From Nonlabens ulvanivorans (GTDB lineage Bacteria > Bacteroidota > Bacteroidia > Flavobacteriales > Flavobacteriaceae), in assembly GCF_000755285.1 (NCBI RefSeq), contig NZ_BBMK01000002.1:310001-374000 (forward strand): a stretch of 64,000 nucleotides of DNA, read 5' to 3'. The translations under genes were made by a program, and so were the position numbers. Every line of letters starts with the position of its first letter. Position 1 is the first letter of the stretch. This document shows, piece after piece, positions 1 through 64,000 of this stretch. The notes beneath the pieces were generated by a model. It saw only the letters and a list, made by a program, of their open reading frames with translations, was not told the DNA's origin and made no database searches.

Positions 1-888
1 CTGATTTTTATAATGCAGGATTTGATAGGCTGGTTTAGGCTTTTTTTGAACCACATTAAACCGAGGATAATGTTTTTTAATCAAGTCAGATTCTTGCAAT
101 AAAGCAACCAGCTCATTACCCGTCACGATATGATCGATATGAAAAATCTCTTGACACATCAAGTAAGACTTAGACGTTTTAGAATAGAAATGAGATAATA
201 CACGTTTACGTATATTAATAGCCTTACCTATGTAAATGATTTTATGACCTTTATCTTTAAAAATATAAACGCCAGCGGTTTCAGGTAATTCATCAAATTG
301 TGAACGTTCCAGATGTGGCGGAAAAGTTCCTTCTTTAAATGTATCTTTAACAAATTTGTCAAACGTCACACCATCATCATCTATTGCGAGTAACTTTTTA
401 AAAAGGATGACCGTCGCATCGGTATCACCTTCGGCGCGATGTCTATTGATTAATGGAATGTCTATCGCATCACATAATTTACCTAAACTATACGACCTCA
501 TTCCTGGTATTAACTCTCTAGATAATCTTACTGTGCATAATTTTTTACGATTAAAATCGTGATGTAGTCTTTTAAACTCGTTGCGCAATACATTGTAGTC
601 AAAGTTGACATTATGTGCTACAAAAATGCAATCCTTGGTAAAGCTCAAGATCTCTTCGGCAACATCTGCAAATACTGGTGCACTGGCTACCATAGCATTA
701 TCAATACCGGTTAAAGTCGTAATGTAATCTGGGATTAAAACTTCTGGATCTATTAAAGAGCTGTATTTATCCAGTATGGTATCGCCGCGCATGCGTACTA
801 TGCAAATCTCGGTCATACGATTACCGCTCATACGGTTACCAGTAGTCTCTATGTCAACGACACAATATAAATTTTCAAGATGATTCAA
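1..888 (-). CDS. DnaQ-family exonuclease fused to GIY-YIG nuclease domain (partial, left edge)
   Basis: The reading frame is open to the left edge, so the C-terminus is missing. The N-terminal part is a DEDDh 3'-5' exonuclease like the DNA polymerase III epsilon subunit: DIETTG (Exo I), HNVNFDYNVL (Exo II) and an H-x4-D stretch in RHRAEGD (Exo III) are all present. About residue 200 onward is a UvrC-type GIY-YIG domain with GVYIF and IIYIGKAINIRKRV. This fusion is a known Bacteroidota protein presumed to act in DNA repair. The start is TTG at 888, because an in-frame stop lies at 916-918 and no ATG lies between. A TAATTTTG promoter element sits at 911-918 on the minus strand. Confidence 0.9.
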   Translation of the reverse strand, partial: MNHLENLYCVVDIETTGNRMSGNRMTEICIVRMRGDTILDKYSSLIDPEVLIPDYITTLTGIDNAMVASAPVFADVAEEILSFTKDCIFVAHNVNFDYNVLRNEFKRLHHDFNRKKLCTVRLSRELIPGMRSYSLGKLCDAIDIPLINRHRAEGDTDATVILFKKLLAIDDDGVTFDKFVKDTFKEGTFPPHLERSQFDELPETAGVYIFKDKGHKIIYIGKAINIRKRVLSHFYSKTSKSYLMCQEIFHIDHIVTGNELVALLQESDLIKKHYPRFNVVQKKPKPAYQILHYKNQ

Positions 889-900
889 ATGATGTAGTTT

Positions 901-930
901 GGAAATGTTCCAAAATTATGGAATAATTCC
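901..930. promoter_or_regulatory. Two GGAA-N3-TTCC palindromes over a minus-strand promoter
   Basis: Two 11-bp inverted repeats of the form GGAA-N3-TTCC lie at 901-911 and 920-930, with centres 19 bp apart (about two helical turns). They flank the TAATTTTG element (911-918, minus) of the DnaQ/GIY-YIG gene, the position expected of a repressor operator. The regulator is unknown; function is inferred from position and symmetry only. Confidence 0.4.
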
Positions 931-1015
931 AATTAACATAGCTTAAATTGGATTTTTAACATACTTAAGATATCATCAAGCTATGACTCAAATATTAAAA
1001 TCTCACTAATAAAAA

Positions 1016-2604
1016 TTAACTACTACAGCTCAACATACTACAACCAACTTTGTTGCGAGCCCAATCAGGTCGCAGATCATACCATTTGTCAAATTCTGGT
1101 TGTTCGTCATACGGTCGCTGCAACATTCGGTAGACCTCATTTAATAAGGTATAATCACCTTTATCGGCATCATCGATGACCAGTTGTGCGATGTAATTTC
1201 TAAGTACGTATTTAGGATTTATAGCATTCATTTGTTGTTGTTTCGCTTTCGCGAAAGCGATACCATCCATACCCAACGCATCCTGTTCTAGCTGTAATCG
1301 TTGTAAATAACGCTCTAACCATTCTAGCCAGCTCCATTGATGAGGCTCGCTGATGTTCTCCAGATCATAGAAAGCCATTGATATAGTTACAAAAGCTTTA
1401 TCGGCATCCATTTGTGGTTCAATCAAAGCTAGTTCTCTGAAGAACAAGGTCATGTCGGTCTCGTGTAACTGTAGATGATGTTCTAAAGTAGCGATAAGCT
1501 CTTGATCATTTTCTTGCGATGTTTGAAGACCCAATTTACTTTGCATCATCGTGAGATACTGCGACTGATAATTTGCTTTATAATCGTTTAAAATGGCTTC
1601 TAATGCAGGACCATCATTAATTAATTCATACAATGCATTTGCCAGTTGTAATAGGTTCCATAAACTATCTCTGGTTGTGCACCATAGCGGTATCTCTTGT
1701 TTTGTCGGTCTGTCGTGTTAGGTGTCCATCCATGATCATAAGGCTCTAACCAGCCATAAGGTCCATAATCTATGGTGAGACCTAGAATAGACATATTATC
1801 GGTGTTCATAACACCATGTACAAACCCGACACGTTGCCAGTGAATGATGGTATCGAGTGTGCGAGCGGTAACTTCTTTAAAGAATTGTAAGTAGGCCTCT
1901 TTACCGGTCGTGGTAATATGACTATAAAATGTTTTAATGGTATAATCTGTAAGCTGCTTCAAATACTCTGGATTACCTTGCGCTGCCGCCCATTCAAAAT
2001 TTCCAAAGCGTATAAAACTAGGCGCCACACGACACACAATGGCGCCTTTTTCATGTGCAGCATTGCCATCGTACAACATATCACGCAATACCTGATTACC
2101 ACTTAAAGACAATGATAAAGAACGCGTGGTCGGTATGCCCAGATGATGCATCGCCTCGCTACATAAATGCTCGCGTATGCTACTGCGCAGCACGGCAAGT
2201 CCATCGCCACTGCGAGAATATGGAGTAGGACCAGCACCTTTTAATTGTAATGCCCATCGCTGGTCATGTTGCAGCATCTCAAATAAATTGATGGCACGTC
2301 CATCACCTAACTGTCCAGCCCAATTGCCAAATTGATGTCCGGCATATGCCATCGCATAGGGTGCAACGCCATCAGGGAATTCTTGTCCAGTTACTATATT
2401 TTTAAAAGCAAGAGATTGTACTTCATCATCTGTAAAACCCAGCTCTTGTGCTAGCTCAGATACATGAATGACTTGTGCGTTTTTAAAAACTAAAGGTTGC
2501 GCTAGGGAATAAGCAGCACCTGTAACTTGTCTGGTGTAATTTTCTGTTATTGGGTCCTGTGGTAACGCGTCTGTAAAGCTGTTATTGATATGAATGTCGT
2601 GCAT
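1016..2604 (-). CDS. selO: SelO/YdiU protein adenylyltransferase (one frameshift)
   Basis: Pseudokinase-fold enzyme that transfers AMP to Ser/Thr/Tyr of proteins. The N-terminal part has the family signatures AYAGHQFG, QLGDGRA, LKGAGPTPYSRSGDG and the metal/nucleotide region NTDNMS...DYGP. The start is the ATG at 2604, four bases after a TACCTTTG promoter element; upstream codons look non-coding. The frame breaks near 1662 where the expected QPEIVYWNLLQL needs one more T, and resumes as the C-terminal ~200 residues. The protein ends CSMLSCSS; the third-from-last Cys corresponds to the selenocysteine of vertebrate SELENOO. A copy of the 16-bp palindrome at 1244-1259 encodes AFAKA. Reconstructed length (~530 aa) is normal for the family. 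Confidence 0.9.
1244..1259. repeat. Highly iterated palindrome, in selO
   Basis: Perfect copy of CGCTTTCGCGAAAGCG inside selO, read as AFAKA in a poorly conserved loop of the protein. Confidence 0.9.
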
Positions 2605-2608
2605 GATA

Positions 2609-2616
2609 CAAAGGTA
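2609..2616 (-). promoter_or_regulatory. selO promoter -7 element, leaderless-type
   Basis: TACCTTTG matches the Bacteroidota TAnnTTTG element. Only four bases (TATC) separate it from the selO ATG at 2604, so the transcript should start at or next to the start codon. Confidence 0.6.
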
Positions 2617-2752
2617 GCAGAATTGAAAGGAAACTAGATTTAATGATATGCCAAACCATATATAAAGGAATCTCAAAAATCCCCCCCATAATGGGAATGT
2701 TTTACTATTCAATTGCGATGTAATTTTCATCATTAATCAAAAACGATGAATT

Positions 2753-4114
2753 ATGAAAAGTTTATTGATCAGTATAGCTTTCGGTTTATTTATAAATATA
2801 ACGATGGCACAGTTTCCCAGTTTTAGAGCTAGTGATAAGTATTATGCTCCTGTAATTTCTAATGAGGAAGGTTCTGTAAAATTTGGTGATAGCATTGTTG
2901 CAAATAGAGTAGTGTTTTCTATTTATAAAAAAGATCTTGATGTATTCTTAAAAGAGAAAATTGACCCAAGTCTAGATTATGATGCTTTGCAAACAACAGA
3001 CCTCAGTACTTTTCAAAATAAGATAGCTACAGCAAATGGTAAAACCTTAAGCACAGACCAAATAGCTTTATATAATGTGATTCAGAAAAATGTAGAAGAT
3101 CTAGATGACCATATTTTAAACATCAAATCTTTAGATTATGATAACGCTACACTAGATCATTTTATCAATACGCATTTAATAGCAGAATCCTTACCAGCAT
3201 CTCAAAGTAACTTTCCTCTTTTTAAATACAAGTATCATCAAACGCTAGAACAGTTAGATGCGGTCAGAAAGAAGAAGCGCGCCTTACTGGATAATCAAGA
3301 ATTTATCGAGGCAGAGAGACTGACGATAATAGAGAAGAAGTTTCAAATAAGTGCTGATACTTTAAAAACACTGTTTCACGATGCCCGAGAATCAACAAAT
3401 ATCAAATACAATATTTTTAAAGAGAATCAGATAGATCCAGTACAACAAATATATGCTCGAGATCATGGCGAGTTGTATTTTGTTAATGAATCGGCCTTAC
3501 AATTCAATACCGATGCGGCAGTGGTCAATACAGAATTTGCGGCGACATTTTTTGGACCGTTGCGAGTCAATTTTGGAACGGTTTTAAGCACTGGCTCAGA
3601 TGATGAAGTACAGGCAAGTGATCCCACTAGCCCTATGGTAGAAGAGGTAAAAGTGAGCGAAGAAAGCAAACAGCGTTTAATTACTGGTGGTGGGAACACT
3701 TATCTAGGACTAGAGCTTCCATTATTATATTATAGTTCCCATCGATTTACGTTTTTTGGTTATATACGTGGTAGAATGTCTTTAGAACTTAATGATTTTT
3801 CTGATGATGTCGATACCAGTTCTGGTATATTGAGCAGCACTGGCCATATGGTACTGGCTATTAATAGTGATGATCGTGCCTTTAATTTTTATGTGCAAGC
3901 CAGTTATGGCGCATATACTGGAGCAAGCGCTTTTAGAGAACGATTAGGTGTTGAGGAAAAGGTTTTTGATTTTGGATTCATAACAGCAGGCGTGACAATT
4001 AAAGACTCTATGAGGATATCAGTAAATCTTAAACCGATCAGTTCACAAAATCAGCTAGCAGATGGAAAGTTTACTTTGGGAATTCAATTCTTACCTAACC
4101 TTTTTAAAATTTAA
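2753..4114 (+). CDS. Secreted hypothetical protein
   Basis: Not recognised. The N-terminus MKSLLISIAFGLFINITMAQ is a signal peptide with probable cleavage after the AQ, so the 453-residue product is exported. The middle (about residues 90-220) is charged and looks helical or coiled-coil. The C-terminal ~190 residues contain alternating hydrophobic strands (LYFVNESALQF, VNFGTVLST, HRFTFFGYIRGRMSLEL) typical of outer-membrane or beta-sandwich proteins and end in a strand-like LGIQFLPNLFKI. It lies 27 bp before another exported protein in the same direction. An outer-membrane role is an inference from composition only. Confidence 0.75.
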   Translation: MKSLLISIAFGLFINITMAQFPSFRASDKYYAPVISNEEGSVKFGDSIVANRVVFSIYKKDLDVFLKEKIDPSLDYDALQTTDLSTFQNKIATANGKTLSTDQIALYNVIQKNVEDLDDHILNIKSLDYDNATLDHFINTHLIAESLPASQSNFPLFKYKYHQTLEQLDAVRKKKRALLDNQEFIEAERLTIIEKKFQISADTLKTLFHDARESTNIKYNIFKENQIDPVQQIYARDHGELYFVNESALQFNTDAAVVNTEFAATFFGPLRVNFGTVLSTGSDDEVQASDPTSPMVEEVKVSEESKQRLITGGGNTYLGLELPLLYYSSHRFTFFGYIRGRMSLELNDFSDDVDTSSGILSSTGHMVLAINSDDRAFNFYVQASYGAYTGASAFRERLGVEEKVFDFGFITAGVTIKDSMRISVNLKPISSQNQLADGKFTLGIQFLPNLFKI

Positions 4115-4141
4115 AAGAATTCGTATTATTGAAGAACAACT

Positions 4142-4585
4142 ATGAAAACATTACACATGAAAATTTTAAAAGCATTGAGTCTTACCGCAGTTTTATTTAT
4201 GTTTTTAACATCCTTTACAGCATCAGTGGGCGATAGCGCACATGTAGGTCTTTGGAAAGGTGAAGATAAAGGTGATATGGGATATCTAGAATTGACCAGT
4301 GATGGATATGCCACCTTTGAATTTCAAGGAGAAAAAATGGGTGGTAAATCATATTATAATGATGGAGTAGAACTCGCTATGACTTATGAAATTGACAATA
4401 AGAAAACACCAGCACATATCGATTTTATAATGATAGATAAAAGCGAAAATTCTGAATTAGGACGTCTTAAAGGAATTATAGATATGAAATCACGTGATCA
4501 ATTGAATCTCGCAATAGGCTTCGGTGGTGGATCACGTCCTGCAGATTTTACGGTAGACGCATTACTTTTTACTAGGGTGAAATAA
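4142..4585 (+). CDS. Small secreted lipocalin-like hypothetical protein
   Basis: 147 residues beginning with a signal peptide (MKILKALSLTAVLFMFLTSFTASV); the start may be M1 at 4142 or M6 at 4157. The mature part (VGLWKGEDKGDMGYLELTSDGYATFEFQGEKMGG...) resembles small Bacteroidota lipocalin-like domains, where a GxW near the start is followed by antiparallel strands. No catalytic motif is visible. It follows the exported protein ending at 4114 by 27 bp and may share its transcript. Function unknown. Confidence 0.7.
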   Translation: MKTLHMKILKALSLTAVLFMFLTSFTASVGDSAHVGLWKGEDKGDMGYLELTSDGYATFEFQGEKMGGKSYYNDGVELAMTYEIDNKKTPAHIDFIMIDKSENSELGRLKGIIDMKSRDQLNLAIGFGGGSRPADFTVDALLFTRVK

Positions 4586-4645
4586 GTAATCGCTTTAAAT
4601 CAATATGGTAATAAGTGACTAATTTTGTGATTAAAAAACACGCTT

Positions 4646-5035
4646 TTGAACTGTCCTTGCGATTCTCAACGACTCTATAAAAACTGTTGTGCTATCGCAC
4701 ATCATCATATCAACGATGTTAACACGGCGCAACAGTTGATGCGATCGCGTTATAGCGCTTTTGTGATGGGTGACATCGATTATCTACAACGCAGTCATCA
4801 CAGCTCTAAAAGGCCTAGTAAAAAAGAGGCTCGTGAGATGAAACAATGGACTCAGTCTGTAGAATGGGTGAAATTAGAGGTGTTGCAAACCAGTCATGGG
4901 CTTGAAGATGATCTTACCGGTACGGTAGCGTTTAAAGCATTTTTTATGGAGAACGGTCGATTAGAAATTATCCACGAGCATTCTAGGTTCTGTAAAGAGA
5001 ATGGACATTGGGTCTATTTAGACGCGTTGGTATAA
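4646..5035 (+). CDS. YchJ-like (UPF0225) SEC-C metal-binding protein
   Basis: 129 residues. The N-terminus NCPCDSQRLYKNCC is the CPC...CC zinc-binding SEC-C-type motif, followed by the YchJ signature AQQLMRSRYSAFVMGDIDYLQRSHH and an NTF2-like C-terminal domain (FKAFFMENGRLEIIHEHSRFCKENGHWVYLD). Biochemical role unknown. No ATG is available in frame: TTG at 4646 is the probable start, placed 18 bases after a TAATTTTG promoter element (4620-4627). Confidence 0.85.
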   Translation: MNCPCDSQRLYKNCCAIAHHHINDVNTAQQLMRSRYSAFVMGDIDYLQRSHHSSKRPSKKEAREMKQWTQSVEWVKLEVLQTSHGLEDDLTGTVAFKAFFMENGRLEIIHEHSRFCKENGHWVYLDALV

Positions 5036-5058
5036 TGGGCAGATGGATTGTTGAATTC

Positions 5059-5074
5059 CGCTTTCGCGAAAGCG
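5059..5074. repeat. Highly iterated palindrome, intergenic
   Basis: Perfect CGCTTTCGCGAAAGCG between convergent genes (YchJ-like ending 5035 and the small basic protein ending 5086). It could fold as a hairpin. Confidence 0.9.
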
Positions 5075-5085
5075 TACTGAAATAA

Positions 5086-5241
5086 CTAAGCCTCTTTATT
5101 ATTTTGCCCAGCTTTTACAATAGCCTTTAAACGTAGGGCACGCGCTTCTTTCTCTTGGCGCAATTTATTTTTCTTGCGATTCATAAGCTTGGTGTGCTTA
5201 CTCTTATTTTTGGTATTTTTTTCTTTTCCAGCTTTGGCCAT
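5086..5241 (-). CDS. Small Lys/Arg-rich hypothetical protein
   Basis: 51 residues from the ATG at 5241 (MAKAGKEKNTKNKSKHTKLMNRKKNKLRQEKEARA...), strongly basic and predicted helical. The composition suggests nucleic-acid or ribosome binding, but there is no direct evidence. A TACCTTTG promoter element lies upstream on the minus strand at 5260-5267, which supports this start rather than a longer one. It is divergent from the gene at 5320. Confidence 0.6.
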   Translation of the reverse strand: MAKAGKEKNTKNKSKHTKLMNRKKNKLRQEKEARALRLKAIVKAGQNNKEA

Positions 5242-5319
5242 GAGGATATCATCAGTCGACAAAGGTAGTCGATATTGAATACTTGAAGATAGCACTTACC
5301 TTTACAAATAAAAATAACG

Positions 5320-5679
5320 ATGACCGTAAATGATCTGGTAGGAACTTATGAAATTAGTGGTCATAATCAAGATCGAGCGCAAAGCAGCTATCGCGGTGTC
5401 CTTACCTTATCACTAGATCAACACGATAGAATTGTCGCCCTATGGCAAATAGGTGATGATCAAGTCCAACAAGGAGTAGGCTTTTATAAAGACCATATTC
5501 TGGTCATTAACTTTAATTATCAATCAGATGCTGGTGTGATATTTAAAGGTGTTGTGGTGTATAAATGTCTGACCATGGATATTCTAGACGGGTTTTGGTC
5601 AGAAGAGCTAGGTGATCCAGACTGTCTAGGTGTGGAACAAGCTTATAGAATTAAAGAAACCAGTGACTTATTGAATTAA
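5320..5679 (+). CDS. Hypothetical beta-rich protein
   Basis: 119 residues without signal peptide or TM segment. The sequence is dominated by alternating hydrophobic strands (LVGTYEISGH, RGVLTLSLDQHDRIVALWQIG, HILVINFNYQ, VIFKGVVVYKCLTMDILDGFW), as in a small beta-barrel. Not recognised as a known family. Divergent from the small basic protein on the other strand. Confidence 0.65.
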   Translation: MTVNDLVGTYEISGHNQDRAQSSYRGVLTLSLDQHDRIVALWQIGDDQVQQGVGFYKDHILVINFNYQSDAGVIFKGVVVYKCLTMDILDGFWSEELGDPDCLGVEQAYRIKETSDLLN

Positions 5680-5846
5680 TCGTCTATCACTATCCTTTGT
5701 GGTGATTCATCTCCATTTCTGGTATTTGGTATGTAATGAAGAATATTCTTATATTTATTTCAGTTTAAAACTGAATTGAGGCTAATTTTGTATTTGATGT
5801 AACCATACATAAAACGCTTCAATAATAAATGGACTAGGTAATTACA
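5680..5846. other. Intergenic, nothing recognised
   Basis: 167 bp between two plus-strand genes. AT-rich; no clear terminator, RNA gene or repeat was seen. Confidence 0.5.
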
Positions 5847-6020
5847 ATGAATCAATACTTTTTAATAGGCTTTTTAATTCTCTTGGCGTTTCTAATTATT
5901 AGGATCTACCTGTCTGTAGAAGCTATTAAGAAAAAGCGCGCGACCGGTCATAAAAACTATAAGGATAAAGTGTATTATAAATACTTTCTCAAGTATTTAA
6001 TGCAGGACATTCCAGATTAA
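5847..6020 (+). CDS. Small single-pass membrane protein
   Basis: 57 codons starting MNQYFLIGFLILLAFLIIRI: one hydrophobic segment (residues 4-20) followed by a basic cytoplasmic tail (AIKKKRATGHKNYKDKVYYKYFLKYL). The ATG at 5847 is the only plausible start and the frame ends with TAA at 6018-6020. Real-gene status rests on the TM/positive-inside pattern; function unknown. A run of seven C follows at 6038-6044. Confidence 0.5.
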   Translation: MNQYFLIGFLILLAFLIIRIYLSVEAIKKKRATGHKNYKDKVYYKYFLKYLMQDIPD

Positions 6021-6102
6021 TAAGTGCTGTAAAAATTCCCCCCCAATAAGGTATTTTAATATTCAAATCATACTCATATATTTGAATACTAACCGTTTTA
6101 TT

Positions 6103-6401
6103 ATGAAAAAGACTTGGGGGGGAATTATCATTGTCGTATTGTTAATCATTATTGTGACTGCAGGTAGATTGTATAAAAAATACGATCGCGACCAGCGATT
6201 GCAAGAAGTCAATGCAGTATCGCAAGAGCAAGCGCAACAATTGATTCAAAACCAACGCCAGGCAGAAATCGATGCCCAACTCGCAGAACAAACTCGACTA
6301 AGAGACTCTGCTTACCAGGTTGAACAAGCCGCAAGAGAACAACAAATGGCAGACCTTAAAGCCTAAGAGCACAACTAGAAGCAGAGGCTGCTGGGAATTG
6401 A
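6103..6401 (+). CDS. Small membrane-anchored coiled-coil protein (probable C-terminal frameshift)
   Basis: Starts at ATG 6103 with MKKT followed by a run of seven G (6116-6122, read as WGG) and one TM segment (IIIVVLLIIIVTAG), then a Gln/Glu/Ala-rich coiled coil (EQAQQLIQNQRQAEIDAQLAEQ...). As written it stops at 6364-6366 (87 aa), but one extra base near 6363 would continue the same heptad pattern as LRAQLEAEAAGN to a stop at 6399-6401, so the stop is probably a one-base deletion. Function unknown. Confidence 0.55.
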
Positions 6402-6545
6402 TTTTCACCATTAGAAACTTGATGGATTTATAGATGGTTGCCGTGGGAAACTTTAGTTTGATGGTGGCGGTTTCCCTGCACTTGCTATCATCATATTTAT
6501 GCTTTTCATTTCCCATTTATTTTTAATTCTCTTATATTCACATTC

Positions 6546-6599
6546 CCCTAAAACACAGATTTTCCTACATCATTGGATCAGTGCGTTTTAGGGTTTTTT
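6546..6599 (+). terminator. Terminator-like hairpin before hsdR
   Basis: CCCTAAAAC (6546-6554) pairs with GTTTTAGGG (6585-6593) across a 30-nt loop and is followed by six T. It separates the preceding small gene from the restriction locus. The long loop lowers confidence. Confidence 0.45.
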
Positions 6600-6612
6600 G
6601 TTTTAAGCGTTT

Positions 6613-6628
6613 CGCTTTTGCGAAAGCG
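6613..6628. repeat. Degenerate copy of iterated palindrome upstream of hsdR
   Basis: CGCTTTTGCGAAAGCG, one mismatch from the consensus, 17 bp before the hsdR start. Confidence 0.8.
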
Positions 6629-6644
6629 ATACCAACCACCAACT

Positions 6645-9020
6645 ATGAATAAAAAGAACCTTTCAGAAAGAGATATTTGCACTAAATTCATCAATCCAGC
6701 AATTCAAAATGCAGGATGGAACATGCGCACGCAAGTAAGAGAAGAGGTTTCTTTTACGGATGGTCGAATTATCGTTCAAGGTAATTTGCATACTCGTGGT
6801 AAAAGCAAGCGAGCTGATTATATACTTTATTACAAATCAAATATTCCTATTGCAATTATTGAAGCTAAGGACAATAAGAAAGCAGTTGGTCACGGAATGC
6901 AACAAGCTTTAGAGTATTCTGAAATTCTTCAAATTCCCTTTGTTTTTACTTCAAATGGAGACTCTTTTGTTTTTCATGATAAAACAGACTCTAATGGTTC
7001 ATTAGAACAAGAAATCTCTTTAGATGATTTCCCTTCTCCAGAGGTTCTATGGAATAAGTATTTAAAATATCAAAATCTAGACACTCCACAAGCGCAAGAA
7101 ATAGTTGAGAAAGATTACTATGTAGATGACAGTGGTATGTCACCGCGTTATTATCAACAAAATGCAGTTAATAGAACTCTAGAAGCAGTTGCTAAAGGTC
7201 AAGATCGAATTATCTTGGTGATGGCTACAGGAACTGGTAAAACCTATACTGCTTTTAACATCATATGGCGCCTTTGGAAAACAGGTGTTAAAAAGCGTAT
7301 CCTTTTTCTAGCCGATAGAAATGCGTTACTCACACAAACTAAAAATGGTGATTTCTCACCATTTGGTAATGATATCATGCACATTATCAAGAACCGAAAG
7401 ATTGATAAGTCGTATCAAATCTATTTTGCATTGTATCAAGGTTTAACTTCAAATGATGAAGATAAAAATGCTTATAAAGAATTCAGTAAGGATTTCTTTG
7501 ACTTAATTGTAATTGATGAATGTCACCGTGGTAGTGCATCAGAAGCATCAGCATGGAGAGATGTGCTGACCTATTTTAACTCTGCAACACATATAGGACT
7601 TACAGCTACTCCCAAAGAAACTAAAGATGTTTCTAATATGGAATACTTCGGTGAACCGGTTTATACTTACTCTTTAAAACAAGGAATCGATGATGGTTTT
7701 CTTGCTCCATATAAAGTAGTTAGAATCACAACCAGTGTTGATGAAGGCTGGAGACCGACTAAAGGTTTAATTGATAAATATGGGAACGAAATTGAAGACC
7801 GTATTTACAATCTCAAAGATTATGACAAGAAACTCGCTATAGATGAGCGAACAGAAATAGTCGCCAAAAAAATTACCGAATACCTTAAAGCAACCGATCG
7901 ATATGCAAAAACCATTGTCTTTTGTGTAGATATAGATCATGCTAATAGAATGCGACAGGCATTGATTAATGAAAATGCAGATCTTGTTGCAAAAAACTGG
8001 AATTACTGTGTAAAAATCACAGGTGATGATGAGGTAGGAAAACAAGAGTTAGACAATTTTACAGATGTAGAAGAACGTTTTCCTGTAATCGCAACGACTT
8101 CAAAAATGTTGACTACTGGAATAGATACTAAAATGGTCAAGTTTATTGTTCTAGAATCTAACATACAGTCGGTAACAGAGTTTAAACAAATCATAGGTCG
8201 TGGAACGCGTATAAGAGAAGCAGAAGGCAAAGTCTTTTTTACCATCATGGATTTCAGAAAAGCGACTAATATATTTGCCAGACCAGATTTTGACGGTGAT
8301 CCTGTACAAATTTATGAGCCTGGACCAGGAGAACCTGTTGTCCCTCCAGAAGATGCAGATGATACACCACAACCACAGCATCCTGGCGATGTTGAATTAC
8401 CAGATGGAAGTACGACAACTGGACCTAATATAGATATCGATGATGATCCAGAAAAAGTGAAAAAATATTACATCAACGATATTCCTGTTTCTGTAGTAAA
8501 TGAACGTGTTCAGTATTATGGTAAAGACGGAAAACTTATCACAGAATCTCTAAAAGATTATTCTAAGAAAAACATTGAAAAAGAATTTGCCTCACTCGAT
8601 GACTTTATACAACGATGGACCGATTCTGAAAAGAAAGAGGAACTTATTAAAGAACTTGCAGAGCATGGTGTATTATTGGAAGCACTGCGAGAAGAAGTAG
8701 GGCAAGACTTAGATGATTTTGACTTAATTTGCCACATCGCATTTGATCAACCTGCATTAACCAGACAAGAACGAGCTAACAATGTGCGCAAGCGCAATTA
8801 CTTTACAAAGTACAGCGAGACCGCACAAAAGGTGTTAAATAGTTTATTAGATAAATATGAAAAAGAAGGAATTGTCTCGATAGAACAAGGTTCCGTTCTC
8901 AGAGTACAACCGTTGAGTCAAATGGGATCTCCAGTAGAATTGGTTAGAGCTTTTGGTAAAAAGAAAGACTTTGACCAAGCGATAAAAGATTTAGAAAACG
9001 AAATATATAATATTGCATAA
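6645..9020 (+). CDS. hsdR: Type I restriction enzyme subunit R (EcoEI-like)
   Basis: 791 residues from ATG 6645. An N-terminal PD-(D/E)xK nuclease domain is visible (RADYILYY then IIEAKDNKK near residues 70-80), followed by an SF2 translocase with Walker A TGTGKT (~195), DECH box (~291), GLTATP (~320) and the helicase C-terminal motif IGRGTRIRE. The C-terminal third matches the EcoEI R_C type (DIPVSVVNERVQYYGKDGKL). HsdR translocates DNA and cleaves when the HsdM2S complex meets an unmodified target. It is followed directly by a Schlafen-type gene, then hsdM and hsdS, as one apparent operon. ATG 6645 is preferred to upstream codons, which lie in the degenerate palindrome and terminator. Confidence 0.95.
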   Translation: MNKKNLSERDICTKFINPAIQNAGWNMRTQVREEVSFTDGRIIVQGNLHTRGKSKRADYILYYKSNIPIAIIEAKDNKKAVGHGMQQALEYSEILQIPFVFTSNGDSFVFHDKTDSNGSLEQEISLDDFPSPEVLWNKYLKYQNLDTPQAQEIVEKDYYVDDSGMSPRYYQQNAVNRTLEAVAKGQDRIILVMATGTGKTYTAFNIIWRLWKTGVKKRILFLADRNALLTQTKNGDFSPFGNDIMHIIKNRKIDKSYQIYFALYQGLTSNDEDKNAYKEFSKDFFDLIVIDECHRGSASEASAWRDVLTYFNSATHIGLTATPKETKDVSNMEYFGEPVYTYSLKQGIDDGFLAPYKVVRITTSVDEGWRPTKGLIDKYGNEIEDRIYNLKDYDKKLAIDERTEIVAKKITEYLKATDRYAKTIVFCVDIDHANRMRQALINENADLVAKNWNYCVKITGDDEVGKQELDNFTDVEERFPVIATTSKMLTTGIDTKMVKFIVLESNIQSVTEFKQIIGRGTRIREAEGKVFFTIMDFRKATNIFARPDFDGDPVQIYEPGPGEPVVPPEDADDTPQPQHPGDVELPDGSTTTGPNIDIDDDPEKVKKYYINDIPVSVVNERVQYYGKDGKLITESLKDYSKKNIEKEFASLDDFIQRWTDSEKKEELIKELAEHGVLLEALREEVGQDLDDFDLICHIAFDQPALTRQERANNVRKRNYFTKYSETAQKVLNSLLDKYEKEGIVSIEQGSVLRVQPLSQMGSPVELVRAFGKKKDFDQAIKDLENEIYNIA

Positions 9021-9038
9021 TTGAATATTCTAACCAAA

Positions 9039-10517
9039 ATGAAACAACCTGAAGGTAGGCGTCTCGAGTTTAAAGAGCTGATGCCTACTAAAGCAGAATT
9101 AGCTAAAACAATAGTGTCTTTTGCTAATGATGCAGGTGGTGAATTGCTTATTGGTATAAAAAATAATCCTAGAGAAATTTCAGGATTGCAATATGACCAA
9201 TTAGATGTTATTGAAAATCAAATAAGCAACATTGTAAACGATCAATGTACACCAACTGTTTTACCGGAAATTTCTTTTGTGGAAGAAAATGGAAAACATA
9301 TTATTAGAGTTTACATTCATAAAGGAAGTAAACCTCCCTATTTTATAACTTCTAAAGGAAAAGAAAAAGGAACATTTATTAGAGTAGGTTCTTCTAATAG
9401 ATTGGCAAGTGCAGATATTAGTAGAGAATTAGAAAGGCAAGGGCAGCATGTTTCTTTTGATTCTGAATTATACTTTAATAAAAATCACCAAGATCTAGAT
9501 ATTGACAATTTTGAACAGCTTTTTAAAGCGCAAACTAACGAAACAATATCTATTCAAACCTTACATAAGTTAGAGCTTATTAAAGAGGAGCAAGGTAGAG
9601 TGTTGCCAACCAATGCGTTGTTATTATTATCTGAGGATAAAGTGCGCAATCAAATATTTCCGAATGCAAAAATAGAATGTGCGCGGTTTAAAGGAGTTAC
9701 ACCAGGCAATTTTATTGACCAAAAATCAATCAATTCTAGCATTGCATTGCAACCTGAAGAGGCCTATCAATTTGTTTTACGTCACATTTCTCAAGGAACA
9801 GAAGATTATCAAGGTGTTTATAGAAATGATCGATGGGAATATCCTATCATTGCGATTAGGGAAGTGATTAGAAATGCTGTAATCCATAGAGATTATTCAC
9901 TTACAGGTAAAGATATTAAGATTGCCATTTTTGATGATAAGTTAGAAGTTACAAGCCCTGGTAAGCTATTACCTACGGTAGATTATAATGAAATGGACGC
10001 AGGTCAATCTGATGTGAGAAACAAAGTGTTAGCACCAGTTTTTAAACGCTTGGGTATTATTGAAAAATGGGGGGGAAACGGTTTGCAACTAATTGCAGAT
10101 AATTTAAAAGAGTATCCAAATATAGCATTAGCTTGGAAAGAGCCAGGAATCGCCTTTAGAGTCTCTTTTGTTAAGAAAAATTATCAGTCACAGCAAGAGT
10201 CACAGCAAGAGTTACAGCAGGAGTTACAGCAGGAGTTGCAGCAGGAGTTGCAGCTAGAGTTGCAGCAAGAGTTACAGCAAGAGTCTTTATATAGTAAAGT
10301 TTTACAAATTATTGAAGGAAAAACATCTTCCAAAAAAGAAATTTCAATAGCATTAGAGCAAAAGTCTATATCAAGTCAATTAAATATTATTTCTAATAAA
10401 TTGCTAGAAGATAATCTAATTGAAAGAACAATACCAGATAAGCCAAGTAGCTCTAAACAACAATATAAAATAACAAAAAGAGGACTTGCATTTTTGCAAC
10501 TCCTCAATAAGAAATAA
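9039..10517 (+). CDS. Schlafen/AlbA_2-domain RecG-like regulator with Q/E repeat linker
   Basis: 492 residues between hsdR and hsdM. The N-terminal AlbA_2 (Schlafen) domain is EGRRLEFKELMPTKAELAKTIVSFANDAGGELLIGI; the middle has the ATP-binding signature REVIRNAVIHRDYS and IEKWGGNGLQLI (family norm is KWG-x-G; a G7 run at 10069-10075 adds a Gly). A linker of eight 12-bp repeats (10191-10286) encodes QQEL/QQES units, then a winged-helix C-terminus (SKKEISIALEQKSISSQLNIISNKLLEDNLIERT). Such proteins commonly sit inside type I RM loci. The ATG at 9039 is 19 bp after the hsdR stop. Role in defence or RM control is inferred. Confidence 0.85.
   Translation: MKQPEGRRLEFKELMPTKAELAKTIVSFANDAGGELLIGIKNNPREISGLQYDQLDVIENQISNIVNDQCTPTVLPEISFVEENGKHIIRVYIHKGSKPPYFITSKGKEKGTFIRVGSSNRLASADISRELERQGQHVSFDSELYFNKNHQDLDIDNFEQLFKAQTNETISIQTLHKLELIKEEQGRVLPTNALLLLSEDKVRNQIFPNAKIECARFKGVTPGNFIDQKSINSSIALQPEEAYQFVLRHISQGTEDYQGVYRNDRWEYPIIAIREVIRNAVIHRDYSLTGKDIKIAIFDDKLEVTSPGKLLPTVDYNEMDAGQSDVRNKVLAPVFKRLGIIEKWGGNGLQLIADNLKEYPNIALAWKEPGIAFRVSFVKKNYQSQQESQQELQQELQQELQQELQLELQQELQQESLYSKVLQIIEGKTSSKKEISIALEQKSISSQLNIISNKLLEDNLIERTIPDKPSSSKQQYKITKRGLAFLQLLNKK
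10191..10286 (+). repeat. Eight tandem 12-bp repeats in Schlafen-type gene
   Basis: Units of CAGCAAGAGTTA with small variations encode (QQEL)n. The 12-bp period means copy-number change alters linker length by four residues without a frameshift. Confidence 0.9.
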
Positions 10518-10519
10518 CA

Positions 10520-11950
10520 ATGAGCAACATAACCGCAAACATAAAAGGCATACGCGATATCATGCGTAAGGATACAGGAGTAGATGGAGACGCACAACGC
10601 ATCTCGCAAATGGTCTGGATGCTTTTTATGAAGATTTTTGCCGATAAAGAAGAAGAATGGGAAATCACCATAGACGATTACCAATCGCCTATTCCAGAAA
10701 ATCTAAAATGGCAAAACTGGGCGGCAGACGATGAAGGCCTTACAGGTGATTCCCTTATGGAGTTTATAGAAAACGAGCTGTTTCCTACTTTAAAAGACTT
10801 AGACATTACCATAAGCCCACAAGCAAAAATTATACGTGCCGTTTTTGATGATACGTATAATTTTATGAAAAACGGAACGCTCTTCCGTCAGGTAATAAAT
10901 GTTATCAATGAGATTGATTTTAATAGCACAACAGAGCGTCATCTATTTAATGATATTTATGAGACCATATTAAAAGACCTACAATCTGCTGGTTCTTCTG
11001 GTGAGTATTACACACCTAGAGCCGTGACGCAGTTTATGGTAGATATGATAGACCCAAAGTTAGGAGAAAGCGTTTTAGATCCAGCTTGTGGTACTGGAGG
11101 CTTCTTAACCTGTACTATTGATGCCGTACGTAACCAAGTAAAAACACCAAAGGATAGAGACGTATTACAGCAATCCATACGTGGTATAGAAAAGAAACCA
11201 CTACCGCATTTGCTATGTACTACCAATTTAATGCTACACGGTTTTGACTTGCCAGTTGTGCGCAGAGATAACCTACTTAGTAAACCCTATGCAGATTGGG
11301 GTGCAAAAGACAAGCTCGATATCATACTTTCTAATCCGCCTTTTGGTGGAGTAGAAGAAGATGGTACAGAAACCAACTTCCCAAAAAAGTTTAGAACTAA
11401 AGAAACGGCAGATTTATTTCTTGCCCTTATCATCAAGCTCTTAAAAGATAAAGGACGTTGTGCCATTGTATTACCAGATGGTACCTTGTTTGGTGAAGGG
11501 ATGAAAACACGCCTTAAAGAAGAGCTACTCGATAAATGTAACCTACACACCATTGTGCGTTTACCAAATGGTGTTTTTAACCCATACACAGGTATTAAAA
11601 CCAACTTGTTATTTTTTGAAAAAGGCACGCCTACTAAAGAAGTATGGTATTATGAACACCAATACCCAAAAGGTGCCAAAAGCTACAATAAAACCAAACC
11701 TATAAATATCAAAGAGTTTGATGTTGAAAAAAAATGGTGGAACAAACGTGTAGAAAATGAATATGCTTGGAAAGTTTCTATAGAAGAGATTAAGAAGCGC
11801 GGTTATAATCTTGATATCAAAAACCCACATCAAGAAGCAGATAATCTAGAAAGTCCAGAAGTGATTTTAGAAAAGTATCGAGCTACAGAAACTAAGATCT
11901 CATCCATACAAGATAAAATTATAGACGTACTAACAGAAGCTTTGAAATAG
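10520..11950 (+). CDS. hsdM: Type I restriction-modification DNA methyltransferase (N6-adenine)
   Basis: 476 residues. HsdM N-terminal helical domain (NITANIKGIRDIMRKDTGVDGDAQR...), then SGEYYTPRAV, SAM-binding motif I DPACGTGGF (187-195) and catalytic motif IV NPPF (272-275) of amino-methyltransferases. It starts two bases after the stop of the Schlafen-type gene, so translation is probably coupled. It modifies the target chosen by HsdS to N6-methyladenine. A 187-bp gap with repeats follows before hsdS. Confidence 0.95.
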   Translation: MSNITANIKGIRDIMRKDTGVDGDAQRISQMVWMLFMKIFADKEEEWEITIDDYQSPIPENLKWQNWAADDEGLTGDSLMEFIENELFPTLKDLDITISPQAKIIRAVFDDTYNFMKNGTLFRQVINVINEIDFNSTTERHLFNDIYETILKDLQSAGSSGEYYTPRAVTQFMVDMIDPKLGESVLDPACGTGGFLTCTIDAVRNQVKTPKDRDVLQQSIRGIEKKPLPHLLCTTNLMLHGFDLPVVRRDNLLSKPYADWGAKDKLDIILSNPPFGGVEEDGTETNFPKKFRTKETADLFLALIIKLLKDKGRCAIVLPDGTLFGEGMKTRLKEELLDKCNLHTIVRLPNGVFNPYTGIKTNLLFFEKGTPTKEVWYYEHQYPKGAKSYNKTKPINIKEFDVEKKWWNKRVENEYAWKVSIEEIKKRGYNLDIKNPHQEADNLESPEVILEKYRATETKISSIQDKIIDVLTEALK

Positions 11951-11964
11951 ATTCGTTGTAAGTA

Positions 11965-11978
11965 CGCTTTCGCGAAGC
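11965..11978. repeat. Truncated iterated palindrome, hsdM-hsdS gap
   Basis: CGCTTTCGCGAAGC, a copy missing internal bases, just after the hsdM stop codon. Confidence 0.6.
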
Positions 11979-12000
11979 AAAAAGAACAAACATCTCGAGC

Positions 12001-12100
12001 TGTCACACTGAGTTTGTCGAAGTGCAATTGAAATCGAGAACCATGTCACACTGAGCCTGTCGAAGTGTAGTTAAAGTCAAGAACGATTTACTATCGAGAA
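12001..12100. repeat. Dispersed-type repeat, two full copies plus a partial
   Basis: CACTGAGNNTGTCGAAGTG occurs at 12006-12024 and 12049-12067, spaced 43 bp and each followed by an AAnTCnAGAAC segment; a third partial copy (TATCGAGAAC) is near 12092. The core is a sequence I know as common in intergenic DNA of many Bacteroidota. It lies between hsdM and hsdS, a site where such repeats could support recombination. Confidence 0.75.
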
Positions 12101-12137
12101 CAATTTATAAACCAAAAACCTTTTAGGAAATCCATTA

Positions 12138-13809
12138 ATGCAACTACTACAACATTTTAAAGAATTAACCCTACGTCCTAAAAACGCGCAAGAATTAAAA
12201 GGCTTGATAATTCGCCTCGCATTAAGAGGTAACTTAACTGAAAAATGGAGAAAAGAAAATTTAAATATTCGACACGCTTCTGAATTATTAGAGGATATTC
12301 AAGATGAAAAAGCTCAATTAATTGAAAAAAGAAAATTACGTGTAAAAAAAGTTAGTGAAATTAAGGTCATTCAAGATATGAAGTATGCTATTCCCGAAAG
12401 TTGGGCTTGGTATAATTTCTCTGAGGTAGCTTTTTTTCAAGAAGGTCCAGGTATACGTAAATGGCAATATAGAGAAACAGGAGTTAAATTATTGAATGTT
12501 AGAAATATTGTAGGAGATAATTTAGTTTTAGAGAACACTACTTTGCACGTTGAAAGAGAGGAGTTTGAACAAAAGTATGAGCATTTTAAAGTTGAAGAAG
12601 GAGACCTCTTGTTTGCTAGTTCAGGAGGAAGCTGGGGGAAAAAGTGCTTGGTTCATAGATCCTGGTTATGATGTGATGCTTAACACGAGTATGGTGAGAA
12701 TGTGTTTCTATGGTCACGATTGGTATCCACAATATTTGAAAACTTTTATTTCATCTGGTTTTTTTGTTGACCAAATGTCTGAACAATTAGTAGGAATACA
12801 ACCTAATTTTGGTTCAACACATTTAAGTCGAATTTATATTCCCATTCCACCACTAGAAGAACAAAAAGAAATCGTTAAGGTCGTAGAAACCCTTTTTAAA
12901 GAAGTAGAGCAATTAGAGCAATTAACGGTAGCACGTATTGGGTTAAAAGAAGATTACGTAACATCTGCATTACAGCAACTCACCGCCAATAGCACAAACC
13001 AAGAGTGGACTAACCTACAAGACCATTTTAAAAGCTTCTTTAATGAAACCACAAACATTAAAAAGCTACGAGAAACAATTTTACAATTAGCCGTACAAGG
13101 AAAACTCACAGCAGACTGGCGCTCCAGTCATCCTAATACAGAAGATGCCAGCCAACTCTTAAAACGCATCCAAGAAGAGAAAGCACAGCTCATTGCAGAC
13201 AAAAAAATAAAAAAAGAAAAAGCCTTACCACCAATTACGGAAGATGAAATTCCTTATGAATTGCCTGATGGTTGGGTTTGGTGTAGACTTCAAGAAATTA
13301 TTAAAATTTCGTCAGGAAAAGGTTTGACATCTGCGAATATGGATAAAACCGGAAATATTCCTGTTTACGGAGGAAATGGAATAACAGGTTATCATAATTT
13401 AGGTAATGTTGAAAAACCCACAATTGTTATAGGAAGAGTTGGTTATTATTGTGGAAGTATTCATTTAACAGAAGCAAATGCTTGGGTTACTGATAATGCT
13501 TTTGTTACTAAATATTCAGAAGAAAATATTTATAGAGATTTTCTTTTATGGTTGCTTCGAGGAACTAACTTGAAAGAAGATGAAAATGCAACAGCTCAAC
13601 CAGTAATTTCTGGAAGAAAGGTATATCCTATTATTATAGCACTACCTCCGTATGAAGAACAAATAGCCATTGTAGAAAAAGTCAACTCTTTAATGGGTTT
13701 ATGTGATGCGCTAGAGCAAGAAGTACAACAAAGCCAGCAACATAGCGAGATGATGATGCAAAGTGTATTGAAGGAGGTTTTTGAGGGAGGAAAAGAGGTT
13801 GTGGTATGA
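12138..13809 (+). CDS. hsdS: Type I restriction specificity subunit (one frameshift)
   Basis: HsdS carries two target-recognition domains (TRDs) separated by conserved helices. Both halves show the repeated pattern: KAQLIEKRKLR, TRD1, LEEQKEIVKVVETLFKEVEQLEQ; then KAQLIADKKIKKEK, TRD2, YEEQIAIVEKVNSLMGLCDALEQEV. The frame breaks at 12634-12643: a run of five G followed by five A has one base too many, where SWGKSAWFIDPG is expected. Without the extra base the gene is ~557 codons. If the break is real, TRD1 is truncated and the system may be inactive or phase-variable. The stop overlaps the next start (ATGA at 13806). Confidence 0.9.
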
Positions 13810-14483
13810 GGCAAGAGAAAGATGGCTTATCAACTCTAGAGATTATTTTAATAATTCTAATTATTGTAATCATCATACTTACATATGTAATCACGATTGG
13901 TTATGTAGATATTTTAAAAAAGTTAGAACAAAAAGAAGAATTAGCAATAGAAAATGGCGCTAATGAAATATTTGATAGAATTGAAATACAAGGTGACACA
14001 GTAGTAAAAGATGAAGAAAAGCTTTCAAAACTTCATTATAGACACTCAAGAGTTAAAGGAATTATTAGTAAAAGTGAATTGATTAATGGCAAACTAAACA
14101 GAAGATTCAAACTGATTTATGGTGGTGTGAAAGTGATAATGATTTCCTTATTCATTGGGTTTGTCAGCATCCTCTATTTTGGTTTTGATATTAAAGAGCT
14201 TGGAGAAATACTTACATGGATTGGAGCGTTTGCGATGATAACTGTAGTTGCATCTTTTTTAGCTTTTGGCAGTCTCAATGGAGCATCTGACTTTATAAAT
14301 AATATTAAACAAGCTTTAGAAAAAAGAATACGTTCTAAATGCTCTATCATAGAACTAAAATTGATGAGTTATAAAAAGGAGGAAGTTATGCTATCGCAGG
14401 CAATTGAAATTGAGGTAAAACGGATATCTGATTCAAATGGTTTAAGAAAAGTTTTGATTTCTGGAAAACAAAATAATAATTAG
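13806..14483 (+). CDS. Three-TM hypothetical membrane protein in defence island
   Basis: 225 residues, translationally coupled to hsdS by an ATGA overlap. One N-terminal TM segment (IILIILIIVIIILTYVITIG, residues ~13-32), a charged middle (~35-95) and two further TM segments (VIMISLFIGFVSILYFGF and ILTWIGAFAMITVVASFLAF), then a Lys-rich C-terminal helix. No family recognised. Its place between hsdS and a DUF4062 gene suggests a membrane-associated partner of the accessory module; effector function would be an inference. Confidence 0.8.
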   Translation: MRQEKDGLSTLEIILIILIIVIIILTYVITIGYVDILKKLEQKEELAIENGANEIFDRIEIQGDTVVKDEEKLSKLHYRHSRVKGIISKSELINGKLNRRFKLIYGGVKVIMISLFIGFVSILYFGFDIKELGEILTWIGAFAMITVVASFLAFGSLNGASDFINNIKQALEKRIRSKCSIIELKLMSYKKEEVMLSQAIEIEVKRISDSNGLRKVLISGKQNNN

Positions 14484-14487
14484 TAGT

Positions 14488-15069
14488 ATGGCAAAAAGAA
14501 AACAAAATATTAAAGTAATGGTTGCTTCAACCGTTTATGGTTTTGAAAATGAGTTGTCAGCCATAGTTGGTCAGTTATCTACTTTAGGTTTCGATGTTAT
14601 TAATTCACATCATGGAACTGTAAAGGTTAATCCAAATCTTTCTAACTTAGATAATTGTTTAAACGCTGTAGAAGAATGTGATTTTTTTGTAGGTATTATT
14701 AGACCGTATTATGGTACAGGAAACATTGATGATAAAAACATAACCTTTGAAGAAATAAAAGCAGCTATTAAGTTAAATAAACCATATTGGTTTTTAGTGC
14801 ATAGAGACGTAGTTTTTGGAAGATTATTACTTGGTAAGATAGAATGTGAAGATGGAAAAGGATATACGATTAAGAAAAATAGATTTTTTGATGAACGTTC
14901 TATTAATATTTATAATCATGTAGTTAAAGATGAAGAACCAATTGCACTAAGGAACGGTAATTGGGCGCAAGAATTTTATAGACTAGATGAGGCTATGACA
15001 TATATACAAGCTCAGTTTGGAGATAAAGAATTTATTGAAAGTTTAATTAAAGATAGTAATGATGAATAA
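14488..15069 (+). CDS. DUF4062-domain protein
   Basis: 193 residues. The N-terminal ~105 residues match the DUF4062 pattern: a first strand IKVMVASTVYGFENEL (family: VFISSTYxDL), then AVEECDFFVGIIRPYYGTG, TFEEIKAAIKLNKPYWFLVH. DUF4062 has a TIR/deoxyribosyltransferase-like Rossmann fold and is common in signalling or anti-phage proteins, usually fused to an effector; here it has only a short C-terminal extension. It starts 4 bp after the TM gene and overlaps the following Schlafen-type gene by 11 bp, so the three form one transcription unit with hsdS. Function inferred from neighbourhood. Confidence 0.8.
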   Translation: MAKRKQNIKVMVASTVYGFENELSAIVGQLSTLGFDVINSHHGTVKVNPNLSNLDNCLNAVEECDFFVGIIRPYYGTGNIDDKNITFEEIKAAIKLNKPYWFLVHRDVVFGRLLLGKIECEDGKGYTIKKNRFFDERSINIYNHVVKDEEPIALRNGNWAQEFYRLDEAMTYIQAQFGDKEFIESLIKDSNDE

Positions 15070-16498
15070 TAGTTTTATTATAAAAAATTTACTAGATAAA
15101 GATGAAGATACGAGACTAGAATTCAAAGCTAATGTATCACAAGCTTCTATAGGTAAAATTGTGACTAGTCTTATTAATACAGAAGGTGGCGATGTTGTAA
15201 TAGGTATAGATGATGAAAAGAATTTAATAGGTGTTGAAAACGCACAAAGAAAGTTAGCCAAATTACAAAAAACCTTGTTAGAAGGAATAAAGCCAGAAGC
15301 GCCAATATCTTTTCAAGTAATTAATTTTAAAGGTAAAGATGTTATTCTTATAAGTACATGGGAAGGTTCTAAAAAACCTTATCAATTTAAGAATATTATT
15401 TATGTAAGAGATTATTCTGTAACTAAAATTTCTAATTCAAGTATTATTCAAAGTTTAATTGAAGAACGCAAAAATGCTGATTTTCATTGGGAGCGAAGAA
15501 CTGTTCTCGCAGCAGATTTTGAAGATCTATCTCAGAGAGAGATAGAAAAGACCATAAATTTATATAAGGAAAGAGATTCAAGAGTAAGACTTGAGGATAA
15601 CGAAGACTTTTTAATACAAACTGGACTTATAAAAAACAGCAATTTAACAAACGCATGTGTTTTATTATTTGCAAACACACCAGTACGTTTTATTCCACAA
15701 TCTCCTATTAGAATTACAGTTTTTCCTGGAAAAGAAACCGGAGATACTTTTATAGGAGATCGATTATTAAATGGAAACCTTTTTGAAAATATTGTAGATG
15801 CTTTAGAGTACCTTGATATAGTTTTTGGTAAAACAATTGAAGTTGTAAATAATTTAAGAACAGAGAAACAAAATTATCCTTTATTAGCTATTAGAGAGGC
15901 TCTTATGAATGCTGTAGTTCACAGGGACTATAATTCTGTTAATAGCTTTCTTCAAATCAGTATTTTTTCTGATAGAACAGAAATTTCTAATTATGGAACC
16001 TTACCAGAAGGTATCACAATAAAAGATTTAAAAAAAGAGCACAATTCTATTTTGAGAAATCCAGATATAGCCCAAACATGTTTTACAAGAAGGTATATTG
16101 AAATGTTAGGAAGTGGGACGTTAAGAATGATTAATGATTGTAAAATAAATGGTTTTAAACAACCAAAATGGGAAGAGAAAGATAAAACGTTTAAAGTTGT
16201 TTTTGAAGGAGTAAAACATAAAAACTCAAATGAAGGAGTAAATGAAGGAGTAAATAAAGGAGTAAAATATATAGTTTTTAAAGGAGTAAATGAAGGAGTA
16301 AATAAAGGGATTAATGAAGTGCTAACTATAATAAGAAATAACCCAAAACTTAATACAACAGAAATATCAAATTTAATAGGTAAAGGAATTTCTACGACCG
16401 AAAGATATCTTAAAGTATTAAAAGAAGAAAATTTAATAGTTTTCCTAGGTTCACCAAAAACAGGAGGATATGTATTACAAGCTCAATTAAATAAGTAG
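15059..16498 (+). CDS. Second Schlafen/AlbA_2-domain RecG-like protein with NEGV repeat linker
   Basis: 479 residues. AlbA_2 domain at the N-terminus (DTRLEFKANVSQASIGKIVTSLINTEGGDVVIGID), ATP-binding-like middle (REALMNAVVHRDYN, MLGSGTLRMI), then a linker of 12-bp repeats (16229-16264 and 16282-16316) encoding NEGV/NKGV, and a winged-helix C-terminus (TTEISNLIGKGISTTERYLKVLKEENLI). Its domain order parallels the protein at 9039-10517, but identity is low, so the two are not a recent duplication. It overlaps the DUF4062 gene by 11 bp, so the pair is probably co-translated. Likely the sensor or regulator of the accessory module. Confidence 0.85.
   Translation: MMNNSFIIKNLLDKDEDTRLEFKANVSQASIGKIVTSLINTEGGDVVIGIDDEKNLIGVENAQRKLAKLQKTLLEGIKPEAPISFQVINFKGKDVILISTWEGSKKPYQFKNIIYVRDYSVTKISNSSIIQSLIEERKNADFHWERRTVLAADFEDLSQREIEKTINLYKERDSRVRLEDNEDFLIQTGLIKNSNLTNACVLLFANTPVRFIPQSPIRITVFPGKETGDTFIGDRLLNGNLFENIVDALEYLDIVFGKTIEVVNNLRTEKQNYPLLAIREALMNAVVHRDYNSVNSFLQISIFSDRTEISNYGTLPEGITIKDLKKEHNSILRNPDIAQTCFTRRYIEMLGSGTLRMINDCKINGFKQPKWEEKDKTFKVVFEGVKHKNSNEGVNEGVNKGVKYIVFKGVNEGVNKGINEVLTIIRNNPKLNTTEISNLIGKGISTTERYLKVLKEENLIVFLGSPKTGGYVLQAQLNK
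16229..16316 (+). repeat. 12-bp repeats encoding NEGV units
   Basis: Units AATGAAGGAGTA at 16229, 16241 and 16253 are followed by a short unrelated spacer and further copies to about 16316. All are in frame, so length changes would be multiples of four residues. Confidence 0.85.
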
Positions 16499-16539
16499 AG
16501 TTCCTAAATATGTGTTTAAAAGCAACAAAACTTCAATAA

Positions 16540-16701
16540 ATGCGACCACAAACCATACAATTATTTCTTCCAGACGGTTTACCTACCAGTATCAGAGAAG
16601 CAGAGTTGACTAATAGATTAGTAAAAGCTATTTGTTTCCTAGAAATAAGATGCAAGAAATATAAAGTTGTGGATTTTAGTCAATACACGTTTTTCAATTA
16701 A
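16540..16701 (+). pseudogene. Remnant of a GIY-YIG nuclease (DUF4357-type) gene
   Basis: The 53-codon frame begins MRPQTIQLFLPDGLPTSIRE, followed by EAELTNRLVKAICF, the usual N-terminus of RM-associated GIY-YIG/DUF4357 proteins. The expected continuation PRNKMQE is found one frame over (near 16640), after which no coding similarity remains and the GIY-YIG core is absent. It is a decayed fragment at the downstream edge of the defence island. Confidence 0.6.
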
Positions 16702-16815
16702 ATGCAATAGTTAAATCAGGTAACTCAATCACCTCGACATTTTAAGATTTTGAAGTGTCTGATTCTAACTTTTCAAGGTTAATATTGTATTTTAAAATTG
16801 AACTGCGAGGCGTCT

Positions 16816-17403
16816 ATGAGCGAACTGGAAATCCCCATAACTGAGATTGAGAATTTTATTTACTGTCTAGAGGTCGTTCCGGATACAGATTCTACTGAAA
16901 CGTCTGAGGTGCTTACCATACTAGAAGATATGGCACTGCAACAACAAATCACTAGTATCTATAAAGCTTGTGATACCATTGAAGACCTAGAAGATAGTAT
17001 CAATCATTTACTGTATGATGATCATCATTTTAAAGATTATGAAATGATTTATCTGGTCTTGCCTGGTGAGGCTAACAATATATTAATCAACGGTTATTAC
17101 TACAGCATCGAGGAAATTGCAGAGCTTTTTGAAGGTAAAATAGATGGTAAAGTCATACATTTTGCAAATAAAAAACTACTAGACCTTACCGATGAGGAAT
17201 CACAGTATTTTCTTGATGTCACTGGCGCCAGAGCCATTTCTGGTTATGGAGTTTCATCGGCTCACATGACCAGTGCGTTTACGCTAGATCGTTTGTTTTT
17301 CAGTTTGTTCTATGAGAACGATGATTTAAAAGAGGTTGTGGAGCGTTTGTTTTACAAGCAGTATAAACTTTGTCAGTTGCTAGACTTTAGGTTGTATTAT
17401 TAG
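16816..17403 (+). CDS. DUF6642 family protein
   Basis: 195 residues from ATG 16816. I recognise the flavobacterial DUF6642 pattern: FIYCLEVVPD, QITSIYKACDTIEDLEDSIN, FKDYEMIYLVLPGE, YYSIEEIAELFEGKIDGKVIHFANKK, TGARAISGYG and the C-terminal CQLLDFRLYY. Cytosolic, no known activity; the central strand-helix order is Rossmann-like. It converges with the DUF6686 gene, with a palindrome between them. Confidence 0.8.
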   Translation: MSELEIPITEIENFIYCLEVVPDTDSTETSEVLTILEDMALQQQITSIYKACDTIEDLEDSINHLLYDDHHFKDYEMIYLVLPGEANNILINGYYYSIEEIAELFEGKIDGKVIHFANKKLLDLTDEESQYFLDVTGARAISGYGVSSAHMTSAFTLDRLFFSLFYENDDLKEVVERLFYKQYKLCQLLDFRLYY

Positions 17404-17416
17404 TTTGTTGTGGAGA

Positions 17417-17432
17417 CGCTTTCGCGAAAGCG
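17417..17432. repeat. Highly iterated palindrome, intergenic
   Basis: Perfect CGCTTTCGCGAAAGCG between the convergent DUF6642 and DUF6686 genes; it could serve as a bidirectional terminator stem. Confidence 0.9.
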
Positions 17433-17443
17433 TATCAATTCAT

Positions 17444-17797
17444 CTAATTCAAAAACAACGTATAATTGATATCCACAATGTCAATAAATTCCATGGATTG
17501 AGGCGTGTCTAAATGAAGTAAAGAGCGCAGCAATTGCAGCTCGTGTTTATTAAAAATCATCACGAGATTATCTTGAGCAGATGGAACTGGTATTTTTCTT
17601 TCCTTAACGATACGTTCATATCTCAATTCCCAGTATTCCGTTTCTAACTGGTCGATATATTTCTTAAACCTGTTTAAATGTTGAGTACTGAAATCCAATT
17701 GTAGGTTATTAAAAATCAATCGATAAACCTTACAATCTGTGGAATAGGAGAGTTGACCATATTTATTTTTGGCAATGGTTTTTACGTTATGGCACAT
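17444..17797 (-). CDS. DUF6686 family protein
   Basis: 117 residues with the DUF6686 pattern: MCHNVKTIAKNKYGQLSYS, FNNLQLDFSTQHLNRFKKYI, YWELRYE and RKIPVPSAQDNLVMIFNKHEL. Small soluble protein of unknown function. It lies 12 bp downstream of the PepSY/flavodoxin reductase gene and may be the last gene of the iron operon. Confidence 0.75.
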   Translation of the reverse strand: MCHNVKTIAKNKYGQLSYSTDCKVYRLIFNNLQLDFSTQHLNRFKKYIDQLETEYWELRYERIVKERKIPVPSAQDNLVMIFNKHELQLLRSLLHLDTPQSMEFIDIVDINYTLFLN

Positions 17798-17808
17798 TGT
17801 TTAAATAT

Positions 17809-20004
17809 TTAGTAACAGTCGATATGGATTTGTCCTCGGGATTCATAATAGGTGAGTGCTGTGTGATTTTCTTGAATTGAAATTTTTTCTAGAAGGTCAA
17901 TGACGTCGTCTTTCATAGCCATAGAACCACAAATCATGATGTGACAGCCATTATGTAAACGGGCTGCGATTAGTTTGCGTTGATCCCAGATCTCGTGTTG
18001 TACATATTTTTGTTGTGGTGCACGCGAGTAGGTGAGATGCACGCTAGATGATTGAGCACCTACTGTTATTGGAAGGTATGGTTGATATAGCTCAACACTT
18101 TCTTTAAACCGTCCACCCCCCCAGAAAAACTGGAATTGCTGACCGTTGTCTATCAAATTAGGAATCATTCCTAGAAAAGGAGCTATACCAGTTCCATTAG
18201 AGATAAAAATTATAGACTCTGGATTTAAGGGTAAATGAAAATGGGCATTTTCTTCTATATAGGCATGTACGGTATCGCCTAATTGCAGATCACTCAAGTA
18301 TGAAGAACAAATACCGTGGTCATGTTTTTTGATACTGAGTACTATATCATCTTCTATTCTTGCGATAGAATACGCTCTGGGCTTATCGGTTTTGGGAGCT
18401 TTTATATGTATTATATCTCCTGATTGACAAGTTTGATTATGATCATGTCTTAATTTTAATAGAAAGGTTTGATCTAGATTGAGAGCGGTACGTTCTATCA
18501 CTTTAAATTCTGCAAATGTGATGTCTTTCTTTTTAGACTGATAAGATTTATGATGAGCTCCTATAGCGGCATACCATTTTTCTAGCCAGGCATTAAGCTG
18601 CTTTTCTGATTGCTCATTTATCTTTTCTAAAGGAATAAGAGGTGCAAAACTATGATGGTCTTGCAGGCTGGTGTCTACCTTTATGGCAAATCTGCAATAA
18701 TGTTTATAATCCATTGAACCAAAACCTAAAACAGCAAATTGAATAGGATGAGGTTGATGTATGGTAGATAATAGAGATAAAAAGTGTCTAGCATTAGTAG
18801 GTGCGTCACCATCACCATAAGTAGCCGTTAATACTAGTAAATGGGTTGCTTTTTTATAGCTGGTATATTTATTCAAACTGCTTACAAAGACGCTTTTACC
18901 TTGCTGTATTAACTCTTGTGTGATGTGGCGCGCAAAAGCATAGGTTTGACCGCTTTCTGAACCTACTAGAATGATAATCTCACTCTCATCTTTATCGCTT
19001 ACTGTGGTAATTTTATCAGATAAACGGCGTCGTTTTATAAACAGCATTAATCCAGAAAATATAAAGAACAAAATACTGGCACTGGCAACCAGTAAAATTA
19101 ATGACCATAGTATGCTGCCTGTTCCCGTATGTAGGTTAAAGCTCCATCGAGAAAGTAACAAACTAAATGGTTGTTCTATGTCACTAATAATCTCGCCGCT
19201 ATACTGATGGACTAATAAATCGCGTGTTTTTAAATTAAATTCATAATAATCCAGCTCATCTTCAGAAAAGGGAAAGGTAATTTGCCTGACCTCATTTAAT
19301 TTCAATTCTTTGAAGAAGGCAATCTTGCTCAATCCTTGATAATGTACAGGCAGGACTGGTTCTTTACTCCAGTCCAGTTCTGCTTGATGAACTGGTATCA
19401 AATCAAATTTTTCTAATGATAGGTAAACACCTGTACAGGCAATAATGATTAGAGGAATCAAAAGCCATCGACCTAAAATAACATGATAACGCTGGTTGAA
19501 GTCTCGTTCTTTAACCTTGCTGTATAGTTTTAATAAACCGCCCTGACGCTGTATTAATACTAATAAACCTGTTACGGCTATAAAACATAGTAATAACGAG
19601 ATGATACCAACAAAAATGCGACCTAGGCTTTTTAAAAATAGAGAACGATGCAAATTTGTGGTCCATATAAATAATGGATGTCGTTCTTTTACCTTACCTA
19701 ATCGCCGGCCATTAGTAGGGTTCACATAGATTTCCTCACTTATACCATCTTCCGTAATGACTGATGTTATTACTTCATCATTAGAAGTAACTTGTAATGA
19801 GAGTACTTCATCATATTCTTTTTGTAGTGCTATAATAGCCGTTGCAGTAGATACATTTTCTAAATCGACAACTTTATACGATTGAGATTGATCTGCAATG
19901 GGCTCGCAAGCTAGTATGACACCAGTAACTGATGCGATAATTAAAAACAAAGCAGACGTACCTGCAAGAAGCAAGTGACTATATCTCCAAAAAGAATTGG
20001 TCAT
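17809..20004 (-). CDS. PepSY-TM / flavodoxin / FAD-NAD(P)H reductase fusion (iron or haem reductase type)
   Basis: 731 residues. Residues 1-330 form a PepSY-associated membrane part with about four TM helices and His residues suited to haem ligation (e.g. NLHRSLFLKSLGR). Residues ~340-480 are a flavodoxin domain (IIILVGSESGQT, LTATYGDGDAPTNAR). Then a ferredoxin-NADP+-reductase-like module: FAD motif RAYSIARI and NADP motif NGTGIAPFLGM. It should move electrons from NAD(P)H through flavins across the membrane to ferric iron or haem. A C7 run at 18116-18122 adds one Gly to the usual FWGGR. It closes the minus-strand arm of the iron locus. Confidence 0.88.
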   Translation of the reverse strand: MTNSFWRYSHLLLAGTSALFLIIASVTGVILACEPIADQSQSYKVVDLENVSTATAIIALQKEYDEVLSLQVTSNDEVITSVITEDGISEEIYVNPTNGRRLGKVKERHPLFIWTTNLHRSLFLKSLGRIFVGIISLLLCFIAVTGLLVLIQRQGGLLKLYSKVKERDFNQRYHVILGRWLLIPLIIIACTGVYLSLEKFDLIPVHQAELDWSKEPVLPVHYQGLSKIAFFKELKLNEVRQITFPFSEDELDYYEFNLKTRDLLVHQYSGEIISDIEQPFSLLLSRWSFNLHTGTGSILWSLILLVASASILFFIFSGLMLFIKRRRLSDKITTVSDKDESEIIILVGSESGQTYAFARHITQELIQQGKSVFVSSLNKYTSYKKATHLLVLTATYGDGDAPTNARHFLSLLSTIHQPHPIQFAVLGFGSMDYKHYCRFAIKVDTSLQDHHSFAPLIPLEKINEQSEKQLNAWLEKWYAAIGAHHKSYQSKKKDITFAEFKVIERTALNLDQTFLLKLRHDHNQTCQSGDIIHIKAPKTDKPRAYSIARIEDDIVLSIKKHDHGICSSYLSDLQLGDTVHAYIEENAHFHLPLNPESIIFISNGTGIAPFLGMIPNLIDNGQQFQFFWGGGRFKESVELYQPYLPITVGAQSSSVHLTYSRAPQQKYVQHEIWDQRKLIAARLHNGCHIMICGSMAMKDDVIDLLEKISIQENHTALTYYESRGQIHIDCY

Positions 20005-20016
20005 AGGAACTCTAAT

Positions 20017-20505
20017 TTACTGAGGCAATAATCTAACGTAGCGTATGAAACCGCTTCCTTCTTTTTTACCTTTAAGATTCTCGCTGGTTAACTCAAATTG
20101 TAGATCTTTTACATAGTATTCTTGATCTTCTACCGCGGTTTCAAACCTGATAAAATAGCCTTGATCAATTTTATCTTTAGGAATTTGAATAAGATTTATG
20201 ACACGCTCGCCACCGCTTATTGTGGCACCAGAAATAGCGTCTATGTCTGGACGTCGCTTACCATAGAACTTCCACCATTGTGCAATCTCGCTATACCATT
20301 CACTGTCCTTACCTTGTACATATAGAGTCTCTACATATTCTTCTTCAGGATTTAATAAGGAAATGACGATATAAGCACCTTCTCCAGTATAATTTTTGAG
20401 CTGGATCATACACTTATAACTTGCTTTTTCTATGGGATTGATAAAACTAAAAAGCAAAAATGAGCCTAATATAAAGACTGGTAATATTTGAAAAATACGT
20501 TTCAT
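20017..20505 (-). CDS. DUF2271 exported protein
   Basis: 162 residues with an N-terminal signal/TM segment (IFQILPVFILGSFLLFSFI). The body (YTGEGAYIVISLLNPEEEYVETLYVQGKDSEWYSEIAQWW, then DAISGATISGGERV) is the DUF2271 pattern, a periplasmic domain usually encoded beside PepSY reductases in iron/haem loci. It is 12 bp upstream of the reductase gene, consistent with one operon. Confidence 0.85.
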   Translation of the reverse strand: MKRIFQILPVFILGSFLLFSFINPIEKASYKCMIQLKNYTGEGAYIVISLLNPEEEYVETLYVQGKDSEWYSEIAQWWKFYGKRRPDIDAISGATISGGERVINLIQIPKDKIDQGYFIRFETAVEDQEYYVKDLQFELTSENLKGKKEGSGFIRYVRLLPQ

Positions 20506-20533
20506 TATTTCAGATAGTTTAAAGCGGTGTTGT

Positions 20534-21988
20534 TTAATAATTCGTTCTCTTTGCTAGATCATAAGCAGATTCTTCAAAATCTGTTTTTATATGAATATCA
20601 GCGCCTTTTGAAATCAAGTATTTAATGATGGATTCATTTTTTGCGGTCATCGCTGCGAGGTGCAAAGCAGTCAATCCATCGTCATTTTTTAAGTTAAGAT
20701 CTATGTCAAATTCCTCTAGTTGCTTTAATAGATTTAAGCTGCCTTGAGCTACTGCGATATGATATAAGGTATGACCATCTTCTTGAATTGTACTCATAGA
20801 GACACCTAGATGAGTCAATAATTCAAGTTTTGCATTAAAATAATCTGTATTTCTATCGCTGTAGGACTTCAATAAATAATAAGCAAGACTATTTCCCTTA
20901 TGATCTGTAGGACTTAAATCAGCATGTTCATCAATTAAAAATTGAACAGCAGATGGCTCATTTCTATAAACAGCCATCATTAAAGCTGTTTTCCCATCTT
21001 TATTTTTAAGATTTACTTGATTGACATGTTTATAAAGATATTTTACAACCTCTAAATTATTATAGCTCGCTGCATTCATAAAAGGCGTGTTGCCATCAAT
21101 GTCAGCTAGATTTACATCAACATAACGTTCTATAAAATAATCGATGATATCTATATCTTTAGAATTAGTGGCAATAGCATGTAAGGGATTACGGCCTTGA
21201 TCACCTATAATATTCACAGGAATCTCGTGTGATTCTAAAAAGGTATACAGTTCTAAAGTATTTTGATGTCCTCTTGCACCACGACTAGCCATAAGCATAG
21301 CATTTCCTCCATTTTTATTGATCGCTTTATGGTTGACACCTTTTTGTATCAGTAATTTTAAGAAAGGGATATTTCCTTTTTTAACGGCATAATGAAAGAT
21401 GTTATTTCCGTCTTCATCGACACTATGTAAGTCAAGTCCTAGATTTAAAAAATCATTAAGTTCCTTTTCATTTTGTAAGCTCGCGGCAACTAATAATAAC
21501 AAACTAGCGCCATGTTCACTTTGCTCTTTTTTAAGATTTACTCCATGTTTACTGAATAGCTTATAAAGTTCTATATCCTTAACTCCAGTATTTGCGGCAA
21601 AAGCTAAAGGTGTGTAACCATGACTATCTTTTTTAGAAACTGAAGAGCCTTTCACTAATAATTCTTGAACCATAGCAACATTGTTTGCATATGATGCCCA
21701 GTGTAGATAATTGCGACCATCGTGTGTTTTTTTATTAGGTGAATTCCCTTCCATATTCAGCAGGTATTCAATGATGTCATTTTGTGCACCTCTGATTATA
21801 GCATACACAGTAGCGTCAAAAGCATTCTTGTTCAACGCAACAGGACTGTTACCTTCTTTAATCAATTGCTTTACCTCTTCAAGACTTGGGTTGGTATTCC
21901 AGAAGTCGGTAGAGTGAAATATATTCTCTTGTGCGATAGATGACATTCCTATTAAAAATAGGAGTGTAGTGATCCATATATTTTTCAT
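20534..21988 (-). CDS. Secreted ankyrin-repeat protein
   Basis: 484 residues: signal peptide (MKNIWITTLLFLIGMSSIAQ) then about twelve ankyrin repeats with the GxTPLHxAA-type core (DGRNYLHWASYANNVAMVQELL, DGKTALMMAVYRNEPSAVQFLI, DGLTALHLAAMTAKNESIIKYL). Ankyrin arrays bind proteins; the partner is unknown. It lies between DUF6607 (4-bp gap) and DUF2271 (28-bp gap), so it belongs to the haem/iron operon. Periplasmic or extracellular location follows from the signal peptide. Confidence 0.88.
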   Translation of the reverse strand: MKNIWITTLLFLIGMSSIAQENIFHSTDFWNTNPSLEEVKQLIKEGNSPVALNKNAFDATVYAIIRGAQNDIIEYLLNMEGNSPNKKTHDGRNYLHWASYANNVAMVQELLVKGSSVSKKDSHGYTPLAFAANTGVKDIELYKLFSKHGVNLKKEQSEHGASLLLLVAASLQNEKELNDFLNLGLDLHSVDEDGNNIFHYAVKKGNIPFLKLLIQKGVNHKAINKNGGNAMLMASRGARGHQNTLELYTFLESHEIPVNIIGDQGRNPLHAIATNSKDIDIIDYFIERYVDVNLADIDGNTPFMNAASYNNLEVVKYLYKHVNQVNLKNKDGKTALMMAVYRNEPSAVQFLIDEHADLSPTDHKGNSLAYYLLKSYSDRNTDYFNAKLELLTHLGVSMSTIQEDGHTLYHIAVAQGSLNLLKQLEEFDIDLNLKNDDGLTALHLAAMTAKNESIIKYLISKGADIHIKTDFEESAYDLAKRTNY

Positions 21989-21992
21989 GGGA

Positions 21993-22895
21993 TTATTTTT
22001 TTACAAAGGATTCAATGATTGTATCGATTTGGTCTGCCTGGTCCACATTCTCATCAAATAAGAACTTATATAAAGTCTTATTATCTACTTTGTTTTCTAA
22101 TGTTAAGTCACGGTCACGATTATAAACTTGATTCCATTTTGCGCGCACTAATTCCCATTTATCACTATGTTCTTTCCACCAGTTAGCTGCGGCAGCACAA
22201 CGACTGTCATCTACCTTTACATAAGTATTGTATCCTTTTTCTTTGGCAAGAAGAACATCTTCTTTTCCTTCTTCTTTAATAACCTTGCTATTGTCTTGCT
22301 CATGCAACCATCCATAATTTGTAATTTCATGACGATTACCTCTCAACAGCATGTTATAGTCACTACGTGTTGTATATTCTCTGCGGGCTAGTGGAGCAGG
22401 CGTTGTGTTTTCCCAATAGCTTTTTCCATCTACATGAACCCAGGTTGCACTACCTTCATACCGTGGACTATCATCAACCTGATACACTTTTTGAGTCCAT
22501 TGACCTTGAACTTCGTCTTCTGATTTTTCTTCATAGTTCCACTTATTGTCAAAGTCATAGGTATATAATTCTTGATTTTGATATAACCAGTCCTGTCTCC
22601 AGTGCTTAATAATCATAGGTTTTGATGGATTACCGACCTGTAATAAATGCTGAATTTGAATTTTATCCTCATCATCAGTTACTAATTGCGCCCATTCTAG
22701 CGCTTTATCCACTTTAGTAGCAGACGGTTTATAAAGTGAATCACTAGAATAATTAAATGTTTCGGTAAAATTAAAAGTTACTTCATAGCAGCCACACATG
22801 CTTTTAATGGCGTCTATATCCTGTTGCTTTTTGTCTTGTGCGGTGGCCATTATGACCATAAATAGAGCTAGTAAAGAGACAAAAGTTGTTCTCAT
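21993..22895 (-). CDS. DUF6607 family secreted protein
   Basis: 300 residues with signal peptide (MRTTFVSLLALFMVIMATAQ). The body matches DUF6607: SMCGCYEVTFNFTETF, WAQLV, IIKHWRQDWLYQNQELYTYD, WTQKVYQVDDSPRYEGSATWVH, REYTTRSDYNMLLRGNRHEI. The family is regularly adjacent to TonB receptors for haem/iron in flavobacteria; biochemical activity unknown. First gene of the minus-strand arm, divergent from the TonB receptor, with a TAATTTTG element at 22930-22937 (minus). Confidence 0.85.
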   Translation of the reverse strand: MRTTFVSLLALFMVIMATAQDKKQQDIDAIKSMCGCYEVTFNFTETFNYSSDSLYKPSATKVDKALEWAQLVTDDEDKIQIQHLLQVGNPSKPMIIKHWRQDWLYQNQELYTYDFDNKWNYEEKSEDEVQGQWTQKVYQVDDSPRYEGSATWVHVDGKSYWENTTPAPLARREYTTRSDYNMLLRGNRHEITNYGWLHEQDNSKVIKEEGKEDVLLAKEKGYNTYVKVDDSRCAAAANWWKEHSDKWELVRAKWNQVYNRDRDLTLENKVDNKTLYKFLFDENVDQADQIDTIIESFVKK

Positions 22896-22929
22896 CGTGG
22901 TTTTGTTTTAATAGTTAAAAATTCTGCGG

Positions 22930-22979
22930 CAAAATTAATTGTTTTTATTGAATCTAAATAAGAATAATATATATATTTG
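22930..22979. promoter_or_regulatory. Overlapping divergent promoters of the haem/iron locus
   Basis: Plus strand: TTG at 22948-22950, 21 bp, TATATTTG at 22972-22979, driving the TonB receptor. Minus strand: TAATTTTG at 22930-22937, driving the DUF6607 operon. The AT-rich stretch between them would be a natural Fur-binding site, but I cannot define a convincing Fur box by eye. Confidence 0.55.
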
Positions 22980-23010
22980 CGCTTTATTAAGAACCATTCT
23001 AAGTAGTGAT

Positions 23011-25095
23011 ATGTATAAGTTCCTGATTTCCTATTGTTTATGTGTTTTAGCTTTCGCGAAAGCGGACTCACAACAAAAAATAGTGGATACTACTAAGACA
23101 GAAAAACTAGAAGAAATTGTGCTAACTGCCACGCGCACAGAACGTCAATTATCTTCATTACCATTACCGGTCACATTGATCTCTAAAAAGAAAATAACGC
23201 AATCTGGTACAGTACGTCTTAATGAGATTCTTAATGAGCAAACTGGTATTATTACCGTGGCAGACGAAAGCGGCTTTGAAGGTGTTCAAATTCAAGGTAT
23301 TTCATCAGATTATATCTTAATTTTAATTGATGGAGTGCCCTTAGTAGGTCGTAGTGCAGGAAATTTTGATTTGAGTAGACTTACTGTAGGTAATATCAAA
23401 CAAATTGAAGTCGTAAAAGGACCATCCAGTAGTCTATATGGTAGTGAAGCGCTAGGTGGTGTTATCAATATTATTACTGAAAAGCCTAGAAGTCATCAAC
23501 TTAAAGGTGATGTTTCTTATAGAATAGGAAGTTTTGCCCAGCAAGATATCAATCTTAATATCAATAAGAAATTTAATAAATGGCGTGTCGGGTTGTTTGC
23601 AAATCGTTTCTCGAGTAACGGTTATGATTTAACACCAGACACAGATGGTCAGACTGTAAATCCCTTTACAAATTATACACTCAGTTCTCGTGTATTTTAT
23701 GACTTCAGCGATCGTCTGTCGCTTTTCACATCTGCTAGATATTATGATCAATCTCAAGACGCTGACTTTTCATTAGATCATGTGTTATATGAAGGAGATA
23801 GTAAAGAAAAAGAGTGGAATGCACATGCTAGACTGGATCATCAATGGAATGAACGTCTTTCTGCGTCTTATGAGTTTTACTACACAAACTATAAAGCAAA
23901 TGAATTACTTCAAAGCATTATAGATGATGAAATACTTAGTAATAGTGATTTTGACCAGACCTTATTGCGTCCAGAAATAAGAACTAATTATAAGCTTTCT
24001 ACAAATAGTACACTTACCGCTGGTATGGGCTATCAAGTTGAAGCATTAGATAGAACATTTTTTGATCAACTAGTTCAATTTGATTCTCAATATATCTATG
24101 CGCAATATGATGTCAATCTCAATGATAAGTGGAATGTAATAGCTGGTGCACGATATGACAATCATTCTGAATATAGTGACCAGTTCAGTCCTAAACTTGC
24201 TGCTCTATATCAACTAAATGACTTTATAGCTTTAAAGGGATCTGTAGGGTATGGTTTTAAAGCGCCAGATTTTAGACAATTATATTTTGATTTTACAAAC
24301 TCATCTGTAGGGTATACCGTATTAGGATACAATGTCGCAGTTGATAAATTGAATGAATTACAAGAACAAGATCAAATTTTAGATGTTGTAGTACCACTTA
24401 GTGAATTGAATGATCCTCTCGAGGCAGAAAGTAGTATAGGGTATAACCTAGGGGGGGCAACTTACAAGAAAGGTAAATGGAATGCAGAGTTAAACCTATT
24501 CCGTAATGATTTTAAAAATTTAATTGATACTAGAATTATAGCTCGTAAAACTAATGGTCAAAATGTGTTTAGTTATGTCAATTATGACGAAATCTACACC
24601 ACAGGATTTGAACTAAATACAGGCTATAAATGGAATAAAAACATTCGATTAAGTGCCGGATATCAGCTGCTTTATGCATTTGATAAAGCAAAAGAAAAAG
24701 CTGTTAAAGATGGTCGTGTATTTATACGTGATGCACAAACTAATCAGTCCGTAGCGATTGAGAGATCTGAATATTTTGGATTGGTGAATCGCTCACGTCA
24801 TAATGCTAATTTTAAAATCTTTTATGATTTAAAAAAGTATCGATCAAATATCAATCTAAGACTGTTATATAGAAGTAAGTATGGTCAATTTGATACTAAC
24901 GGAAATGGAATTATCGATAGCTATGATAGCAGTTTTATTGATGGATACCTTACTGCAAATGTAGCTGCTACAAAAACTTTTTATAACAAGTTTGATTTAC
25001 AAATAGGTGCAAATAACCTTTTGAACTATACAGATAACAACATTCCTACATTACCAGGGATTCAAGGTTACCTTAAAATTAATTATCAATTCTAA
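23011..25095 (+). CDS. TonB-dependent outer-membrane receptor (haem/iron type)
   Basis: 694 residues from ATG 23011. Signal peptide MYKFLISYCLCVLAFAKADS, which contains the iterated palindrome (23050-23064), then the TonB-box/plug region (EEIVLTATRTERQLSSLPLPVTLISKKKI, VKGPSSSLYGSEALGGVINIITEKP) and a 22-strand-type barrel ending in ...GYLKINYQF. It imports a large ligand with energy from TonB-ExbBD. The following HmuY-like gene suggests haem or porphyrin as ligand. A G7 run at 24451-24457 adds one Gly in NLGGATYKK. ATG 23011 is preferred because it begins the signal peptide and follows the TATATTTG promoter. Confidence 0.93.
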   Translation: MYKFLISYCLCVLAFAKADSQQKIVDTTKTEKLEEIVLTATRTERQLSSLPLPVTLISKKKITQSGTVRLNEILNEQTGIITVADESGFEGVQIQGISSDYILILIDGVPLVGRSAGNFDLSRLTVGNIKQIEVVKGPSSSLYGSEALGGVINIITEKPRSHQLKGDVSYRIGSFAQQDINLNINKKFNKWRVGLFANRFSSNGYDLTPDTDGQTVNPFTNYTLSSRVFYDFSDRLSLFTSARYYDQSQDADFSLDHVLYEGDSKEKEWNAHARLDHQWNERLSASYEFYYTNYKANELLQSIIDDEILSNSDFDQTLLRPEIRTNYKLSTNSTLTAGMGYQVEALDRTFFDQLVQFDSQYIYAQYDVNLNDKWNVIAGARYDNHSEYSDQFSPKLAALYQLNDFIALKGSVGYGFKAPDFRQLYFDFTNSSVGYTVLGYNVAVDKLNELQEQDQILDVVVPLSELNDPLEAESSIGYNLGGATYKKGKWNAELNLFRNDFKNLIDTRIIARKTNGQNVFSYVNYDEIYTTGFELNTGYKWNKNIRLSAGYQLLYAFDKAKEKAVKDGRVFIRDAQTNQSVAIERSEYFGLVNRSRHNANFKIFYDLKKYRSNINLRLLYRSKYGQFDTNGNGIIDSYDSSFIDGYLTANVAATKTFYNKFDLQIGANNLLNYTDNNIPTLPGIQGYLKINYQF
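23050..23064. repeat. Iterated palindrome in TonB receptor signal peptide
   Basis: GCTTTCGCGAAAGCG, one base short of the full 16-mer, encoding AFAKA in the signal peptide. Confidence 0.85.
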
Positions 25096-25125
25096 CAATA
25101 ATCAATAACCATAATTACACCCAAA

Positions 25126-25743
25126 ATGAAAAAAATGAAAACATTACAAACACTAGCCATTGCTTTACTATTTATAGGCTTTACCTCTTGTGATAACGAT
25201 GACGATATGAACTCTACCGCTGCTTTAGAAATTGATACTATATCTAATTTATATGCACCACAAACTGGTGGGCAAGGTCAGCCTATAGGTGGAGAATTTA
25301 CAAAATTTGACTTTAGCACAGGTCTAGAAACTACTAGTGATACAGATTGGGATATTGCTTTTAGAGGTACAACTATTGCCATTAATGGTGGTACAGAAAC
25401 AGGAACTGCAGATGAACCTGCTCGAACTGGTGATGCAGCAGCTACCATTGCTACAGGAACTTTTAATAGTATACAATCGGTAGATGGATTTACTTTTAAT
25501 CAAGATAGCTCTACGTCATTTGCCATTCCAACTGGTAGTGATAACGGCTGGTATAATTATAATTTCATGACTAATATAGTATCGCCTATTCCAGGACAGG
25601 TTATAGTAATAAGAACTAGAGACGGTAGATATGCTAAAATTGAAGTCCTTAGTTATTATGAAAATCAAGATACCACTGCAGAAGGTCGTTACTACACCTT
25701 TAACTATGTCTATAATCCTAATCAAGGAGAGACTAGTTTTTAA
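25126..25743 (+). CDS. HmuY-like haem-binding lipoprotein
   Basis: 205 residues. Lipoprotein signal with lipobox ending FTSC followed by DNDDD (surface-export-type acidic residues). The body fits the HmuY family: FTKFDFSTGLETTSDTDWDIAFRGTTIAINGG, NGWYNYN, IPGQVIVIRTRDGRYAKIEVLSYYE, YYTFNYVYNPN. In Porphyromonas HmuY takes haem from host proteins and passes it to the HmuR receptor; here it follows the receptor by 30 bp. Ligand by analogy only. Confidence 0.85.
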   Translation: MKKMKTLQTLAIALLFIGFTSCDNDDDMNSTAALEIDTISNLYAPQTGGQGQPIGGEFTKFDFSTGLETTSDTDWDIAFRGTTIAINGGTETGTADEPARTGDAAATIATGTFNSIQSVDGFTFNQDSSTSFAIPTGSDNGWYNYNFMTNIVSPIPGQVIVIRTRDGRYAKIEVLSYYENQDTTAEGRYYTFNYVYNPNQGETSF

Positions 25744-25764
25744 GTGACATCAACTCATCTACCT

Positions 25765-25811
25765 AATAGATAAAAGACTTTTAATATATACTTAATAGTC
25801 TTTTATCTATT
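25765..25811 (+). terminator. Strong terminator hairpin after HmuY-like gene
   Basis: Perfect 15-bp stem: AATAGATAAAAGACT (25765-25779) and AGTCTTTTATCTATT (25797-25811), 17-nt loop. Confidence 0.75.
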
Positions 25812-25874
25812 CTTACAAATAAAAATATTAAACCTCAATAGAATAGGATTGAGGTCATAATAAATACTGCAATT

Positions 25875-26326
25875 ATGGCTTGTATAAGTAGTTTTAAGAT
25901 CATTAAAGAACGATTTACAGTTTATCTAGAAGAAAATGGACATCGCAAGACGCCAGAACGTTATGCAATTCTAGAAGAAATATATAATGCCACAGAGCAT
26001 CTGGATGTCGACATGCTTTTTTAAGAATGAAAAATAAAAATTATAGAGTCAGTAGGGCGACATTATATAATACTCTAGACATTTTGTTAGAATCTAAACT
26101 GGTTCGTAAACATCAATTTGATAACAATACAGCTTTCTATGAAAAATCTTTCTTTGATGGTAAACACGACCATATTATAATGACGGACACAGGAGAAGTT
26201 CTAGAATTCTCTGATCCTATGGTGCATGAGATTAAGAAAACTATAGAAGAGGTTTTTAATGTTTCTATTGAAGAACATTCCTTGTATTTTTATGCCACAA
26301 AAAATGCAGATAAAGAAAAGGAATAG
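25875..26326 (+). CDS. fur: Fur-family transcriptional regulator (one frameshift)
   Basis: The N-terminal winged-helix part ([36 protein letters not shown]) stops at 26022; the rest ([26 protein letters not shown]...[19 protein letters not shown]) continues in another frame. Adding one T to the T6 run at 26017-26022 restores [11 protein letters not shown], so this is a one-base deletion. The HDH metal site is kept, but the CxxC pair of classical Fur is absent, as in many Bacteroidota. It lies just downstream of the receptor/HmuY pair and is the obvious candidate regulator of the iron locus. Confidence 0.88.
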
Positions 26327-26364
26327 GTTATTTTAATAGCCTAGAAAAGATCGTTTTTGATCGT

Positions 26365-27801
26365 TTACTTCCCAATACAAAACTGACTAAAAATATTACC
26401 CAATAACTCATCATTAGTAATCTCACCAGTGATGATTCCTAGAGACTCTGCCGTGGCACGTATATCGATGGCTAAAAACTCACTAGAGATGTCATTTTCT
26501 ATTCCTTCTTGAACTTCTAGTAAAGAGCTATAGGCTTGCTGTAAGGCATCATAATGTCTAGCATTGCTCACAATAGTATCATCTTGTGATAGGGCACCAC
26601 TTTTAAAACTACCTACGAGCGCTGTTTTTAATTCGTCCACACCAGCACGAGACTTGGCACTTAATGAAATTAGAATCGTATCGGGTGACTTTGAGTTAAT
26701 TTGTTTAGTAATCTCAGCATGTTCTAGACCAGTGATTTGATCTATTTTATTGATAATTACAACCAGTGGTTTATCTGGGAATTTCTCTCTTAAAATCTGT
26801 ATGCGCATTAAGCAATGCATGATTCTAGGTGCCGTATTAAGCTGTGTGGCATCAAGTAGATATAACACTAGTTTAGACTGTTCCGCTTTGGCATAAGAAC
26901 GTTGAATTCCCATACCTTCAATGGTATCTGTCGTTTCTCTTAATCCTGCAGTATCTATTAATCTAAATCGCACGCCATCGATATTGATTTCATCTTCTAT
27001 AGAGTCACGAGTGGTACCAGCAATGTCACTTACGATAGCCTTTTCTTCATTAAGTAATGCATTAAGTAGAGTAGACTTGCCTACATTAGGCTCGCCTACT
27101 ATCGCAACAGTAATACCTGTTTTAAGAACATTACCTAATGCAAACGAGTCGATTAACTTACGTAAGGTTTGCTGACTTTCTGATAGCAATCTTTTCAAGT
27201 CTTCACGATCTGCAAAGGCGACATCTTCTTCACTAAAGTCTAATTCTAGTTCTATCAAACTGGCAAAGTTGAGCAGTTGACCTCGCAAATCTTTAAGCTC
27301 GTTAGAGAAACCACCACGCATTTGTTGTAACGCAATTTGATGTGCCGTCTCACTTTCACTAGAGATTAGATCTGCAACAGCTTCTGCCTGATTGAGGTCC
27401 ATTTTTGCATTTAAAAACGCTTGTAAAGTGAACTCACCAGCGTTTGCCATGCGGGCACCGTTTTTAAGGCATACCGCAATAATTTCTTGTTGTATATATA
27501 TAGATCCATGGCACGATATTTCAACAACGTGCTCACCTGTGTAGGATCGTGGTGCGTTAAATTTAGTAAGCAGCACTTCATCTACCATGCGATTACCTTC
27601 ATAGATATGACCTAAAGTAACTGTGTTTGCTCCTAGATTATGATATAGCTCTGACGTTGATTTGGAGTCCGCTTTCGCGAAAGCGGGAACAAAAATCTTA
27701 CTTGCTATCTCATGAGATTCAGAACCTGATAATCTTACAACAGCAATAGCTCCAGAACCTGCTGGAGTTGCCAGCGCTACAATGGTATCGTTTTTATACA
27801 T
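26365..27801 (-). CDS. mnmE: tRNA uridine-5-carboxymethylaminomethyl(34) synthesis GTPase
   Basis: 478 residues, normal length. N-terminal tetrahydrofolate-binding domain (DTIVALATPAGSGAIAVVRLSG), inserted G domain with GEPNVGKST, DIAGTTRD and NKID, and the C-terminal CIGK that is required for activity. With MnmG it modifies U34 of tRNAs. The iterated palindrome at 27670-27685 encodes AFAKA in a loop near residue 40. The gene has a leaderless-type promoter at 27806-27813. Confidence 0.97.
   Translation of the reverse strand: MYKNDTIVALATPAGSGAIAVVRLSGSESHEIASKIFVPAFAKADSKSTSELYHNLGANTVTLGHIYEGNRMVDEVLLTKFNAPRSYTGEHVVEISCHGSIYIQQEIIAVCLKNGARMANAGEFTLQAFLNAKMDLNQAEAVADLISSESETAHQIALQQMRGGFSNELKDLRGQLLNFASLIELELDFSEEDVAFADREDLKRLLSESQQTLRKLIDSFALGNVLKTGITVAIVGEPNVGKSTLLNALLNEEKAIVSDIAGTTRDSIEDEINIDGVRFRLIDTAGLRETTDTIEGMGIQRSYAKAEQSKLVLYLLDATQLNTAPRIMHCLMRIQILREKFPDKPLVVIINKIDQITGLEHAEITKQINSKSPDTILISLSAKSRAGVDELKTALVGSFKSGALSQDDTIVSNARHYDALQQAYSSLLEVQEGIENDISSEFLAIDIRATAESLGIITGEITNDELLGNIFSQFCIGK
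27670..27685. repeat. Highly iterated palindrome, in mnmE
   Basis: Perfect CGCTTTCGCGAAAGCG read as AFAKA. Confidence 0.9.
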
Positions 27802-27805
27802 AATA

Positions 27806-27813
27806 CAAAGGTA
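27806..27813 (-). promoter_or_regulatory. mnmE promoter -7 element, leaderless-type
   Basis: TACCTTTG followed by TATT and then the ATG at 27801; same spacing as in selO. Confidence 0.6.
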
Positions 27814-27891
27814 AAGAGAAGCCAGCAGTTCTATCTTAATCCTATGACAATTCTTAAATTAAGATATTGCTGCAATCGTTAATAGAATCTA

Positions 27892-28716
27892 TTAACCGGT
27901 AATATTATAACCGCCATCTACATGTCTTATTTCACCTGTAATGCGACTTTCTGGTCTAAAAAGGTGCGCAATTTCGTAAGCTAGATCGATAGGTAAAGCA
28001 TTCCCAAGTGGACTCATTTTATGAGACGTGGCGACGTCTTCTTCTTTTAGTGTTGCATTTCCTGCTTTACTTCCCATGTATGGTGAGAACCTTATGGCAT
28101 TTACACGTATACCATGCTTGCGTCCTAGCTCATCTGCTAGTTCTACGGTGATACGTTCTAAAGCGGCTTTGGCAATACTAATGTTTCTATAAGGATGGAA
28201 AGTCACTTTTGCAGCAGCGATATAGCTTAGAGAACAAATAGAAGCACCAGATTGTAGCACACCATGTTTTAAAAGATAGTGTGTTACTCTTATTAAGGAA
28301 TAAGCACTTACATTCATGGTATCACAAAACTCATCTAGTGTGACGTCTATAAGTGGTTTTACTTCTTTTTTACGTATGGTTTTATCCATGGCAATGGCAT
28401 GAAGGAATCCATCGAGTTTAATGCTGCGTGATGCTAGTTCTTGAGCAAATGCTTCTATGTTTTCATCGAGTGAAACATCTAGGATCTCTACCATGGCATC
28501 TCCTAAAGAATTGTGAACCGAGGATTTAAAATCTTCAAAGTTTTTATTTAAGAAGGACTTAGCTTTATCAGATAAATTTTCGTGAAAACGACTTACGCCT
28601 AGACCTGTACAAACAACCTTACCGCCATTTTTTATAATTTCTTTTGCAGCATACATGGCTAGAGAATGCTCGTCTGCTATTCCTGTAATTAAAAAAGTTT
28701 TATTTGAGAACATCAT
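27892..28716 (-). CDS. fabI: Enoyl-ACP reductase / SDR family (FabI-like)
   Basis: 274 residues. The N-terminal NKTFLITGIADEHSLAMYAAKEI is the FabI-type nucleotide-binding pattern; SYIAAAKVTFHPYRNISIAKAALE contains the catalytic Y-x6-K; the C-terminus ITGEIRHVDGGYNITG is typical of FabI. It reduces enoyl-ACP in fatty-acid elongation. It lies 30 bp downstream of the fabH-like gene. FabI-like paralogues exist in pigment and specialised lipid pathways, so the housekeeping assignment is probable rather than certain. Confidence 0.82.
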   Translation of the reverse strand: MMFSNKTFLITGIADEHSLAMYAAKEIIKNGGKVVCTGLGVSRFHENLSDKAKSFLNKNFEDFKSSVHNSLGDAMVEILDVSLDENIEAFAQELASRSIKLDGFLHAIAMDKTIRKKEVKPLIDVTLDEFCDTMNVSAYSLIRVTHYLLKHGVLQSGASICSLSYIAAAKVTFHPYRNISIAKAALERITVELADELGRKHGIRVNAIRFSPYMGSKAGNATLKEEDVATSHKMSPLGNALPIDLAYEIAHLFRPESRITGEIRHVDGGYNITG

Positions 28717-28746
28717 GTGATGTGAAGTTTTAGTATTAAAATAAAA

Positions 28747-29717
28747 TTACCATTTATAAAGTGACGTTGCCCAGGTCCATCCAGCGCCTACGGCTGCAAA
28801 TAAGACCATGTCTCCATCTTTTAGTTTTCCCTTTGAAACGGTTTCATGAAGCATGATAGGTATAGTACCTCCAGAGGTATTTGCATAACGATCCATATTA
28901 GTCATTACTTTTTCCCATGGTAAGGAAACACGTTTTGCAACTTCTTCAAGGATGCGCACACTAGGTTGATGTGGTATGAGAAAATCAATATCATCTATGT
29001 GAGTATTGTTTCTTTGAAGCAATTTTTCAATAGATTCTGGAACAACTTTTATCGCGGTTTGAAAAACGGCCGGACCATCCATTTGAAAATATTGAAGCCC
29101 TTTCTCTAAGGTTTCTGGGGGGGTAGTAGGAGTGAGAGAACCACCAGCAGGTATATTCCAGCAATCCTTACCACGACCATCGGTATGTAATAAAAAATCT
29201 ATAAATCCTTTATCCTCATTAGTATGAGAGATTACCATGCACCAGCACCATCACCAAAAATACAGCGTCTCTACGATTCCAATCTGTGATATTTGAAAAA
29301 GTATCTGCTCCTATAACAAGCACATTTTTATACATTCCAGATTTAATGTACTGCACTGCAGTGGTAGTAGCAAACAAGGCACCTGAACAAACTGCAGATA
29401 TATCAAAGGCTACAGCATTAAACGCTTCTATTTTTTCTTGTACAAAACAGGCACAAGATGGAGCAAGCTTATCTGGTGTTGCGGTGGCAAGAATGATTAA
29501 ATCGATATCTTGAGGAGTGAGACCAGCATTTTTAATAGCTTCCTTACCAGCCATGGCAGCGAGGTCGCTTGTAGTTTCACCTGTGGAGATGCGCCTTTCT
29601 TTTATTCCTAAGTTTTTTGTATCCAGGCATCATTAGATCCTACAGATTCAAAAAGTCATTTTTTACGATGTTTTCTGGAGCATAGGATCCAGTTCCTTTA
29701 ATATATGCGTTATTCAT
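28747..29717 (-). pseudogene. fabH: 3-oxoacyl-ACP synthase III with several frameshifts
   Basis: The full FabH pattern can be read in pieces: MNNAYIKGTGSYAPENIVKN from 29717, then KERRISTGETTSDLAAMAGKEAI, active-site Cys in AVCSGALFATT, His in LIPHQPSVRI and Asn in YANTSGGT. At least four one-base gaps are needed: a T run near 29658, an A run near 29618, and two near 29228-29265. A C7 run (29117-29123) adds a Pro codon. Its start position, triad and length are otherwise normal. This is either a decayed paralogue or the worst case of the assembly indels seen across the window. It would start elongation by condensing acyl-CoA with malonyl-ACP. Confidence 0.8.
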
Positions 29718-29910
29718 AAATGAGTATAAGCGCATAAAAATGTGACATTTAAATAATAAAACAGAGTAATTTATAAGAAAATATAGAAGAATTAAGATAT
29801 TCATAAATTAATCCATAATTCATTTTTATATACTCAGTAATCTTCCTTTAAATCATTAAATTAATAAAATAAAAAAGTCTCATTTCTAGGATTTACTCTT
29901 TAATCACATT

Positions 29911-29918
29911 TATTTTTG
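29911..29918 (+). promoter_or_regulatory. Promoter -7 element, leaderless-type
   Basis: TATTTTTG, then CAAG, then the ATG at 29923 of the DUF4268 gene. Confidence 0.5.
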
Positions 29919-29922
29919 CAAG

Positions 29923-30351
29923 ATGTATTCACGTGAGGAAGCAAAATTAGTACGACAGCAATTCTGGACTATGTTCGGTAAACGATATGATCGTAAGTGG
30001 TTACTTTATAATACTAAATTAAAAGACATCGTACTTAAATTCTCTTTTGAGGATCGACGTGCATTAGTTTCTATTGACATAGAACATGATGAGACTTTTT
30101 ATCGGGAGTATTATTTTGAAAAACTCGTTAGTCTTCAAGCGATTCTTAAAGAAGAAGTCTCTTCAGATATTATTCTAGATGCAGATTATGTTCTAGAGTC
30201 TGGTAAGCAGATTTCTCGTGTCTATGTGATGCTAGAAGGTGTTAAAATCCAGAAAAAGACGCAGTGGCCAGAGGTCTATGAGTTTTTCTATACCTACATG
30301 GATAAGTTTGAACTGTTTTTCCGGGAATACAAAGATTTTATAGAAAGTTGA
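29923..30351 (+). CDS. DUF4268 family protein
   Basis: 142 residues, cytosolic. The pattern EAKLVRQQFWTMFGKRY...KWLLYNTKLKDIVLKFSFEDRRALVSIDIEH...WPEVYEFFYTYMDKFELFFREYKDFI matches DUF4268, a domain otherwise found in nuclease-like or RM-associated proteins but here stand-alone. Function unknown. It converges with the nitroreductase gene with only one base between stops. Confidence 0.8.
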   Translation: MYSREEAKLVRQQFWTMFGKRYDRKWLLYNTKLKDIVLKFSFEDRRALVSIDIEHDETFYREYYFEKLVSLQAILKEEVSSDIILDADYVLESGKQISRVYVMLEGVKIQKKTQWPEVYEFFYTYMDKFELFFREYKDFIES

Positions 30352-30352
30352 T

Positions 30353-30915
30353 CTACTCGTTAATAAAGCTAGCAATCTCATTTATCGATTTACGTTCTGG
30401 AAGTTCTTGCTCCTCATAAGGATAAGTCCCTAGATAGAAAAAGCCTAAAAATTGCTCATTGTCTGTGACTTGGATTCCTTCTAGGTTTTTAATTTTTACA
30501 AATGGTTTAGGAGAGCTCCAGTAGCGCCATATTTCAAATCATGACTAGTCAACCACATATTTTGCACGCTCATAGAAACCGCTGCTATTTCTTCCCATTC
30601 TGGGACACTTTCATTGATGTCACGATGCATAAAGATTAATATGACAGCACTAGCTTTAGTAGGGTTTTCTTGAAGTTTTTTTAGTTTAAACTTTTTATAG
30701 CCTTCAGTTTGGGCATAAGATGTTGCCATAAAATTTCCTAACCTATCTAATGCTTTACCGGTCAGTACTTGAAAACGCCATGGTTCTGTCTTACGATGAT
30801 TAGGTGCCCATCTGGCGCTGTCTATGATTTTAAGAATATCTTCTCTTGGTATTATTTCTGCAGTATACTGGGCAGGAAAAACACTGCGACGGGTTTTAAT
30901 GATATGATCTAGCAT
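30353..30915 (-). CDS. Nitroreductase family FMN oxidoreductase (one frameshift)
   Basis: The N-terminus is MLDHIIKTRRSVFPAQYTAE (FMN-binding RRS motif), with DSARWAPNHRKTEPWRFQVL and the dimer-interface region AVSMSVQNMWLTSHDLKYGA. The frame breaks near 30518; one extra base gives YWSSPKPFVKIKNLEG and the normal C-terminus GFFYLGTYPYEEQELPERKSINEI. Reconstructed length ~187 aa is usual. It reduces nitro or quinone compounds with NAD(P)H; the substrate is unknown. Confidence 0.85.
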
Positions 30916-31048
30916 TTTTTTTAATAAAGATAGTATGAATGTGGTGGATGTTCATAGGCATACAAAAAGCTTTAATGACGATTTAACAAAATTATGTTAG
31001 ATTTATATCGAATTATGAATTTTTAACCCCAATTAATTTTAGAGTATT

Positions 31049-31374
31049 ATGGCAGAAAACACAATCCCATTAGAACTAGCGCAACAATGGCGCAGCAACT
31101 GGAAAGCATCTGGTAAAGCTGGATGCAAGCAAACGGTTTACAAGGCTTTCTAGTCCCAGGTAGTGATCTATCTCAGGTCACAGGAGAAAACGGTGTAGAT
31201 TGTAGAATTTACTTAGGACTGACAGAAGAAGGTGCCGGTGGTGTGGCAAAGGTAATGTTAGTGGCTGTAGGGAGCGATGGTAAAGACTTAATCGATGCAG
31301 AAAATGGATATTATATCTATGATAATTCTAGCAGTATTCCACCTAATGGAGATCCATCAAGTCCTTTAAATTAG
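31049..31374 (+). CDS. Conserved hypothetical protein heading a sensory operon (one frameshift)
   Basis: From ATG 31049 the frame reads MAENTIPLELAQQWRSNWKA and is lost near 31113; adding one A to AAA restores KSWMQANGLQGFLVPGSDLSQVTGE...DCRIYLGLTEEGAGGVAKVMLVAVGSDGKDLIDAENGYYIYD. About 108 residues, no TM or signal peptide. I recall similar small proteins in Bacteroidota but no function. It is 9 bp upstream of the first membrane protein of the kinase operon. Confidence 0.7.
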
Positions 31375-31383
31375 ATTTAAACA

Positions 31384-32058
31384 TTGTCTTTTTCAGATTT
31401 TATTACTGATTTTTATTATTTACTATTGATACTGACTACGATTGTGTATTCAGTATCAATTGTTTATGGAGCTAGAAAGTTTTTACCCATTACCATTTGT
31501 CTAATAATAGGTTGTCTATGTGAATTTTTCACATTTTTAATAGGTGAGGATTACTTATTAATACTAGGAGAAAAAAATAACGCGATTGTTGGTCATGTTT
31601 ATAAATGGACTTCTTTCTTAACTTTTGGGTTCTTTTTATACAGTGTTCAAAAAAGTAAGGCAACAAAAAGGTTTTTTATTTCCTTATTTTCCATTTGTAC
31701 GGTAATAGGTATTCTTTCTCAATCAAGATTAAAACATTATTTGTTAGAAAATGATCCATGGTTAGCTTTCTCTTTAATGTCAGCTATCATCATAGCATCG
31801 ATGGTTTATTTTATTCAATTGTTAAGAGCTACTGACGGATATCCTTATATCACAACAGGGATTTTTTTAGTGTCGGGTAGTTTTTTAATATCAAGTGCAG
31901 TGAACGGTACTTATGTTGATGTTGATCTTGAAGTCTGGTATTTTAGAGAATCCATTAATAGAATAGTTTTGATCATTATGTATGCTATGTTTTTATTAGG
32001 AGCATATTTGTTTTTTAAAGAAGAAGATAGTATTAAACTGCAACGCATACAGCGGTAA
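31384..32058 (+). CDS. Multi-TM putative sensor membrane protein, paralogue 1
   Basis: 224 residues with six to seven TM segments. TTG at 31384 is the likely start. The segment YFIQLLRATDGYPYITTGIFLVSGSFLIS closely parallels YFIELLKNKKGYPFINIGLFLILGNTLIF in the next gene, and both have a GE-(D/K)-x-LL/GEK motif after TM2, so the two genes are paralogues. Position before a histidine kinase whose own sensor part is a single TM suggests a sensing role, like a 7TM receptor split from its kinase. Confidence 0.75.
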   Translation: MSFSDFITDFYYLLLILTTIVYSVSIVYGARKFLPITICLIIGCLCEFFTFLIGEDYLLILGEKNNAIVGHVYKWTSFLTFGFFLYSVQKSKATKRFFISLFSICTVIGILSQSRLKHYLLENDPWLAFSLMSAIIIASMVYFIQLLRATDGYPYITTGIFLVSGSFLISSAVNGTYVDVDLEVWYFRESINRIVLIIMYAMFLLGAYLFFKEEDSIKLQRIQR

Positions 32059-32072
32059 TCTCTAATGAGCAG

Positions 32073-32738
32073 ATGGAAACAATTTTTGATAATCTTACCG
32101 TAGTCTATTTTAGCTTGTTGATTTTCGATTTTGTTTGTTATTCCATAGCTGTTATAATAGGTAAAAATGATTTCAAGCCTATCTTTTTATACCTAATATC
32201 TGGTGTTTTTACAGAGGTCATGAGTAAAATGATCACTAGGGATTATTTTTTAGTTTTTGGTGAGAAGACTAATGCACCGTTCTTTTTTTTGTTCTCTATC
32301 CTACAGTTTCTATTCTTATCCTATTTTTTTAAAAAGGTCATTACGTGTTCCATATTTAAAAAATATTTTAAATATTTAGTGCTAGCTGTTTTGATTATAG
32401 GACTAGTTCCCTATGTATTTAATCCATCGTGGTTATTACATTTTTCTGTATGGTTACCTTTTATGACGATTCCGTTGTTACTGTTTTTTAGTACCTATTA
32501 CTTTATTGAACTATTAAAAAATAAAAAGGGATATCCTTTTATTAATATTGGCCTATTTTTAATCCTAGGAAATACCTTAATTTTTTTAATGACCATTCAG
32601 TTTTATGAAGGAGTCTCTTCTTATGTTAGAGACTTTTTAAGAACTCTTCATATATTTCCATTAATTGTGTTACATCTATTATTCATCTACGAATGCTTGT
32701 TATACTTCAAATCTCAAATACGTCGATCAACTATATAG
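32073..32738 (+). CDS. Multi-TM putative sensor membrane protein, paralogue 2
   Basis: 221 residues with about seven hydrophobic segments (VVYFSLLIFDFVCYSIAVII ... IFPLIVLHLLFIYECLLYF). It is related to the preceding gene (shared pattern around residues 145-175) and begins 14 bp after it. Its 3' end overlaps the longest form of the kinase gene by 46 bp, so translation of the two may be coupled. Proposed partner of the kinase; ligand unknown. Confidence 0.75.
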   Translation: METIFDNLTVVYFSLLIFDFVCYSIAVIIGKNDFKPIFLYLISGVFTEVMSKMITRDYFLVFGEKTNAPFFFLFSILQFLFLSYFFKKVITCSIFKKYFKYLVLAVLIIGLVPYVFNPSWLLHFSVWLPFMTIPLLLFFSTYYFIELLKNKKGYPFINIGLFLILGNTLIFLMTIQFYEGVSSYVRDFLRTLHIFPLIVLHLLFIYECLLYFKSQIRRSTI

Positions 32739-33484
32739 CTATAGGATTGATGATTTTTATTATTCTATTTTCTATAGGTATGGTTGTTTTTTTCCTGCTT
32801 TCGCGGAAGCGTATCACAGAAGCTGATCTGGAAGTAAGGGACACTCAAATTAAAGCACAAAAAGATGTCATGTCTGCTACACTGGTAACTCAAGAAAAAG
32901 AAAGACAACGCATAGCCAGAGATTTACACGATGAAATCAGTGCAAAACTAAATGTGATTGCGATGAATACTAACATGCTTAAGGAAGAATCTTTATCTCT
33001 TGAAGAGCGTGAAATATTGATTTCACGTATTGAAACAGCAACAGGTAAAACATTAGAAAACGCACGTAAAATAGCTCATAACCTTTTGCCTCCTGTACTT
33101 GAGAAATTTGGTTTATGTGCAGCTCTTACCGAAGTTGTTAAGAGCATTAACGGCAATAAAATTGATATTCATTTCTCTTGTGACTGGAATGAAGAGCAAT
33201 TAGATCCTGATTCTCAATTACATGTATATCGTGTCATACAAGAGTTACTCAATAATACCATAAAATATGCACAGTCAGATAAAGTATCCATAATACTTCA
33301 AGAAGATGATCATTATCGATTAATTAGCTATAGTGATAATGGGATAGGCTTTCAAGATAATGCTCAAATAGGTCTAGGAACAAGTAATATAAGCAGTAGA
33401 GTAGACCTATTAAATGGAACCCATAACCTAGAAACTAGTGATGGTAATGGTGTTGTATATACTTTTAAATTCCCAAAAACTTAA
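32693..33484 (+). CDS. HisKA_3-type sensor histidine kinase
   Basis: 263 residues. One TM helix (~residues 14-37), a short coiled linker, the dimerisation/phosphoacceptor box EKERQRIARDLHDEISAKLNV with His79, and a HATPase_c domain with ELLNNTIKYAQ and DNGIGF...GLGTSNISSRV. The first start overlaps the upstream gene by 46 bp; ATG at 32750 is an alternative just after the upstream stop. A degenerate palindrome (32797-32811) encodes LSRKR after the TM. Cognate regulator is the next gene, 6 bp away. Confidence 0.9.
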   Translation: MLVILQISNTSINYIAIGLMIFIILFSIGMVVFFLLSRKRITEADLEVRDTQIKAQKDVMSATLVTQEKERQRIARDLHDEISAKLNVIAMNTNMLKEESLSLEEREILISRIETATGKTLENARKIAHNLLPPVLEKFGLCAALTEVVKSINGNKIDIHFSCDWNEEQLDPDSQLHVYRVIQELLNNTIKYAQSDKVSIILQEDDHYRLISYSDNGIGFQDNAQIGLGTSNISSRVDLLNGTHNLETSDGNGVVYTFKFPKT

Positions 33485-33490
33485 ACCAAT

Positions 33491-34147
33491 ATGATTAACA
33501 TCGCCCTAGCAGATGATGAGAGTTTATTTCTAGATACCTTAAGTTTTATGTTGCAAAGAATTCCAGATTTTAATGTGGTTTTTACAGCAACAAATGGACA
33601 GGATCTTGTGGATCAACTTTCTACTCAAACACCTTTACCTGATGTGGTAGTTACCGATCTTAAAATGCCAGAATTAAATGGAGTAGAAGCTACTAAAAAG
33701 ATCAAAGAACTTTTTCCAGAATTAAGTGTTGTCGCATTAAGCAGTTATAACACCGATGTCTTTATTTCTAATATGCTAGGTGTAGGAGCCGCATCATATT
33801 TAGTAAAAAACACCACGCCTGCGCAAGTAGAGCTTACTATTAGAGAAGTAGCGGCAAAGGGATTTTATTATGATAAAAATGTTTTACGCATTTTACAGGA
33901 TAATTCACAAGATGGAAATTATAAGCGCAGCACACTAGACCATAACTTGCTATCGCCTCGAGAGTTAGATGTGTTACAGTTAATTTGTGAGCAATTTACA
34001 ACCACTGAAATTGCAGAGCAACTTTGTGTTTCTAAACGTACGGTTGATGGACATCGCAATAATTTGTTGATTAAGACAAAAATGAGAAACGTCGCTGGAC
34101 TTGTAGCTTATGCGATTCAAAACGCCATTATCACAGTCGAAATTTGA
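33491..34147 (+). CDS. NarL/LuxR-type response regulator
   Basis: 218 residues. Receiver domain with acidic pocket LADDES, phosphorylation site in VVVTDLKMPELNG (Asp ~57), switch Ser in VALSSY and Lys in SYLVKN. C-terminal LuxR helix-turn-helix: LSPRELDVLQLICEQFTTTEIAEQLCVSKRTVDGHRNNLL. Last gene of the 31049-34147 operon and directly upstream of the tandem RNA array, whose first and third units carry an identical NarL-heptamer-like site; regulation of the array by this protein is my inference. Confidence 0.93.
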   Translation: MINIALADDESLFLDTLSFMLQRIPDFNVVFTATNGQDLVDQLSTQTPLPDVVVTDLKMPELNGVEATKKIKELFPELSVVALSSYNTDVFISNMLGVGAASYLVKNTTPAQVELTIREVAAKGFYYDKNVLRILQDNSQDGNYKRSTLDHNLLSPRELDVLQLICEQFTTTEIAEQLCVSKRTVDGHRNNLLIKTKMRNVAGLVAYAIQNAIITVEI

Positions 34148-34163
34148 CTTTCTATCAAAAAAC

Positions 34164-34209
34164 AGGTATTTATACCTATTGTGTACACCTTTTAAGCTGT
34201 CTAAATTTG
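34164..34209 (+). promoter_or_regulatory. Operator plus promoter of array unit 1
   Basis: Inverted repeat AGGTATTTATACCT (34164-34177), TTG at 34179-34181, then TAAATTTG (34202-34209). The distance from operator end to the -7 element is 25 bp, identical to that in unit 3, which is the placement of a class II activator site. TACCTAT fits the NarL heptamer TACYYMT. Confidence 0.6.
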
Positions 34210-34213
34210 AACA

Positions 34214-34370
34214 AGTAAAATAAGTAAATAAGAGAAGTTGAAGACTCTTTTTGATTTTGTAGGGGGGGAAACCAAGAAGATATCTCAACTTTGAACACTA
34301 AAATAAATTTTGACGCATCAAAAATTTATTTTTAGAAAAATGTAAATGAGGCTTAGGCCTCATTTACTAT
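34214..34370 (+). ncRNA. Candidate small RNA, array unit 1
   Basis: Begins just after the TAAATTTG element. Stem AAGTTGA (34235-34241) with TCAACTT (34285-34291) encloses the shared core TTTTGTA-G7-AAACC (34256-34273). It ends in the rho-independent hairpin GTAAATGAGGC-TTAG-GCCTCATTTAC (34342-34367). No coding capacity. RNA status is inferred from promoter, stem, core and terminator recurring in four tandem units. Confidence 0.6.
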
Positions 34371-34400
34371 TTAATGACCTTAATAAGTATTGATTTTCAG

Positions 34401-34431
34401 TTTGTTAATCGATATAAATATTGTATATTTA
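34401..34431 (+). promoter_or_regulatory. Promoter of array unit 2
   Basis: TTTG (34401-34404), exactly 19 bp, TATATTTA (34424-34431): near-consensus Bacteroidota promoter. Upstream AATAAGTATTG (34382-34392) recurs before unit 4 (34834-34844). Confidence 0.6.
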
Positions 34432-34433
34432 AG

Positions 34434-34580
34434 TAAGTAGTTTTAACCAGGTGATTTTCTTGTTTTTGTAGGGGGAAACCGAGAGACTCTTCTGATTCTG
34501 TTTGAAAACTACTTATTTAACCTTCCAGAATCATATTCTAAGGCAATGAAAGTGAGGCTTCGGCCTCATTTTCTATTTCG
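34434..34580 (+). ncRNA. Candidate small RNA, array unit 2
   Basis: An 11-bp stem TAAGTAGTTTT (34434-34444) / AAAACTACTTA (34505-34515) starts at the predicted transcription start and encloses TTTTTGTA-G5-AAACC (34463-34480). Terminator hairpin with a TTCG tetraloop, arms GAAAGTGAGGC/GCCTCATTTTC (34548-34573). Confidence 0.6.
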
Positions 34581-34605
34581 CACTATTTGTTCAATATACA
34601 AAAAC

Positions 34606-34651
34606 AGGTATTTATACCTATTTCATGAACGATGAGGTATGCATAACTTTG
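34606..34651 (+). promoter_or_regulatory. Operator plus promoter of array unit 3
   Basis: A second copy of AGGTATTTATACCT (34606-34619), then TTTC (34621-34624) and TAACTTTG (34644-34651). The 20-base aacaggtatttatacctatt is identical to that of unit 1, with the same 25-bp distance to the -7 element. Confidence 0.6.
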
Positions 34652-34654
34652 TAT

Positions 34655-34800
34655 TGTAATTAAGCTAGAGTTCTTCTTTTATTCAGTTTTGTAGGGGAAA
34701 AGGTTTATGAGTTGAACTTGAAATTACACACTCTGTATACAGAGTATTTAAAGGGGGGGAAAGGAAATGGGGCTAGCGCCTCATTTCTGCTTTCCTTTTT
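34655..34800 (+). ncRNA. Candidate small RNA, array unit 3
   Basis: Stem GTAATTAAG (34656-34664) with CTT-GA-AATTAC (34717-34727) encloses GTTTTGTA-G4-AAAA (34687-34701). A perfect palindrome ACTCTGTATACAGAGT (34730-34745) and a G7 run (34753-34759) precede the terminator GAAATGGGGC-TAGC-GCCTCATTTC (34764-34787), which has a T-rich tail. Confidence 0.55.
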
Positions 34801-34833
34801 TAAAACAGAAATCGTATTTGAATTGAGTTTTTT

Positions 34834-34982
34834 AATAAGTATTGCTAATCGTTTTGATGGTTAAGGGTCGTCTAGTTTTCGGGGGGAAAATGTATCAATC
34901 CATCAATTTAAGGTAACCATATTGCCTGCGTTAGTGACACATTAACTGAAAGAATGGGACTTAGGTCCCATTCTTTATATAA
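34834..34982 (+). ncRNA. Candidate small RNA, array unit 4
   Basis: Shares AATAAGTATTG with unit 2. Stem TTGATGG (34854-34860) / CCATCAA (34900-34906) encloses GTTTTC-G6-AAAA (34875-34890). Terminator AAAGAATGGGAC-TTAG-GTCCCATTCTTT (34949-34976), whose GGGAC/GTCCC arms differ from the GAGGC/GCCTC of units 1-2 in a compensatory way. A convincing -7 element was not found, so this unit may be degenerate. Confidence 0.5.
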
Positions 34983-35044
34983 CTATAGATTAGATACATA
35001 ACACTTCTATTAAATTTCCTACTTTTAAACCATAAACCTATAAT

Positions 35045-36583
35045 ATGCTCACAAAAGTCTATGGAAGTGCCGTTTTTGGTGTGGAAGCAACAACCATTAC
35101 GGTAGAAGTTAATAGTGTAAAAGGAATAGGATATCACCTTGTCGGGTTACCAGATAAAGCAATCAGCGAGAGTTCCTATCGTATCGCAGCAGCGTTATCT
35201 AATGTAGGATACAAGCTGCCAGGTAAAAAAATTACCATTAACATGGCTCCAGCAGACTTGCGTAAAGAAGGTAGTGCCTATGATTTAACACTAGCAATCG
35301 GTATACTTATATCTTCTGGTCAAATTAAGGCAGATGAGGTGGATCAATACCTAATTATGGGAGAACTGTCTTTAGACGGTAGCTTACAACCTATTAAAGG
35401 CGCTTTACCCATCGCCATAAAAGCTAGAGAAGAAAAATATAAAGGATTTATACTGCCTGCACAAAATGCTCGCGAGGCAGCTATTGTTGATGGACTAGAG
35501 GTTTATGGCGTTGATAATATCTCACAAGTAATAGATTTTTTTAATGAAGAAAAGCCACTAGAGCCTACGATAGTGGATACTAGAGATGAGTTTTTTCAAG
35601 CCCTAGAACATCCAGAATTTGATTTTGCAGATGTTAAAGGGCAAGAGTCCATTAAAAGATGTATGGAAATAGCAGCTGCTGGTGGACATAACATTATTCT
35701 TATAGGTCCGCCAGGTTCTGGTAAAACAATGCTTGCTAAAAGACTACCATCTATATTACCACCCATGACATTGCATGAGGCATTAGAAACAACCAAAATT
35801 CATAGCGTCGCTGGTCGTACTCAAGAAAAAGCAGGTTTGATGGCGCAACGACCTTTCCGTAGTCCACACCATACAATATCAGATGTGGCATTAGTAGGTG
35901 GTGGTGCTTATCCACAACCTGGTGAGATATCAATGTCTCACAATGGCGTACTTTTCTTAGATGAGTTACCAGAATTTAAACGAACTGTGCTCGAGGTGAT
36001 GCGACAACCTCTAGAAGATCGTGAGGTCACTATTTCTCGAGCAAAGTTTACGGTGACCTATCCATCTAGTTTTATGCTAGTAGCAAGTATGAATCCTAGT
36101 CCTGGCGGATATTTCAATGATCCAGACGCGCCTGTACAAAGCAGTCCGGCAGAAATGCAACGATACCTTAGTAAGGTATCTGGTCCACTACTAGATCGCA
36201 TCGATATTCATATAGAGGTTACACCAGTCCCATTTGAGAAACTTACAGAAGAACGGTTGGCAGAAAAATCCAATGTGATCAGAAAGCGTGTCACTGCCGC
36301 TAGAGATATTCAGACAGACCGCTTTCGCGAAAGCGAGAAAACACATTATAATGCTCAAATGAGTGTCAAGGACATTAGAAAATATTGTGTGTTAGATGAT
36401 AGTAGTAAAGAATTGCTTAAAAGTGCTATGGAACGATTAAACCTTAGTGCTAGAGCCTATGATCGGATTTTAAAAGTTTCAAGAACAATTGCAGATCTAG
36501 AAGGCTCTATAGATATCACGGGCACACATATTGCAGAAGCTATACAATACCGCAGCCTGGATAGAGATGGCTGGCTAGGATAA
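35045..36583 (+). CDS. comM: YifB/ComM family Mg-chelatase-like AAA+ ATPase
   Basis: 512 residues, normal length. N-terminal ChlI domain (GVEATTITVEVNSVKGIGYHLVGLPDKAISES), AAA+ core with Walker A GPPGSGKTMLAKRLPS, Walker B VLFLDELPEF, sensor SMNPSPGG and C-terminal Mg_chelatase_C (LSARAYDRILKVSRTIADLEGS). ComM is a hexameric helicase for branch migration during natural transformation. The iterated palindrome at 36320-36335 encodes RFRES. It follows the RNA array. Confidence 0.95.
   Translation: MLTKVYGSAVFGVEATTITVEVNSVKGIGYHLVGLPDKAISESSYRIAAALSNVGYKLPGKKITINMAPADLRKEGSAYDLTLAIGILISSGQIKADEVDQYLIMGELSLDGSLQPIKGALPIAIKAREEKYKGFILPAQNAREAAIVDGLEVYGVDNISQVIDFFNEEKPLEPTIVDTRDEFFQALEHPEFDFADVKGQESIKRCMEIAAAGGHNIILIGPPGSGKTMLAKRLPSILPPMTLHEALETTKIHSVAGRTQEKAGLMAQRPFRSPHHTISDVALVGGGAYPQPGEISMSHNGVLFLDELPEFKRTVLEVMRQPLEDREVTISRAKFTVTYPSSFMLVASMNPSPGGYFNDPDAPVQSSPAEMQRYLSKVSGPLLDRIDIHIEVTPVPFEKLTEERLAEKSNVIRKRVTAARDIQTDRFRESEKTHYNAQMSVKDIRKYCVLDDSSKELLKSAMERLNLSARAYDRILKVSRTIADLEGSIDITGTHIAEAIQYRSLDRDGWLG
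36320..36335. repeat. Highly iterated palindrome, in comM
   Basis: Perfect CGCTTTCGCGAAAGCG read as RFRES. Confidence 0.9.
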
Positions 36584-36597
36584 ATTAATTAAATTAA

Positions 36598-36957
36598 ATG
36601 AGTAAAATTTTAAAATTAGAAACGCTTACAGATAACTTTGGCGAGGATAATGAAACCTTTGTACAAATACTTGATATTTTCTTGCAAGAAGTGCCAGAAG
36701 ATTACCAATTACTAGAAGAACAAATACAATCAAAAAACTTTAAAGAAGCTGGTGAGACCTCACATAAAATAAAATCTAGTTATAGATTATTAGATATGGA
36801 AATGGAAACGATGTTATTGCAAGAGATTGAAAATAGGGCCAAAACGGAACAGGATACCGATGAGATTATTACACTATTTGAGCAGTTTCAAGTAAATTAT
36901 GATATAGGCATCAATACAGTACAACATACACGTGATGCATTTGCTTTAAAAAGTTGA
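36598..36957 (+). CDS. Stand-alone histidine phosphotransfer (Hpt) protein
   Basis: 119 residues forming a helical bundle; phosphoacceptor His56 in SHKIKSS. The helices around it (TFVQILDIFLQEVPEDYQLLEEQI ... LLDMEMETMLLQEIENRA) fit the Hpt fold. It passes phosphate between a hybrid kinase and a regulator not encoded beside it. Starts 14 bp after comM and may be co-transcribed. Confidence 0.85.
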   Translation: MSKILKLETLTDNFGEDNETFVQILDIFLQEVPEDYQLLEEQIQSKNFKEAGETSHKIKSSYRLLDMEMETMLLQEIENRAKTEQDTDEIITLFEQFQVNYDIGINTVQHTRDAFALKS

Positions 36958-37051
36958 GCCTTTACGATAAGTGAATTGATAATCAGTTGATTATTAATTA
37001 GCAAGTAGAGCTTTTAATTCGTATTTTTGCAAAATATTTAAAAGAAGTTAT

Positions 37052-38935
37052 TTGAAAAATTTTGAAGTCTTAGGACTCTCACAGCCGTTATTAGACGGCC
37101 TCGCTGACATGGGTTTTGAAAACCAACAGAGATTCAGCAACAGTCTATTCCCCCCCTTTTATTAAAGCATGACGGAGACTTTATAGGTCTTGCTCAAACT
37201 GGTACGGGAAAAACTGCTGCTTTCGGTTTACCCTTATTGGATCTTATAGATGTTAATTCTCGTGAAGTACAAGCCCTTATTCTGGCACCTACTCGCGAAC
37301 TTGCTCAACAGATTTGTGGGCAAATGGAACAAATGTCTAAACACTTAGGTAAAGTGAATGTTGTTCCCGTTTTTGGTGGAGCAAATATTATGAATCAAAT
37401 TAGAGACATACGTCGTGGTGCACAAGTAATTGTGGCTACACCTGGTCGATTAATGGATTTAATGAAACGCCGTGAAGTAAAACTCGACGCTTTAAAGTAT
37501 ATGATACTTGATGAAGCTGACGAGATGCTTAACATGGGTTTTAAAGAAGATATTGATTTTATTCTCTCAAAGAGTGATACTGGTAGAAATATCTGGTTAT
37601 TCTCTGCTACAATGGCACGTGAAATTAAGCGTATTGTAGATACTTATATGGTGCAACCTGAAGAGGTGCGTATCAATAGAGAAAATATTGTAAATACAAA
37701 TATCGAACACCAATCGATACAGTTAAAAGCATCTGACAAGATAGAGGCTTTACGCCGTTTCTTAGATTATGATCAAGATATGTTTGGTGTTGTATTTTGT
37801 CGTACAAAACGTGATACTCAAAATGTAGCAGATCAGTTGAACAACAACGGTTATGCTACTGAAGCCTTACATGGTGATATGTCACAAGCACAGCGTGATG
37901 CTGCAATGAAACGTTTCCGTAATAAGAACTTAAAGTTACTTATAGCAACAGATGTTGCTGCACGTGGTATTGATGTAGATGATATTACTCACGTTATACA
38001 CTTTGCGTTACCAGATGATCCTGAGTTCTATACGCACCGTTCTGGTCGTACGGCTCGAGCTGGTAAGAAAGGAGTTTCTATAGCTTTAATAACTCGTGGT
38101 GATAATCGCAAGTTAAAATTTATCGCTAGTAAATTAGGGATTGAATTCACACAAGGAGAAGTTCCTGCATTAGAGGCTATTACTCAAAAACGTATTTCTC
38201 GATGGTCAGAAAATATGATCAAACAAGATATCAATGAGAAGATAGATGAGAAGTTACTAACTGAGGTTCAAGAAAGCTTTGCTGAGGTAACTAAGGAAGA
38301 ATTAATCGCCAAGTTGTTGACTAAAGAATACAACTCTATTTATAAACGTAATTCTATATCTGATCTAAATGACCGTTCTAAAAGTCGTGATAGAGATGAT
38401 AGTCCAAGACGTGAGCGCGGTAAACGCACTAGTGTGGTACTGAAGAAGGAATGAAGACTTACTTTATCAATTTAGGTCTTAAGGATGATATCAATAAAGG
38501 TGCATTACTAGGATATGTATGTGATACCACAGGTATTTCTGGTGCTCAGATAGGTCGTATCGTTATGGATAAGACTCATTCTTATATGGATGTTGCAGAA
38601 GATGTAGCGTCTCAAATCCTTACACTAGACGGTAAACAACGTAATGGTCATGACTTAAGAGTTAATGAACATAAAGGTGTCGTAAGCGAGCCAGCTCGAG
38701 AACGTGGTGGTCGTAGCGGTGGCGGATTTAAAGGTCGTCGTGATTCTGGCGGTGGCGGCGGATTTAAAGGTCGTCGTAGTAATGATTCTGGCGGCGGCGG
38801 TGGCTATAAAGGAAAACGTAGTGATTCTGATAGTAGTGACCGTGGTAATAGAAGTAGCGTCGTGGAAACGATTCTTCTTCAAGTGGAAATGATAGCAGTG
38901 GTAACCGTGGTGGCTTTAAAGGTCGTAAGTGGTAG
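37052..38935 (+). CDS. DEAD-box RNA helicase with DbpA-like RNA-binding domain (three frameshifts)
   Basis: Reads MKNFEVLGLSQPLLDGLADMGFENP from TTG 37052, then Q-motif, AQTGTGKT, PTRELAQQ, TPGRLMD, DEAD, SAT, and the C-domain ARGIDVDDITHVIHFALPDD and HRSGRTARAG. After a linker comes a DbpA-type RNA-binding domain (INKGALLGYVCDTTGISGAQIGRIVMDK) and an RGG/Gly-rich tail ending GGFKGRKW. One-base deletions near 37123, 38433 and 38858 split it; repairing each restores one ~627-codon protein. The C7 run at 37150-37156 adds a Pro codon (SIPPLL). Probable role: ribosome assembly or cold-adapted RNA remodelling. Confidence 0.9.
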
Positions 38936-38952
38936 TCAAGTTATAAGTATAA

Positions 38953-38988
38953 AAAAAGCCTGTTTAGTATCAACTAAACAGGCTTTTT
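38953..38988 (+). terminator. Rho-independent terminator after DEAD-box gene
   Basis: 15-bp perfect stem AAAAAGCCTGTTTAG / CTAAACAGGCTTTTT with 6-nt loop TATCAA. Confidence 0.85.
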
Positions 38989-39032
38989 AATTTTGGTCCA
39001 ATCACGCAAGATGGAGCATGATCTTTTTTAAG

Positions 39033-39314
39033 TCAATTTCTCAGTCCTTTTTTATCCTGTTCTTCCTTTATATCTAGTCTTCTGTATTCTTCTTTGTAGT
39101 CTCTTAATCTAGAGCTAACCAGCCACAGTCCAAATATGATACATAGAATGCTACCTATGATAATTTTATAATCAATTATAGGTGCTGTGATACAAAGTAC
39201 AAAAGGAATTATAAAAAGAATCAAGGCAAATAAAAAGATCGATTGTAATCTACCTGTTAAAATACTACAGAGCATTAAACGAGCTTCTTTTAAAATATCA
39301 GACCTTTTAATCAT
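39033..39314 (-). CDS. Small two-TM hypothetical protein
   Basis: 93 residues: basic N-terminus (MIKRSDILKEARLML), two hydrophobic segments (SIFLFALILFIIPFVLCITA and IIIGSILCIIFGLWLVSSRL) and a charged C-terminus (RDYKEEYRRLDIKEEQDKKG). It starts 2 bp after the endonuclease gene ends, so is probably co-transcribed with it. Function unknown. Confidence 0.65.
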   Translation of the reverse strand: MIKRSDILKEARLMLCSILTGRLQSIFLFALILFIIPFVLCITAPIIDYKIIIGSILCIIFGLWLVSSRLRDYKEEYRRLDIKEEQDKKGLRN

Positions 39315-39316
39315 TC

Positions 39317-41287
39317 TTATTTTACAATCAACTTCAGACTTTGTGACGCATTTTCCGTTTGAACTTTTACAATATATAAACCTATAGGTAAGTTGTGTTC
39401 AAAGGTCGTGTTTTGATCAATATCTCTTTGAATAGTCATTCTTCCTAATTGATCATAAATGGTTACTTGAGTATCTTGTTCTATCCCAGAAATATGAAAG
39501 TTATTTTCACTAGGATTGGGAAATAGTTTTACAGTAGTTAATTGTTCACTTTCATTAGATAAGGTGAAGTTTTGACCTACTTGATTTCCCCCCCAGATGT
39601 ATTCCACTAATTCTGGATTATCGATAAATGGATTACGATTGATTTGCCAGTTATAAATTACGTTATTACGGTTCATTTCAAAATCATCTGGTGGATCATT
39701 TCTATGCCATTGCAATAGGGTTGCTAGATCTCCTAATTGTCCTACCGTAGTATTACTAGGATTACCATTTACTACATCAATATTGTTATAGCGTAAGGTC
39801 ATATAAAATACAGCACGCGCTACATCACCATGCCAGGAACCTTGTGTACCATTAGGGCCGTCATATTCTGGATAATCTTTATTACCTCTTGAACTATTCT
39901 CACCACCATCAGTTGCTCTTAAATGATGTGCATCACTTTGTCCGTGCCTTAAACTATCAACATTAGTATTAGTCCATACAGCCATACCATCGATAGTTTC
40001 GTCATATTCAATCTCATAAAAACCACCGCGTGATCGTGGATAGATATGCTCACGATTCCATTTTCCGGTACTATTACTACCTGTTTGATAATCTGCTTTA
40101 GAACGTTCTTGTTCTGTATACATTAACCATACTTGATTAGAATTTAAAGGTGACTGATCAGATTCTTTCATGATTTGTACGATATCATCATAAGTGTGAA
40201 TGCGTACTACAAACTCCTCTGCTATGATGCTGGTTATTGCATTTTCTAATTGTGGACTAGCTAACCCATCGAGAGAGTCGTAATAATTTGCTGGTGCCGT
40301 GCTGTTAACAATTCCATAGGTAGGTGCTAGTGGAGTACCATAAGCGGCTACTTGAAAATCATTATCAACAACTAAATGACGCTCATTGTCTTTCAATCTT
40401 TTAAAACCTACAGGAACATTATTATCTAGATTGACTCTTAATTCTTCATCACCTTCATCAATAATATCGTCTATGATTGTATAGCTAGCAATGACGCTCG
40501 TTTGTCCTGCGGTAAATATAACTTGAGAAGGACCAGTATAATCTGTACTATCAAAATTACCTAAATCGATAGTGTAATTTAGAACAAAGTCAGTGGTTTG
40601 CGGTTGTGACAAAGTAAAGGTAATGTCAAAGTTGCTGCCTTCAGAAATGGGTAAAGGAGCTACTGTAAATCCTATACCTGTGTAGGTAGGTACTGTTGCA
40701 TCATTTAAAGAATGAGGAGTAGGAGCTTTGGTCTCATAAGTTCCATCAGCTTTACGTTGAACAGACTCTGTAGTTTTATTCCCATTTTCATTCTCATTAT
40801 ATTGATCATTTATACCCAACAGGCTCATTAATGCCATATTATCCGCGTCGTCTGTATCATAAATTAAAGCACTGATCAGGTTAGTTTGCGAGGCAAAAGT
40901 TTGGTCAGGCCAGTCTGTGTCGTTTCCTGCATATATAGCGACGGCATCTGCACCTATTTGAATATTACTTTCTGCTAGATAGCGATCTGGTACAGGAGAA
41001 ACTAAAGAACTTCCTAAAACTACAAGCCCATTGTCATCTGTAGTAAGTCCATCGAGATCTACGGTGTAATAACTGCGTCCCATCCCAGTAGATGCGCTAG
41101 TAGAACCATTGAAAAATACGAGAACATAACCGTTAAGAGAAAAGAAAGGTATATCAGATTTGAGTTCTACAAACTGTCTGTCATTTGTGCTAGGCGTATC
41201 TGAGTCTAGCTCATTGATGACTACTTGCGCTTTCGCGAAAGCGATACCAAAAAGAGAAATGGCTACAAAGGTGATTAACTTTTTCAT
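39317..41287 (-). CDS. Secreted endonuclease I-family protein with Calx-beta and T9SS sorting domain
   Basis: 656 residues from ATG 41287. Signal peptide MKKLITFVAISLFGIAFAKA; then an LTD-like domain (VVINELDSDTPSTNDRQFVELK), a Calx-beta-type domain (ISEGSNFDITFTLSQ...IDEGDEELRVNLDN), an endonuclease I ββα-metal domain (NREHIYPRSRGG, SDAHHLRATDGGENSSRGNKDY, WHGDVARAVFYMTLRY) and a C-terminal type A T9SS sorting domain (VKLFPNPSENNFHISG...GLYIVKVQT). Probably degrades extracellular DNA at the cell surface for nutrients. A C7 run (39588-39594) adds one Gly to YIWGGNQ. Confidence 0.92.
   Translation of the reverse strand: MKKLITFVAISLFGIAFAKAQVVINELDSDTPSTNDRQFVELKSDIPFFSLNGYVLVFFNGSTSASTGMGRSYYTVDLDGLTTDDNGLVVLGSSLVSPVPDRYLAESNIQIGADAVAIYAGNDTDWPDQTFASQTNLISALIYDTDDADNMALMSLLGINDQYNENENGNKTTESVQRKADGTYETKAPTPHSLNDATVPTYTGIGFTVAPLPISEGSNFDITFTLSQPQTTDFVLNYTIDLGNFDSTDYTGPSQVIFTAGQTSVIASYTIIDDIIDEGDEELRVNLDNNVPVGFKRLKDNERHLVVDNDFQVAAYGTPLAPTYGIVNSTAPANYYDSLDGLASPQLENAITSIIAEEFVVRIHTYDDIVQIMKESDQSPLNSNQVWLMYTEQERSKADYQTGSNSTGKWNREHIYPRSRGGFYEIEYDETIDGMAVWTNTNVDSLRHGQSDAHHLRATDGGENSSRGNKDYPEYDGPNGTQGSWHGDVARAVFYMTLRYNNIDVVNGNPSNTTVGQLGDLATLLQWHRNDPPDDFEMNRNNVIYNWQINRNPFIDNPELVEYIWGGNQVGQNFTLSNESEQLTTVKLFPNPSENNFHISGIEQDTQVTIYDQLGRMTIQRDIDQNTTFEHNLPIGLYIVKVQTENASQSLKLIVK
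41228..41243. repeat. Highly iterated palindrome in endonuclease signal peptide
   Basis: Perfect CGCTTTCGCGAAAGCG encoding AFAKA at the signal peptide C-region. Confidence 0.9.
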
Positions 41288-41370
41288 TCTAGGGGATTTT
41301 GCGCAAAATACGTTTGTTTTCACGCTTCCTAGAATAAGAAATAGTTAATTATAAAGTAGTTATCCAATAA

Positions 41371-41835
41371 TTAAAAACGCAACGATAATCCTATAGAGGT
41401 ACCTGTTGATATGAATGACAATTGAGTTGGAATATCACCAGAGTCTGTTAGGCCTGAATTATAGATGTCTACTGCGGTATCTATTTTTTTATTTTGTCTT
41501 ATATTTATAGGTATTGCAATAGCTATAAGACCAGCGCCTAGAAAACCTTGAACGTTATTAAAATTTTTACCGGCAATTACCTTTCCTAATTGATAACCTA
41601 TTAATGCGCCACCTGTAAATCCTAAAAGTTGAGATATCCCTCGATATTGTCTGGCATCATAAAATAAACGATGTGCCTCTTCATTTGATTCTAAGACTTT
41701 ATTTAAATCAGAAATATTGAGAAAATCATCACCTAGTTGATAATTATATCCTCCAATAGAAACTTTTTTAATTTCTTGAGCTTGAGTTAATGAAATACTT
41801 AAAATTAATAAGAGTAACGAAAAAAAGGTTTTCAT
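41371..41835 (-). CDS. Secreted hypothetical protein with glycine-zipper-like segment
   Basis: 154 residues: signal peptide (MKTFFSLLLLILSISLTQAQ), a soluble part, and two hydrophobic Gly-rich segments (LLGFTGGALIGYQLGKVIAG and VQGFLGAGLIAIAIPI) that could insert in a membrane; ends in a beta-strand GTSIGLSLRF typical of outer-membrane proteins. Not recognised. Confidence 0.65.
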   Translation of the reverse strand: MKTFFSLLLLILSISLTQAQEIKKVSIGGYNYQLGDDFLNISDLNKVLESNEEAHRLFYDARQYRGISQLLGFTGGALIGYQLGKVIAGKNFNNVQGFLGAGLIAIAIPINIRQNKKIDTAVDIYNSGLTDSGDIPTQLSFISTGTSIGLSLRF

Positions 41836-41942
41836 AGCTTAATAGAATTAAGAATAAATGTAGGTCGTTTCTATTCAATCTAAAAATGTTTAACAGGCAT
41901 TAACGTTTTATTAAACTGTTGTGTAATCATATTTATTAACTG

Positions 41943-41950
41943 TAAGTTTG
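41943..41950 (+). promoter_or_regulatory. Promoter -7 element, leaderless-type
   Basis: TAAGTTTG, then AAT, then the ATG at 41954 of the DUF3095 gene. Confidence 0.5.
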
Positions 41951-41953
41951 AAT

Positions 41954-43087
41954 ATGGCAAATAATGACTTTTATCGCAATTTATTCATCCAGTACATGCC
42001 TATTCAAGAGGTATTGCTAGATCCTTCATTATTTGAGAATGTACCTGATAATTGGAACATAATAGTTACAGACGTACAGAACTCTACAGCAGCTGTGAGT
42101 GCAGGAAATCACCAACTGGTTAATCTAGCCGCAACGGGTAGTATTGTGGCGTGTCTCAATATCGCTAGAGATAGGGATGTTATGATTCCGTTTTTTTTTG
42201 GTGGTGATGGTGCGACCATTATCGTGCCTGATATTATTCTTAAGGAGTGTTTACATGCTCTTGTTTTGCATCAAGAAAATTGTCAATCTAATTTTGATTT
42301 CTTTTTGAGAGTAGATTCTTGCAAAGTAGGAGACATGATTAAAAAAGGAGCTTCTTTAAAAATTACAAAGGTTAAATTGAATGAGTTACATATCATTCCA
42401 GTAGTGTTGGGTGATGCCTTACAAATTGCCGAGGATCAGGTAAAGTCTAAAAGCCGAAAAATAGAATTGGCAAATATTCCCTATAATCTCAATTTAAAAG
42501 GCATGGAATGTAAGTGGGATAAAATTGCACCACCTATTGATAATAATGAAATACTCACACTTATCATAAAAGCGCAAACAACAGCTTTACAAAGTTCTGT
42601 TTATAGTGAAGTTTTAACTAAGATGGAATTTATATATGGTGATGTTAAAATGAGACATCCTATCACTATCGAAAAGTTGATTATGATTAATAGTCTAGGT
42701 CAGCTTAAAAATGAGGTATTAATGAAGTTCTCTGAGCTTAAATGGGTAGAAGTTGTGGCGAGTGCGATGCGTTCTTTTATGGCTCGCTGGTATTTGAAAA
42801 ATAATAAAAAAGGACGTAATTACCTAAAAGAGTTACCTGAGCTTACAGAGTCCTTAATGGTGGATGGCACTATAAATACTGTGATTGCCGGAACTGGTAA
42901 ACAACGTGAGTTATTGCTACTTGAACTGCAGTCCATGCAAGATAAAGGCCAGCTACGGTATGGGTACTATGTTAGTAATACTAGTGTGCTTTCTTGTTAT
43001 GTTACCGCTATAGATGATTATCATGTACACTTTTTAGATGGTGATCAAGGTGGTTATACGCAAGCTTCCAAATTACTAAAAATCTAA
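41954..43087 (+). CDS. DUF3095 family protein (nucleotidyl cyclase-like fold)
   Basis: 377 residues from ATG 41954. The N-terminal ~170 residues (WNIIVTDVQNSTAAV, PFFFGGDGATIIVP, FFLRVDSC) resemble the class III nucleotidyl cyclase fold, with Asp residues and a GGDGA turn at metal-binding positions; the C-terminal part is DUF3095-specific (SSVYSEVLTKMEFIYGDVKMRHPI, FMARWYLK, DGTINTVIAGT, HVHFLDGDQGGYTQASKLLK). Cyclase activity is not established. A single gene with its own promoter and terminator. Confidence 0.8.
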   Translation: MANNDFYRNLFIQYMPIQEVLLDPSLFENVPDNWNIIVTDVQNSTAAVSAGNHQLVNLAATGSIVACLNIARDRDVMIPFFFGGDGATIIVPDIILKECLHALVLHQENCQSNFDFFLRVDSCKVGDMIKKGASLKITKVKLNELHIIPVVLGDALQIAEDQVKSKSRKIELANIPYNLNLKGMECKWDKIAPPIDNNEILTLIIKAQTTALQSSVYSEVLTKMEFIYGDVKMRHPITIEKLIMINSLGQLKNEVLMKFSELKWVEVVASAMRSFMARWYLKNNKKGRNYLKELPELTESLMVDGTINTVIAGTGKQRELLLLELQSMQDKGQLRYGYYVSNTSVLSCYVTAIDDYHVHFLDGDQGGYTQASKLLKI

Positions 43088-43147
43088 TGCTCAAAACATA
43101 TGAAATTAGGTTCTTTCATATGGTAAAACCGTTTTGAAACGAATAAA

Positions 43148-43175
43148 AAAAGCCATCTCAAAAGAGATGGCTTTT
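43148..43175. terminator. Bidirectional terminator between DUF3095 and GAPDH genes
   Basis: 12-bp stem AAAAGCCATCTC / GAGATGGCTTTT with AAAA loop, flanked by A and T runs; serves both convergent genes. Confidence 0.85.
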
Positions 43176-43199
43176 ACCTTTTAGTCTACAATTACGCTA

Positions 43200-44648
43200 C
43201 TAATAATACGTGAATCGTCTTACTTTAGCAATATATTTTGCAAGTCTTATTACTTGATGACTGTATCCATATTCATTATCATACCATACATACAACACGA
43301 CATTTTTACCATCTGCACTTACAATAGTCGCATTTGAATCAAATATAGATGGAGCGTTAGATCCTACAATATCGCTGGATACCAGTTCATTATCAATAGA
43401 ATATTTGATTTGCTCTACAAGGTCGCCTTCTAGTGCATATTTTTTCATGATTTGATTGATGCCTTCTTTACTAGTAACTGTTTCTAATTCTAGATTTAAA
43501 ATGGCAAGAGAACCATTAGGAACAGGTACACGTATAGCGTTAGAGGTTAACTTACCTTCAAAAGATGGTAATGCTTTACTTACTGCTTTACCAGCACCGG
43601 TTTCTGTAATAACCATATTTAAAGCAGCAGCACGACCACGACGGTACTTGCTGTGCATGTTATCCACTAGGTTTTGGTCATTAGTATATGCATGTATAGT
43701 CTCTAAATGACCTTTTACAACACCAAAGGTATCTTCCACAGCTTTTAATACTGGAGTGATAGCGTTAGTTGTACAACTAGCCGCAGAGAAAATATCCACT
43801 TTATCTGGATCATTCTCTAGCTGGTTGACACCATGCACGATATTAGGAATACCTTTACCTGGTGCGGTAAGTAAAACTTTATGAGCACCTTTAGCTTTTA
43901 AGTGGCGAGCTAGAGCTTCATCATCTCTAAAAGCTCCGGTATTATCTATAATCAATGCATCATTAATTCCATAAGATGTGTAATCGATATCTTCAGGAGC
44001 ATTTGCGCTTATAATTTTAACGGTAGTACCATTAATGATTAACGATTCATTTGCTACATCATAACTTACAGTACCAGAAAAATCACCATGTACAGAATCT
44101 TGAGCAAGAAGCGACGCACGCTTTTCAAGAACCGTCTCATCAATTTTACCTCGAGTTACAATAGCTCTTAATCTTAACTGGCTACCTTTTCCAGCCTTAG
44201 TCATTAACTCGCGTGCTAATAAGCGACCAATTCTACCAAAACCGTATAATACCACATCCTTAGGCTTGATATCATTTGCTTGTTGTGCATCACCTAATTT
44301 ACTTGCAACAAATGCGGTCGCATTTTGATAGTCATTATCTTCTAGGTGGTACTCATAGGTTAGTTTACCTATGTCTAGTTTTGCAGGTGGCATGTCCAGT
44401 TGTAGGATAGCCTGAGCAATTTCTACACTATCAAAAACCGAGATAGGCTTCTGTACAAATTCACCAGCATACTCATGCAGGTTGATGATCTCACTCACGT
44501 TACGATCAATCAATTGATTTCTAAAAAGCACCAGCTCTATAGACTTATCATACCATAAATCACTTACGGCTTTAATAAATGCAACTGCTGCGCGACGCCT
44601 ATCAGTTTGAAAGGCGAGCTCTTTTTCATAAGTATCTAAGCTACTCAT
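43200..44648 (-). CDS. gap: Glyceraldehyde-3-phosphate dehydrogenase, long form
   Basis: 482 residues. Residues 1-120 form an N-terminal extension typical of the long Bacteroidota enzyme; GFGRIGR (136-142) binds NAD(P), SCTTN (291-295) holds catalytic Cys292, followed by HAYTNDQ, RRGRAAALNM and the C-terminal WYDNEYGYSHQVIRLAKYI. It interconverts GAP and 1,3-bisphosphoglycerate. A TACTTTTG promoter element lies at 44680-44687 (minus). Flavobacteria usually carry a second, short GAPDH; which direction this form favours is not visible here. Confidence 0.93.
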   Translation of the reverse strand: MSSLDTYEKELAFQTDRRRAAVAFIKAVSDLWYDKSIELVLFRNQLIDRNVSEIINLHEYAGEFVQKPISVFDSVEIAQAILQLDMPPAKLDIGKLTYEYHLEDNDYQNATAFVASKLGDAQQANDIKPKDVVLYGFGRIGRLLARELMTKAGKGSQLRLRAIVTRGKIDETVLEKRASLLAQDSVHGDFSGTVSYDVANESLIINGTTVKIISANAPEDIDYTSYGINDALIIDNTGAFRDDEALARHLKAKGAHKVLLTAPGKGIPNIVHGVNQLENDPDKVDIFSAASCTTNAITPVLKAVEDTFGVVKGHLETIHAYTNDQNLVDNMHSKYRRGRAAALNMVITETGAGKAVSKALPSFEGKLTSNAIRVPVPNGSLAILNLELETVTSKEGINQIMKKYALEGDLVEQIKYSIDNELVSSDIVGSNAPSIFDSNATIVSADGKNVVLYVWYDNEYGYSHQVIRLAKYIAKVRRFTYY

Positions 44649-44812
44649 TGAATGGGTTTTTGTGGGTTTTATTTGGCTGCAAAAGTAATACTTCTACAAC
44701 GTTTTCGTAACTCGTTTTAACTAAAATTTAGAGGCCTATAATCATAGGTTTTTTTTGAACGTCATAACCTTCTAGTGTCAGTAGTGCACTGGCTGTGAAT
44801 TTTCTTAAAAGA

Positions 44813-45277
44813 CTATTTGTAGGCTTTTTTAATTTGATCCAGGCGTTTTTTATTATCTCGATCTTTAATAGTTTCTCTTTTGTCGTGAAGTTTTTTACCT
44901 TTTGCAAGAGCGATGTCCATTTTAGCAAGTCCTTTATCATTGATAAATAACTTAAGGGGGGGTATAATCGTGTTACCACTAGAATTGACATCCTTTTCTA
45001 ATTTTTTAAGCTCTTTACGGTTAAGTAGTAGCTTACGAGCTTGTTTAGGCTTATGATTAAAATAAGTTGCATGAGAGTATTCTTGTACTGTCATGTTAAT
45101 TATAAAAAGTTCGCCATTTGTAAATTCACAAAACGCCTCGGCGATACTGGCTTTTCCTAAACGTATAGCTTTTATTTCAGTACCGCCCAAAACGATACCA
45201 GCCATATACTTATCCAGTATTTCAAACTCAAATCGCGCTTTGCGATTTTTAATCTCTATGTTGTTCTTAAATTTCAT
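44813..45277 (-). CDS. smpB: SsrA-binding protein SmpB
   Basis: 154 residues from ATG 45277. OB-fold pattern IEIKNRKARFEFEILDKYMAGIVLGGTEIKAIRLGKASIAEAFCEF, GELFIINMTVQEYS, ARKLLLNRKELKKLE, and the C-terminal tail KGLAKMDIALAKGKKLHDKRETIKDRD that enters the ribosome with tmRNA during trans-translation. A G7 run (44956-44962) encodes an extra Pro (TIIPPLKLF; family norm is one residue shorter). A TATATTTG element at 45288-45295 (minus) supports the start. Confidence 0.95.
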   Translation of the reverse strand: MKFKNNIEIKNRKARFEFEILDKYMAGIVLGGTEIKAIRLGKASIAEAFCEFTNGELFIINMTVQEYSHATYFNHKPKQARKLLLNRKELKKLEKDVNSSGNTIIPPLKLFINDKGLAKMDIALAKGKKLHDKRETIKDRDNKKRLDQIKKAYK

Positions 45278-45320
45278 ATAACATTGGCAAATATAATTTA
45301 ATGGTCCTAAGACATCGTTA

Positions 45321-45328
45321 TATATTTG
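45321..45328 (+). promoter_or_regulatory. Promoter -7 element, leaderless-type
   Basis: TATATTTG, then TGAA, then the ATG at 45333. Confidence 0.55.
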
Positions 45329-45332
45329 TGAA

Positions 45333-46082
45333 ATGAAAAAAATCATATTCACTTTTCTTTGTATTTCCACTATTTTACTACAATCATGTGGAAACAAAGT
45401 ATCATTAAACGCAGATCAAATCATGGATAAGGCGATAAATGCTCATGGTGGGCATTTATTAGAGCAATCTACAATGGATTTTGATTTTAGAGGCGTTAGC
45501 TATCATGCTTTACGCGATAATGGTATTTTTAACTTTACCAGAACTCGTGTAAAAGATTCTATCACAGTAGTAGATAGACTCAATAATCAATCTAGTCGAC
45601 GTACCATTAATGAAGTGCCTCAGAAAATTGCAGACTCAACCATGGCTGGTTATGCAAGTAGTGTCAATAGTGTTATATATTTTGCACAATTACCATACAG
45701 TCTAGACGGTAAAGCCGTCTATAGAGAGTTAGTAGGAGATAAGATTATTAAAAATGAACCTTATTATAAAATTAAGGTGACTTTTGACCCTAATGGTGGT
45801 GGCGAGGATCATGAGGATGAATTCATATACTGGATTCATAAAGACACTTTTCTTGTAGATTATCTGGCATATTCTTATTGTGAAGAAGATTGTGGATATC
45901 GCTTTCGCGAAAGCGTAAACCGCAGGAACCTTCAAGGAGTAACTATTCAAGATTATAATAACTATAAAGAAACCATTCAAGATCCTGATTTATCACAAAT
46001 GGATCAACTGTTTATGGACGGTAAGCTTGAATTGTTAAGTGAGATTAAGCTTGAAAATGTTCATTTGAGTTTCTTAAATTAA
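45333..46082 (+). CDS. DUF6503 family lipoprotein
   Basis: 249 residues. Lipoprotein signal with lipobox LLQSC (Cys ~19). The body AINAHGGHLLEQSTMDFDFRG, YHALRDNGIFNFTR, YFAQLPYSLDG, YKIKVTFDPNGGGEDHEDEFIYWIHKDTFLVDYLAY matches DUF6503, a periplasmic LolA-like family of unknown function. The palindrome at 45900-45915 encodes RFRES. Divergent from smpB. Confidence 0.82.
   Translation: MKKIIFTFLCISTILLQSCGNKVSLNADQIMDKAINAHGGHLLEQSTMDFDFRGVSYHALRDNGIFNFTRTRVKDSITVVDRLNNQSSRRTINEVPQKIADSTMAGYASSVNSVIYFAQLPYSLDGKAVYRELVGDKIIKNEPYYKIKVTFDPNGGGEDHEDEFIYWIHKDTFLVDYLAYSYCEEDCGYRFRESVNRRNLQGVTIQDYNNYKETIQDPDLSQMDQLFMDGKLELLSEIKLENVHLSFLN
45900..45915. repeat. Highly iterated palindrome, in DUF6503 gene
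   Basis: Perfect CGCTTTCGCGAAAGCG read as RFRES. Confidence 0.9.
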
Positions 46083-46293
46083 TACTTGGTTACCGTTAAA
46101 TGGTTTTGGTAAATATTGAATTCATAGTCAACACATTTTTTAGAGACCAGATTATTAATTATGTGAAAGGGTTATTTTTAATTTAATAACGGCTTTAATT
46201 TTTGCAGTGTTTTTTGTGGGAATTTTTACGCACTTGCTTGATAAACATTATATTTGACTCTTAAATATTGCTCATATTTTATCTGATTTAAAA

Positions 46294-47443
46294 ATGCTTA
46301 AGTTTTATTACAGTGCAGTTCTTTTAATATTTAGTTGTTTTATTAGTTATTCTCAAGTAGGAATAGGCACAATACTACCAGAACCGTCTTCTATTCTAGA
46401 CATAGAATCCACGACACAAGGTGTGTTGTTCCCTAGAATGACAACAGCAGAGAGAAACGCCATTTCAGGTCCTGTTGAAGGACTTTTTTATATACAATTT
46501 AGATAGTGATTGTTTCCAATATTATAAAGGTACAGGATGGTCTGGTTGCTTAAGTGAAGCTGCCGTGAATTCTCTGGATTGTACATCGACTACCGTAAAT
46601 GGTGCCTATTTAACGGGATATCCCTTAAATGCCAGTAATACCATTACCATTGGTGTTATCGTTAATATTATAGAATCTTATACGATAAGTACAAATACTT
46701 TAAATGGTTATAGTTTTACAGCTACAGGAGTTTTTACTCATATAGGTTTAAATACCATCACTCTTACTGGGTCCGGAACTCCTATTGCTCAACAATCAGA
46801 CGATTTTACAATAACATTTGCAGGTAGAGGTGATACTTGTCTTGCCAGTATTAATGTTACATCGGTATTACCTAATTGTCTAGCTTATTACAATGCTGGC
46901 TTTAGTACAGATGGAGTTTATAATATAGATCCAGATGGGCCTGGTGTAAATCCTGCTTATGATTGTTATTGTGATATGACCAATGATGGTGGTGGATGGA
47001 CACTAGTATTTAATCATAATACCGCTGGTGGTTATTGGGCAAATAATACAGAAGCTAGCGAATTCAACGTTGCATTACCTGGTTTAACTACTGATAAGTA
47101 TTCTATTTTAAGTAAGCTAGATGAGCTTATAAGTGGAACGGCTTATGAGTTTAGATTACATTACCCGACTTTAGTCTTAACAAATCATTGGTCACAAACT
47201 TTTGATCCTAGAAGCGGCGCATCGGGAATAAGACCTGTCGCTGGGTATAATCCTATTAGTATTGATATGACCAATAATAATTGGGGGGGTGGATTAGAAT
47301 TATCTGGTGGTAATACTTTTTTAGACGGCTCAGTAAATTCGGGGGGGAACTGGTATTATTCTTTAGGAAGTATTAATCAATGGAGTGGTGGCTTACCATC
47401 AAATGCAACGCCAGTAAATACGGTGCAATTATTTGTGAGATAA
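46294..47443 (+). CDS. Secreted protein with fibrinogen C-like domain (one frameshift)
   Basis: Signal peptide (MLKFYYSAVLLIFSCFISYSQ) followed by VGIGTILPEPSSILDIESTTQGVLFPRMT, the tail-fibre/adhesin-like head common in flavobacterial secreted proteins. The frame breaks at the T6 run near 46485; removing one T gives GLFIYNLDSDCFQYYKGTGW. The C-terminal ~200 residues have the fibrinogen-like signature GVYNIDPDG...YDCYCDMTNDGGGWTLVFNHN. Two G7 runs (47283-47289 and 47341-47347) each add a Gly. Probably a surface lectin or adhesin; no T9SS tail is seen. Confidence 0.78.
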
Positions 47444-47545
47444 TAATAAATAATAATTATTTATACGGCTTCTCAATCCTGATATATGTCATGTTAATTG
47501 AGCCTTTTGTTATTTAATTTTGAATGAATAACAAAAACTCATATC

Positions 47546-47962
47546 ATGAATAACGTAGAAATTAACCAAGGAGAAATTAAAGTAAATCTTAAAGGATTAA
47601 GCAGTGGTAAGCTATCATTTGCTACAATGGGTTTTGAAAAGGATGTGGTGAATTTAGAAAGCGGATTACTGCGTCTAGTTTTTGATCTTAAGGATATTGG
47701 TGAGCATAACTATTATCAGGTACCTACAATCGAGATCGTTTATGAAGAGAATATGTCTGAAACGCATTGGATATGCGAGTTTAATGGGAAAACAATTTTA
47801 GATAAAATGGATCACCATGGCAATTCCACTATCTTGTTATTAAATAGAAAAGTATTGAGTGAACTTGAGCAGCACCATGAGAATGCTATTATTGTGCATG
47901 CAGAGTTTCCGCAACCAGCAAATATCAATCTAGAGAAGTCTTTTATACATTTCTTTAAGTAG
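47546..47962 (+). CDS. Hypothetical soluble protein
   Basis: 138 residues, no signal or TM: MNNVEINQGEIKVNLKGLSSG, then ETHWICEFNGKTILDKMDHHGNSTILLLNRKVLSELEQHHENAIIVHAEF. Alternating strands suggest a beta-sandwich. Not recognised; single gene ended by a strong terminator. Confidence 0.65.
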   Translation: MNNVEINQGEIKVNLKGLSSGKLSFATMGFEKDVVNLESGLLRLVFDLKDIGEHNYYQVPTIEIVYEENMSETHWICEFNGKTILDKMDHHGNSTILLLNRKVLSELEQHHENAIIVHAEFPQPANINLEKSFIHFFK

Positions 47963-47988
47963 GGAAGTCTATACGGACTCCATAACTT

Positions 47989-48026
47989 AAAACCTCAAAG
48001 AGAACTCTTGCTTTCTTTGAGGTTTT
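47989..48026. terminator. Bidirectional terminator
   Basis: 13-bp stem AAAACCTCAAAGA / TCTTTGAGGTTTT (47989-48001 / 48014-48026) between convergent genes, followed by further T. Confidence 0.8.
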
Positions 48027-48045
48027 TTAATTGCTGCTCCATGGA

Positions 48046-48372
48046 TTAATTGGAAACAACTTTTAATCCGACTATAGACATAATTAAGGTTGATATAAAA
48101 AACAACCTCCAGAATGTTGCGGGCTCTTTGAAAACTAGAATCCCTAATAATACAGTTCCTACTGCGCCTATACCAGTCCATACCGCATAAGCCGTACCTA
48201 TAGGTAATTCTTTAGTCACTTTAACTAACAGTGCCATACTGATGAAAAGGCAAATCACAAAACCTATATACCAATACGCAGTTTCTGAACCTGAGCTTTC
48301 TTTTGCTTTTCCTAAACACGTTGCAAATGCCACTTCAAATAAACCTGCTATAATTAATAATATCCAATTCAT
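48046..48372 (-). CDS. SMR family transporter, SugE/Gdx-like
   Basis: 108 residues, four TM helices. Essential Glu13 in IAGLFEVAFA, and YAVWTGIGAVGTVLLGILVFKEP typical of the SugE/Gdx branch, which exports guanidinium in exchange for protons; EmrE-type multidrug export is the alternative. No guanidine riboswitch was recognised upstream. Confidence 0.87.
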   Translation of the reverse strand: MNWILLIIAGLFEVAFATCLGKAKESSGSETAYWYIGFVICLFISMALLVKVTKELPIGTAYAVWTGIGAVGTVLLGILVFKEPATFWRLFFISTLIMSIVGLKVVSN

Positions 48373-48454
48373 ATGTTTTTGTGCATTACTATTATTATTT
48401 AGGCACTTCTTTTCTGAACGGTTTCATATCTAATTTAATGTAGTTATTATATCA

Positions 48455-48889
48455 CTAACCATATACCTGTTCTTCACTAAGATTGTCATGTAAAAAATTA
48501 GCAATGGCTGGTAACTGATCCGAAAGTTGATGTGCAACCTTAGGGTTTTCAAAGTTTCTTAAAATTCCGGGAATCATACTTAATGATGGGTCATTAAAAT
48601 CTGCGCAGCCCATAGCTCATTTGGAAAATAAATGATTATCTACTATATCATCACTAATAATATTAAAATGTGAATGACGCTTATCAATAACCAATCGCCC
48701 TAAAAGCTCTATTATTTTATCACTTTCACCTTCTATGATTTGAAGAAAGTAACCATCCTTTTGTATTAGTACACCACTTATATGGTCTAATGAATTATAA
48801 GCTCTAGAGTCATGTAATAAGTCTAATAAATCGCGTTTATTAAACTGACTGGTCGCTTTACTAGTATAAACAACACGACGTAGCTTCAT
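48455..48889 (-). pseudogene. BLUF blue-light photoreceptor interrupted by a stop at the conserved Trp
   Basis: Single BLUF domain. Flavin-site residues are present: Tyr8 (VVYTS), Asn32 (SRAYNSLDHISGVL) and Gln50 (GYFLQIIEG), then DKRHSHFNII. Codon 91 is TGA (48617-48619) exactly where the family has Trp of the W-x-M motif; the same frame continues AMGCADFNDPSLSMIPG for 53 more codons to a TAG at 48455. One G-to-A change explains it. If translated as written, the product is 90 residues lacking strand 5 and the C-terminal helices. Nearby indels are in homopolymers; this is a substitution. Confidence 0.8.
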
Positions 48890-49056
48890 AATGAAGAATT
48901 ATTGATAAATGATCAAATTGAGAACAACTATAAAAGCGAGCCATAAAGCGTTTAACTTTATAGTTGTTTTAAGCCATACAAAGTTAACAAAAAGACGTGA
49001 ATTCTATCTAATTAGTTCATTAACAATACAGGTTAAATCAATAAAGTAGGTTGGTT
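48890..49056. other. Intergenic, nothing recognised
   Basis: AT-rich spacer containing the promoter region of the BLUF gene; TATAGTTGTTTTAAGC-like repeats occur at 48935 and 48960 but no clear hairpin was resolved. Confidence 0.4.
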
Positions 49057-49440
49057 TTAAATAACATAGTTTTCAAATAATTCCTCTAGAGTTTTCTGTG
49101 GATCATCAGTAAGGCCAGAATGTGTCTTAGAACTTTGAATAATGGTGCTTCTACAAGCAGATAACCACCTGAAACGATCAGATAATTCCATAGCACCTAT
49201 TTTACCGCCTGACGGTGTGCCATCACAAACTAATTTCCAGGCATTAAGATATTCTTCAAAGTCAGCAATATCAGCGTCTGGATCAAGGGCTTTCAATTTA
49301 TTTGGGTTGACGTTATACTTAATCCCTATGTACTTTTTGCGTTTGCAAAACATAATTACACCTGCATTAAAGAACTCTTCTCTTTCTACTTTTGGAACTA
49401 TTCTTATAATCGCGTACTCAAATGTAAATCTATCTTGCAT
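49057..49440 (-). CDS. DUF3037 family protein
   Basis: 127 residues: FTFEYAIIRIVPKVEREEFFNAGVIMFCKRKKYIGIKY, LNAWKLVCDG, SDRFRWLSACRSTIIQSSKTHSGLTDDPQKTLEELF is the DUF3037 pattern. It overlaps the 3' end of the HipA-like kinase gene by 11 bp; this two-gene order is a recurrent pair, and DUF3037 is a candidate partner or antitoxin-like regulator of the kinase (inference). Confidence 0.85.
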   Translation of the reverse strand: MQDRFTFEYAIIRIVPKVEREEFFNAGVIMFCKRKKYIGIKYNVNPNKLKALDPDADIADFEEYLNAWKLVCDGTPSGGKIGAMELSDRFRWLSACRSTIIQSSKTHSGLTDDPQKTLEELFENYVI

Positions 49441-50209
49441 CTATAGCTTCTTTAATGAGTAAGTCAATTTTAGATAAACGCGTTTTTAAAAATAGAGAAT
49501 AGGCATTTCTAATCTCTAGACTAGTCATATGATCTGTTTCACTTGTCAACCAGTCTTCGGGAATACTTGAAATTATTTCTGATATTCTATCTGGACGTAG
49601 AGAATTCTTTATAGCAACGGCGGCTTCTTCTAGTTTTGTTGCTTTTTGTAGTAAAACATGATCCTTAATTAATGGAAAAGTCCTCGTTAAATGATTTTCC
49701 CAAGTGCTCCAGTCGTGATGAAAGTAAAAGCTGGCGCCATTATCAATCACCCACAATTCTTTATTCCAGTGTAGTAAATTTGTATTTTTTGCAGTACGGT
49801 CTATATTACTGATGATGCTATCCAGCAGCACAACTTTTGATGCAGTAAGAGCATCTGTTTCACTTACTAAAGGATCGTAAGTTATGGAACCAGTTAAAAA
49901 ATGTAATCCTAGATTTAAACCAACGCTAAATTTAAGTAAGTCCTGTATCTCTTCATCAGGTTCTGTTTTACTGAAAGAGTCATCGAGGTTCATAAAGACT
50001 ATTTCCGGTACATTTAAACCTATAGAACGAGCTATTTCTCCTCCTAAAAGCTCAGAGATAAGAGCTTTTTTACCTTGTCCAGCACCTCTGAATTTTATGA
50101 CATAGAGAAAATCATCGTCTGCCTTAACGATGGCAGGTAGTGAGCCACCTTCTCTTAAGGGTTGCACGTATCGCACAACATCTACAGTACGAATATCAAT
50201 TTTATTCAT
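49430..50209 (-). CDS. HipA-like kinase
   Basis: 259 residues, much shorter than HipA toxins (~430). Kinase-like features: FLYVIKFRGAGQGKKALISELLGGEIARSIGLNVPE (Lys and helix C), VLLDSIISNIDRTAKNTNLL (catalytic DR-x4-N) and ELWVIDNGASF (metal-binding IDxG in place of DFG). This matches stand-alone 'HipA family kinase' genes paired with DUF3037. Substrate unknown. No HipB-like repressor is adjacent. Confidence 0.83.
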   Translation of the reverse strand: MNKIDIRTVDVVRYVQPLREGGSLPAIVKADDDFLYVIKFRGAGQGKKALISELLGGEIARSIGLNVPEIVFMNLDDSFSKTEPDEEIQDLLKFSVGLNLGLHFLTGSITYDPLVSETDALTASKVVLLDSIISNIDRTAKNTNLLHWNKELWVIDNGASFYFHHDWSTWENHLTRTFPLIKDHVLLQKATKLEEAAVAIKNSLRPDRISEIISSIPEDWLTSETDHMTSLEIRNAYSLFLKTRLSKIDLLIKEAIDAR

Positions 50210-50262
50210 AAATCTAAGTTACTAAATATGAGTCTTATAATGAAGGTCTTAAAATGGACAAT

Positions 50263-50907
50263 TTATGTCTTCTGTTTGCGAGAGATGCGTCTACCACGTC
50301 GGGTACTTTTACGCTTATAAACGATATCAATAAACTTAAGTAAAGGCAACAATAGGATAGGTACAAATCTAGAGACAACAACAAATTCTAAGGAAACGAT
50401 TATCGCTAGTAACCAGATTAAACTAGCTGCTAGATCTCGAGTTTTTATCCATTGTAGAGTAATCTTCTCTTTAGGGTTATTTAATAACCCATCTTTCTGA
50501 ATCCTATATACCATTAAATATTTGAACAAGCTGAGTGCTATTATATTTCCAGAATAAACCATAAATGGTTCGTTTATATAAAATGTCTTGCAATAGAAAG
50601 CTGTTGTAAACGGCATTAATACCACCATAAATAACAACATAATATTAAGCCATAGCACTGATGTATTATAATGTTTGAGATGCTTTGAAATATTCATGTG
50701 ACTTACCCAGTACACTGCAATTACTAGAAAACTTACTACATACCCTATAAAATTAGGTATCAGTTTAGTAATATTAAATGCAAATGTATTAGCCTGTATT
50801 GCTTGATAGCTAGGTACTGCTAGATCGAGTACGAGCAAGGTCATCGCAATGGCAAATACCGCGTCCGTAAAGTTGTTAACTCTGGTTTTGTCGTAGGTAA
50901 GATTCAT
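50263..50907 (-). CDS. TMEM175-family potassium channel
   Basis: 214 residues, six TM helices. The signature of the TMEM175/DUF1211 pore helix is present: R-V-x-x-F-T-D-A-V-F-A-I at residues 9-20 (usual FSDAV; here FTDAV). Forms a tetrameric K+-permeable channel in bacteria. Ends in a basic tail (KRKSTRRGRRISRKQKT). Followed on the other side by a large palindrome. Confidence 0.87.
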   Translation of the reverse strand: MNLTYDKTRVNNFTDAVFAIAMTLLVLDLAVPSYQAIQANTFAFNITKLIPNFIGYVVSFLVIAVYWVSHMNISKHLKHYNTSVLWLNIMLLFMVVLMPFTTAFYCKTFYINEPFMVYSGNIIALSLFKYLMVYRIQKDGLLNNPKEKITLQWIKTRDLAASLIWLLAIIVSLEFVVVSRFVPILLLPLLKFIDIVYKRKSTRRGRRISRKQKT

Positions 50908-50922
50908 TTAGTAAATATATAA

Positions 50923-50962
50923 GATTTATGAATACGCTTTCGCGAAAGCGTATTCATAAATC
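50923..50962. terminator. 40-bp perfect palindrome built around the iterated motif
   Basis: Every base from 50923 to 50962 pairs about the centre of CGCTTTCGCGAAAGCG (50935-50950). It abuts the stop codon of the S1/P1 nuclease gene, so as RNA it is a 20-bp stem immediately after translation stops, most likely a terminator or 3'-end stabiliser. Confidence 0.75.
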
Positions 50963-51734
50963 CTATCCTAATACTTCATTGAGTAGGGCTGCAAGGCGTA
51001 CTCCACCTTTCTGCAATTGTCCTTTAAGAACATCAAAATAATCGTACATATACCTATAACCTAGTTTTTCACCTACGGATGTGTTTGCATAGATATCTTT
51101 TACCACTATGCGACTATCTTCTAACCAGTCTCTATGGGTACCACTAGCGATAGTTTTGCGTTCTTTTTTGGAAAGCTGTGGCATATTCATAGCCAGTTCA
51201 CTATAGGACATCCCATAACTTTCAATCATTTGAGAATCCCAGACGCGATGCAAATTTGTTCCATCTCTATACCATCGTACTTGAAAATCGTTGCCGCCTT
51301 TATCTTCACTTATTCCTGTGTGTAATGGCTGGTGTAAATCACCTATAAAATGGACTAGCAAGCGCAGCTGAAAAGCTTTTTCCTCTTTTGTAGCAGTATC
51401 TGACTTTAAGGTAGTGATGCAGTGGTCTATGGCCTGTATGATATCGCCTTTCTCACTATGAGGATGCGTGTCATAGGTCTGATCAAAAGGAATGTTTACA
51501 TAGTGCTGTGGTCCATAGGCCCTATATAGCGTATCACTCTTAATATCGTCTGCATAAGTAGATACTAGTGCCAGTGATTCTCCATCTAGTAATTGGGCAA
51601 TCGCTTTACGAGCTTTTTTATTTAAATACTGCTCTGCAATCGCACCAGTAGCCCGATGACCTGTTTTTCCCCCAATCGTCTGCTTGTGCAGTAAAAGCTA
51701 CTAGAAATACTAAGAAAGTGATAATAAAACGCAT
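50963..51734 (-). CDS. S1/P1 nuclease (one frameshift)
   Basis: Signal peptide MRFIITFLVFLVAFTAQA from ATG 51734, then DDWGKTGHRATG (Trp1/His6 zinc ligands of mature S1/P1), QHYVNIPFDQTYDTHPHSEKGD and LLVHFIGDLHQPLHTG (His and Asp zinc ligands). The frame breaks at a run of five C (51669-51673); four would restore it. About 256 residues; a secreted trinuclear-zinc nuclease acting on single-stranded nucleic acid, probably for phosphate or nucleotide scavenging. Confidence 0.88.
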
Positions 51735-51793
51735 GAATCTATTTTTGTGGCAAGTTACTATCGCTTGATTTAATAATGTTAGGTATATATTAA

Positions 51794-52522
51794 TTATTCT
51801 CCTTCTGGAGTAAAACATTTATAAAGCATTTGATAGATGTCTGGATGCTTGCGCTTCATCAATTTAGGTCTCGAGAAAAAATACTCTGCTGCAACCGCAA
51901 AAAATTCTATCTGACTACTACCTCCATAATGACGTATGTCTGATTTATCTTTATTGATACGTTCCATTTCTTCATGCATTAAATTAATCCATGGAATCAC
52001 GTATGATTGTTCTAATAAAGCATGAGGTATACCATCAATAGTACCATCCATTTTATCTATAAGGTGAACAAACTCGTGTATAGCGGTATTTAATTTATCG
52101 GTCTCATTTTTAAAACCATGGTAAAGTGCTTCTTTAGAAAGTATCATTTTATGATTCCACTTACCAGTTCCTACCATTCCAAAAATGCGTCTACCATTTC
52201 CATGGCCTTCAAATTCTAGATCCTCATTAAAATGTTCTGGTAAAAGGATAACCGTTTTTAAGTTACTATAATGCCAGTCTGGAAATTGAAAAACAGGAAT
52301 AATTGCGCTTGCCGCTATTAATAAAGCATCTGTTTCTGTAGGTTCTGTTTCTATGGTTTCAATCTCAATCTCATCTAAGAAAGCCTGCATGCGCAGTTTA
52401 AAAAACAATCGTTCTCGAGGCTCCAGTTTTTCAAAAAAGGTGACATGTTCTAATAGTATTTCATCCCAATGATCTGTGGATGGAGCTGGTGACTTTTTAC
52501 GGAAAAGATTAAAAATGGGCAT
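51794..52522 (-). CDS. MtfA-like zinc-dependent peptidase
   Basis: 242 residues with zincin motif HEFVH in NTAIHEFVHLIDKMDGTIDG and downstream Glu in SQIEFFAVAAEYFF; N-terminal FKLRMQAFLDEIEIE and ILLPEHFNEDLEF fit the MtfA/DUF980 family. In enterobacteria MtfA binds the Mlc repressor; the partner here is unknown. Cytosolic. Confidence 0.88.
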   Translation of the reverse strand: MPIFNLFRKKSPAPSTDHWDEILLEHVTFFEKLEPRERLFFKLRMQAFLDEIEIETIETEPTETDALLIAASAIIPVFQFPDWHYSNLKTVILLPEHFNEDLEFEGHGNGRRIFGMVGTGKWNHKMILSKEALYHGFKNETDKLNTAIHEFVHLIDKMDGTIDGIPHALLEQSYVIPWINLMHEEMERINKDKSDIRHYGGSSQIEFFAVAAEYFFSRPKLMKRKHPDIYQMLYKCFTPEGE

Positions 52523-52691
52523 GCAAGAAATGTATTATAAAAGCTAAATATAATAGCCGAAGAGTGATTTTTTACAATTGAGTTGTGTTTTTCTACAATT
52601 GGGTTATTATGACTTTATATAAAGAGAAGACTGCTTCATATTTGTGATGTTCTAAACGAATAAAGTATTTTTAGAATTACAAACAGAAAGT

Positions 52692-54028
52692 ATGTCATTT
52701 AAGAAATTCATAAAATTTATAATCGCAGGTATAGTCATCTCTATTGTCATTAATTTAATTAATGCATACATGAGAGGTGGCTTTTTAACCATCGTAAAAG
52801 AAATAGAAGGTTTTGGTATCAACTTTATGTTTTCTATCGTGTTAACAGTGGGAAATCAATGGTGGTTTGATTTAATGACCAAAAGTATTCTTGGAAAGAA
52901 CATACTTTAAAACGTATTGTGCTAGGTGCAATAGGATCAGTAATCATTACCATGGTTTTATTAACCATACTTAACTTTTTTACTTATGTGGTCATCTATG
53001 GAGGTAGCTGGGGTAACTTTGTGAGTCAACAGTCTATAGATTGGTATTTGTTTGGGTTATTTATTACCCTAGTGATGACACTTATCTATCATGCTATTTA
53101 TTTTTATAGATTGTCACAAACTCAAAAGGTTAATGAACAAAAAGTTATCGCAAGATCTGCCACTGCGCAATTTGATGCTTTAAAAAATCAGTTAGATCCT
53201 CACTTTTTATTCAATAGTTTAAATGTACTGGTTTCTCTCATTGAAGAAAACCCCCCCAAAGCCGCTACTAAATTTACGACTTCACTTTCTAAGGTTTATA
53301 GATATGTACTAGAACAGCGCAATAAAGAACTGGTAACGGTAGATGATGAATTGAGTTTTGCAAGAGCTTATGTAGGCTTATTAAAAACTCGATTTGAAGA
53401 CAGTATCGAAATAGATATACCAGAAAAAAGCTCTAATCCAGAAATGAAGGTAGTACCATTATCCTTACAGCTATTGTTAGAAAATGCGGTGAAGCATAAC
53501 GTTGTAAGTGATAGTAAACCGTTGAAATTGAGAATCTATGAAGAAAACCATCAATTAATAGTTGAGAACAATTTGCAAAAAAAGCAAGTTCCAGGCAGTA
53601 GTAGTGGTGTAGGACTTCAAAACATCGCCTCTCGTTATCAATTACTTACTAAACGTAAGATGAGCATCTCGCAAGATGAGCAGTTTTTTAGAGTGCAAAT
53701 TCCTATTCTAATTAATTCACAAGACTTATTAACCGCAAACATAGAAGATATGACACCAGTAGAAGACATAAAATTAATCAAAGCCAAAGAACGAGTAGCT
53801 AGTATAAAAGAGTTCTATGATGATGTTGTTAAGACAGTAGGGATCTTACTATTTCTGGCCGCGATTAATTATTTTACATCAGACTTTCCTTGGGTGATTT
53901 TCCCTGCGGTAGGTATGAGTATAGGACTCTTATTCCAATACTTACGTACTTATGAAAACAATGCGTTTTTAGGTAAAGGTTGGGAAGACCGTAAAATTGA
54001 AGAATTAATGAACGATAAAAACTTTTAA
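52692..54028 (+). CDS. LytS-type histidine kinase with C-terminal 2TM domain (one frameshift)
   Basis: An N-terminal membrane part (MSFKKFIKFIIAGIVISIVINL...) breaks near 52882; one more A in AAAA gives TKKYSWKEHTLKRIVLGAIG and rejoins the rest. Four TM helices precede the His_kinase box QLDPHFLFNSLNVL, then ELSFARAYVGLLKTRF and HATPase motifs LLENAVKHN and SGVGLQNIASRY. Unusually, residues ~365-445 after the kinase form another 2TM domain (AKERVASIKEFYDDVVKTVGILLFLAAINYF...GWEDRKIEELM) like the next three genes. C7 run at 53251-53257 adds a Pro (ENPPKAA). Cognate regulator is at 54900. Confidence 0.9.
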
Positions 54029-54029
54029 G

Positions 54030-54329
54030 ATGAAAAAAGAAGAAACATATCAAGAACGTTACACAAGAGCAAAGGCTCGAGTTGAAGAGATTAGATCATT
54101 TTATAACCACCTATTTATTTATATCATTGTTAATATAGGTATTGCGTCACTTAACTATTATCAAAATGAGTGGCAATTTGCATGGTTTTTATTCCCTTTA
54201 GGTGGATGGGGGGGAATAGGTTTAGTAGGTCACGCGTTAGGCACCTTCAGCGCAAATCCGTTTACAGGTAAGGACTGGGAACAACGCAAGATTCAAGAAT
54301 TAATGGAAAAAGAACGTTTAAATAACTAG
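54030..54329 (+). CDS. 2TM-domain protein 1
   Basis: 99 residues. Starts with a helix RYTRAKARVEEIRSFYNHLFIYIIVN, second TM at QFAWFLFPLGGWGGIGLVGHALG, and the family tail NPFTGKDWEQRKIQELMEKE. It is the same domain as at the C-terminus of the preceding kinase, one base downstream of it. A G7 run (54208-54214) adds a Gly (GGWGGIG). Role unknown; probably modulates the kinase in the membrane. Confidence 0.85.
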   Translation: MKKEETYQERYTRAKARVEEIRSFYNHLFIYIIVNIGIASLNYYQNEWQFAWFLFPLGGWGGIGLVGHALGTFSANPFTGKDWEQRKIQELMEKERLNN

Positions 54330-54331
54330 TC

Positions 54332-54625
54332 ATGGAACCTAATTTTAACGATCAAAAAGCCTTAGAAAAAGCAAGAAAACGAGTGAAAGATTTAAAAGGT
54401 TTTTATGATCATTTAATCGTCTTTATCGTCATTCATTTAATAATCCTTGCAGTGGTACTTTATTTTAACGGTGATTTAAGGTTCTTTATAACGTTTACTT
54501 TATTAGGTTGGGGAATTGGACTATTTATTCATGCGATAGTCGTTTTTAAATGGAACCCATTTACCAGTGATGATTGGGAACAGCGTAAGCTTAAACAGTT
54601 TATTGAAGAACAGGAAAATCAATAA
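54332..54625 (+). CDS. 2TM-domain protein 2
   Basis: 97 residues: ALEKARKRVKDLKGFYDHLIVFIVIHLIILAVVLYF, then FTLLGWGIGLFIHAIVVFKWNPFTSDDWEQRKLKQFIEEQ. Paralogue of its neighbours, 2 bp after the previous gene. This copy keeps the normal LGWGIG spacing, which shows that the G7 run in copy 1 inserts a residue. Confidence 0.85.
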   Translation: MEPNFNDQKALEKARKRVKDLKGFYDHLIVFIVIHLIILAVVLYFNGDLRFFITFTLLGWGIGLFIHAIVVFKWNPFTSDDWEQRKLKQFIEEQENQ

Positions 54626-54627
54626 CT

Positions 54628-54898
54628 ATGAGCAAAGAGCTAGAAAAAGCAAAGGCCAAGGTTAGAAATATTAAAGGTGTCTATAACCACTTAATCATTT
54701 TTGTGGTGATGAATTTAATATTCCTTGCAGTAGTGCTATACATTGACTTTAGTGTGAACTATTTTATAAACTTCTTTGTTTTACCATGGGGGAATGGGCA
54801 TCTTTATCCAGTGGATGATTGTATTTAAATGGAATCCATTTGTAAGTAAAAAATGGGAGAAGCGTAAGATTAAAGAATACCTAGATAAAGAAGATTAA
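54628..54898 (+). CDS. 2TM-domain protein 3 (one frameshift)
   Basis: ELEKAKAKVRNIKGVYNHLIIFVVMNLIFLAVVLYI then LPWG; a run of five G (54788-54792) shifts the frame, and with four it reads LPWGMGIFIQWMIVFKWNPFVSKKWEKRKIKEYLDKED to the stop at 54896-54898. About 90 residues, third tandem paralogue. Confidence 0.8.
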
Positions 54899-54899
54899 T

Positions 54900-55660
54900 A
54901 TGAAAGCTATAATCATAGAAGATGAAAAACCGTCTGCCAGAAGATTAAATCGCATGTTAGGTGACATCGGTATCACGCCAGAGGTGATGTTACATTCTGT
55001 ACACGAGTCAGTAGAATATTTGTTAAATCATCCTGCGCCAGATCTGATTTTCTTAGATATACAATTGAGTGATGGACTCTCTTTTGAAATATTTGATCAG
55101 GTTGACATCAATAGTGCTATAATTTTCACCACAGCATATGACGAGTATGCATTACAGGCTTTTAAGCTTAATAGTATTGATTATCTATTAAAACCTATTG
55201 ATGAGGATGAATTAAAAGCAGCAGTCGAGCGATTTCAAGTAGCTTCCGCGAAAGCGAGAAAAAACAGCTTATCGATTTTAATGAAATTGCAAAAATGCTA
55301 GGCAATCCTGTTGATCGTGTTTATAAAAAACGATATACTGCCAAAGTAGGAGAGCATCTTAAATTGTTTAATACAGATGATGTACAGCTTTTTTATTCTG
55401 AGAATAAGGGTAGTTACCTAAATTTAGAAAACGGTCGCAACTATTTAATAGATGATAAGCTAGAGGCTATAGAGAAAGAGCTAGATCCGGCACAGTTTTT
55501 CCGCATTTCACGACAGGCCATTATCAATGTAAATGCGATAGATGACATGATATCTTATACAAATTCACGTCTCAAGATTAAAATTAATTCTTTTAAAGAG
55601 ATGGATCTAATAGTGAGTAGAGAACGTGTTAAAGATTTTAAAAACTGGCTCGAGAAATAA
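54900..55660 (+). CDS. LytTR-type response regulator (one frameshift)
   Basis: Receiver domain MKAIIIEDEKPSARRLNRML with phospho-Asp53 (IFLDIQLSDG) and IDYLLKPI. The frame breaks near 55262 in an A6 run; one more A gives RKKQLIDFNEIAKMLGNPVDRVYKKRY and the LytTR DNA-binding domain (EHLKLFNTDDVQLFYSENKGSYLNLENGRNYLID...FFRISRQAIINVNAID). A degenerate palindrome (55242-55256) encodes ASAKA in the linker. Partner of the LytS-type kinase; binds two direct repeats at target promoters by family analogy. Confidence 0.9.
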
Positions 55661-55685
55661 ATTTAAACATTAAGTATTTGATAAC

Positions 55686-55718
55686 AAGCGGTTCACTGAT
55701 AAGTGAATCGCTTTTTTT
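55686..55718 (+). terminator. Terminator of the kinase/2TM/LytTR operon
   Basis: 12-bp stem AAGCGGTTCACT / AGTGAATCGCTT (one G-T pair), GATA loop, followed by T7. Confidence 0.85.
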
Positions 55719-55832
55719 ATGGGATTACAAATTGACTTTTGGGCATTAAGAGAGTTTTAACAATAGAATTAAAACTGCATCTAGCAATCCTGCGTAGATA
55801 AGGTATATAACAATTTATAAAACCCAATTAAC

Positions 55833-56517
55833 ATGAAAAAAATTGCCCTTTGGTCTAGCCTTGCACTTGCAGTATGTGTAGGAGCGTTTATCGCAGCAGA
55901 TCACTTAGATGCACCAGCTGTGGCTAATACAACAGCAGACATCGCAGACTTTTACGCCTTTGAAGGTGCAGACTCTAATTCAACAACCTTTGTTGTGACC
56001 TTACCAGCAGCAAACGCATCAGCTCAATTTGATGAAAATGTTCTTATTGAAATCAATATCGATAATACCGGTGTAGATGCAGGAACAACTGGTGTAACTG
56101 AAGATTTAGTGATTCAAGCATTAAGACAAGGTGATAAGATGTATTTCTTTGGTCCTTATGCACCATCATCAACTGGACTTAACAGTACAATCGATACTAA
56201 TGAACTAGCTGCTAGTGTAGACATAGGATCTATGACTACAACAGGTGGCGTTAATTATTTTGCTGGATTAAGACAGGATGCATTCTTCTTTGATTTTGAA
56301 GCATTTAACAACGTGATTAGCATGGCGCCAGCTACTGGTTTTGGTACTACTGGTAATAACACCTTTGCGCCATTGAATGTAAATGCAATAGTTATTGAGG
56401 TACCTAATAGTATGTTAGGAACAGCACCTACTCACATCGTTGATCAATTACTTGCCCCCTAATGGTCCTGGTTTGCCAGTGGCTTATAACGTATGGGTAG
56501 AAACTAAAAGAAGATAA
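55833..56517 (+). CDS. DUF4331 family secreted protein (one frameshift at C-terminus)
   Basis: Signal peptide (MKKIALWSSLALAVCVGAFIAA) and DHLDAPAVANTTADIADFYAFEG, the usual N-terminus of DUF4331 (a HxDxP...DIxDxYxF pattern). A run of five C at 56455-56459 shifts the frame; with four the tail is PNGPGLPVAYNVWVETKRR to the stop at 56515. Secreted, function unknown. First of a three-gene operon with a second DUF4331 gene and a TPR lipoprotein. Confidence 0.82.
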
Positions 56518-56543
56518 AAACTAACAATTTAAAATTTACAAAA

Positions 56544-57128
56544 ATGAAAATATTTAAATATTTAATAGCTCTTACCGCTGTTGCTGCACTTACAGTATCT
56601 TGTGGTGATGACGATGATGTAGTAGGTGGTAACCCAGCAACGACTGACTTTTCTGGAACTTTTACTCAACAAGATCAAATGGGTCGTCCAGGAATCAATA
56701 CTGTTTTTACACCTACAGAAGCTGATGAAAACATGTTTAATGTTACTGTTCCTGCAAATGGAATTGCAATGTTTCAACCTACGTTTCAATCACGTATCGA
56801 GGCTTACTATAATGCTTACGGTGCTACTTATGAAACTAACATTCTAGGATTAGATTTACCTACTTTAACAACGGCATTAGCTCTAGATGTACTACAGGTT
56901 TCTCCAGATGCACCTACTTCATATTTCAGTGCTGCTGGTGTACCATTAACAGGCCGTGCAATTGAAGATGACGTTATTGATGTATCCTTAATTTTACTTT
57001 TCGGTGGTAATACTGGAGCAAGATTTGACGGTAATAATGGAACTCCTAATCTAGTTTCTGATAATGTTGCACAAGAAGCAGGAACTTCCTCGACAACTTT
57101 CCCATACTTAACTGCTGCGCAGTTCTAG
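56544..57128 (+). CDS. DUF4331-type lipoprotein
   Basis: 194 residues. Lipobox LTVSC followed by GDDDD. QQDQMGRPGINTVFTPTEADENMFNVT is the central DUF4331 signature (MGRPxxNTVF), so this gene and the previous one carry the two halves of the family. Starts 26 bp after the previous stop. Surface or periplasmic; function unknown. Confidence 0.8.
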   Translation: MKIFKYLIALTAVAALTVSCGDDDDVVGGNPATTDFSGTFTQQDQMGRPGINTVFTPTEADENMFNVTVPANGIAMFQPTFQSRIEAYYNAYGATYETNILGLDLPTLTTALALDVLQVSPDAPTSYFSAAGVPLTGRAIEDDVIDVSLILLFGGNTGARFDGNNGTPNLVSDNVAQEAGTSSTTFPYLTAAQF

Positions 57129-57141
57129 ATCAATTTTAATT

Positions 57142-57174
57142 TATAACTAGGCTTCCCCCCAAAGCCTAGTTATA
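57142..57174 (+). terminator. Terminator or attenuator hairpin between DUF4331 and TPR genes
   Basis: 13-bp stem TATAACTAGGCTT / AAGCCTAGTTATA (loop rich in C, containing a C6 run at 57155-57160) followed by TTTTTA. It may reduce read-through into the TPR gene. Confidence 0.75.
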
Positions 57175-57199
57175 TTTTTAAGTACAACAACCCCAAATC

Positions 57200-58489
57200 A
57201 TGAAAAATCTCATCACTCTTTTATTTTTATTGCTTCTTATTTCTTGTGCCACGGCACCTGATCAAAACCAAGCAATAATAACAGACATTAACGACTTTCA
57301 ATCCTATCTTGATATAGATAGAGATGACCTAGTCGCAGCATTAAAGTTAAAAACAGCACCACTAGAATTAGATATTGAGGAAGACTCTACTCGTATCGTT
57401 CAGATGTCACGATTAGCAGCATTGAATAATCAGTTATATGACGTGACTGGAGACATTAAATATTTAGAACAGGCAGTAAGCTTGCGCGAAAACGTATTTA
57501 AAAAAACAGTAATAAAACCAGAAAGCTCACGAAGATCACTCGCACAGATGTACATTAAACAACATCGTTTTAAAGAAGCAGATAGTTTAATGAAAAGTGA
57601 GTTAGCAAACGAAAAGCAAGATCAGTTAGTCAAATTTGATATTGCCATGGAGTTAGGGAATTATACTGAGGCAGAAGAATTATTAAACACTCTGAGAAAC
57701 TTAAATGATTATAATTATCTGATTAGAGCGGCAAAGTGGAACGATTATAAAGGCAATCTAGACGATACCATTAGATTAATGGAAAAGGCAATGGAACTTG
57801 CTGAAGAAAGTGGTTCAGAAAACCTGATGTTATGGAGCTACTCTAACATTGCAGATTATTATGGGCATCATGGAGATCTCGCTTTATCATATAAATACTA
57901 TTTAAAAACACTCGAGTTAGATCCACAAAATGATTATGCTTTAAAAGGAATATCGTGGATAGCTTATTCTAACGATGATAACACAGTACTGGCAAAGCAA
58001 ATCATTAGTAAATTACAATCACGTCATCATATTCCAGACTATAATCTTATCCTTTCAGAATATGCATCCTATCAAAATGATGAAAAACAAGCCCTTCAAT
58101 TACGAGAATTGTTTTTGGAAGAAACTAATAAGCCATCATATAGAGGTATGTATAATACCTATAGAATAGAAAATTTACTGGCAGGTACTGAAACTCAGCA
58201 AAAGTCGGGTCTAGAGCTCGCAATTATAGAAGTTGAGAATCGCGCTACACCAGAAACCTACGATTTATTAGGATATGCTTATCTAGTTAATAAAATGCCT
58301 GATGTAGCATTAGAAATTCATAAACAATTTGTACAGAATAAAACGTTTGAGCCTTTAGCACAGTTACATCTAGCTCAAGTTTTAAAACGTAATGATATAA
58401 CGGAACCTGTAGAAACTATTAAAAAAGAATTATTGGAGGCTCGATATGAATTAGGTCCAGTCACTTATAAAGAAGTAGAACAAATTTGA
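57200..58489 (+). CDS. TPR-repeat lipoprotein
   Basis: 429 residues: lipobox LLISC, then a helical repeat protein with TPR motifs (YLEQAVSLRENVFKK, SRRSLAQMYIKQHRFKEADSLM, SYSNIADYYGHHGDLALSYKYYLKTLELDPQNDYALKG, LGYAYLVNKMPDVALEIHKQFV). DUF4331 genes followed by a TPR gene form a recurrent flavobacterial set. Probably a periplasmic scaffold; partner unknown. Confidence 0.83.
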   Translation: MKNLITLLFLLLLISCATAPDQNQAIITDINDFQSYLDIDRDDLVAALKLKTAPLELDIEEDSTRIVQMSRLAALNNQLYDVTGDIKYLEQAVSLRENVFKKTVIKPESSRRSLAQMYIKQHRFKEADSLMKSELANEKQDQLVKFDIAMELGNYTEAEELLNTLRNLNDYNYLIRAAKWNDYKGNLDDTIRLMEKAMELAEESGSENLMLWSYSNIADYYGHHGDLALSYKYYLKTLELDPQNDYALKGISWIAYSNDDNTVLAKQIISKLQSRHHIPDYNLILSEYASYQNDEKQALQLRELFLEETNKPSYRGMYNTYRIENLLAGTETQQKSGLELAIIEVENRATPETYDLLGYAYLVNKMPDVALEIHKQFVQNKTFEPLAQLHLAQVLKRNDITEPVETIKKELLEARYELGPVTYKEVEQI

Positions 58490-58500
58490 TAATCGTTAAA

Positions 58501-58571
<71 letters not shown>

Positions 58572-58661
58572 ACTTTCCTCTCAAATTGTAAAGTCTAGAA
58601 AGATGCATGAGTATTTCTAGATGGCTTTGGGGAAAGTCTTTTTGGTTGGTTAGTTGGGATT

Positions 58662-58694
58662 CCCGATTTGCATTTGCAGGTCGGGTTTCTGTTT
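58662..58694 (+). terminator. Terminator of the DUF4331/TPR operon
   Basis: 10-bp RNA stem CCCGATTTGC / GCAGGTCGGG (two G-U pairs), ATTT loop, then TTTCTGTTTT. Confidence 0.65.
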
Positions 58695-58705
58695 TAGATA
58701 CCAAC

Positions 58706-59350
58706 TTATATGAAAATTTGTCTTTTATATTTTGGTGTTATTATCGTCACTTCTTTTGTATTTCTATTTTGTAAATTAATATCAACATTTGATTTAAAGA
58801 ACATCTCGTTTTCTTTTTTATAGATGATTTGTTCTTGTTTCTCGCATTTTTCAAATTCTTTAGTGGTAATTAGTTTTCCTGTGGATAAATTATAATCCAC
58901 AGTTAACCAATATTAACAAAGCTTAAAATAGTCGCTGGTATAACCTATAAGCTCAAATTGATTATTTTGATATCTATATTTATCGGTATAAGACCATTTC
59001 CAGCTACTGCCGCCAGAAAAAGCTATCAATAAAGTACCATGATCTATTTCAATTCCGTCAAATGGATCACTCATCATAATGTCTTTCTGATATTTTAAAA
59101 TTGCTTTCTCTGATGAATGCTACAAGATCCACATTCCATTAATATTTCTATAAATTTGAATGTGTCTTATATTTCCTGACTCTGATTTTTCAATAGTTTC
59201 CAGAACTGAAACTTTTTCATCGATTCCATCAGCATTCAAATCTCCATATGCTTCAGCAATGATTTGATACTTACTTGATATAGTGTCCTTTAGACTGGTT
59301 AGATGAAGGCTTAAAGTGATTATTGTAAGAGCTATAATGCTTTTCATCAT
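58706..59350 (-). pseudogene. Secreted FG-GAP-type hypothetical protein with two in-frame stops
   Basis: One 215-codon frame read from 59350: signal peptide MMKSIIALTIITLSLHLTSL, YGDLNADGIDEKVSVLET (calcium-loop-like DxNxDGxxE), HIQIYRNINGMWIL, then TAG at 59120-59122, HSSEKAILKYQKDIMMSDPFDGIEIDHGTLLIAFSGGSSWKWSYTDKYRYQ...YFKLC, then TAA at 58913-58915, YWLTVDYNLSTGKLITTKEFEKCE to the end. Similar flavobacterial proteins have Trp at the first stop (TGG to TAG) and Glu at the second. No frameshift is involved, so this looks like true decay. Confidence 0.75.
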
Positions 59351-59462
59351 AAAAGGTTAATATAAGTTACCATGTTGGTTCATTGAATCACATTATAAAA
59401 ATAGGACAAAAAAAACCAGCTCTTTAATAAGAACTGGTTTTAAAAAATATTTGATAATAGGA

Positions 59463-60251
59463 TTATCCTTTATCAATAACACCTAGTGTGTAAAGTCTTT
59501 CTAGGGTAGGAGCATCCGCACCATCAGCTTCTTCAAGTGTGATCCCAAATGCTTGCGTGTCATATGCGTTATCTATTCTTAGTAGCTCATTGTAAGCATC
59601 TTTTTCTGTAGGTAGAGTTCCTAAACTAGTAGGCGTTAATGGATCTAGAGTTAAAGACCATAATTGATATACCATATTTTCTGGCACCTCTGGTAAACCT
59701 TGAATATCTATATAAGTAACATTTTTTTCATTATTGTAGAAGGCAACGGCGTTACTAGATTCAAAACCAGCCTGACCAGCTAGATTTACTTTAACCGTTT
59801 CGGGATCTGATAAAACTTGTAAGGTAGATGCGTATTGAGAATTAATACTTTCCATTTCTATATTCTCAGTTTCTAGAAATTCCTTTTGTTGCTCAATTTG
59901 CACTATTTCTTCATTTGCCTCATTATTTGCATTGTAGAAATAACCAGAAGCAATTAGTAACAAACCAGCTGCAGCCCATCCTATATAAGGACTCCATGAG
60001 CTACGAGATTTTACCATGTTATTTTTAGCTCCTATAATCGCCTCTAGCTTAGCATAGGTCTCATCGTTATGATCTGGTGCAAGTCCTGCAGCGAGTCGCT
60101 GATATGCATTTTCTATACTTATAATTTCTTCCAGTACCTCAGGATGCTGTTTTGAAATTTGTGCGATTTCTTGAGCTCTATTTGCCGGTAATGCACCGCA
60201 CACATATAATTCAAGATCACCACTGTCTATTAATTCTTTTGTGTCTATCAT
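59463..60251 (-). CDS. RskA-type anti-sigma factor
   Basis: 262 residues. The N-terminal cytoplasmic zinc-less anti-sigma domain (ELIDSGDLELYVCGALPANRAQEIAQISKQHPEV) precedes one TM helix (YIGWAAAGLLLIASGYFYN), a coiled coil and the periplasmic RskA domain (YIDIQGLPEVPENMVYQLWSL...LGTLPTEKDAY). It overlaps the sigma factor stop by 4 bp, as expected for a coupled pair, and should hold the sigma factor at the membrane. Confidence 0.9.
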   Translation of the reverse strand: MIDTKELIDSGDLELYVCGALPANRAQEIAQISKQHPEVLEEIISIENAYQRLAAGLAPDHNDETYAKLEAIIGAKNNMVKSRSSWSPYIGWAAAGLLLIASGYFYNANNEANEEIVQIEQQKEFLETENIEMESINSQYASTLQVLSDPETVKVNLAGQAGFESSNAVAFYNNEKNVTYIDIQGLPEVPENMVYQLWSLTLDPLTPTSLGTLPTEKDAYNELLRIDNAYDTQAFGITLEEADGADAPTLERLYTLGVIDKG

Positions 60252-60786
60252 TCTCCCATTACATTACGTAATTCATTTACACATTTTCTGTGCCTAGTTT
60301 TGAGAGTGCCTTCTGGAATATTTAATTCAGCAGCGCCATCTTTAAAAGTAAAGCCTTTAAAGAAAATCAAGTCTATTATTTTAATGCAAGTAGGCTTTAA
60401 TTTGTTCACCCATTTCATTATACCTAGACTGTCCGTTTGCACTTCCATTTCATCAGTCGCATCCTCTGGGATATTTACGAAATAATCACGACTAAGGTTT
60501 TTAAGATTATTCTTATGTGCTTTAGATCTTAGATGATCTATAGCAGCATTACGCGATATATTTAATGCCCATGTAAAAAAGCGTCCTTGCTTTACGTCAT
60601 ATGATGATGAGTTATTCCATATTTCATGAAAACATCCTGTAAAACTTCTTCGGCAACAGCATCATCTTTAACCACGGCAAATATAATTCCTCGTAAGGCC
60701 TCATTATATCTTTCATAAACACGAGAAAAAGCCATTTCGCTTCCTTCTTGCATTTTTAGTATTAGTAAATCGGGTTGATTACTCAT
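60248..60786 (-). CDS. ECF sigma-70 factor (one frameshift)
   Basis: Region 2: MAFSRVYERYNEALRGIIFAVVKDDAVAEEVLQDVFMK; the frame breaks near 60624, and one more A gives KIWNNSSSYDVKQGRFFTWALNISRNAAIDHLRS. Region 4: IDLIFFKGFTFKDGAAELNIPEGTLKTRHRKCVNELR. About 180 residues, typical ECF. The divergence of the next gene (Cu/Zn SOD, same strand upstream) makes an oxidative-stress link possible but unproven. Confidence 0.9.
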
Positions 60787-60814
60787 AAATAAATATTGTA
60801 AAGTTCAAGATGCA

Positions 60815-60844
60815 AAAAATCCGCGAGTTTCCACGCGGATTTTT
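60815..60844 (-). terminator. Terminator of the SOD gene
   Basis: 11-bp stem AAAAATCCGCG / CGCGGATTTTT with 8-nt loop, between the SOD stop and the sigma factor start. Confidence 0.85.
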
Positions 60845-60865
60845 AGTTAATTATTTTGAACAGAA

Positions 60866-61501
60866 TTACTCTATAACTCCGCAGGCTACTCTAGCACCAG
60901 CAGCTCCACTAGGTTGTGATTCAAAGTCATCTGCAGTAGCATGTACAATAAATGCTTTTCCTAATACATTGCGTGTTTCGTCATCACATCCTATACACCA
61001 TTTATCTGTGTTAAAAGTAAGTGTCGCTCCACCTTCATCATTTGCGATTAGATTACCTATGTCTCCCATATGGTGATCGTGATCGCCCCATTTTCCGTGA
61101 TCTTCTGTTGTTGGATTCCAGTGTCCACCTGCACTTTTACCATCATCACTACTACAATCACCATTTTCATGTATGTGTATAGCGTGTTCACCAGCAGTAA
61201 GACCTGTTAATGATACGACCATATTAACCTCTTTTTCGCCTTGAGTTAAAATAATCTTACCAGTTACATTACTACCACTTTTAGAGCCCATTGCTACAAT
61301 AACCTCTTTACCTATCATTAAAGTATCACCATGATCATGGTCGCCATCATCGTGTGAGTGTCCTCCATCATCATCGCCACCATCGTCATCATAAGACATA
61401 TCGTCGGTGATATCGTTAATTTGTTCTTTGGTAGATTCTTTACAAGAGTTTAAACCTACTATTAATCCTAGTGCCACTATGGCTAGTGTTATTTTTTTCA
61501 T
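60866..61501 (-). CDS. Cu/Zn superoxide dismutase, lipoprotein with Asp/His-rich linker
   Basis: 211 residues. Lipobox GLNSC, then an acidic/His-rich stretch (MSYDDDGGDDDGG, HSHDDGDHDHGD) that could bind metal, then the SOD domain: GEHAIHIHENGDC (copper His pair), SAGGHWNPTTEDHG (zinc/bridging His), GDIGNL and KAFIVHATADDF (last copper His), RVACGVIE. Periplasm- or surface-tethered; dismutates superoxide. The His/Asp linker is longer than in standard SodC. Confidence 0.93.
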   Translation of the reverse strand: MKKITLAIVALGLIVGLNSCKESTKEQINDITDDMSYDDDGGDDDGGHSHDDGDHDHGDTLMIGKEVIVAMGSKSGSNVTGKIILTQGEKEVNMVVSLTGLTAGEHAIHIHENGDCSSDDGKSAGGHWNPTTEDHGKWGDHDHHMGDIGNLIANDEGGATLTFNTDKWCIGCDDETRNVLGKAFIVHATADDFESQPSGAAGARVACGVIE

Positions 61502-61548
61502 GGTTGTTTAATTTTGATTTAAAAATAAGCAACTCTAGTTGATTTTCA

Positions 61549-62037
61549 TCATAAGAGTTTCTCAAATTTGATAGGATTATGATTACCTATTTTAAGGTTT
61601 TCCATAATGTTTAAGGCTATATCAACACGTTTTTGAGAGTCAGTTACTCGATAAACCATAAAGATGATGTTACGTTGTTTACCTGGTAATAGAGATTCAA
61701 ATATCTCATAAGCTTCATAATCACTTAAAAGAACAGCTTCAAGTTCTTCTGTCATAGGAGCTTGATATTTACTAGTGTCTTCTCGCATGTCAATTTTTAA
61801 CGAGTCTCCTGCTGTCACTCCTAGTGTTTTTTGATTGGCCTTTGAAAACATCATGTAGATGACACCATGCTTTTTTCCAATACCTGCATATAGAGTAATT
61901 TCTTTGTCGTTTGCTATTACAGTGGCTACAACTCTTTTAATTTTATCTGTAGCTAGTTGTGCTGCGATATCATCTGGTATTAAAATGGCTCCTGTATAAC
62001 CATTATTACCTATAGATGTTTCAAAGGTAAAGGTCAT
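61549..62037 (-). CDS. DUF1905 / YdeI-OmpD-associated family protein
   Basis: 162 residues. An N-terminal DUF1905-type beta-barrel (YTGAILIPDDIAAQLATDKIKRVVATVIANDKEITLYAGIGKKHGVIYMMFSKANQKTLGVTAGDSLKIDM) and a C-terminal YdeI-like helical part (SLLPGKQRNIIFMVYRVTDSQKRVDIALNIMENL; the usual SPGKRRxxxxWI pattern). Function unknown. Its ATG overlaps the stop of the upstream hydrolase-OsmC gene (TAATG). Confidence 0.85.
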   Translation of the reverse strand: MTFTFETSIGNNGYTGAILIPDDIAAQLATDKIKRVVATVIANDKEITLYAGIGKKHGVIYMMFSKANQKTLGVTAGDSLKIDMREDTSKYQAPMTEELEAVLLSDYEAYEIFESLLPGKQRNIIFMVYRVTDSQKRVDIALNIMENLKIGNHNPIKFEKLL

Positions 62038-63250
62038 TAACGTACTAATTTAGTAACTACCTGAGTATCGCTATGCAAAGTTTTGTGAACCGGACATTTA
62101 TCTGCTATTTGAAGAACTCGTTGTAGTTGTTTTTCATCTAGGTCTCCTGTAATTTTAATCTCTCTGGTAAAGGTGTCTATTTTTGCACTTGATTCTTCAC
62201 AATTCTCACAATCTATCGCATGTTGCTTATCATAATCTACATGACATTCTACATTCTCGATCAACCATTTTTTACGTCTAGCGTACATTTGAATGGTCAT
62301 GACCGTACAAGCTGCTAATCCACTGGACAAAAGCTCGTATGGAGTAGGACCAAAGTCATTACCACCTATACTAGTAGGTTCATCTGCTGTAAAATAATGA
62401 TTACCTGCTCGCATTTGTGTAGTAAATAAGCTATCATTATTTAGACTAGCCACTACATTGTGTCTTGCTGCTAGTGCGATATCTTCCTTGATGTCAATAT
62501 ACCTAGAGGACCATCCTGCAATGACCTCACCTACATATTTAGAATCTTTTTTATCCATTAATAAATGGTCTGCACCATCTAAACTGACAAAACTCTTAGG
62601 ATGAACTGCTGCATGATACAACTTCTCTGCGTGCTCAATACCTACAGTTTGATCTTGTGGAGAGTGCATGATCAATATAGGTTTACGTAAGCTTTTAAGT
62701 GTTTGTGTCACCTTTTGCTCATTAAGATCTTTAAGTAATTGCTCTTTAATTTTAAACGGTCTGCCACTTAATTGTACGGTAGCCTCTCCATTTTCTACGA
62801 TAGCATCAAGTTGATCACCAAATAAATGTCGAACATGTTTAGTATCACTAGGAGCACCTACTGTAGCTACAGCTTTTATAGAGTCTGCTTTTGCAGAGGC
62901 ATATATCACCGCAGCACCACCTAGACTATGTCCAACCAGTAGAGAAGGAGCTTTATAATGCTCTTTTAAATAATCAATTGCAGCCAATAAGTCATCAACA
63001 TTTCCTGAGAAATTGGAGTCGGCAAAATCACCGTCACTATCTCCCAATCCTGTAAAATCAAAACGCAATACACCAAATCCAGCACTAGTCATAGCCCGTG
63101 TAATATTCTTAGTGGCACTGAAGTTTTACTACAAGTAAAACAGTGAGCAAAGACGGCATAACTGTGTGGATGCCTGTCTGCAGGTAATTCTAGACGACCG
63201 CTAAGTTCATAACCAGCGGTATTTTTAAAGTTGATTTTCTCAAAGTTCAT
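62037..63250 (-). CDS. Bifunctional alpha/beta-hydrolase / OsmC protein (one frameshift)
   Basis: From ATG 63250: MNFEKINFKNTAGYELSGRLELP and AVFAHCFTCSK; the frame breaks near 63126 (one A missing) and resumes TRAMTSAGFGVLRFDFTGLGDSDGDF, nucleophile GHSLGG, acid region SPQDQTVG and His in DGADHLL. From residue ~265 an OsmC domain follows with catalytic Cys in GLAACTVMTIQMYARR and CPVHKTL. OsmC reduces organic hydroperoxides. A fusion known in Bacteroidota; about 403 codons. Role in peroxide or lipid-peroxide removal inferred. Confidence 0.9.
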
Positions 63251-63424
63251 GCGTTTCTCTATTTATCTCTACAATTTACAACATCACTAAATGATACTAA
63301 CTATGGGCGGGAATTATGCGTAAGGAATCAGGAAATTTTTAATGATTTTATCATTGTGCTTAATTCCTAATATATAGTTCATATTGTAATGCACGATATT
63401 GAGCTTAAAGTGTTTTATTTCATG

Positions 63425-64000
63425 CTATTCCCATAAGTCTATAGTCACTTCTTTCATCTCAACCACAAAAGGATCCCAGTTTTCTGTAAGCCATGTTTGT
63501 GACTCGATAATTCTTTCATTTGCTAATTCTCTAGCTTGATTAAATAATTGTGTTTCTGTAGCAGTTTGTGGACCTTGACGGCTGCTTATGTATTGATTTG
63601 CTAGTCCTACACGATTCATTACAGTTACTTCAGGATTACGAGTAATTCCCTGACGTTTATCTGGTGTACCAAAGTATTTATTCTGCTCAAGTTCAATACC
63701 TTTTATAATAGAATCGGTTCTTTTTGATTTGATCTTTGTATGCTTTTTTGTCCTTATCCTTCATCAACTTAAGGAAGGTTTGAGCTTTCTTTTTGTTTTC
63801 GGCCAGTTGCTCAGTGATTCCAGATACGGTAATCGATAGGGCTTCTAATCTTTTTTGTGCTTCATATTTAGACTTCATGTCTGCCATGCTCAGCTCATCA
63901 ATCCTAGGATCTTCTTTAATAGTAATACTGGTTTCATTTTTGGTATTTCCATATTCTAATACGGCTCTATAAGTTCCTGGTAAAACTTGTACACCACTAG
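63425..64000 (-). CDS. C-terminus of a BNR/VPS10-like secreted protein (partial, one frameshift)
   Basis: Open to the right edge. Readable C-terminal part: GVQVLPGTYRAVLEYGNTKNETSITIKEDPRIDEL, a coiled segment (YEAQKRLEALSITVSGITEQLAENKKKAQTFLKLM), and after a break near 63722 (one A too many) DSIIKGIELEQNKYFGTPDKRQGITRNPEVTVMNRVG...WEMKEVTIDLWE-type end. This matches the tail of long flavobacterial sortilin/BNR-repeat 'glycosyl hydrolase' proteins; the beta-propeller itself is outside the window. Confidence 0.7.

Follow-up and report, generated by a model that had tools for sequence, protein, structure and literature searches.

Organization of the locus

The window, a 64-kb stretch of the Nonlabens ulvanivorans genome (genome G000), carries on its plus strand a signalling operon, an array of RNA-like units and a comM gene. 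The operon opens with a gene for a small protein of ~110 aa (31049..31374), which is frameshifted in this assembly and intact in relatives, and which matched no family in NCBIfam (searched with an intact relative) or Pfam (searched with the window fragment). Two genes follow (31384..32058 and 32073..32738), both of which we take from their sequences to encode membrane proteins; neither belongs to a Pfam or NCBIfam family, and L067 and L070 carry a similar gene at each of the two positions. A sensor histidine kinase (32693..33484; HisKA_3 and HATPase_c) adjoins, in the window and in L067 and L070, a NarL/LuxR-type response regulator (RR, 33491..34147), whose only domain matches are Response_reg, GerE and, weakly, HTH_23, and whose orthologs in seven other Nonlabens genomes share 65-97% identity. 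A comM/YifB family AAA ATPase (35045..36583) is the conserved neighbour on the far side of the array. The 5' leader of the operon (31010-31051), which contains CCCC, hardly varies among the four clade-1 genomes described below, and this constancy does not extend to N. xylanidelens. In N. ulvanivorans PLR (L067, 5547-8204), comM is open for only 289 codons, and a 585-aa recombinase-like ORF comes next; judging by the open reading frames, an element may have been inserted in comM.

Between the end of the RR gene (34147) and the start of comM (35045) lies a gap of 897 bp with four sibling RNA-like units, in agreement with the first-pass annotation, which had described about 890 bp lacking protein genes and containing four units. 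The longest plus-strand ORF within the gap is 50 aa with a TTG start, and minus-strand ORFs of 102 and 58 aa overlap the neighbouring genes. Short pieces of a small frame are common to three of four genomes at the unit 2 terminator and to four of four at the unit 4 loop, with differing lengths and ends, and the array is read as non-coding.

Unit 1 (34214..34368) is predicted to form a long G-loop hairpin, a middle hairpin and a terminator; unit 2 (34435..34574) a G-loop hairpin, a small hairpin and a terminator; and unit 3 (34655..34788) a G-loop hairpin, a second hairpin and a terminator, with a second G-run (34753-34759) beyond its core run. The 5' ends of these three are approximate. Unit 4 (34852..34976), whose promoter is uncertain, has a hairpin with the loop TTTTC-G-run-AAAA, a second hairpin and a terminator with the arms GGGAC/GTCCC. 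The predicted folds place the G-run in the apical loop of a long hairpin in units 1-3 and of a shorter one in unit 4, and in all units the G-loop hairpin is followed by a further hairpin and then by a tetraloop terminator. The repeats named previously were all located, with TTTTGTA-G-run-A cores at 34255, 34464 and 34687 and the TTTTC variant in unit 4, as were both pairs of terminator arms, GAGGC/GCCTC and GGGAC/GTCCC.

G-run lengths in the assembly

The G-runs of the array measure 7, 5, 4, 7 and 6 bases in the window, compared with 3-5 in its clade-1 relatives. Runs of exactly seven G or C number 16 in the 64-kb window and zero in 60 kb from three relatives; the window's runs include those at 2681, 6038, 6116, 10069, 18116, 24451, 29117, 34262, 34753 and 37150; the runs at 29117 and 37150 fall within long open frames of relatives. 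The nine-base complement of the clade-1 loop core, TTCCCCTAC, has a single site in G000 as opposed to 9, 7 and 13 in G016, G011 and G002, array sites included. The seven-G runs are thus probably a systematic assembly or base-calling artefact, and in units 1 and 3 a run of about G4 is to be assumed. Since the relatives carry the G-loop too, the finding of the array is unaffected. A helicase-like gene also differs from that of a relative by indels near 37122-37150.

Conservation within Nonlabens

Conservation at the same locus in related genomes had been proposed as a test of the family, and an array was indeed found between the RR gene and comM in related Nonlabens. The complete locus is present in seven genomes, with four units in clade 1 (G000, G016, N. 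ulvanivorans PLR or G011, and strain BBFL7 or G002) and two diverged units, a and b, in clade 2 (G001, G004 and N. xylanidelens, G006). A fragmented Nonlabens metagenome-assembled genome (G021) has the palindrome described below after the RR gene on one contig and a relative of unit 4 before comM on another. An RR ortholog (at least 65% identity) occurs in 8 of 23 Nonlabens genomes, the window's own included, and the small protein of the operon is found in exactly these eight. What G009 has at the locus is a carB-like gene, a remnant of the array, and comM; neither an RR ortholog (best identity 27%) nor the small protein was found in this genome, nor a kinase ORF at the locus.

Many Nonlabens genomes gave no array match with the models used. 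Outside the genus, G033 carries the small protein, one membrane protein, the kinase, the RR and comM together without an array, and because the same genes occur there without it, it is probable that the array originated within the Nonlabens lineage.

Predicted promoters and probable control by the response regulator

The flavobacterial sigma-A promoter box is TAnnTTTG at -12 to -5 (PMC9723704). The -7 box of unit 1, TAAATTTG (34202..34209), matches this consensus, and boxes were also located for unit 2 (TATATTTA, 34424..34431) and unit 3 (TAACTTTG, 34644..34651), in line with the promoters first annotated for units 1-3.

These boxes bear on the alternative that the units act in cis on comM, as leaders or attenuators arranged in tandem, each with its own terminator. 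Units lie directly upstream of comM in nine genomes, including G009 and the contig of G021, and the last terminator in the window is 68 bp from comM, as might be expected of leaders. However, units 1-3 have their own -7 boxes, and a separate promoter-like box, TACTTTTA (35020..35027), which may be the promoter of comM, stands downstream of the last terminator in all four clade-1 sequences. In addition, one unit in G017 lies away from comM, and G033 has comM after the RR with no array at all, making a leader function very improbable.

The palindrome AGGTATTTATACCT precedes unit 1 (34164..34177) and unit 3 (34606..34619) and is probably the binding site of the RR; unit 2 has none. A half-site scan of the seven complete loci gave 11 palindrome sites, all of them before units 1, 3 or a, and the spacing recurs in the other array genomes, at 24 nt before TAnnTTTG in clade 1 (8/8 sites) and 23 nt before TAnnTTTA in clade 2 (3/3). 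The form is AGGTATTTATACCT in clade 1 and GGGTATTTATAC[C/T]C in clade 2, where G001 has the outer base exchanged in both half-sites (GGGTAT..ATACCC), and G004 and G006 have GGGTAT..ATACTC, an incompletely symmetric form. In G021 it reads AGGTATATATACCT. The exact 12-mer GGTATWTATACC has only two sites in the genome of G002, which are its two array sites. The palindrome is not clearly enriched genome-wide, with 6, 6, 5 and 2 sites in G000, G016, G011 and G002 against 3, 5, 0 and 2 for reversed-pattern controls.

The palindrome, previously noted within a segment shared by units 1 and 3, is present at both, but it lies 24 nt rather than 25 from the -7 box. The alternating ABAB pattern described along with it survives in part. 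Its palindrome half (present before units 1 and 3, absent before 2 and 4) holds in four of four genomes, whereas the half that rests on units 2 and 4 is weak, since AATAAGTATTG, common to both units here, is missing from both in G016 and G002, and G011 has it in unit 2 alone.

In the remnant of G009, unit a has lost the palindrome and the terminator pairing and has a changed loop (CAGGGAGC). Loop and terminator are retained in unit b, which has no palindrome in related genomes. This is the pattern that would be predicted if unit a alone depended on the RR, although it is a single case in a single genome. The palindrome at fixed spacing, the co-occurrence of the RR and the small protein, and this instance of loss together give good support to control of units 1 and 3 by the RR, which we infer to be probable. 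The first-pass annotation had proposed a small RNA family perhaps switched on by the neighbouring regulator; conservation, stem covariation, the promoter-spaced palindrome and shared inheritance all favour it, but activation of all four units is not supported, as the palindrome precedes only units 1 and 3.

Folding and stem covariation

Compared with dinucleotide shuffles, the fold energies of units 1-4 have z-scores of -6.35, -5.02, -2.41 and -3.12, respectively. A terminator scan of both strands found 4 sites, against 0.6 +/- 0.9 in shuffles; under its strict T-tail rule, only units 1 and 3 were listed on the plus strand.

Covariation was assessed in alignments of only three or four sequences each. 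It is clear in clade-2 unit a, where 6 of 27 pairs are changed on both sides (2.4 in shuffles, with 1 of 500 shuffles as high) and 92.6% of cells are paired, compared with at most 54.3% in slid versions. It is moderate in unit 1 (3 of 48 pairs against 0.8, with 10 of 500 shuffles as high) and in unit 4 (3 of 28 against 1.2, with 39 of 500), and is at the level of shuffles in unit 2 (260 of 500 as high), where the structure string is off register in the inner helix, and in unit 3 (259 of 500). Taken together, the covariation is suggestive of the predicted stems. Clade-2 unit a has two G-loops per RNA, and its TTCAGGGGA is identical in all three species while the stems differ. The bases adjacent to the G-run vary from unit to unit.

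Searches beyond the array

A solitary unit was found in G017 (L103, 4567-4672, minus strand), between genes that we take from their ORFs to be peptidase-like and ctaA-like; neither an RR ortholog nor the small protein was found in this genome. The unit was matched by both search models (E 4.1e-5 with R2 and 3.9e-5 with R1) and has both loop types, combining the loop of clade 1 with a second hairpin that resembles the one in clade-2 unit a, thereby tying the two clades into one family. Elsewhere, G015 (L170, 1491-1527) has the TTTTGTAGGGGAAA loop on a terminator-like hairpin between LytTR-type regulator and CYTH-like genes, which may be coincidence.

Genus-level R1 matches up to E 1 were examined at loci outside the array units, excluding G006:C7 and antisense matches inside arrays. 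Three of these loci (L110, L113 and L114) are family members, and eight (L111, L112, L115, L121, L122, L124, L126 and L131) were dismissed as terminators. G014 contains one repeated sequence (L116, 613-734, and L125, 1501-1622) with a TTTTCGAGGGAAAA hairpin like the loop of unit 4 and no terminator, which R1 matched weakly (E 0.67).

The family-level searches covered 397 genomes drawn from a larger group under stricter filters, and R2 missed the window's own array there. R1 matched three genomes at E <= 0.01, namely at the own array and at two terminator-only places, and R2 matched four genomes, namely G006 and three with weak places in other genera. Of the latter, L220 and L221 are terminators without a G-loop (the G9 run of L221 lies outside the match), and L222 offers a single suitable hairpin and lacks a terminator. 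The exact TTTTGTAGGGGAAA core occurs at 22 places in 22 of the 397 genomes; among the 21 outside the own array, 17 are in open frames of at least 131 codons and none has a terminator within 140 nt. Under these strict filters, no convincing member outside the genus was found with R1, R2 or the exact core among the 397 genomes. In the own genome, the core with one mismatch gave four further places, all in frames of at least 144 codons and without a terminator.

It could be argued that the units are neutral or mobile repeats with no regulatory role, as the copies are tandem and diverged and the models found none in many Nonlabens genomes. Against this, R1 detected no additional copy elsewhere in the own genome at E values up to 1, and no DNA similar to the array was found in plasmid and phage collections. 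The covariation in three alignments and the fixed promoter spacing also speak against it, and we regard this explanation as the least probable of those weighed here. The array is instead very probably a regulated, multicopy family of trans-acting small RNAs, as far as can be judged from sequence.

Relation to known small RNA systems

No Rfam family matched the window at its gathering score. The best sub-threshold match in the array by E-value was BTnc060 (E 0.015), which scored 30.1 bits where the gathering score is 228.9, and Flavo-1, suggested earlier as a possible identity, did not appear in the array at E <= 10 and was rejected. Qrr RNAs and LuxO are a poor model too. That system combines multicopy small RNAs with an RR carrying a sigma-54 activator domain; here multicopy small RNAs and an RR are likewise combined, but the RR has Response_reg and GerE and no match to a sigma-54 activator domain. 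LhrC/LisRK and Rsm/GacA appear to be better analogues.

In Listeria, five sRNA copies, LhrC1-5, depend on the LisRK two-component system, and their short, redundant UCCC motif, in loops and a single-stranded stretch, meets a G-rich site in mRNA (PMC4132741). The resemblance lies in the several similar sRNA genes, with units 1-3 of the array each having a predicted promoter and terminator; the difference is that the LhrC motif is C-rich and the Nonlabens loop G-rich, and no relation was found through Rfam. In Pseudomonas, RsmX/Y/Z are driven by GacA, with an upstream palindrome, and carry repeated unpaired GGA motifs (PMC2375449). The Nonlabens units similarly have a G-run and then A in their predicted loops, giving repeated GGA in hairpin loops, and units 1, 3 and a have a palindrome conserved in site and spacing upstream, the putative RR site. 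The Nonlabens RR does match the UvrY/SirA/GacA model, but far below its cut-off (95.9 against 280 bits), and the Nonlabens core is mostly AGGGGA rather than ANGGA. CsrA (PF02599) was found in none of 36 relatives, in a search whose control was positive in 3 of 14 control genomes, the own assembly being 86.94% complete; a CsrA sponge in the strict sense was rejected on this ground.

Two further systems have been described. Five similar csRNAs in Streptococcus are under the one RR of CiaRH (PMC4507080), though this is another phylum and the Nonlabens array has no Rfam match. FopS, a paralogous multicopy sRNA family of Bacteroidota studied in Bacteroides, has a single-stranded 5' stretch with a seed and a terminator, and is deposited in Rfam (PMC11697453); no entry named FopS appeared at E <= 10 in the Rfam scan of the array, although it may be filed under another name. 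In the portions of the literature covered on Nonlabens small RNA, sibling sRNAs linked to two-component systems in Bacteroidetes, and G-rich loops in Flavobacteria, no description of the array was found.

Proposed mode of action

From domains and gene order, the small protein, the predicted membrane proteins and the histidine kinase would sense a signal, upon which the kinase would phosphorylate the NarL-type RR. Binding of the RR to the palindrome, which lies immediately before the -33 region in units 1 and 3 and in unit a of clade 2, would activate the sigma-A-type promoters of these units, as suggested by conservation, fixed spacing and the loss of the site in the genome that lacks the RR. 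Having no site, units 2 and 4 and, in clade 2, unit b may supply RNA independently of the RR. Each RNA would end at its own terminator, and its active site would be the G4-type loop UUUU-GUAGGG-GAAA or a variant, with the stem sequence free to change. The RNAs would act in trans, several copies acting together, with the loop contacting short C-rich stretches of mRNA. This would be a mirror image of LhrC, in which C-rich RNAs act on G-rich mRNAs. As a whole, the explanation of a self-contained signalling module with an RNA output seems likely to us.

The last step is less certain. Most studied small RNAs act by base pairing, and for this reason we lean towards pairing over the capture of a protein, with confidence a little short of even. 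The exact complement TTCCCCTAC occurs at 30 places in four genomes (the G000 count being unreliable owing to the G-run artefact), and no conserved sense site near a start was found among them in a frame test that used ATG starts only and left L213 of G002 unassigned. Two matches recur in three genomes, one in the T-arm of tRNA-Glu and the other antisense to an ORF. The nine-base complementarity of the tRNA-Glu T-arm to the clade-1 loop core is seen in three relatives (L201, L205 and L206, near 1500) and may be due to chance, because tRNA T-arms are C-rich. The C-run of the operon leader (31027-31030) was rejected as a target; it is kept in the four clade-1 genomes, N. xylanidelens lacks it ahead of the same gene, and pairing by eye stops at four bases.

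Alternatively, the repeated G-loops may capture an RNA-binding protein and release its mRNAs, in the manner of RsmX/Y/Z with another protein. A short, nearly fixed loop on variable stems, present in several copies per genome and twice in each unit a, would suit such a sponge, as would its recurrence on the solitary G017 unit and the G015 terminator hairpin, and the lack of a conserved mRNA complement to the exact 9-mer in four genomes. An RR with an upstream palindrome is, moreover, the arrangement described for GacA and the rsm genes (PMC2375449). Conversely, CsrA was found in none of the 36 relatives, any candidate loop-binding protein is still hypothetical, and the bases beside the G-run differ between units, so that we consider a protein sponge possible but unlikely. 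Slightly more doubtful is the notion that a Gac/Rsm-like circuit has arisen independently in Bacteroidota, in which a NarL-type two-component system would drive multicopy G-loop RNAs that capture a protein other than CsrA, the loop recurring on solitary RNAs in other Nonlabens.

The array appears to represent an sRNA-like family that is conserved in Nonlabens and linked to a regulator; the best reading is that of sibling small RNAs driven by a two-component system, a known kind. The regulator, its putative sites and the RNAs all lie within ~4 kb. The two diverged versions of the array allow comparison, and the relative that has no regulator provides a natural control. As bait, the G-loop could serve to find mRNA targets or a new RNA-binding protein.
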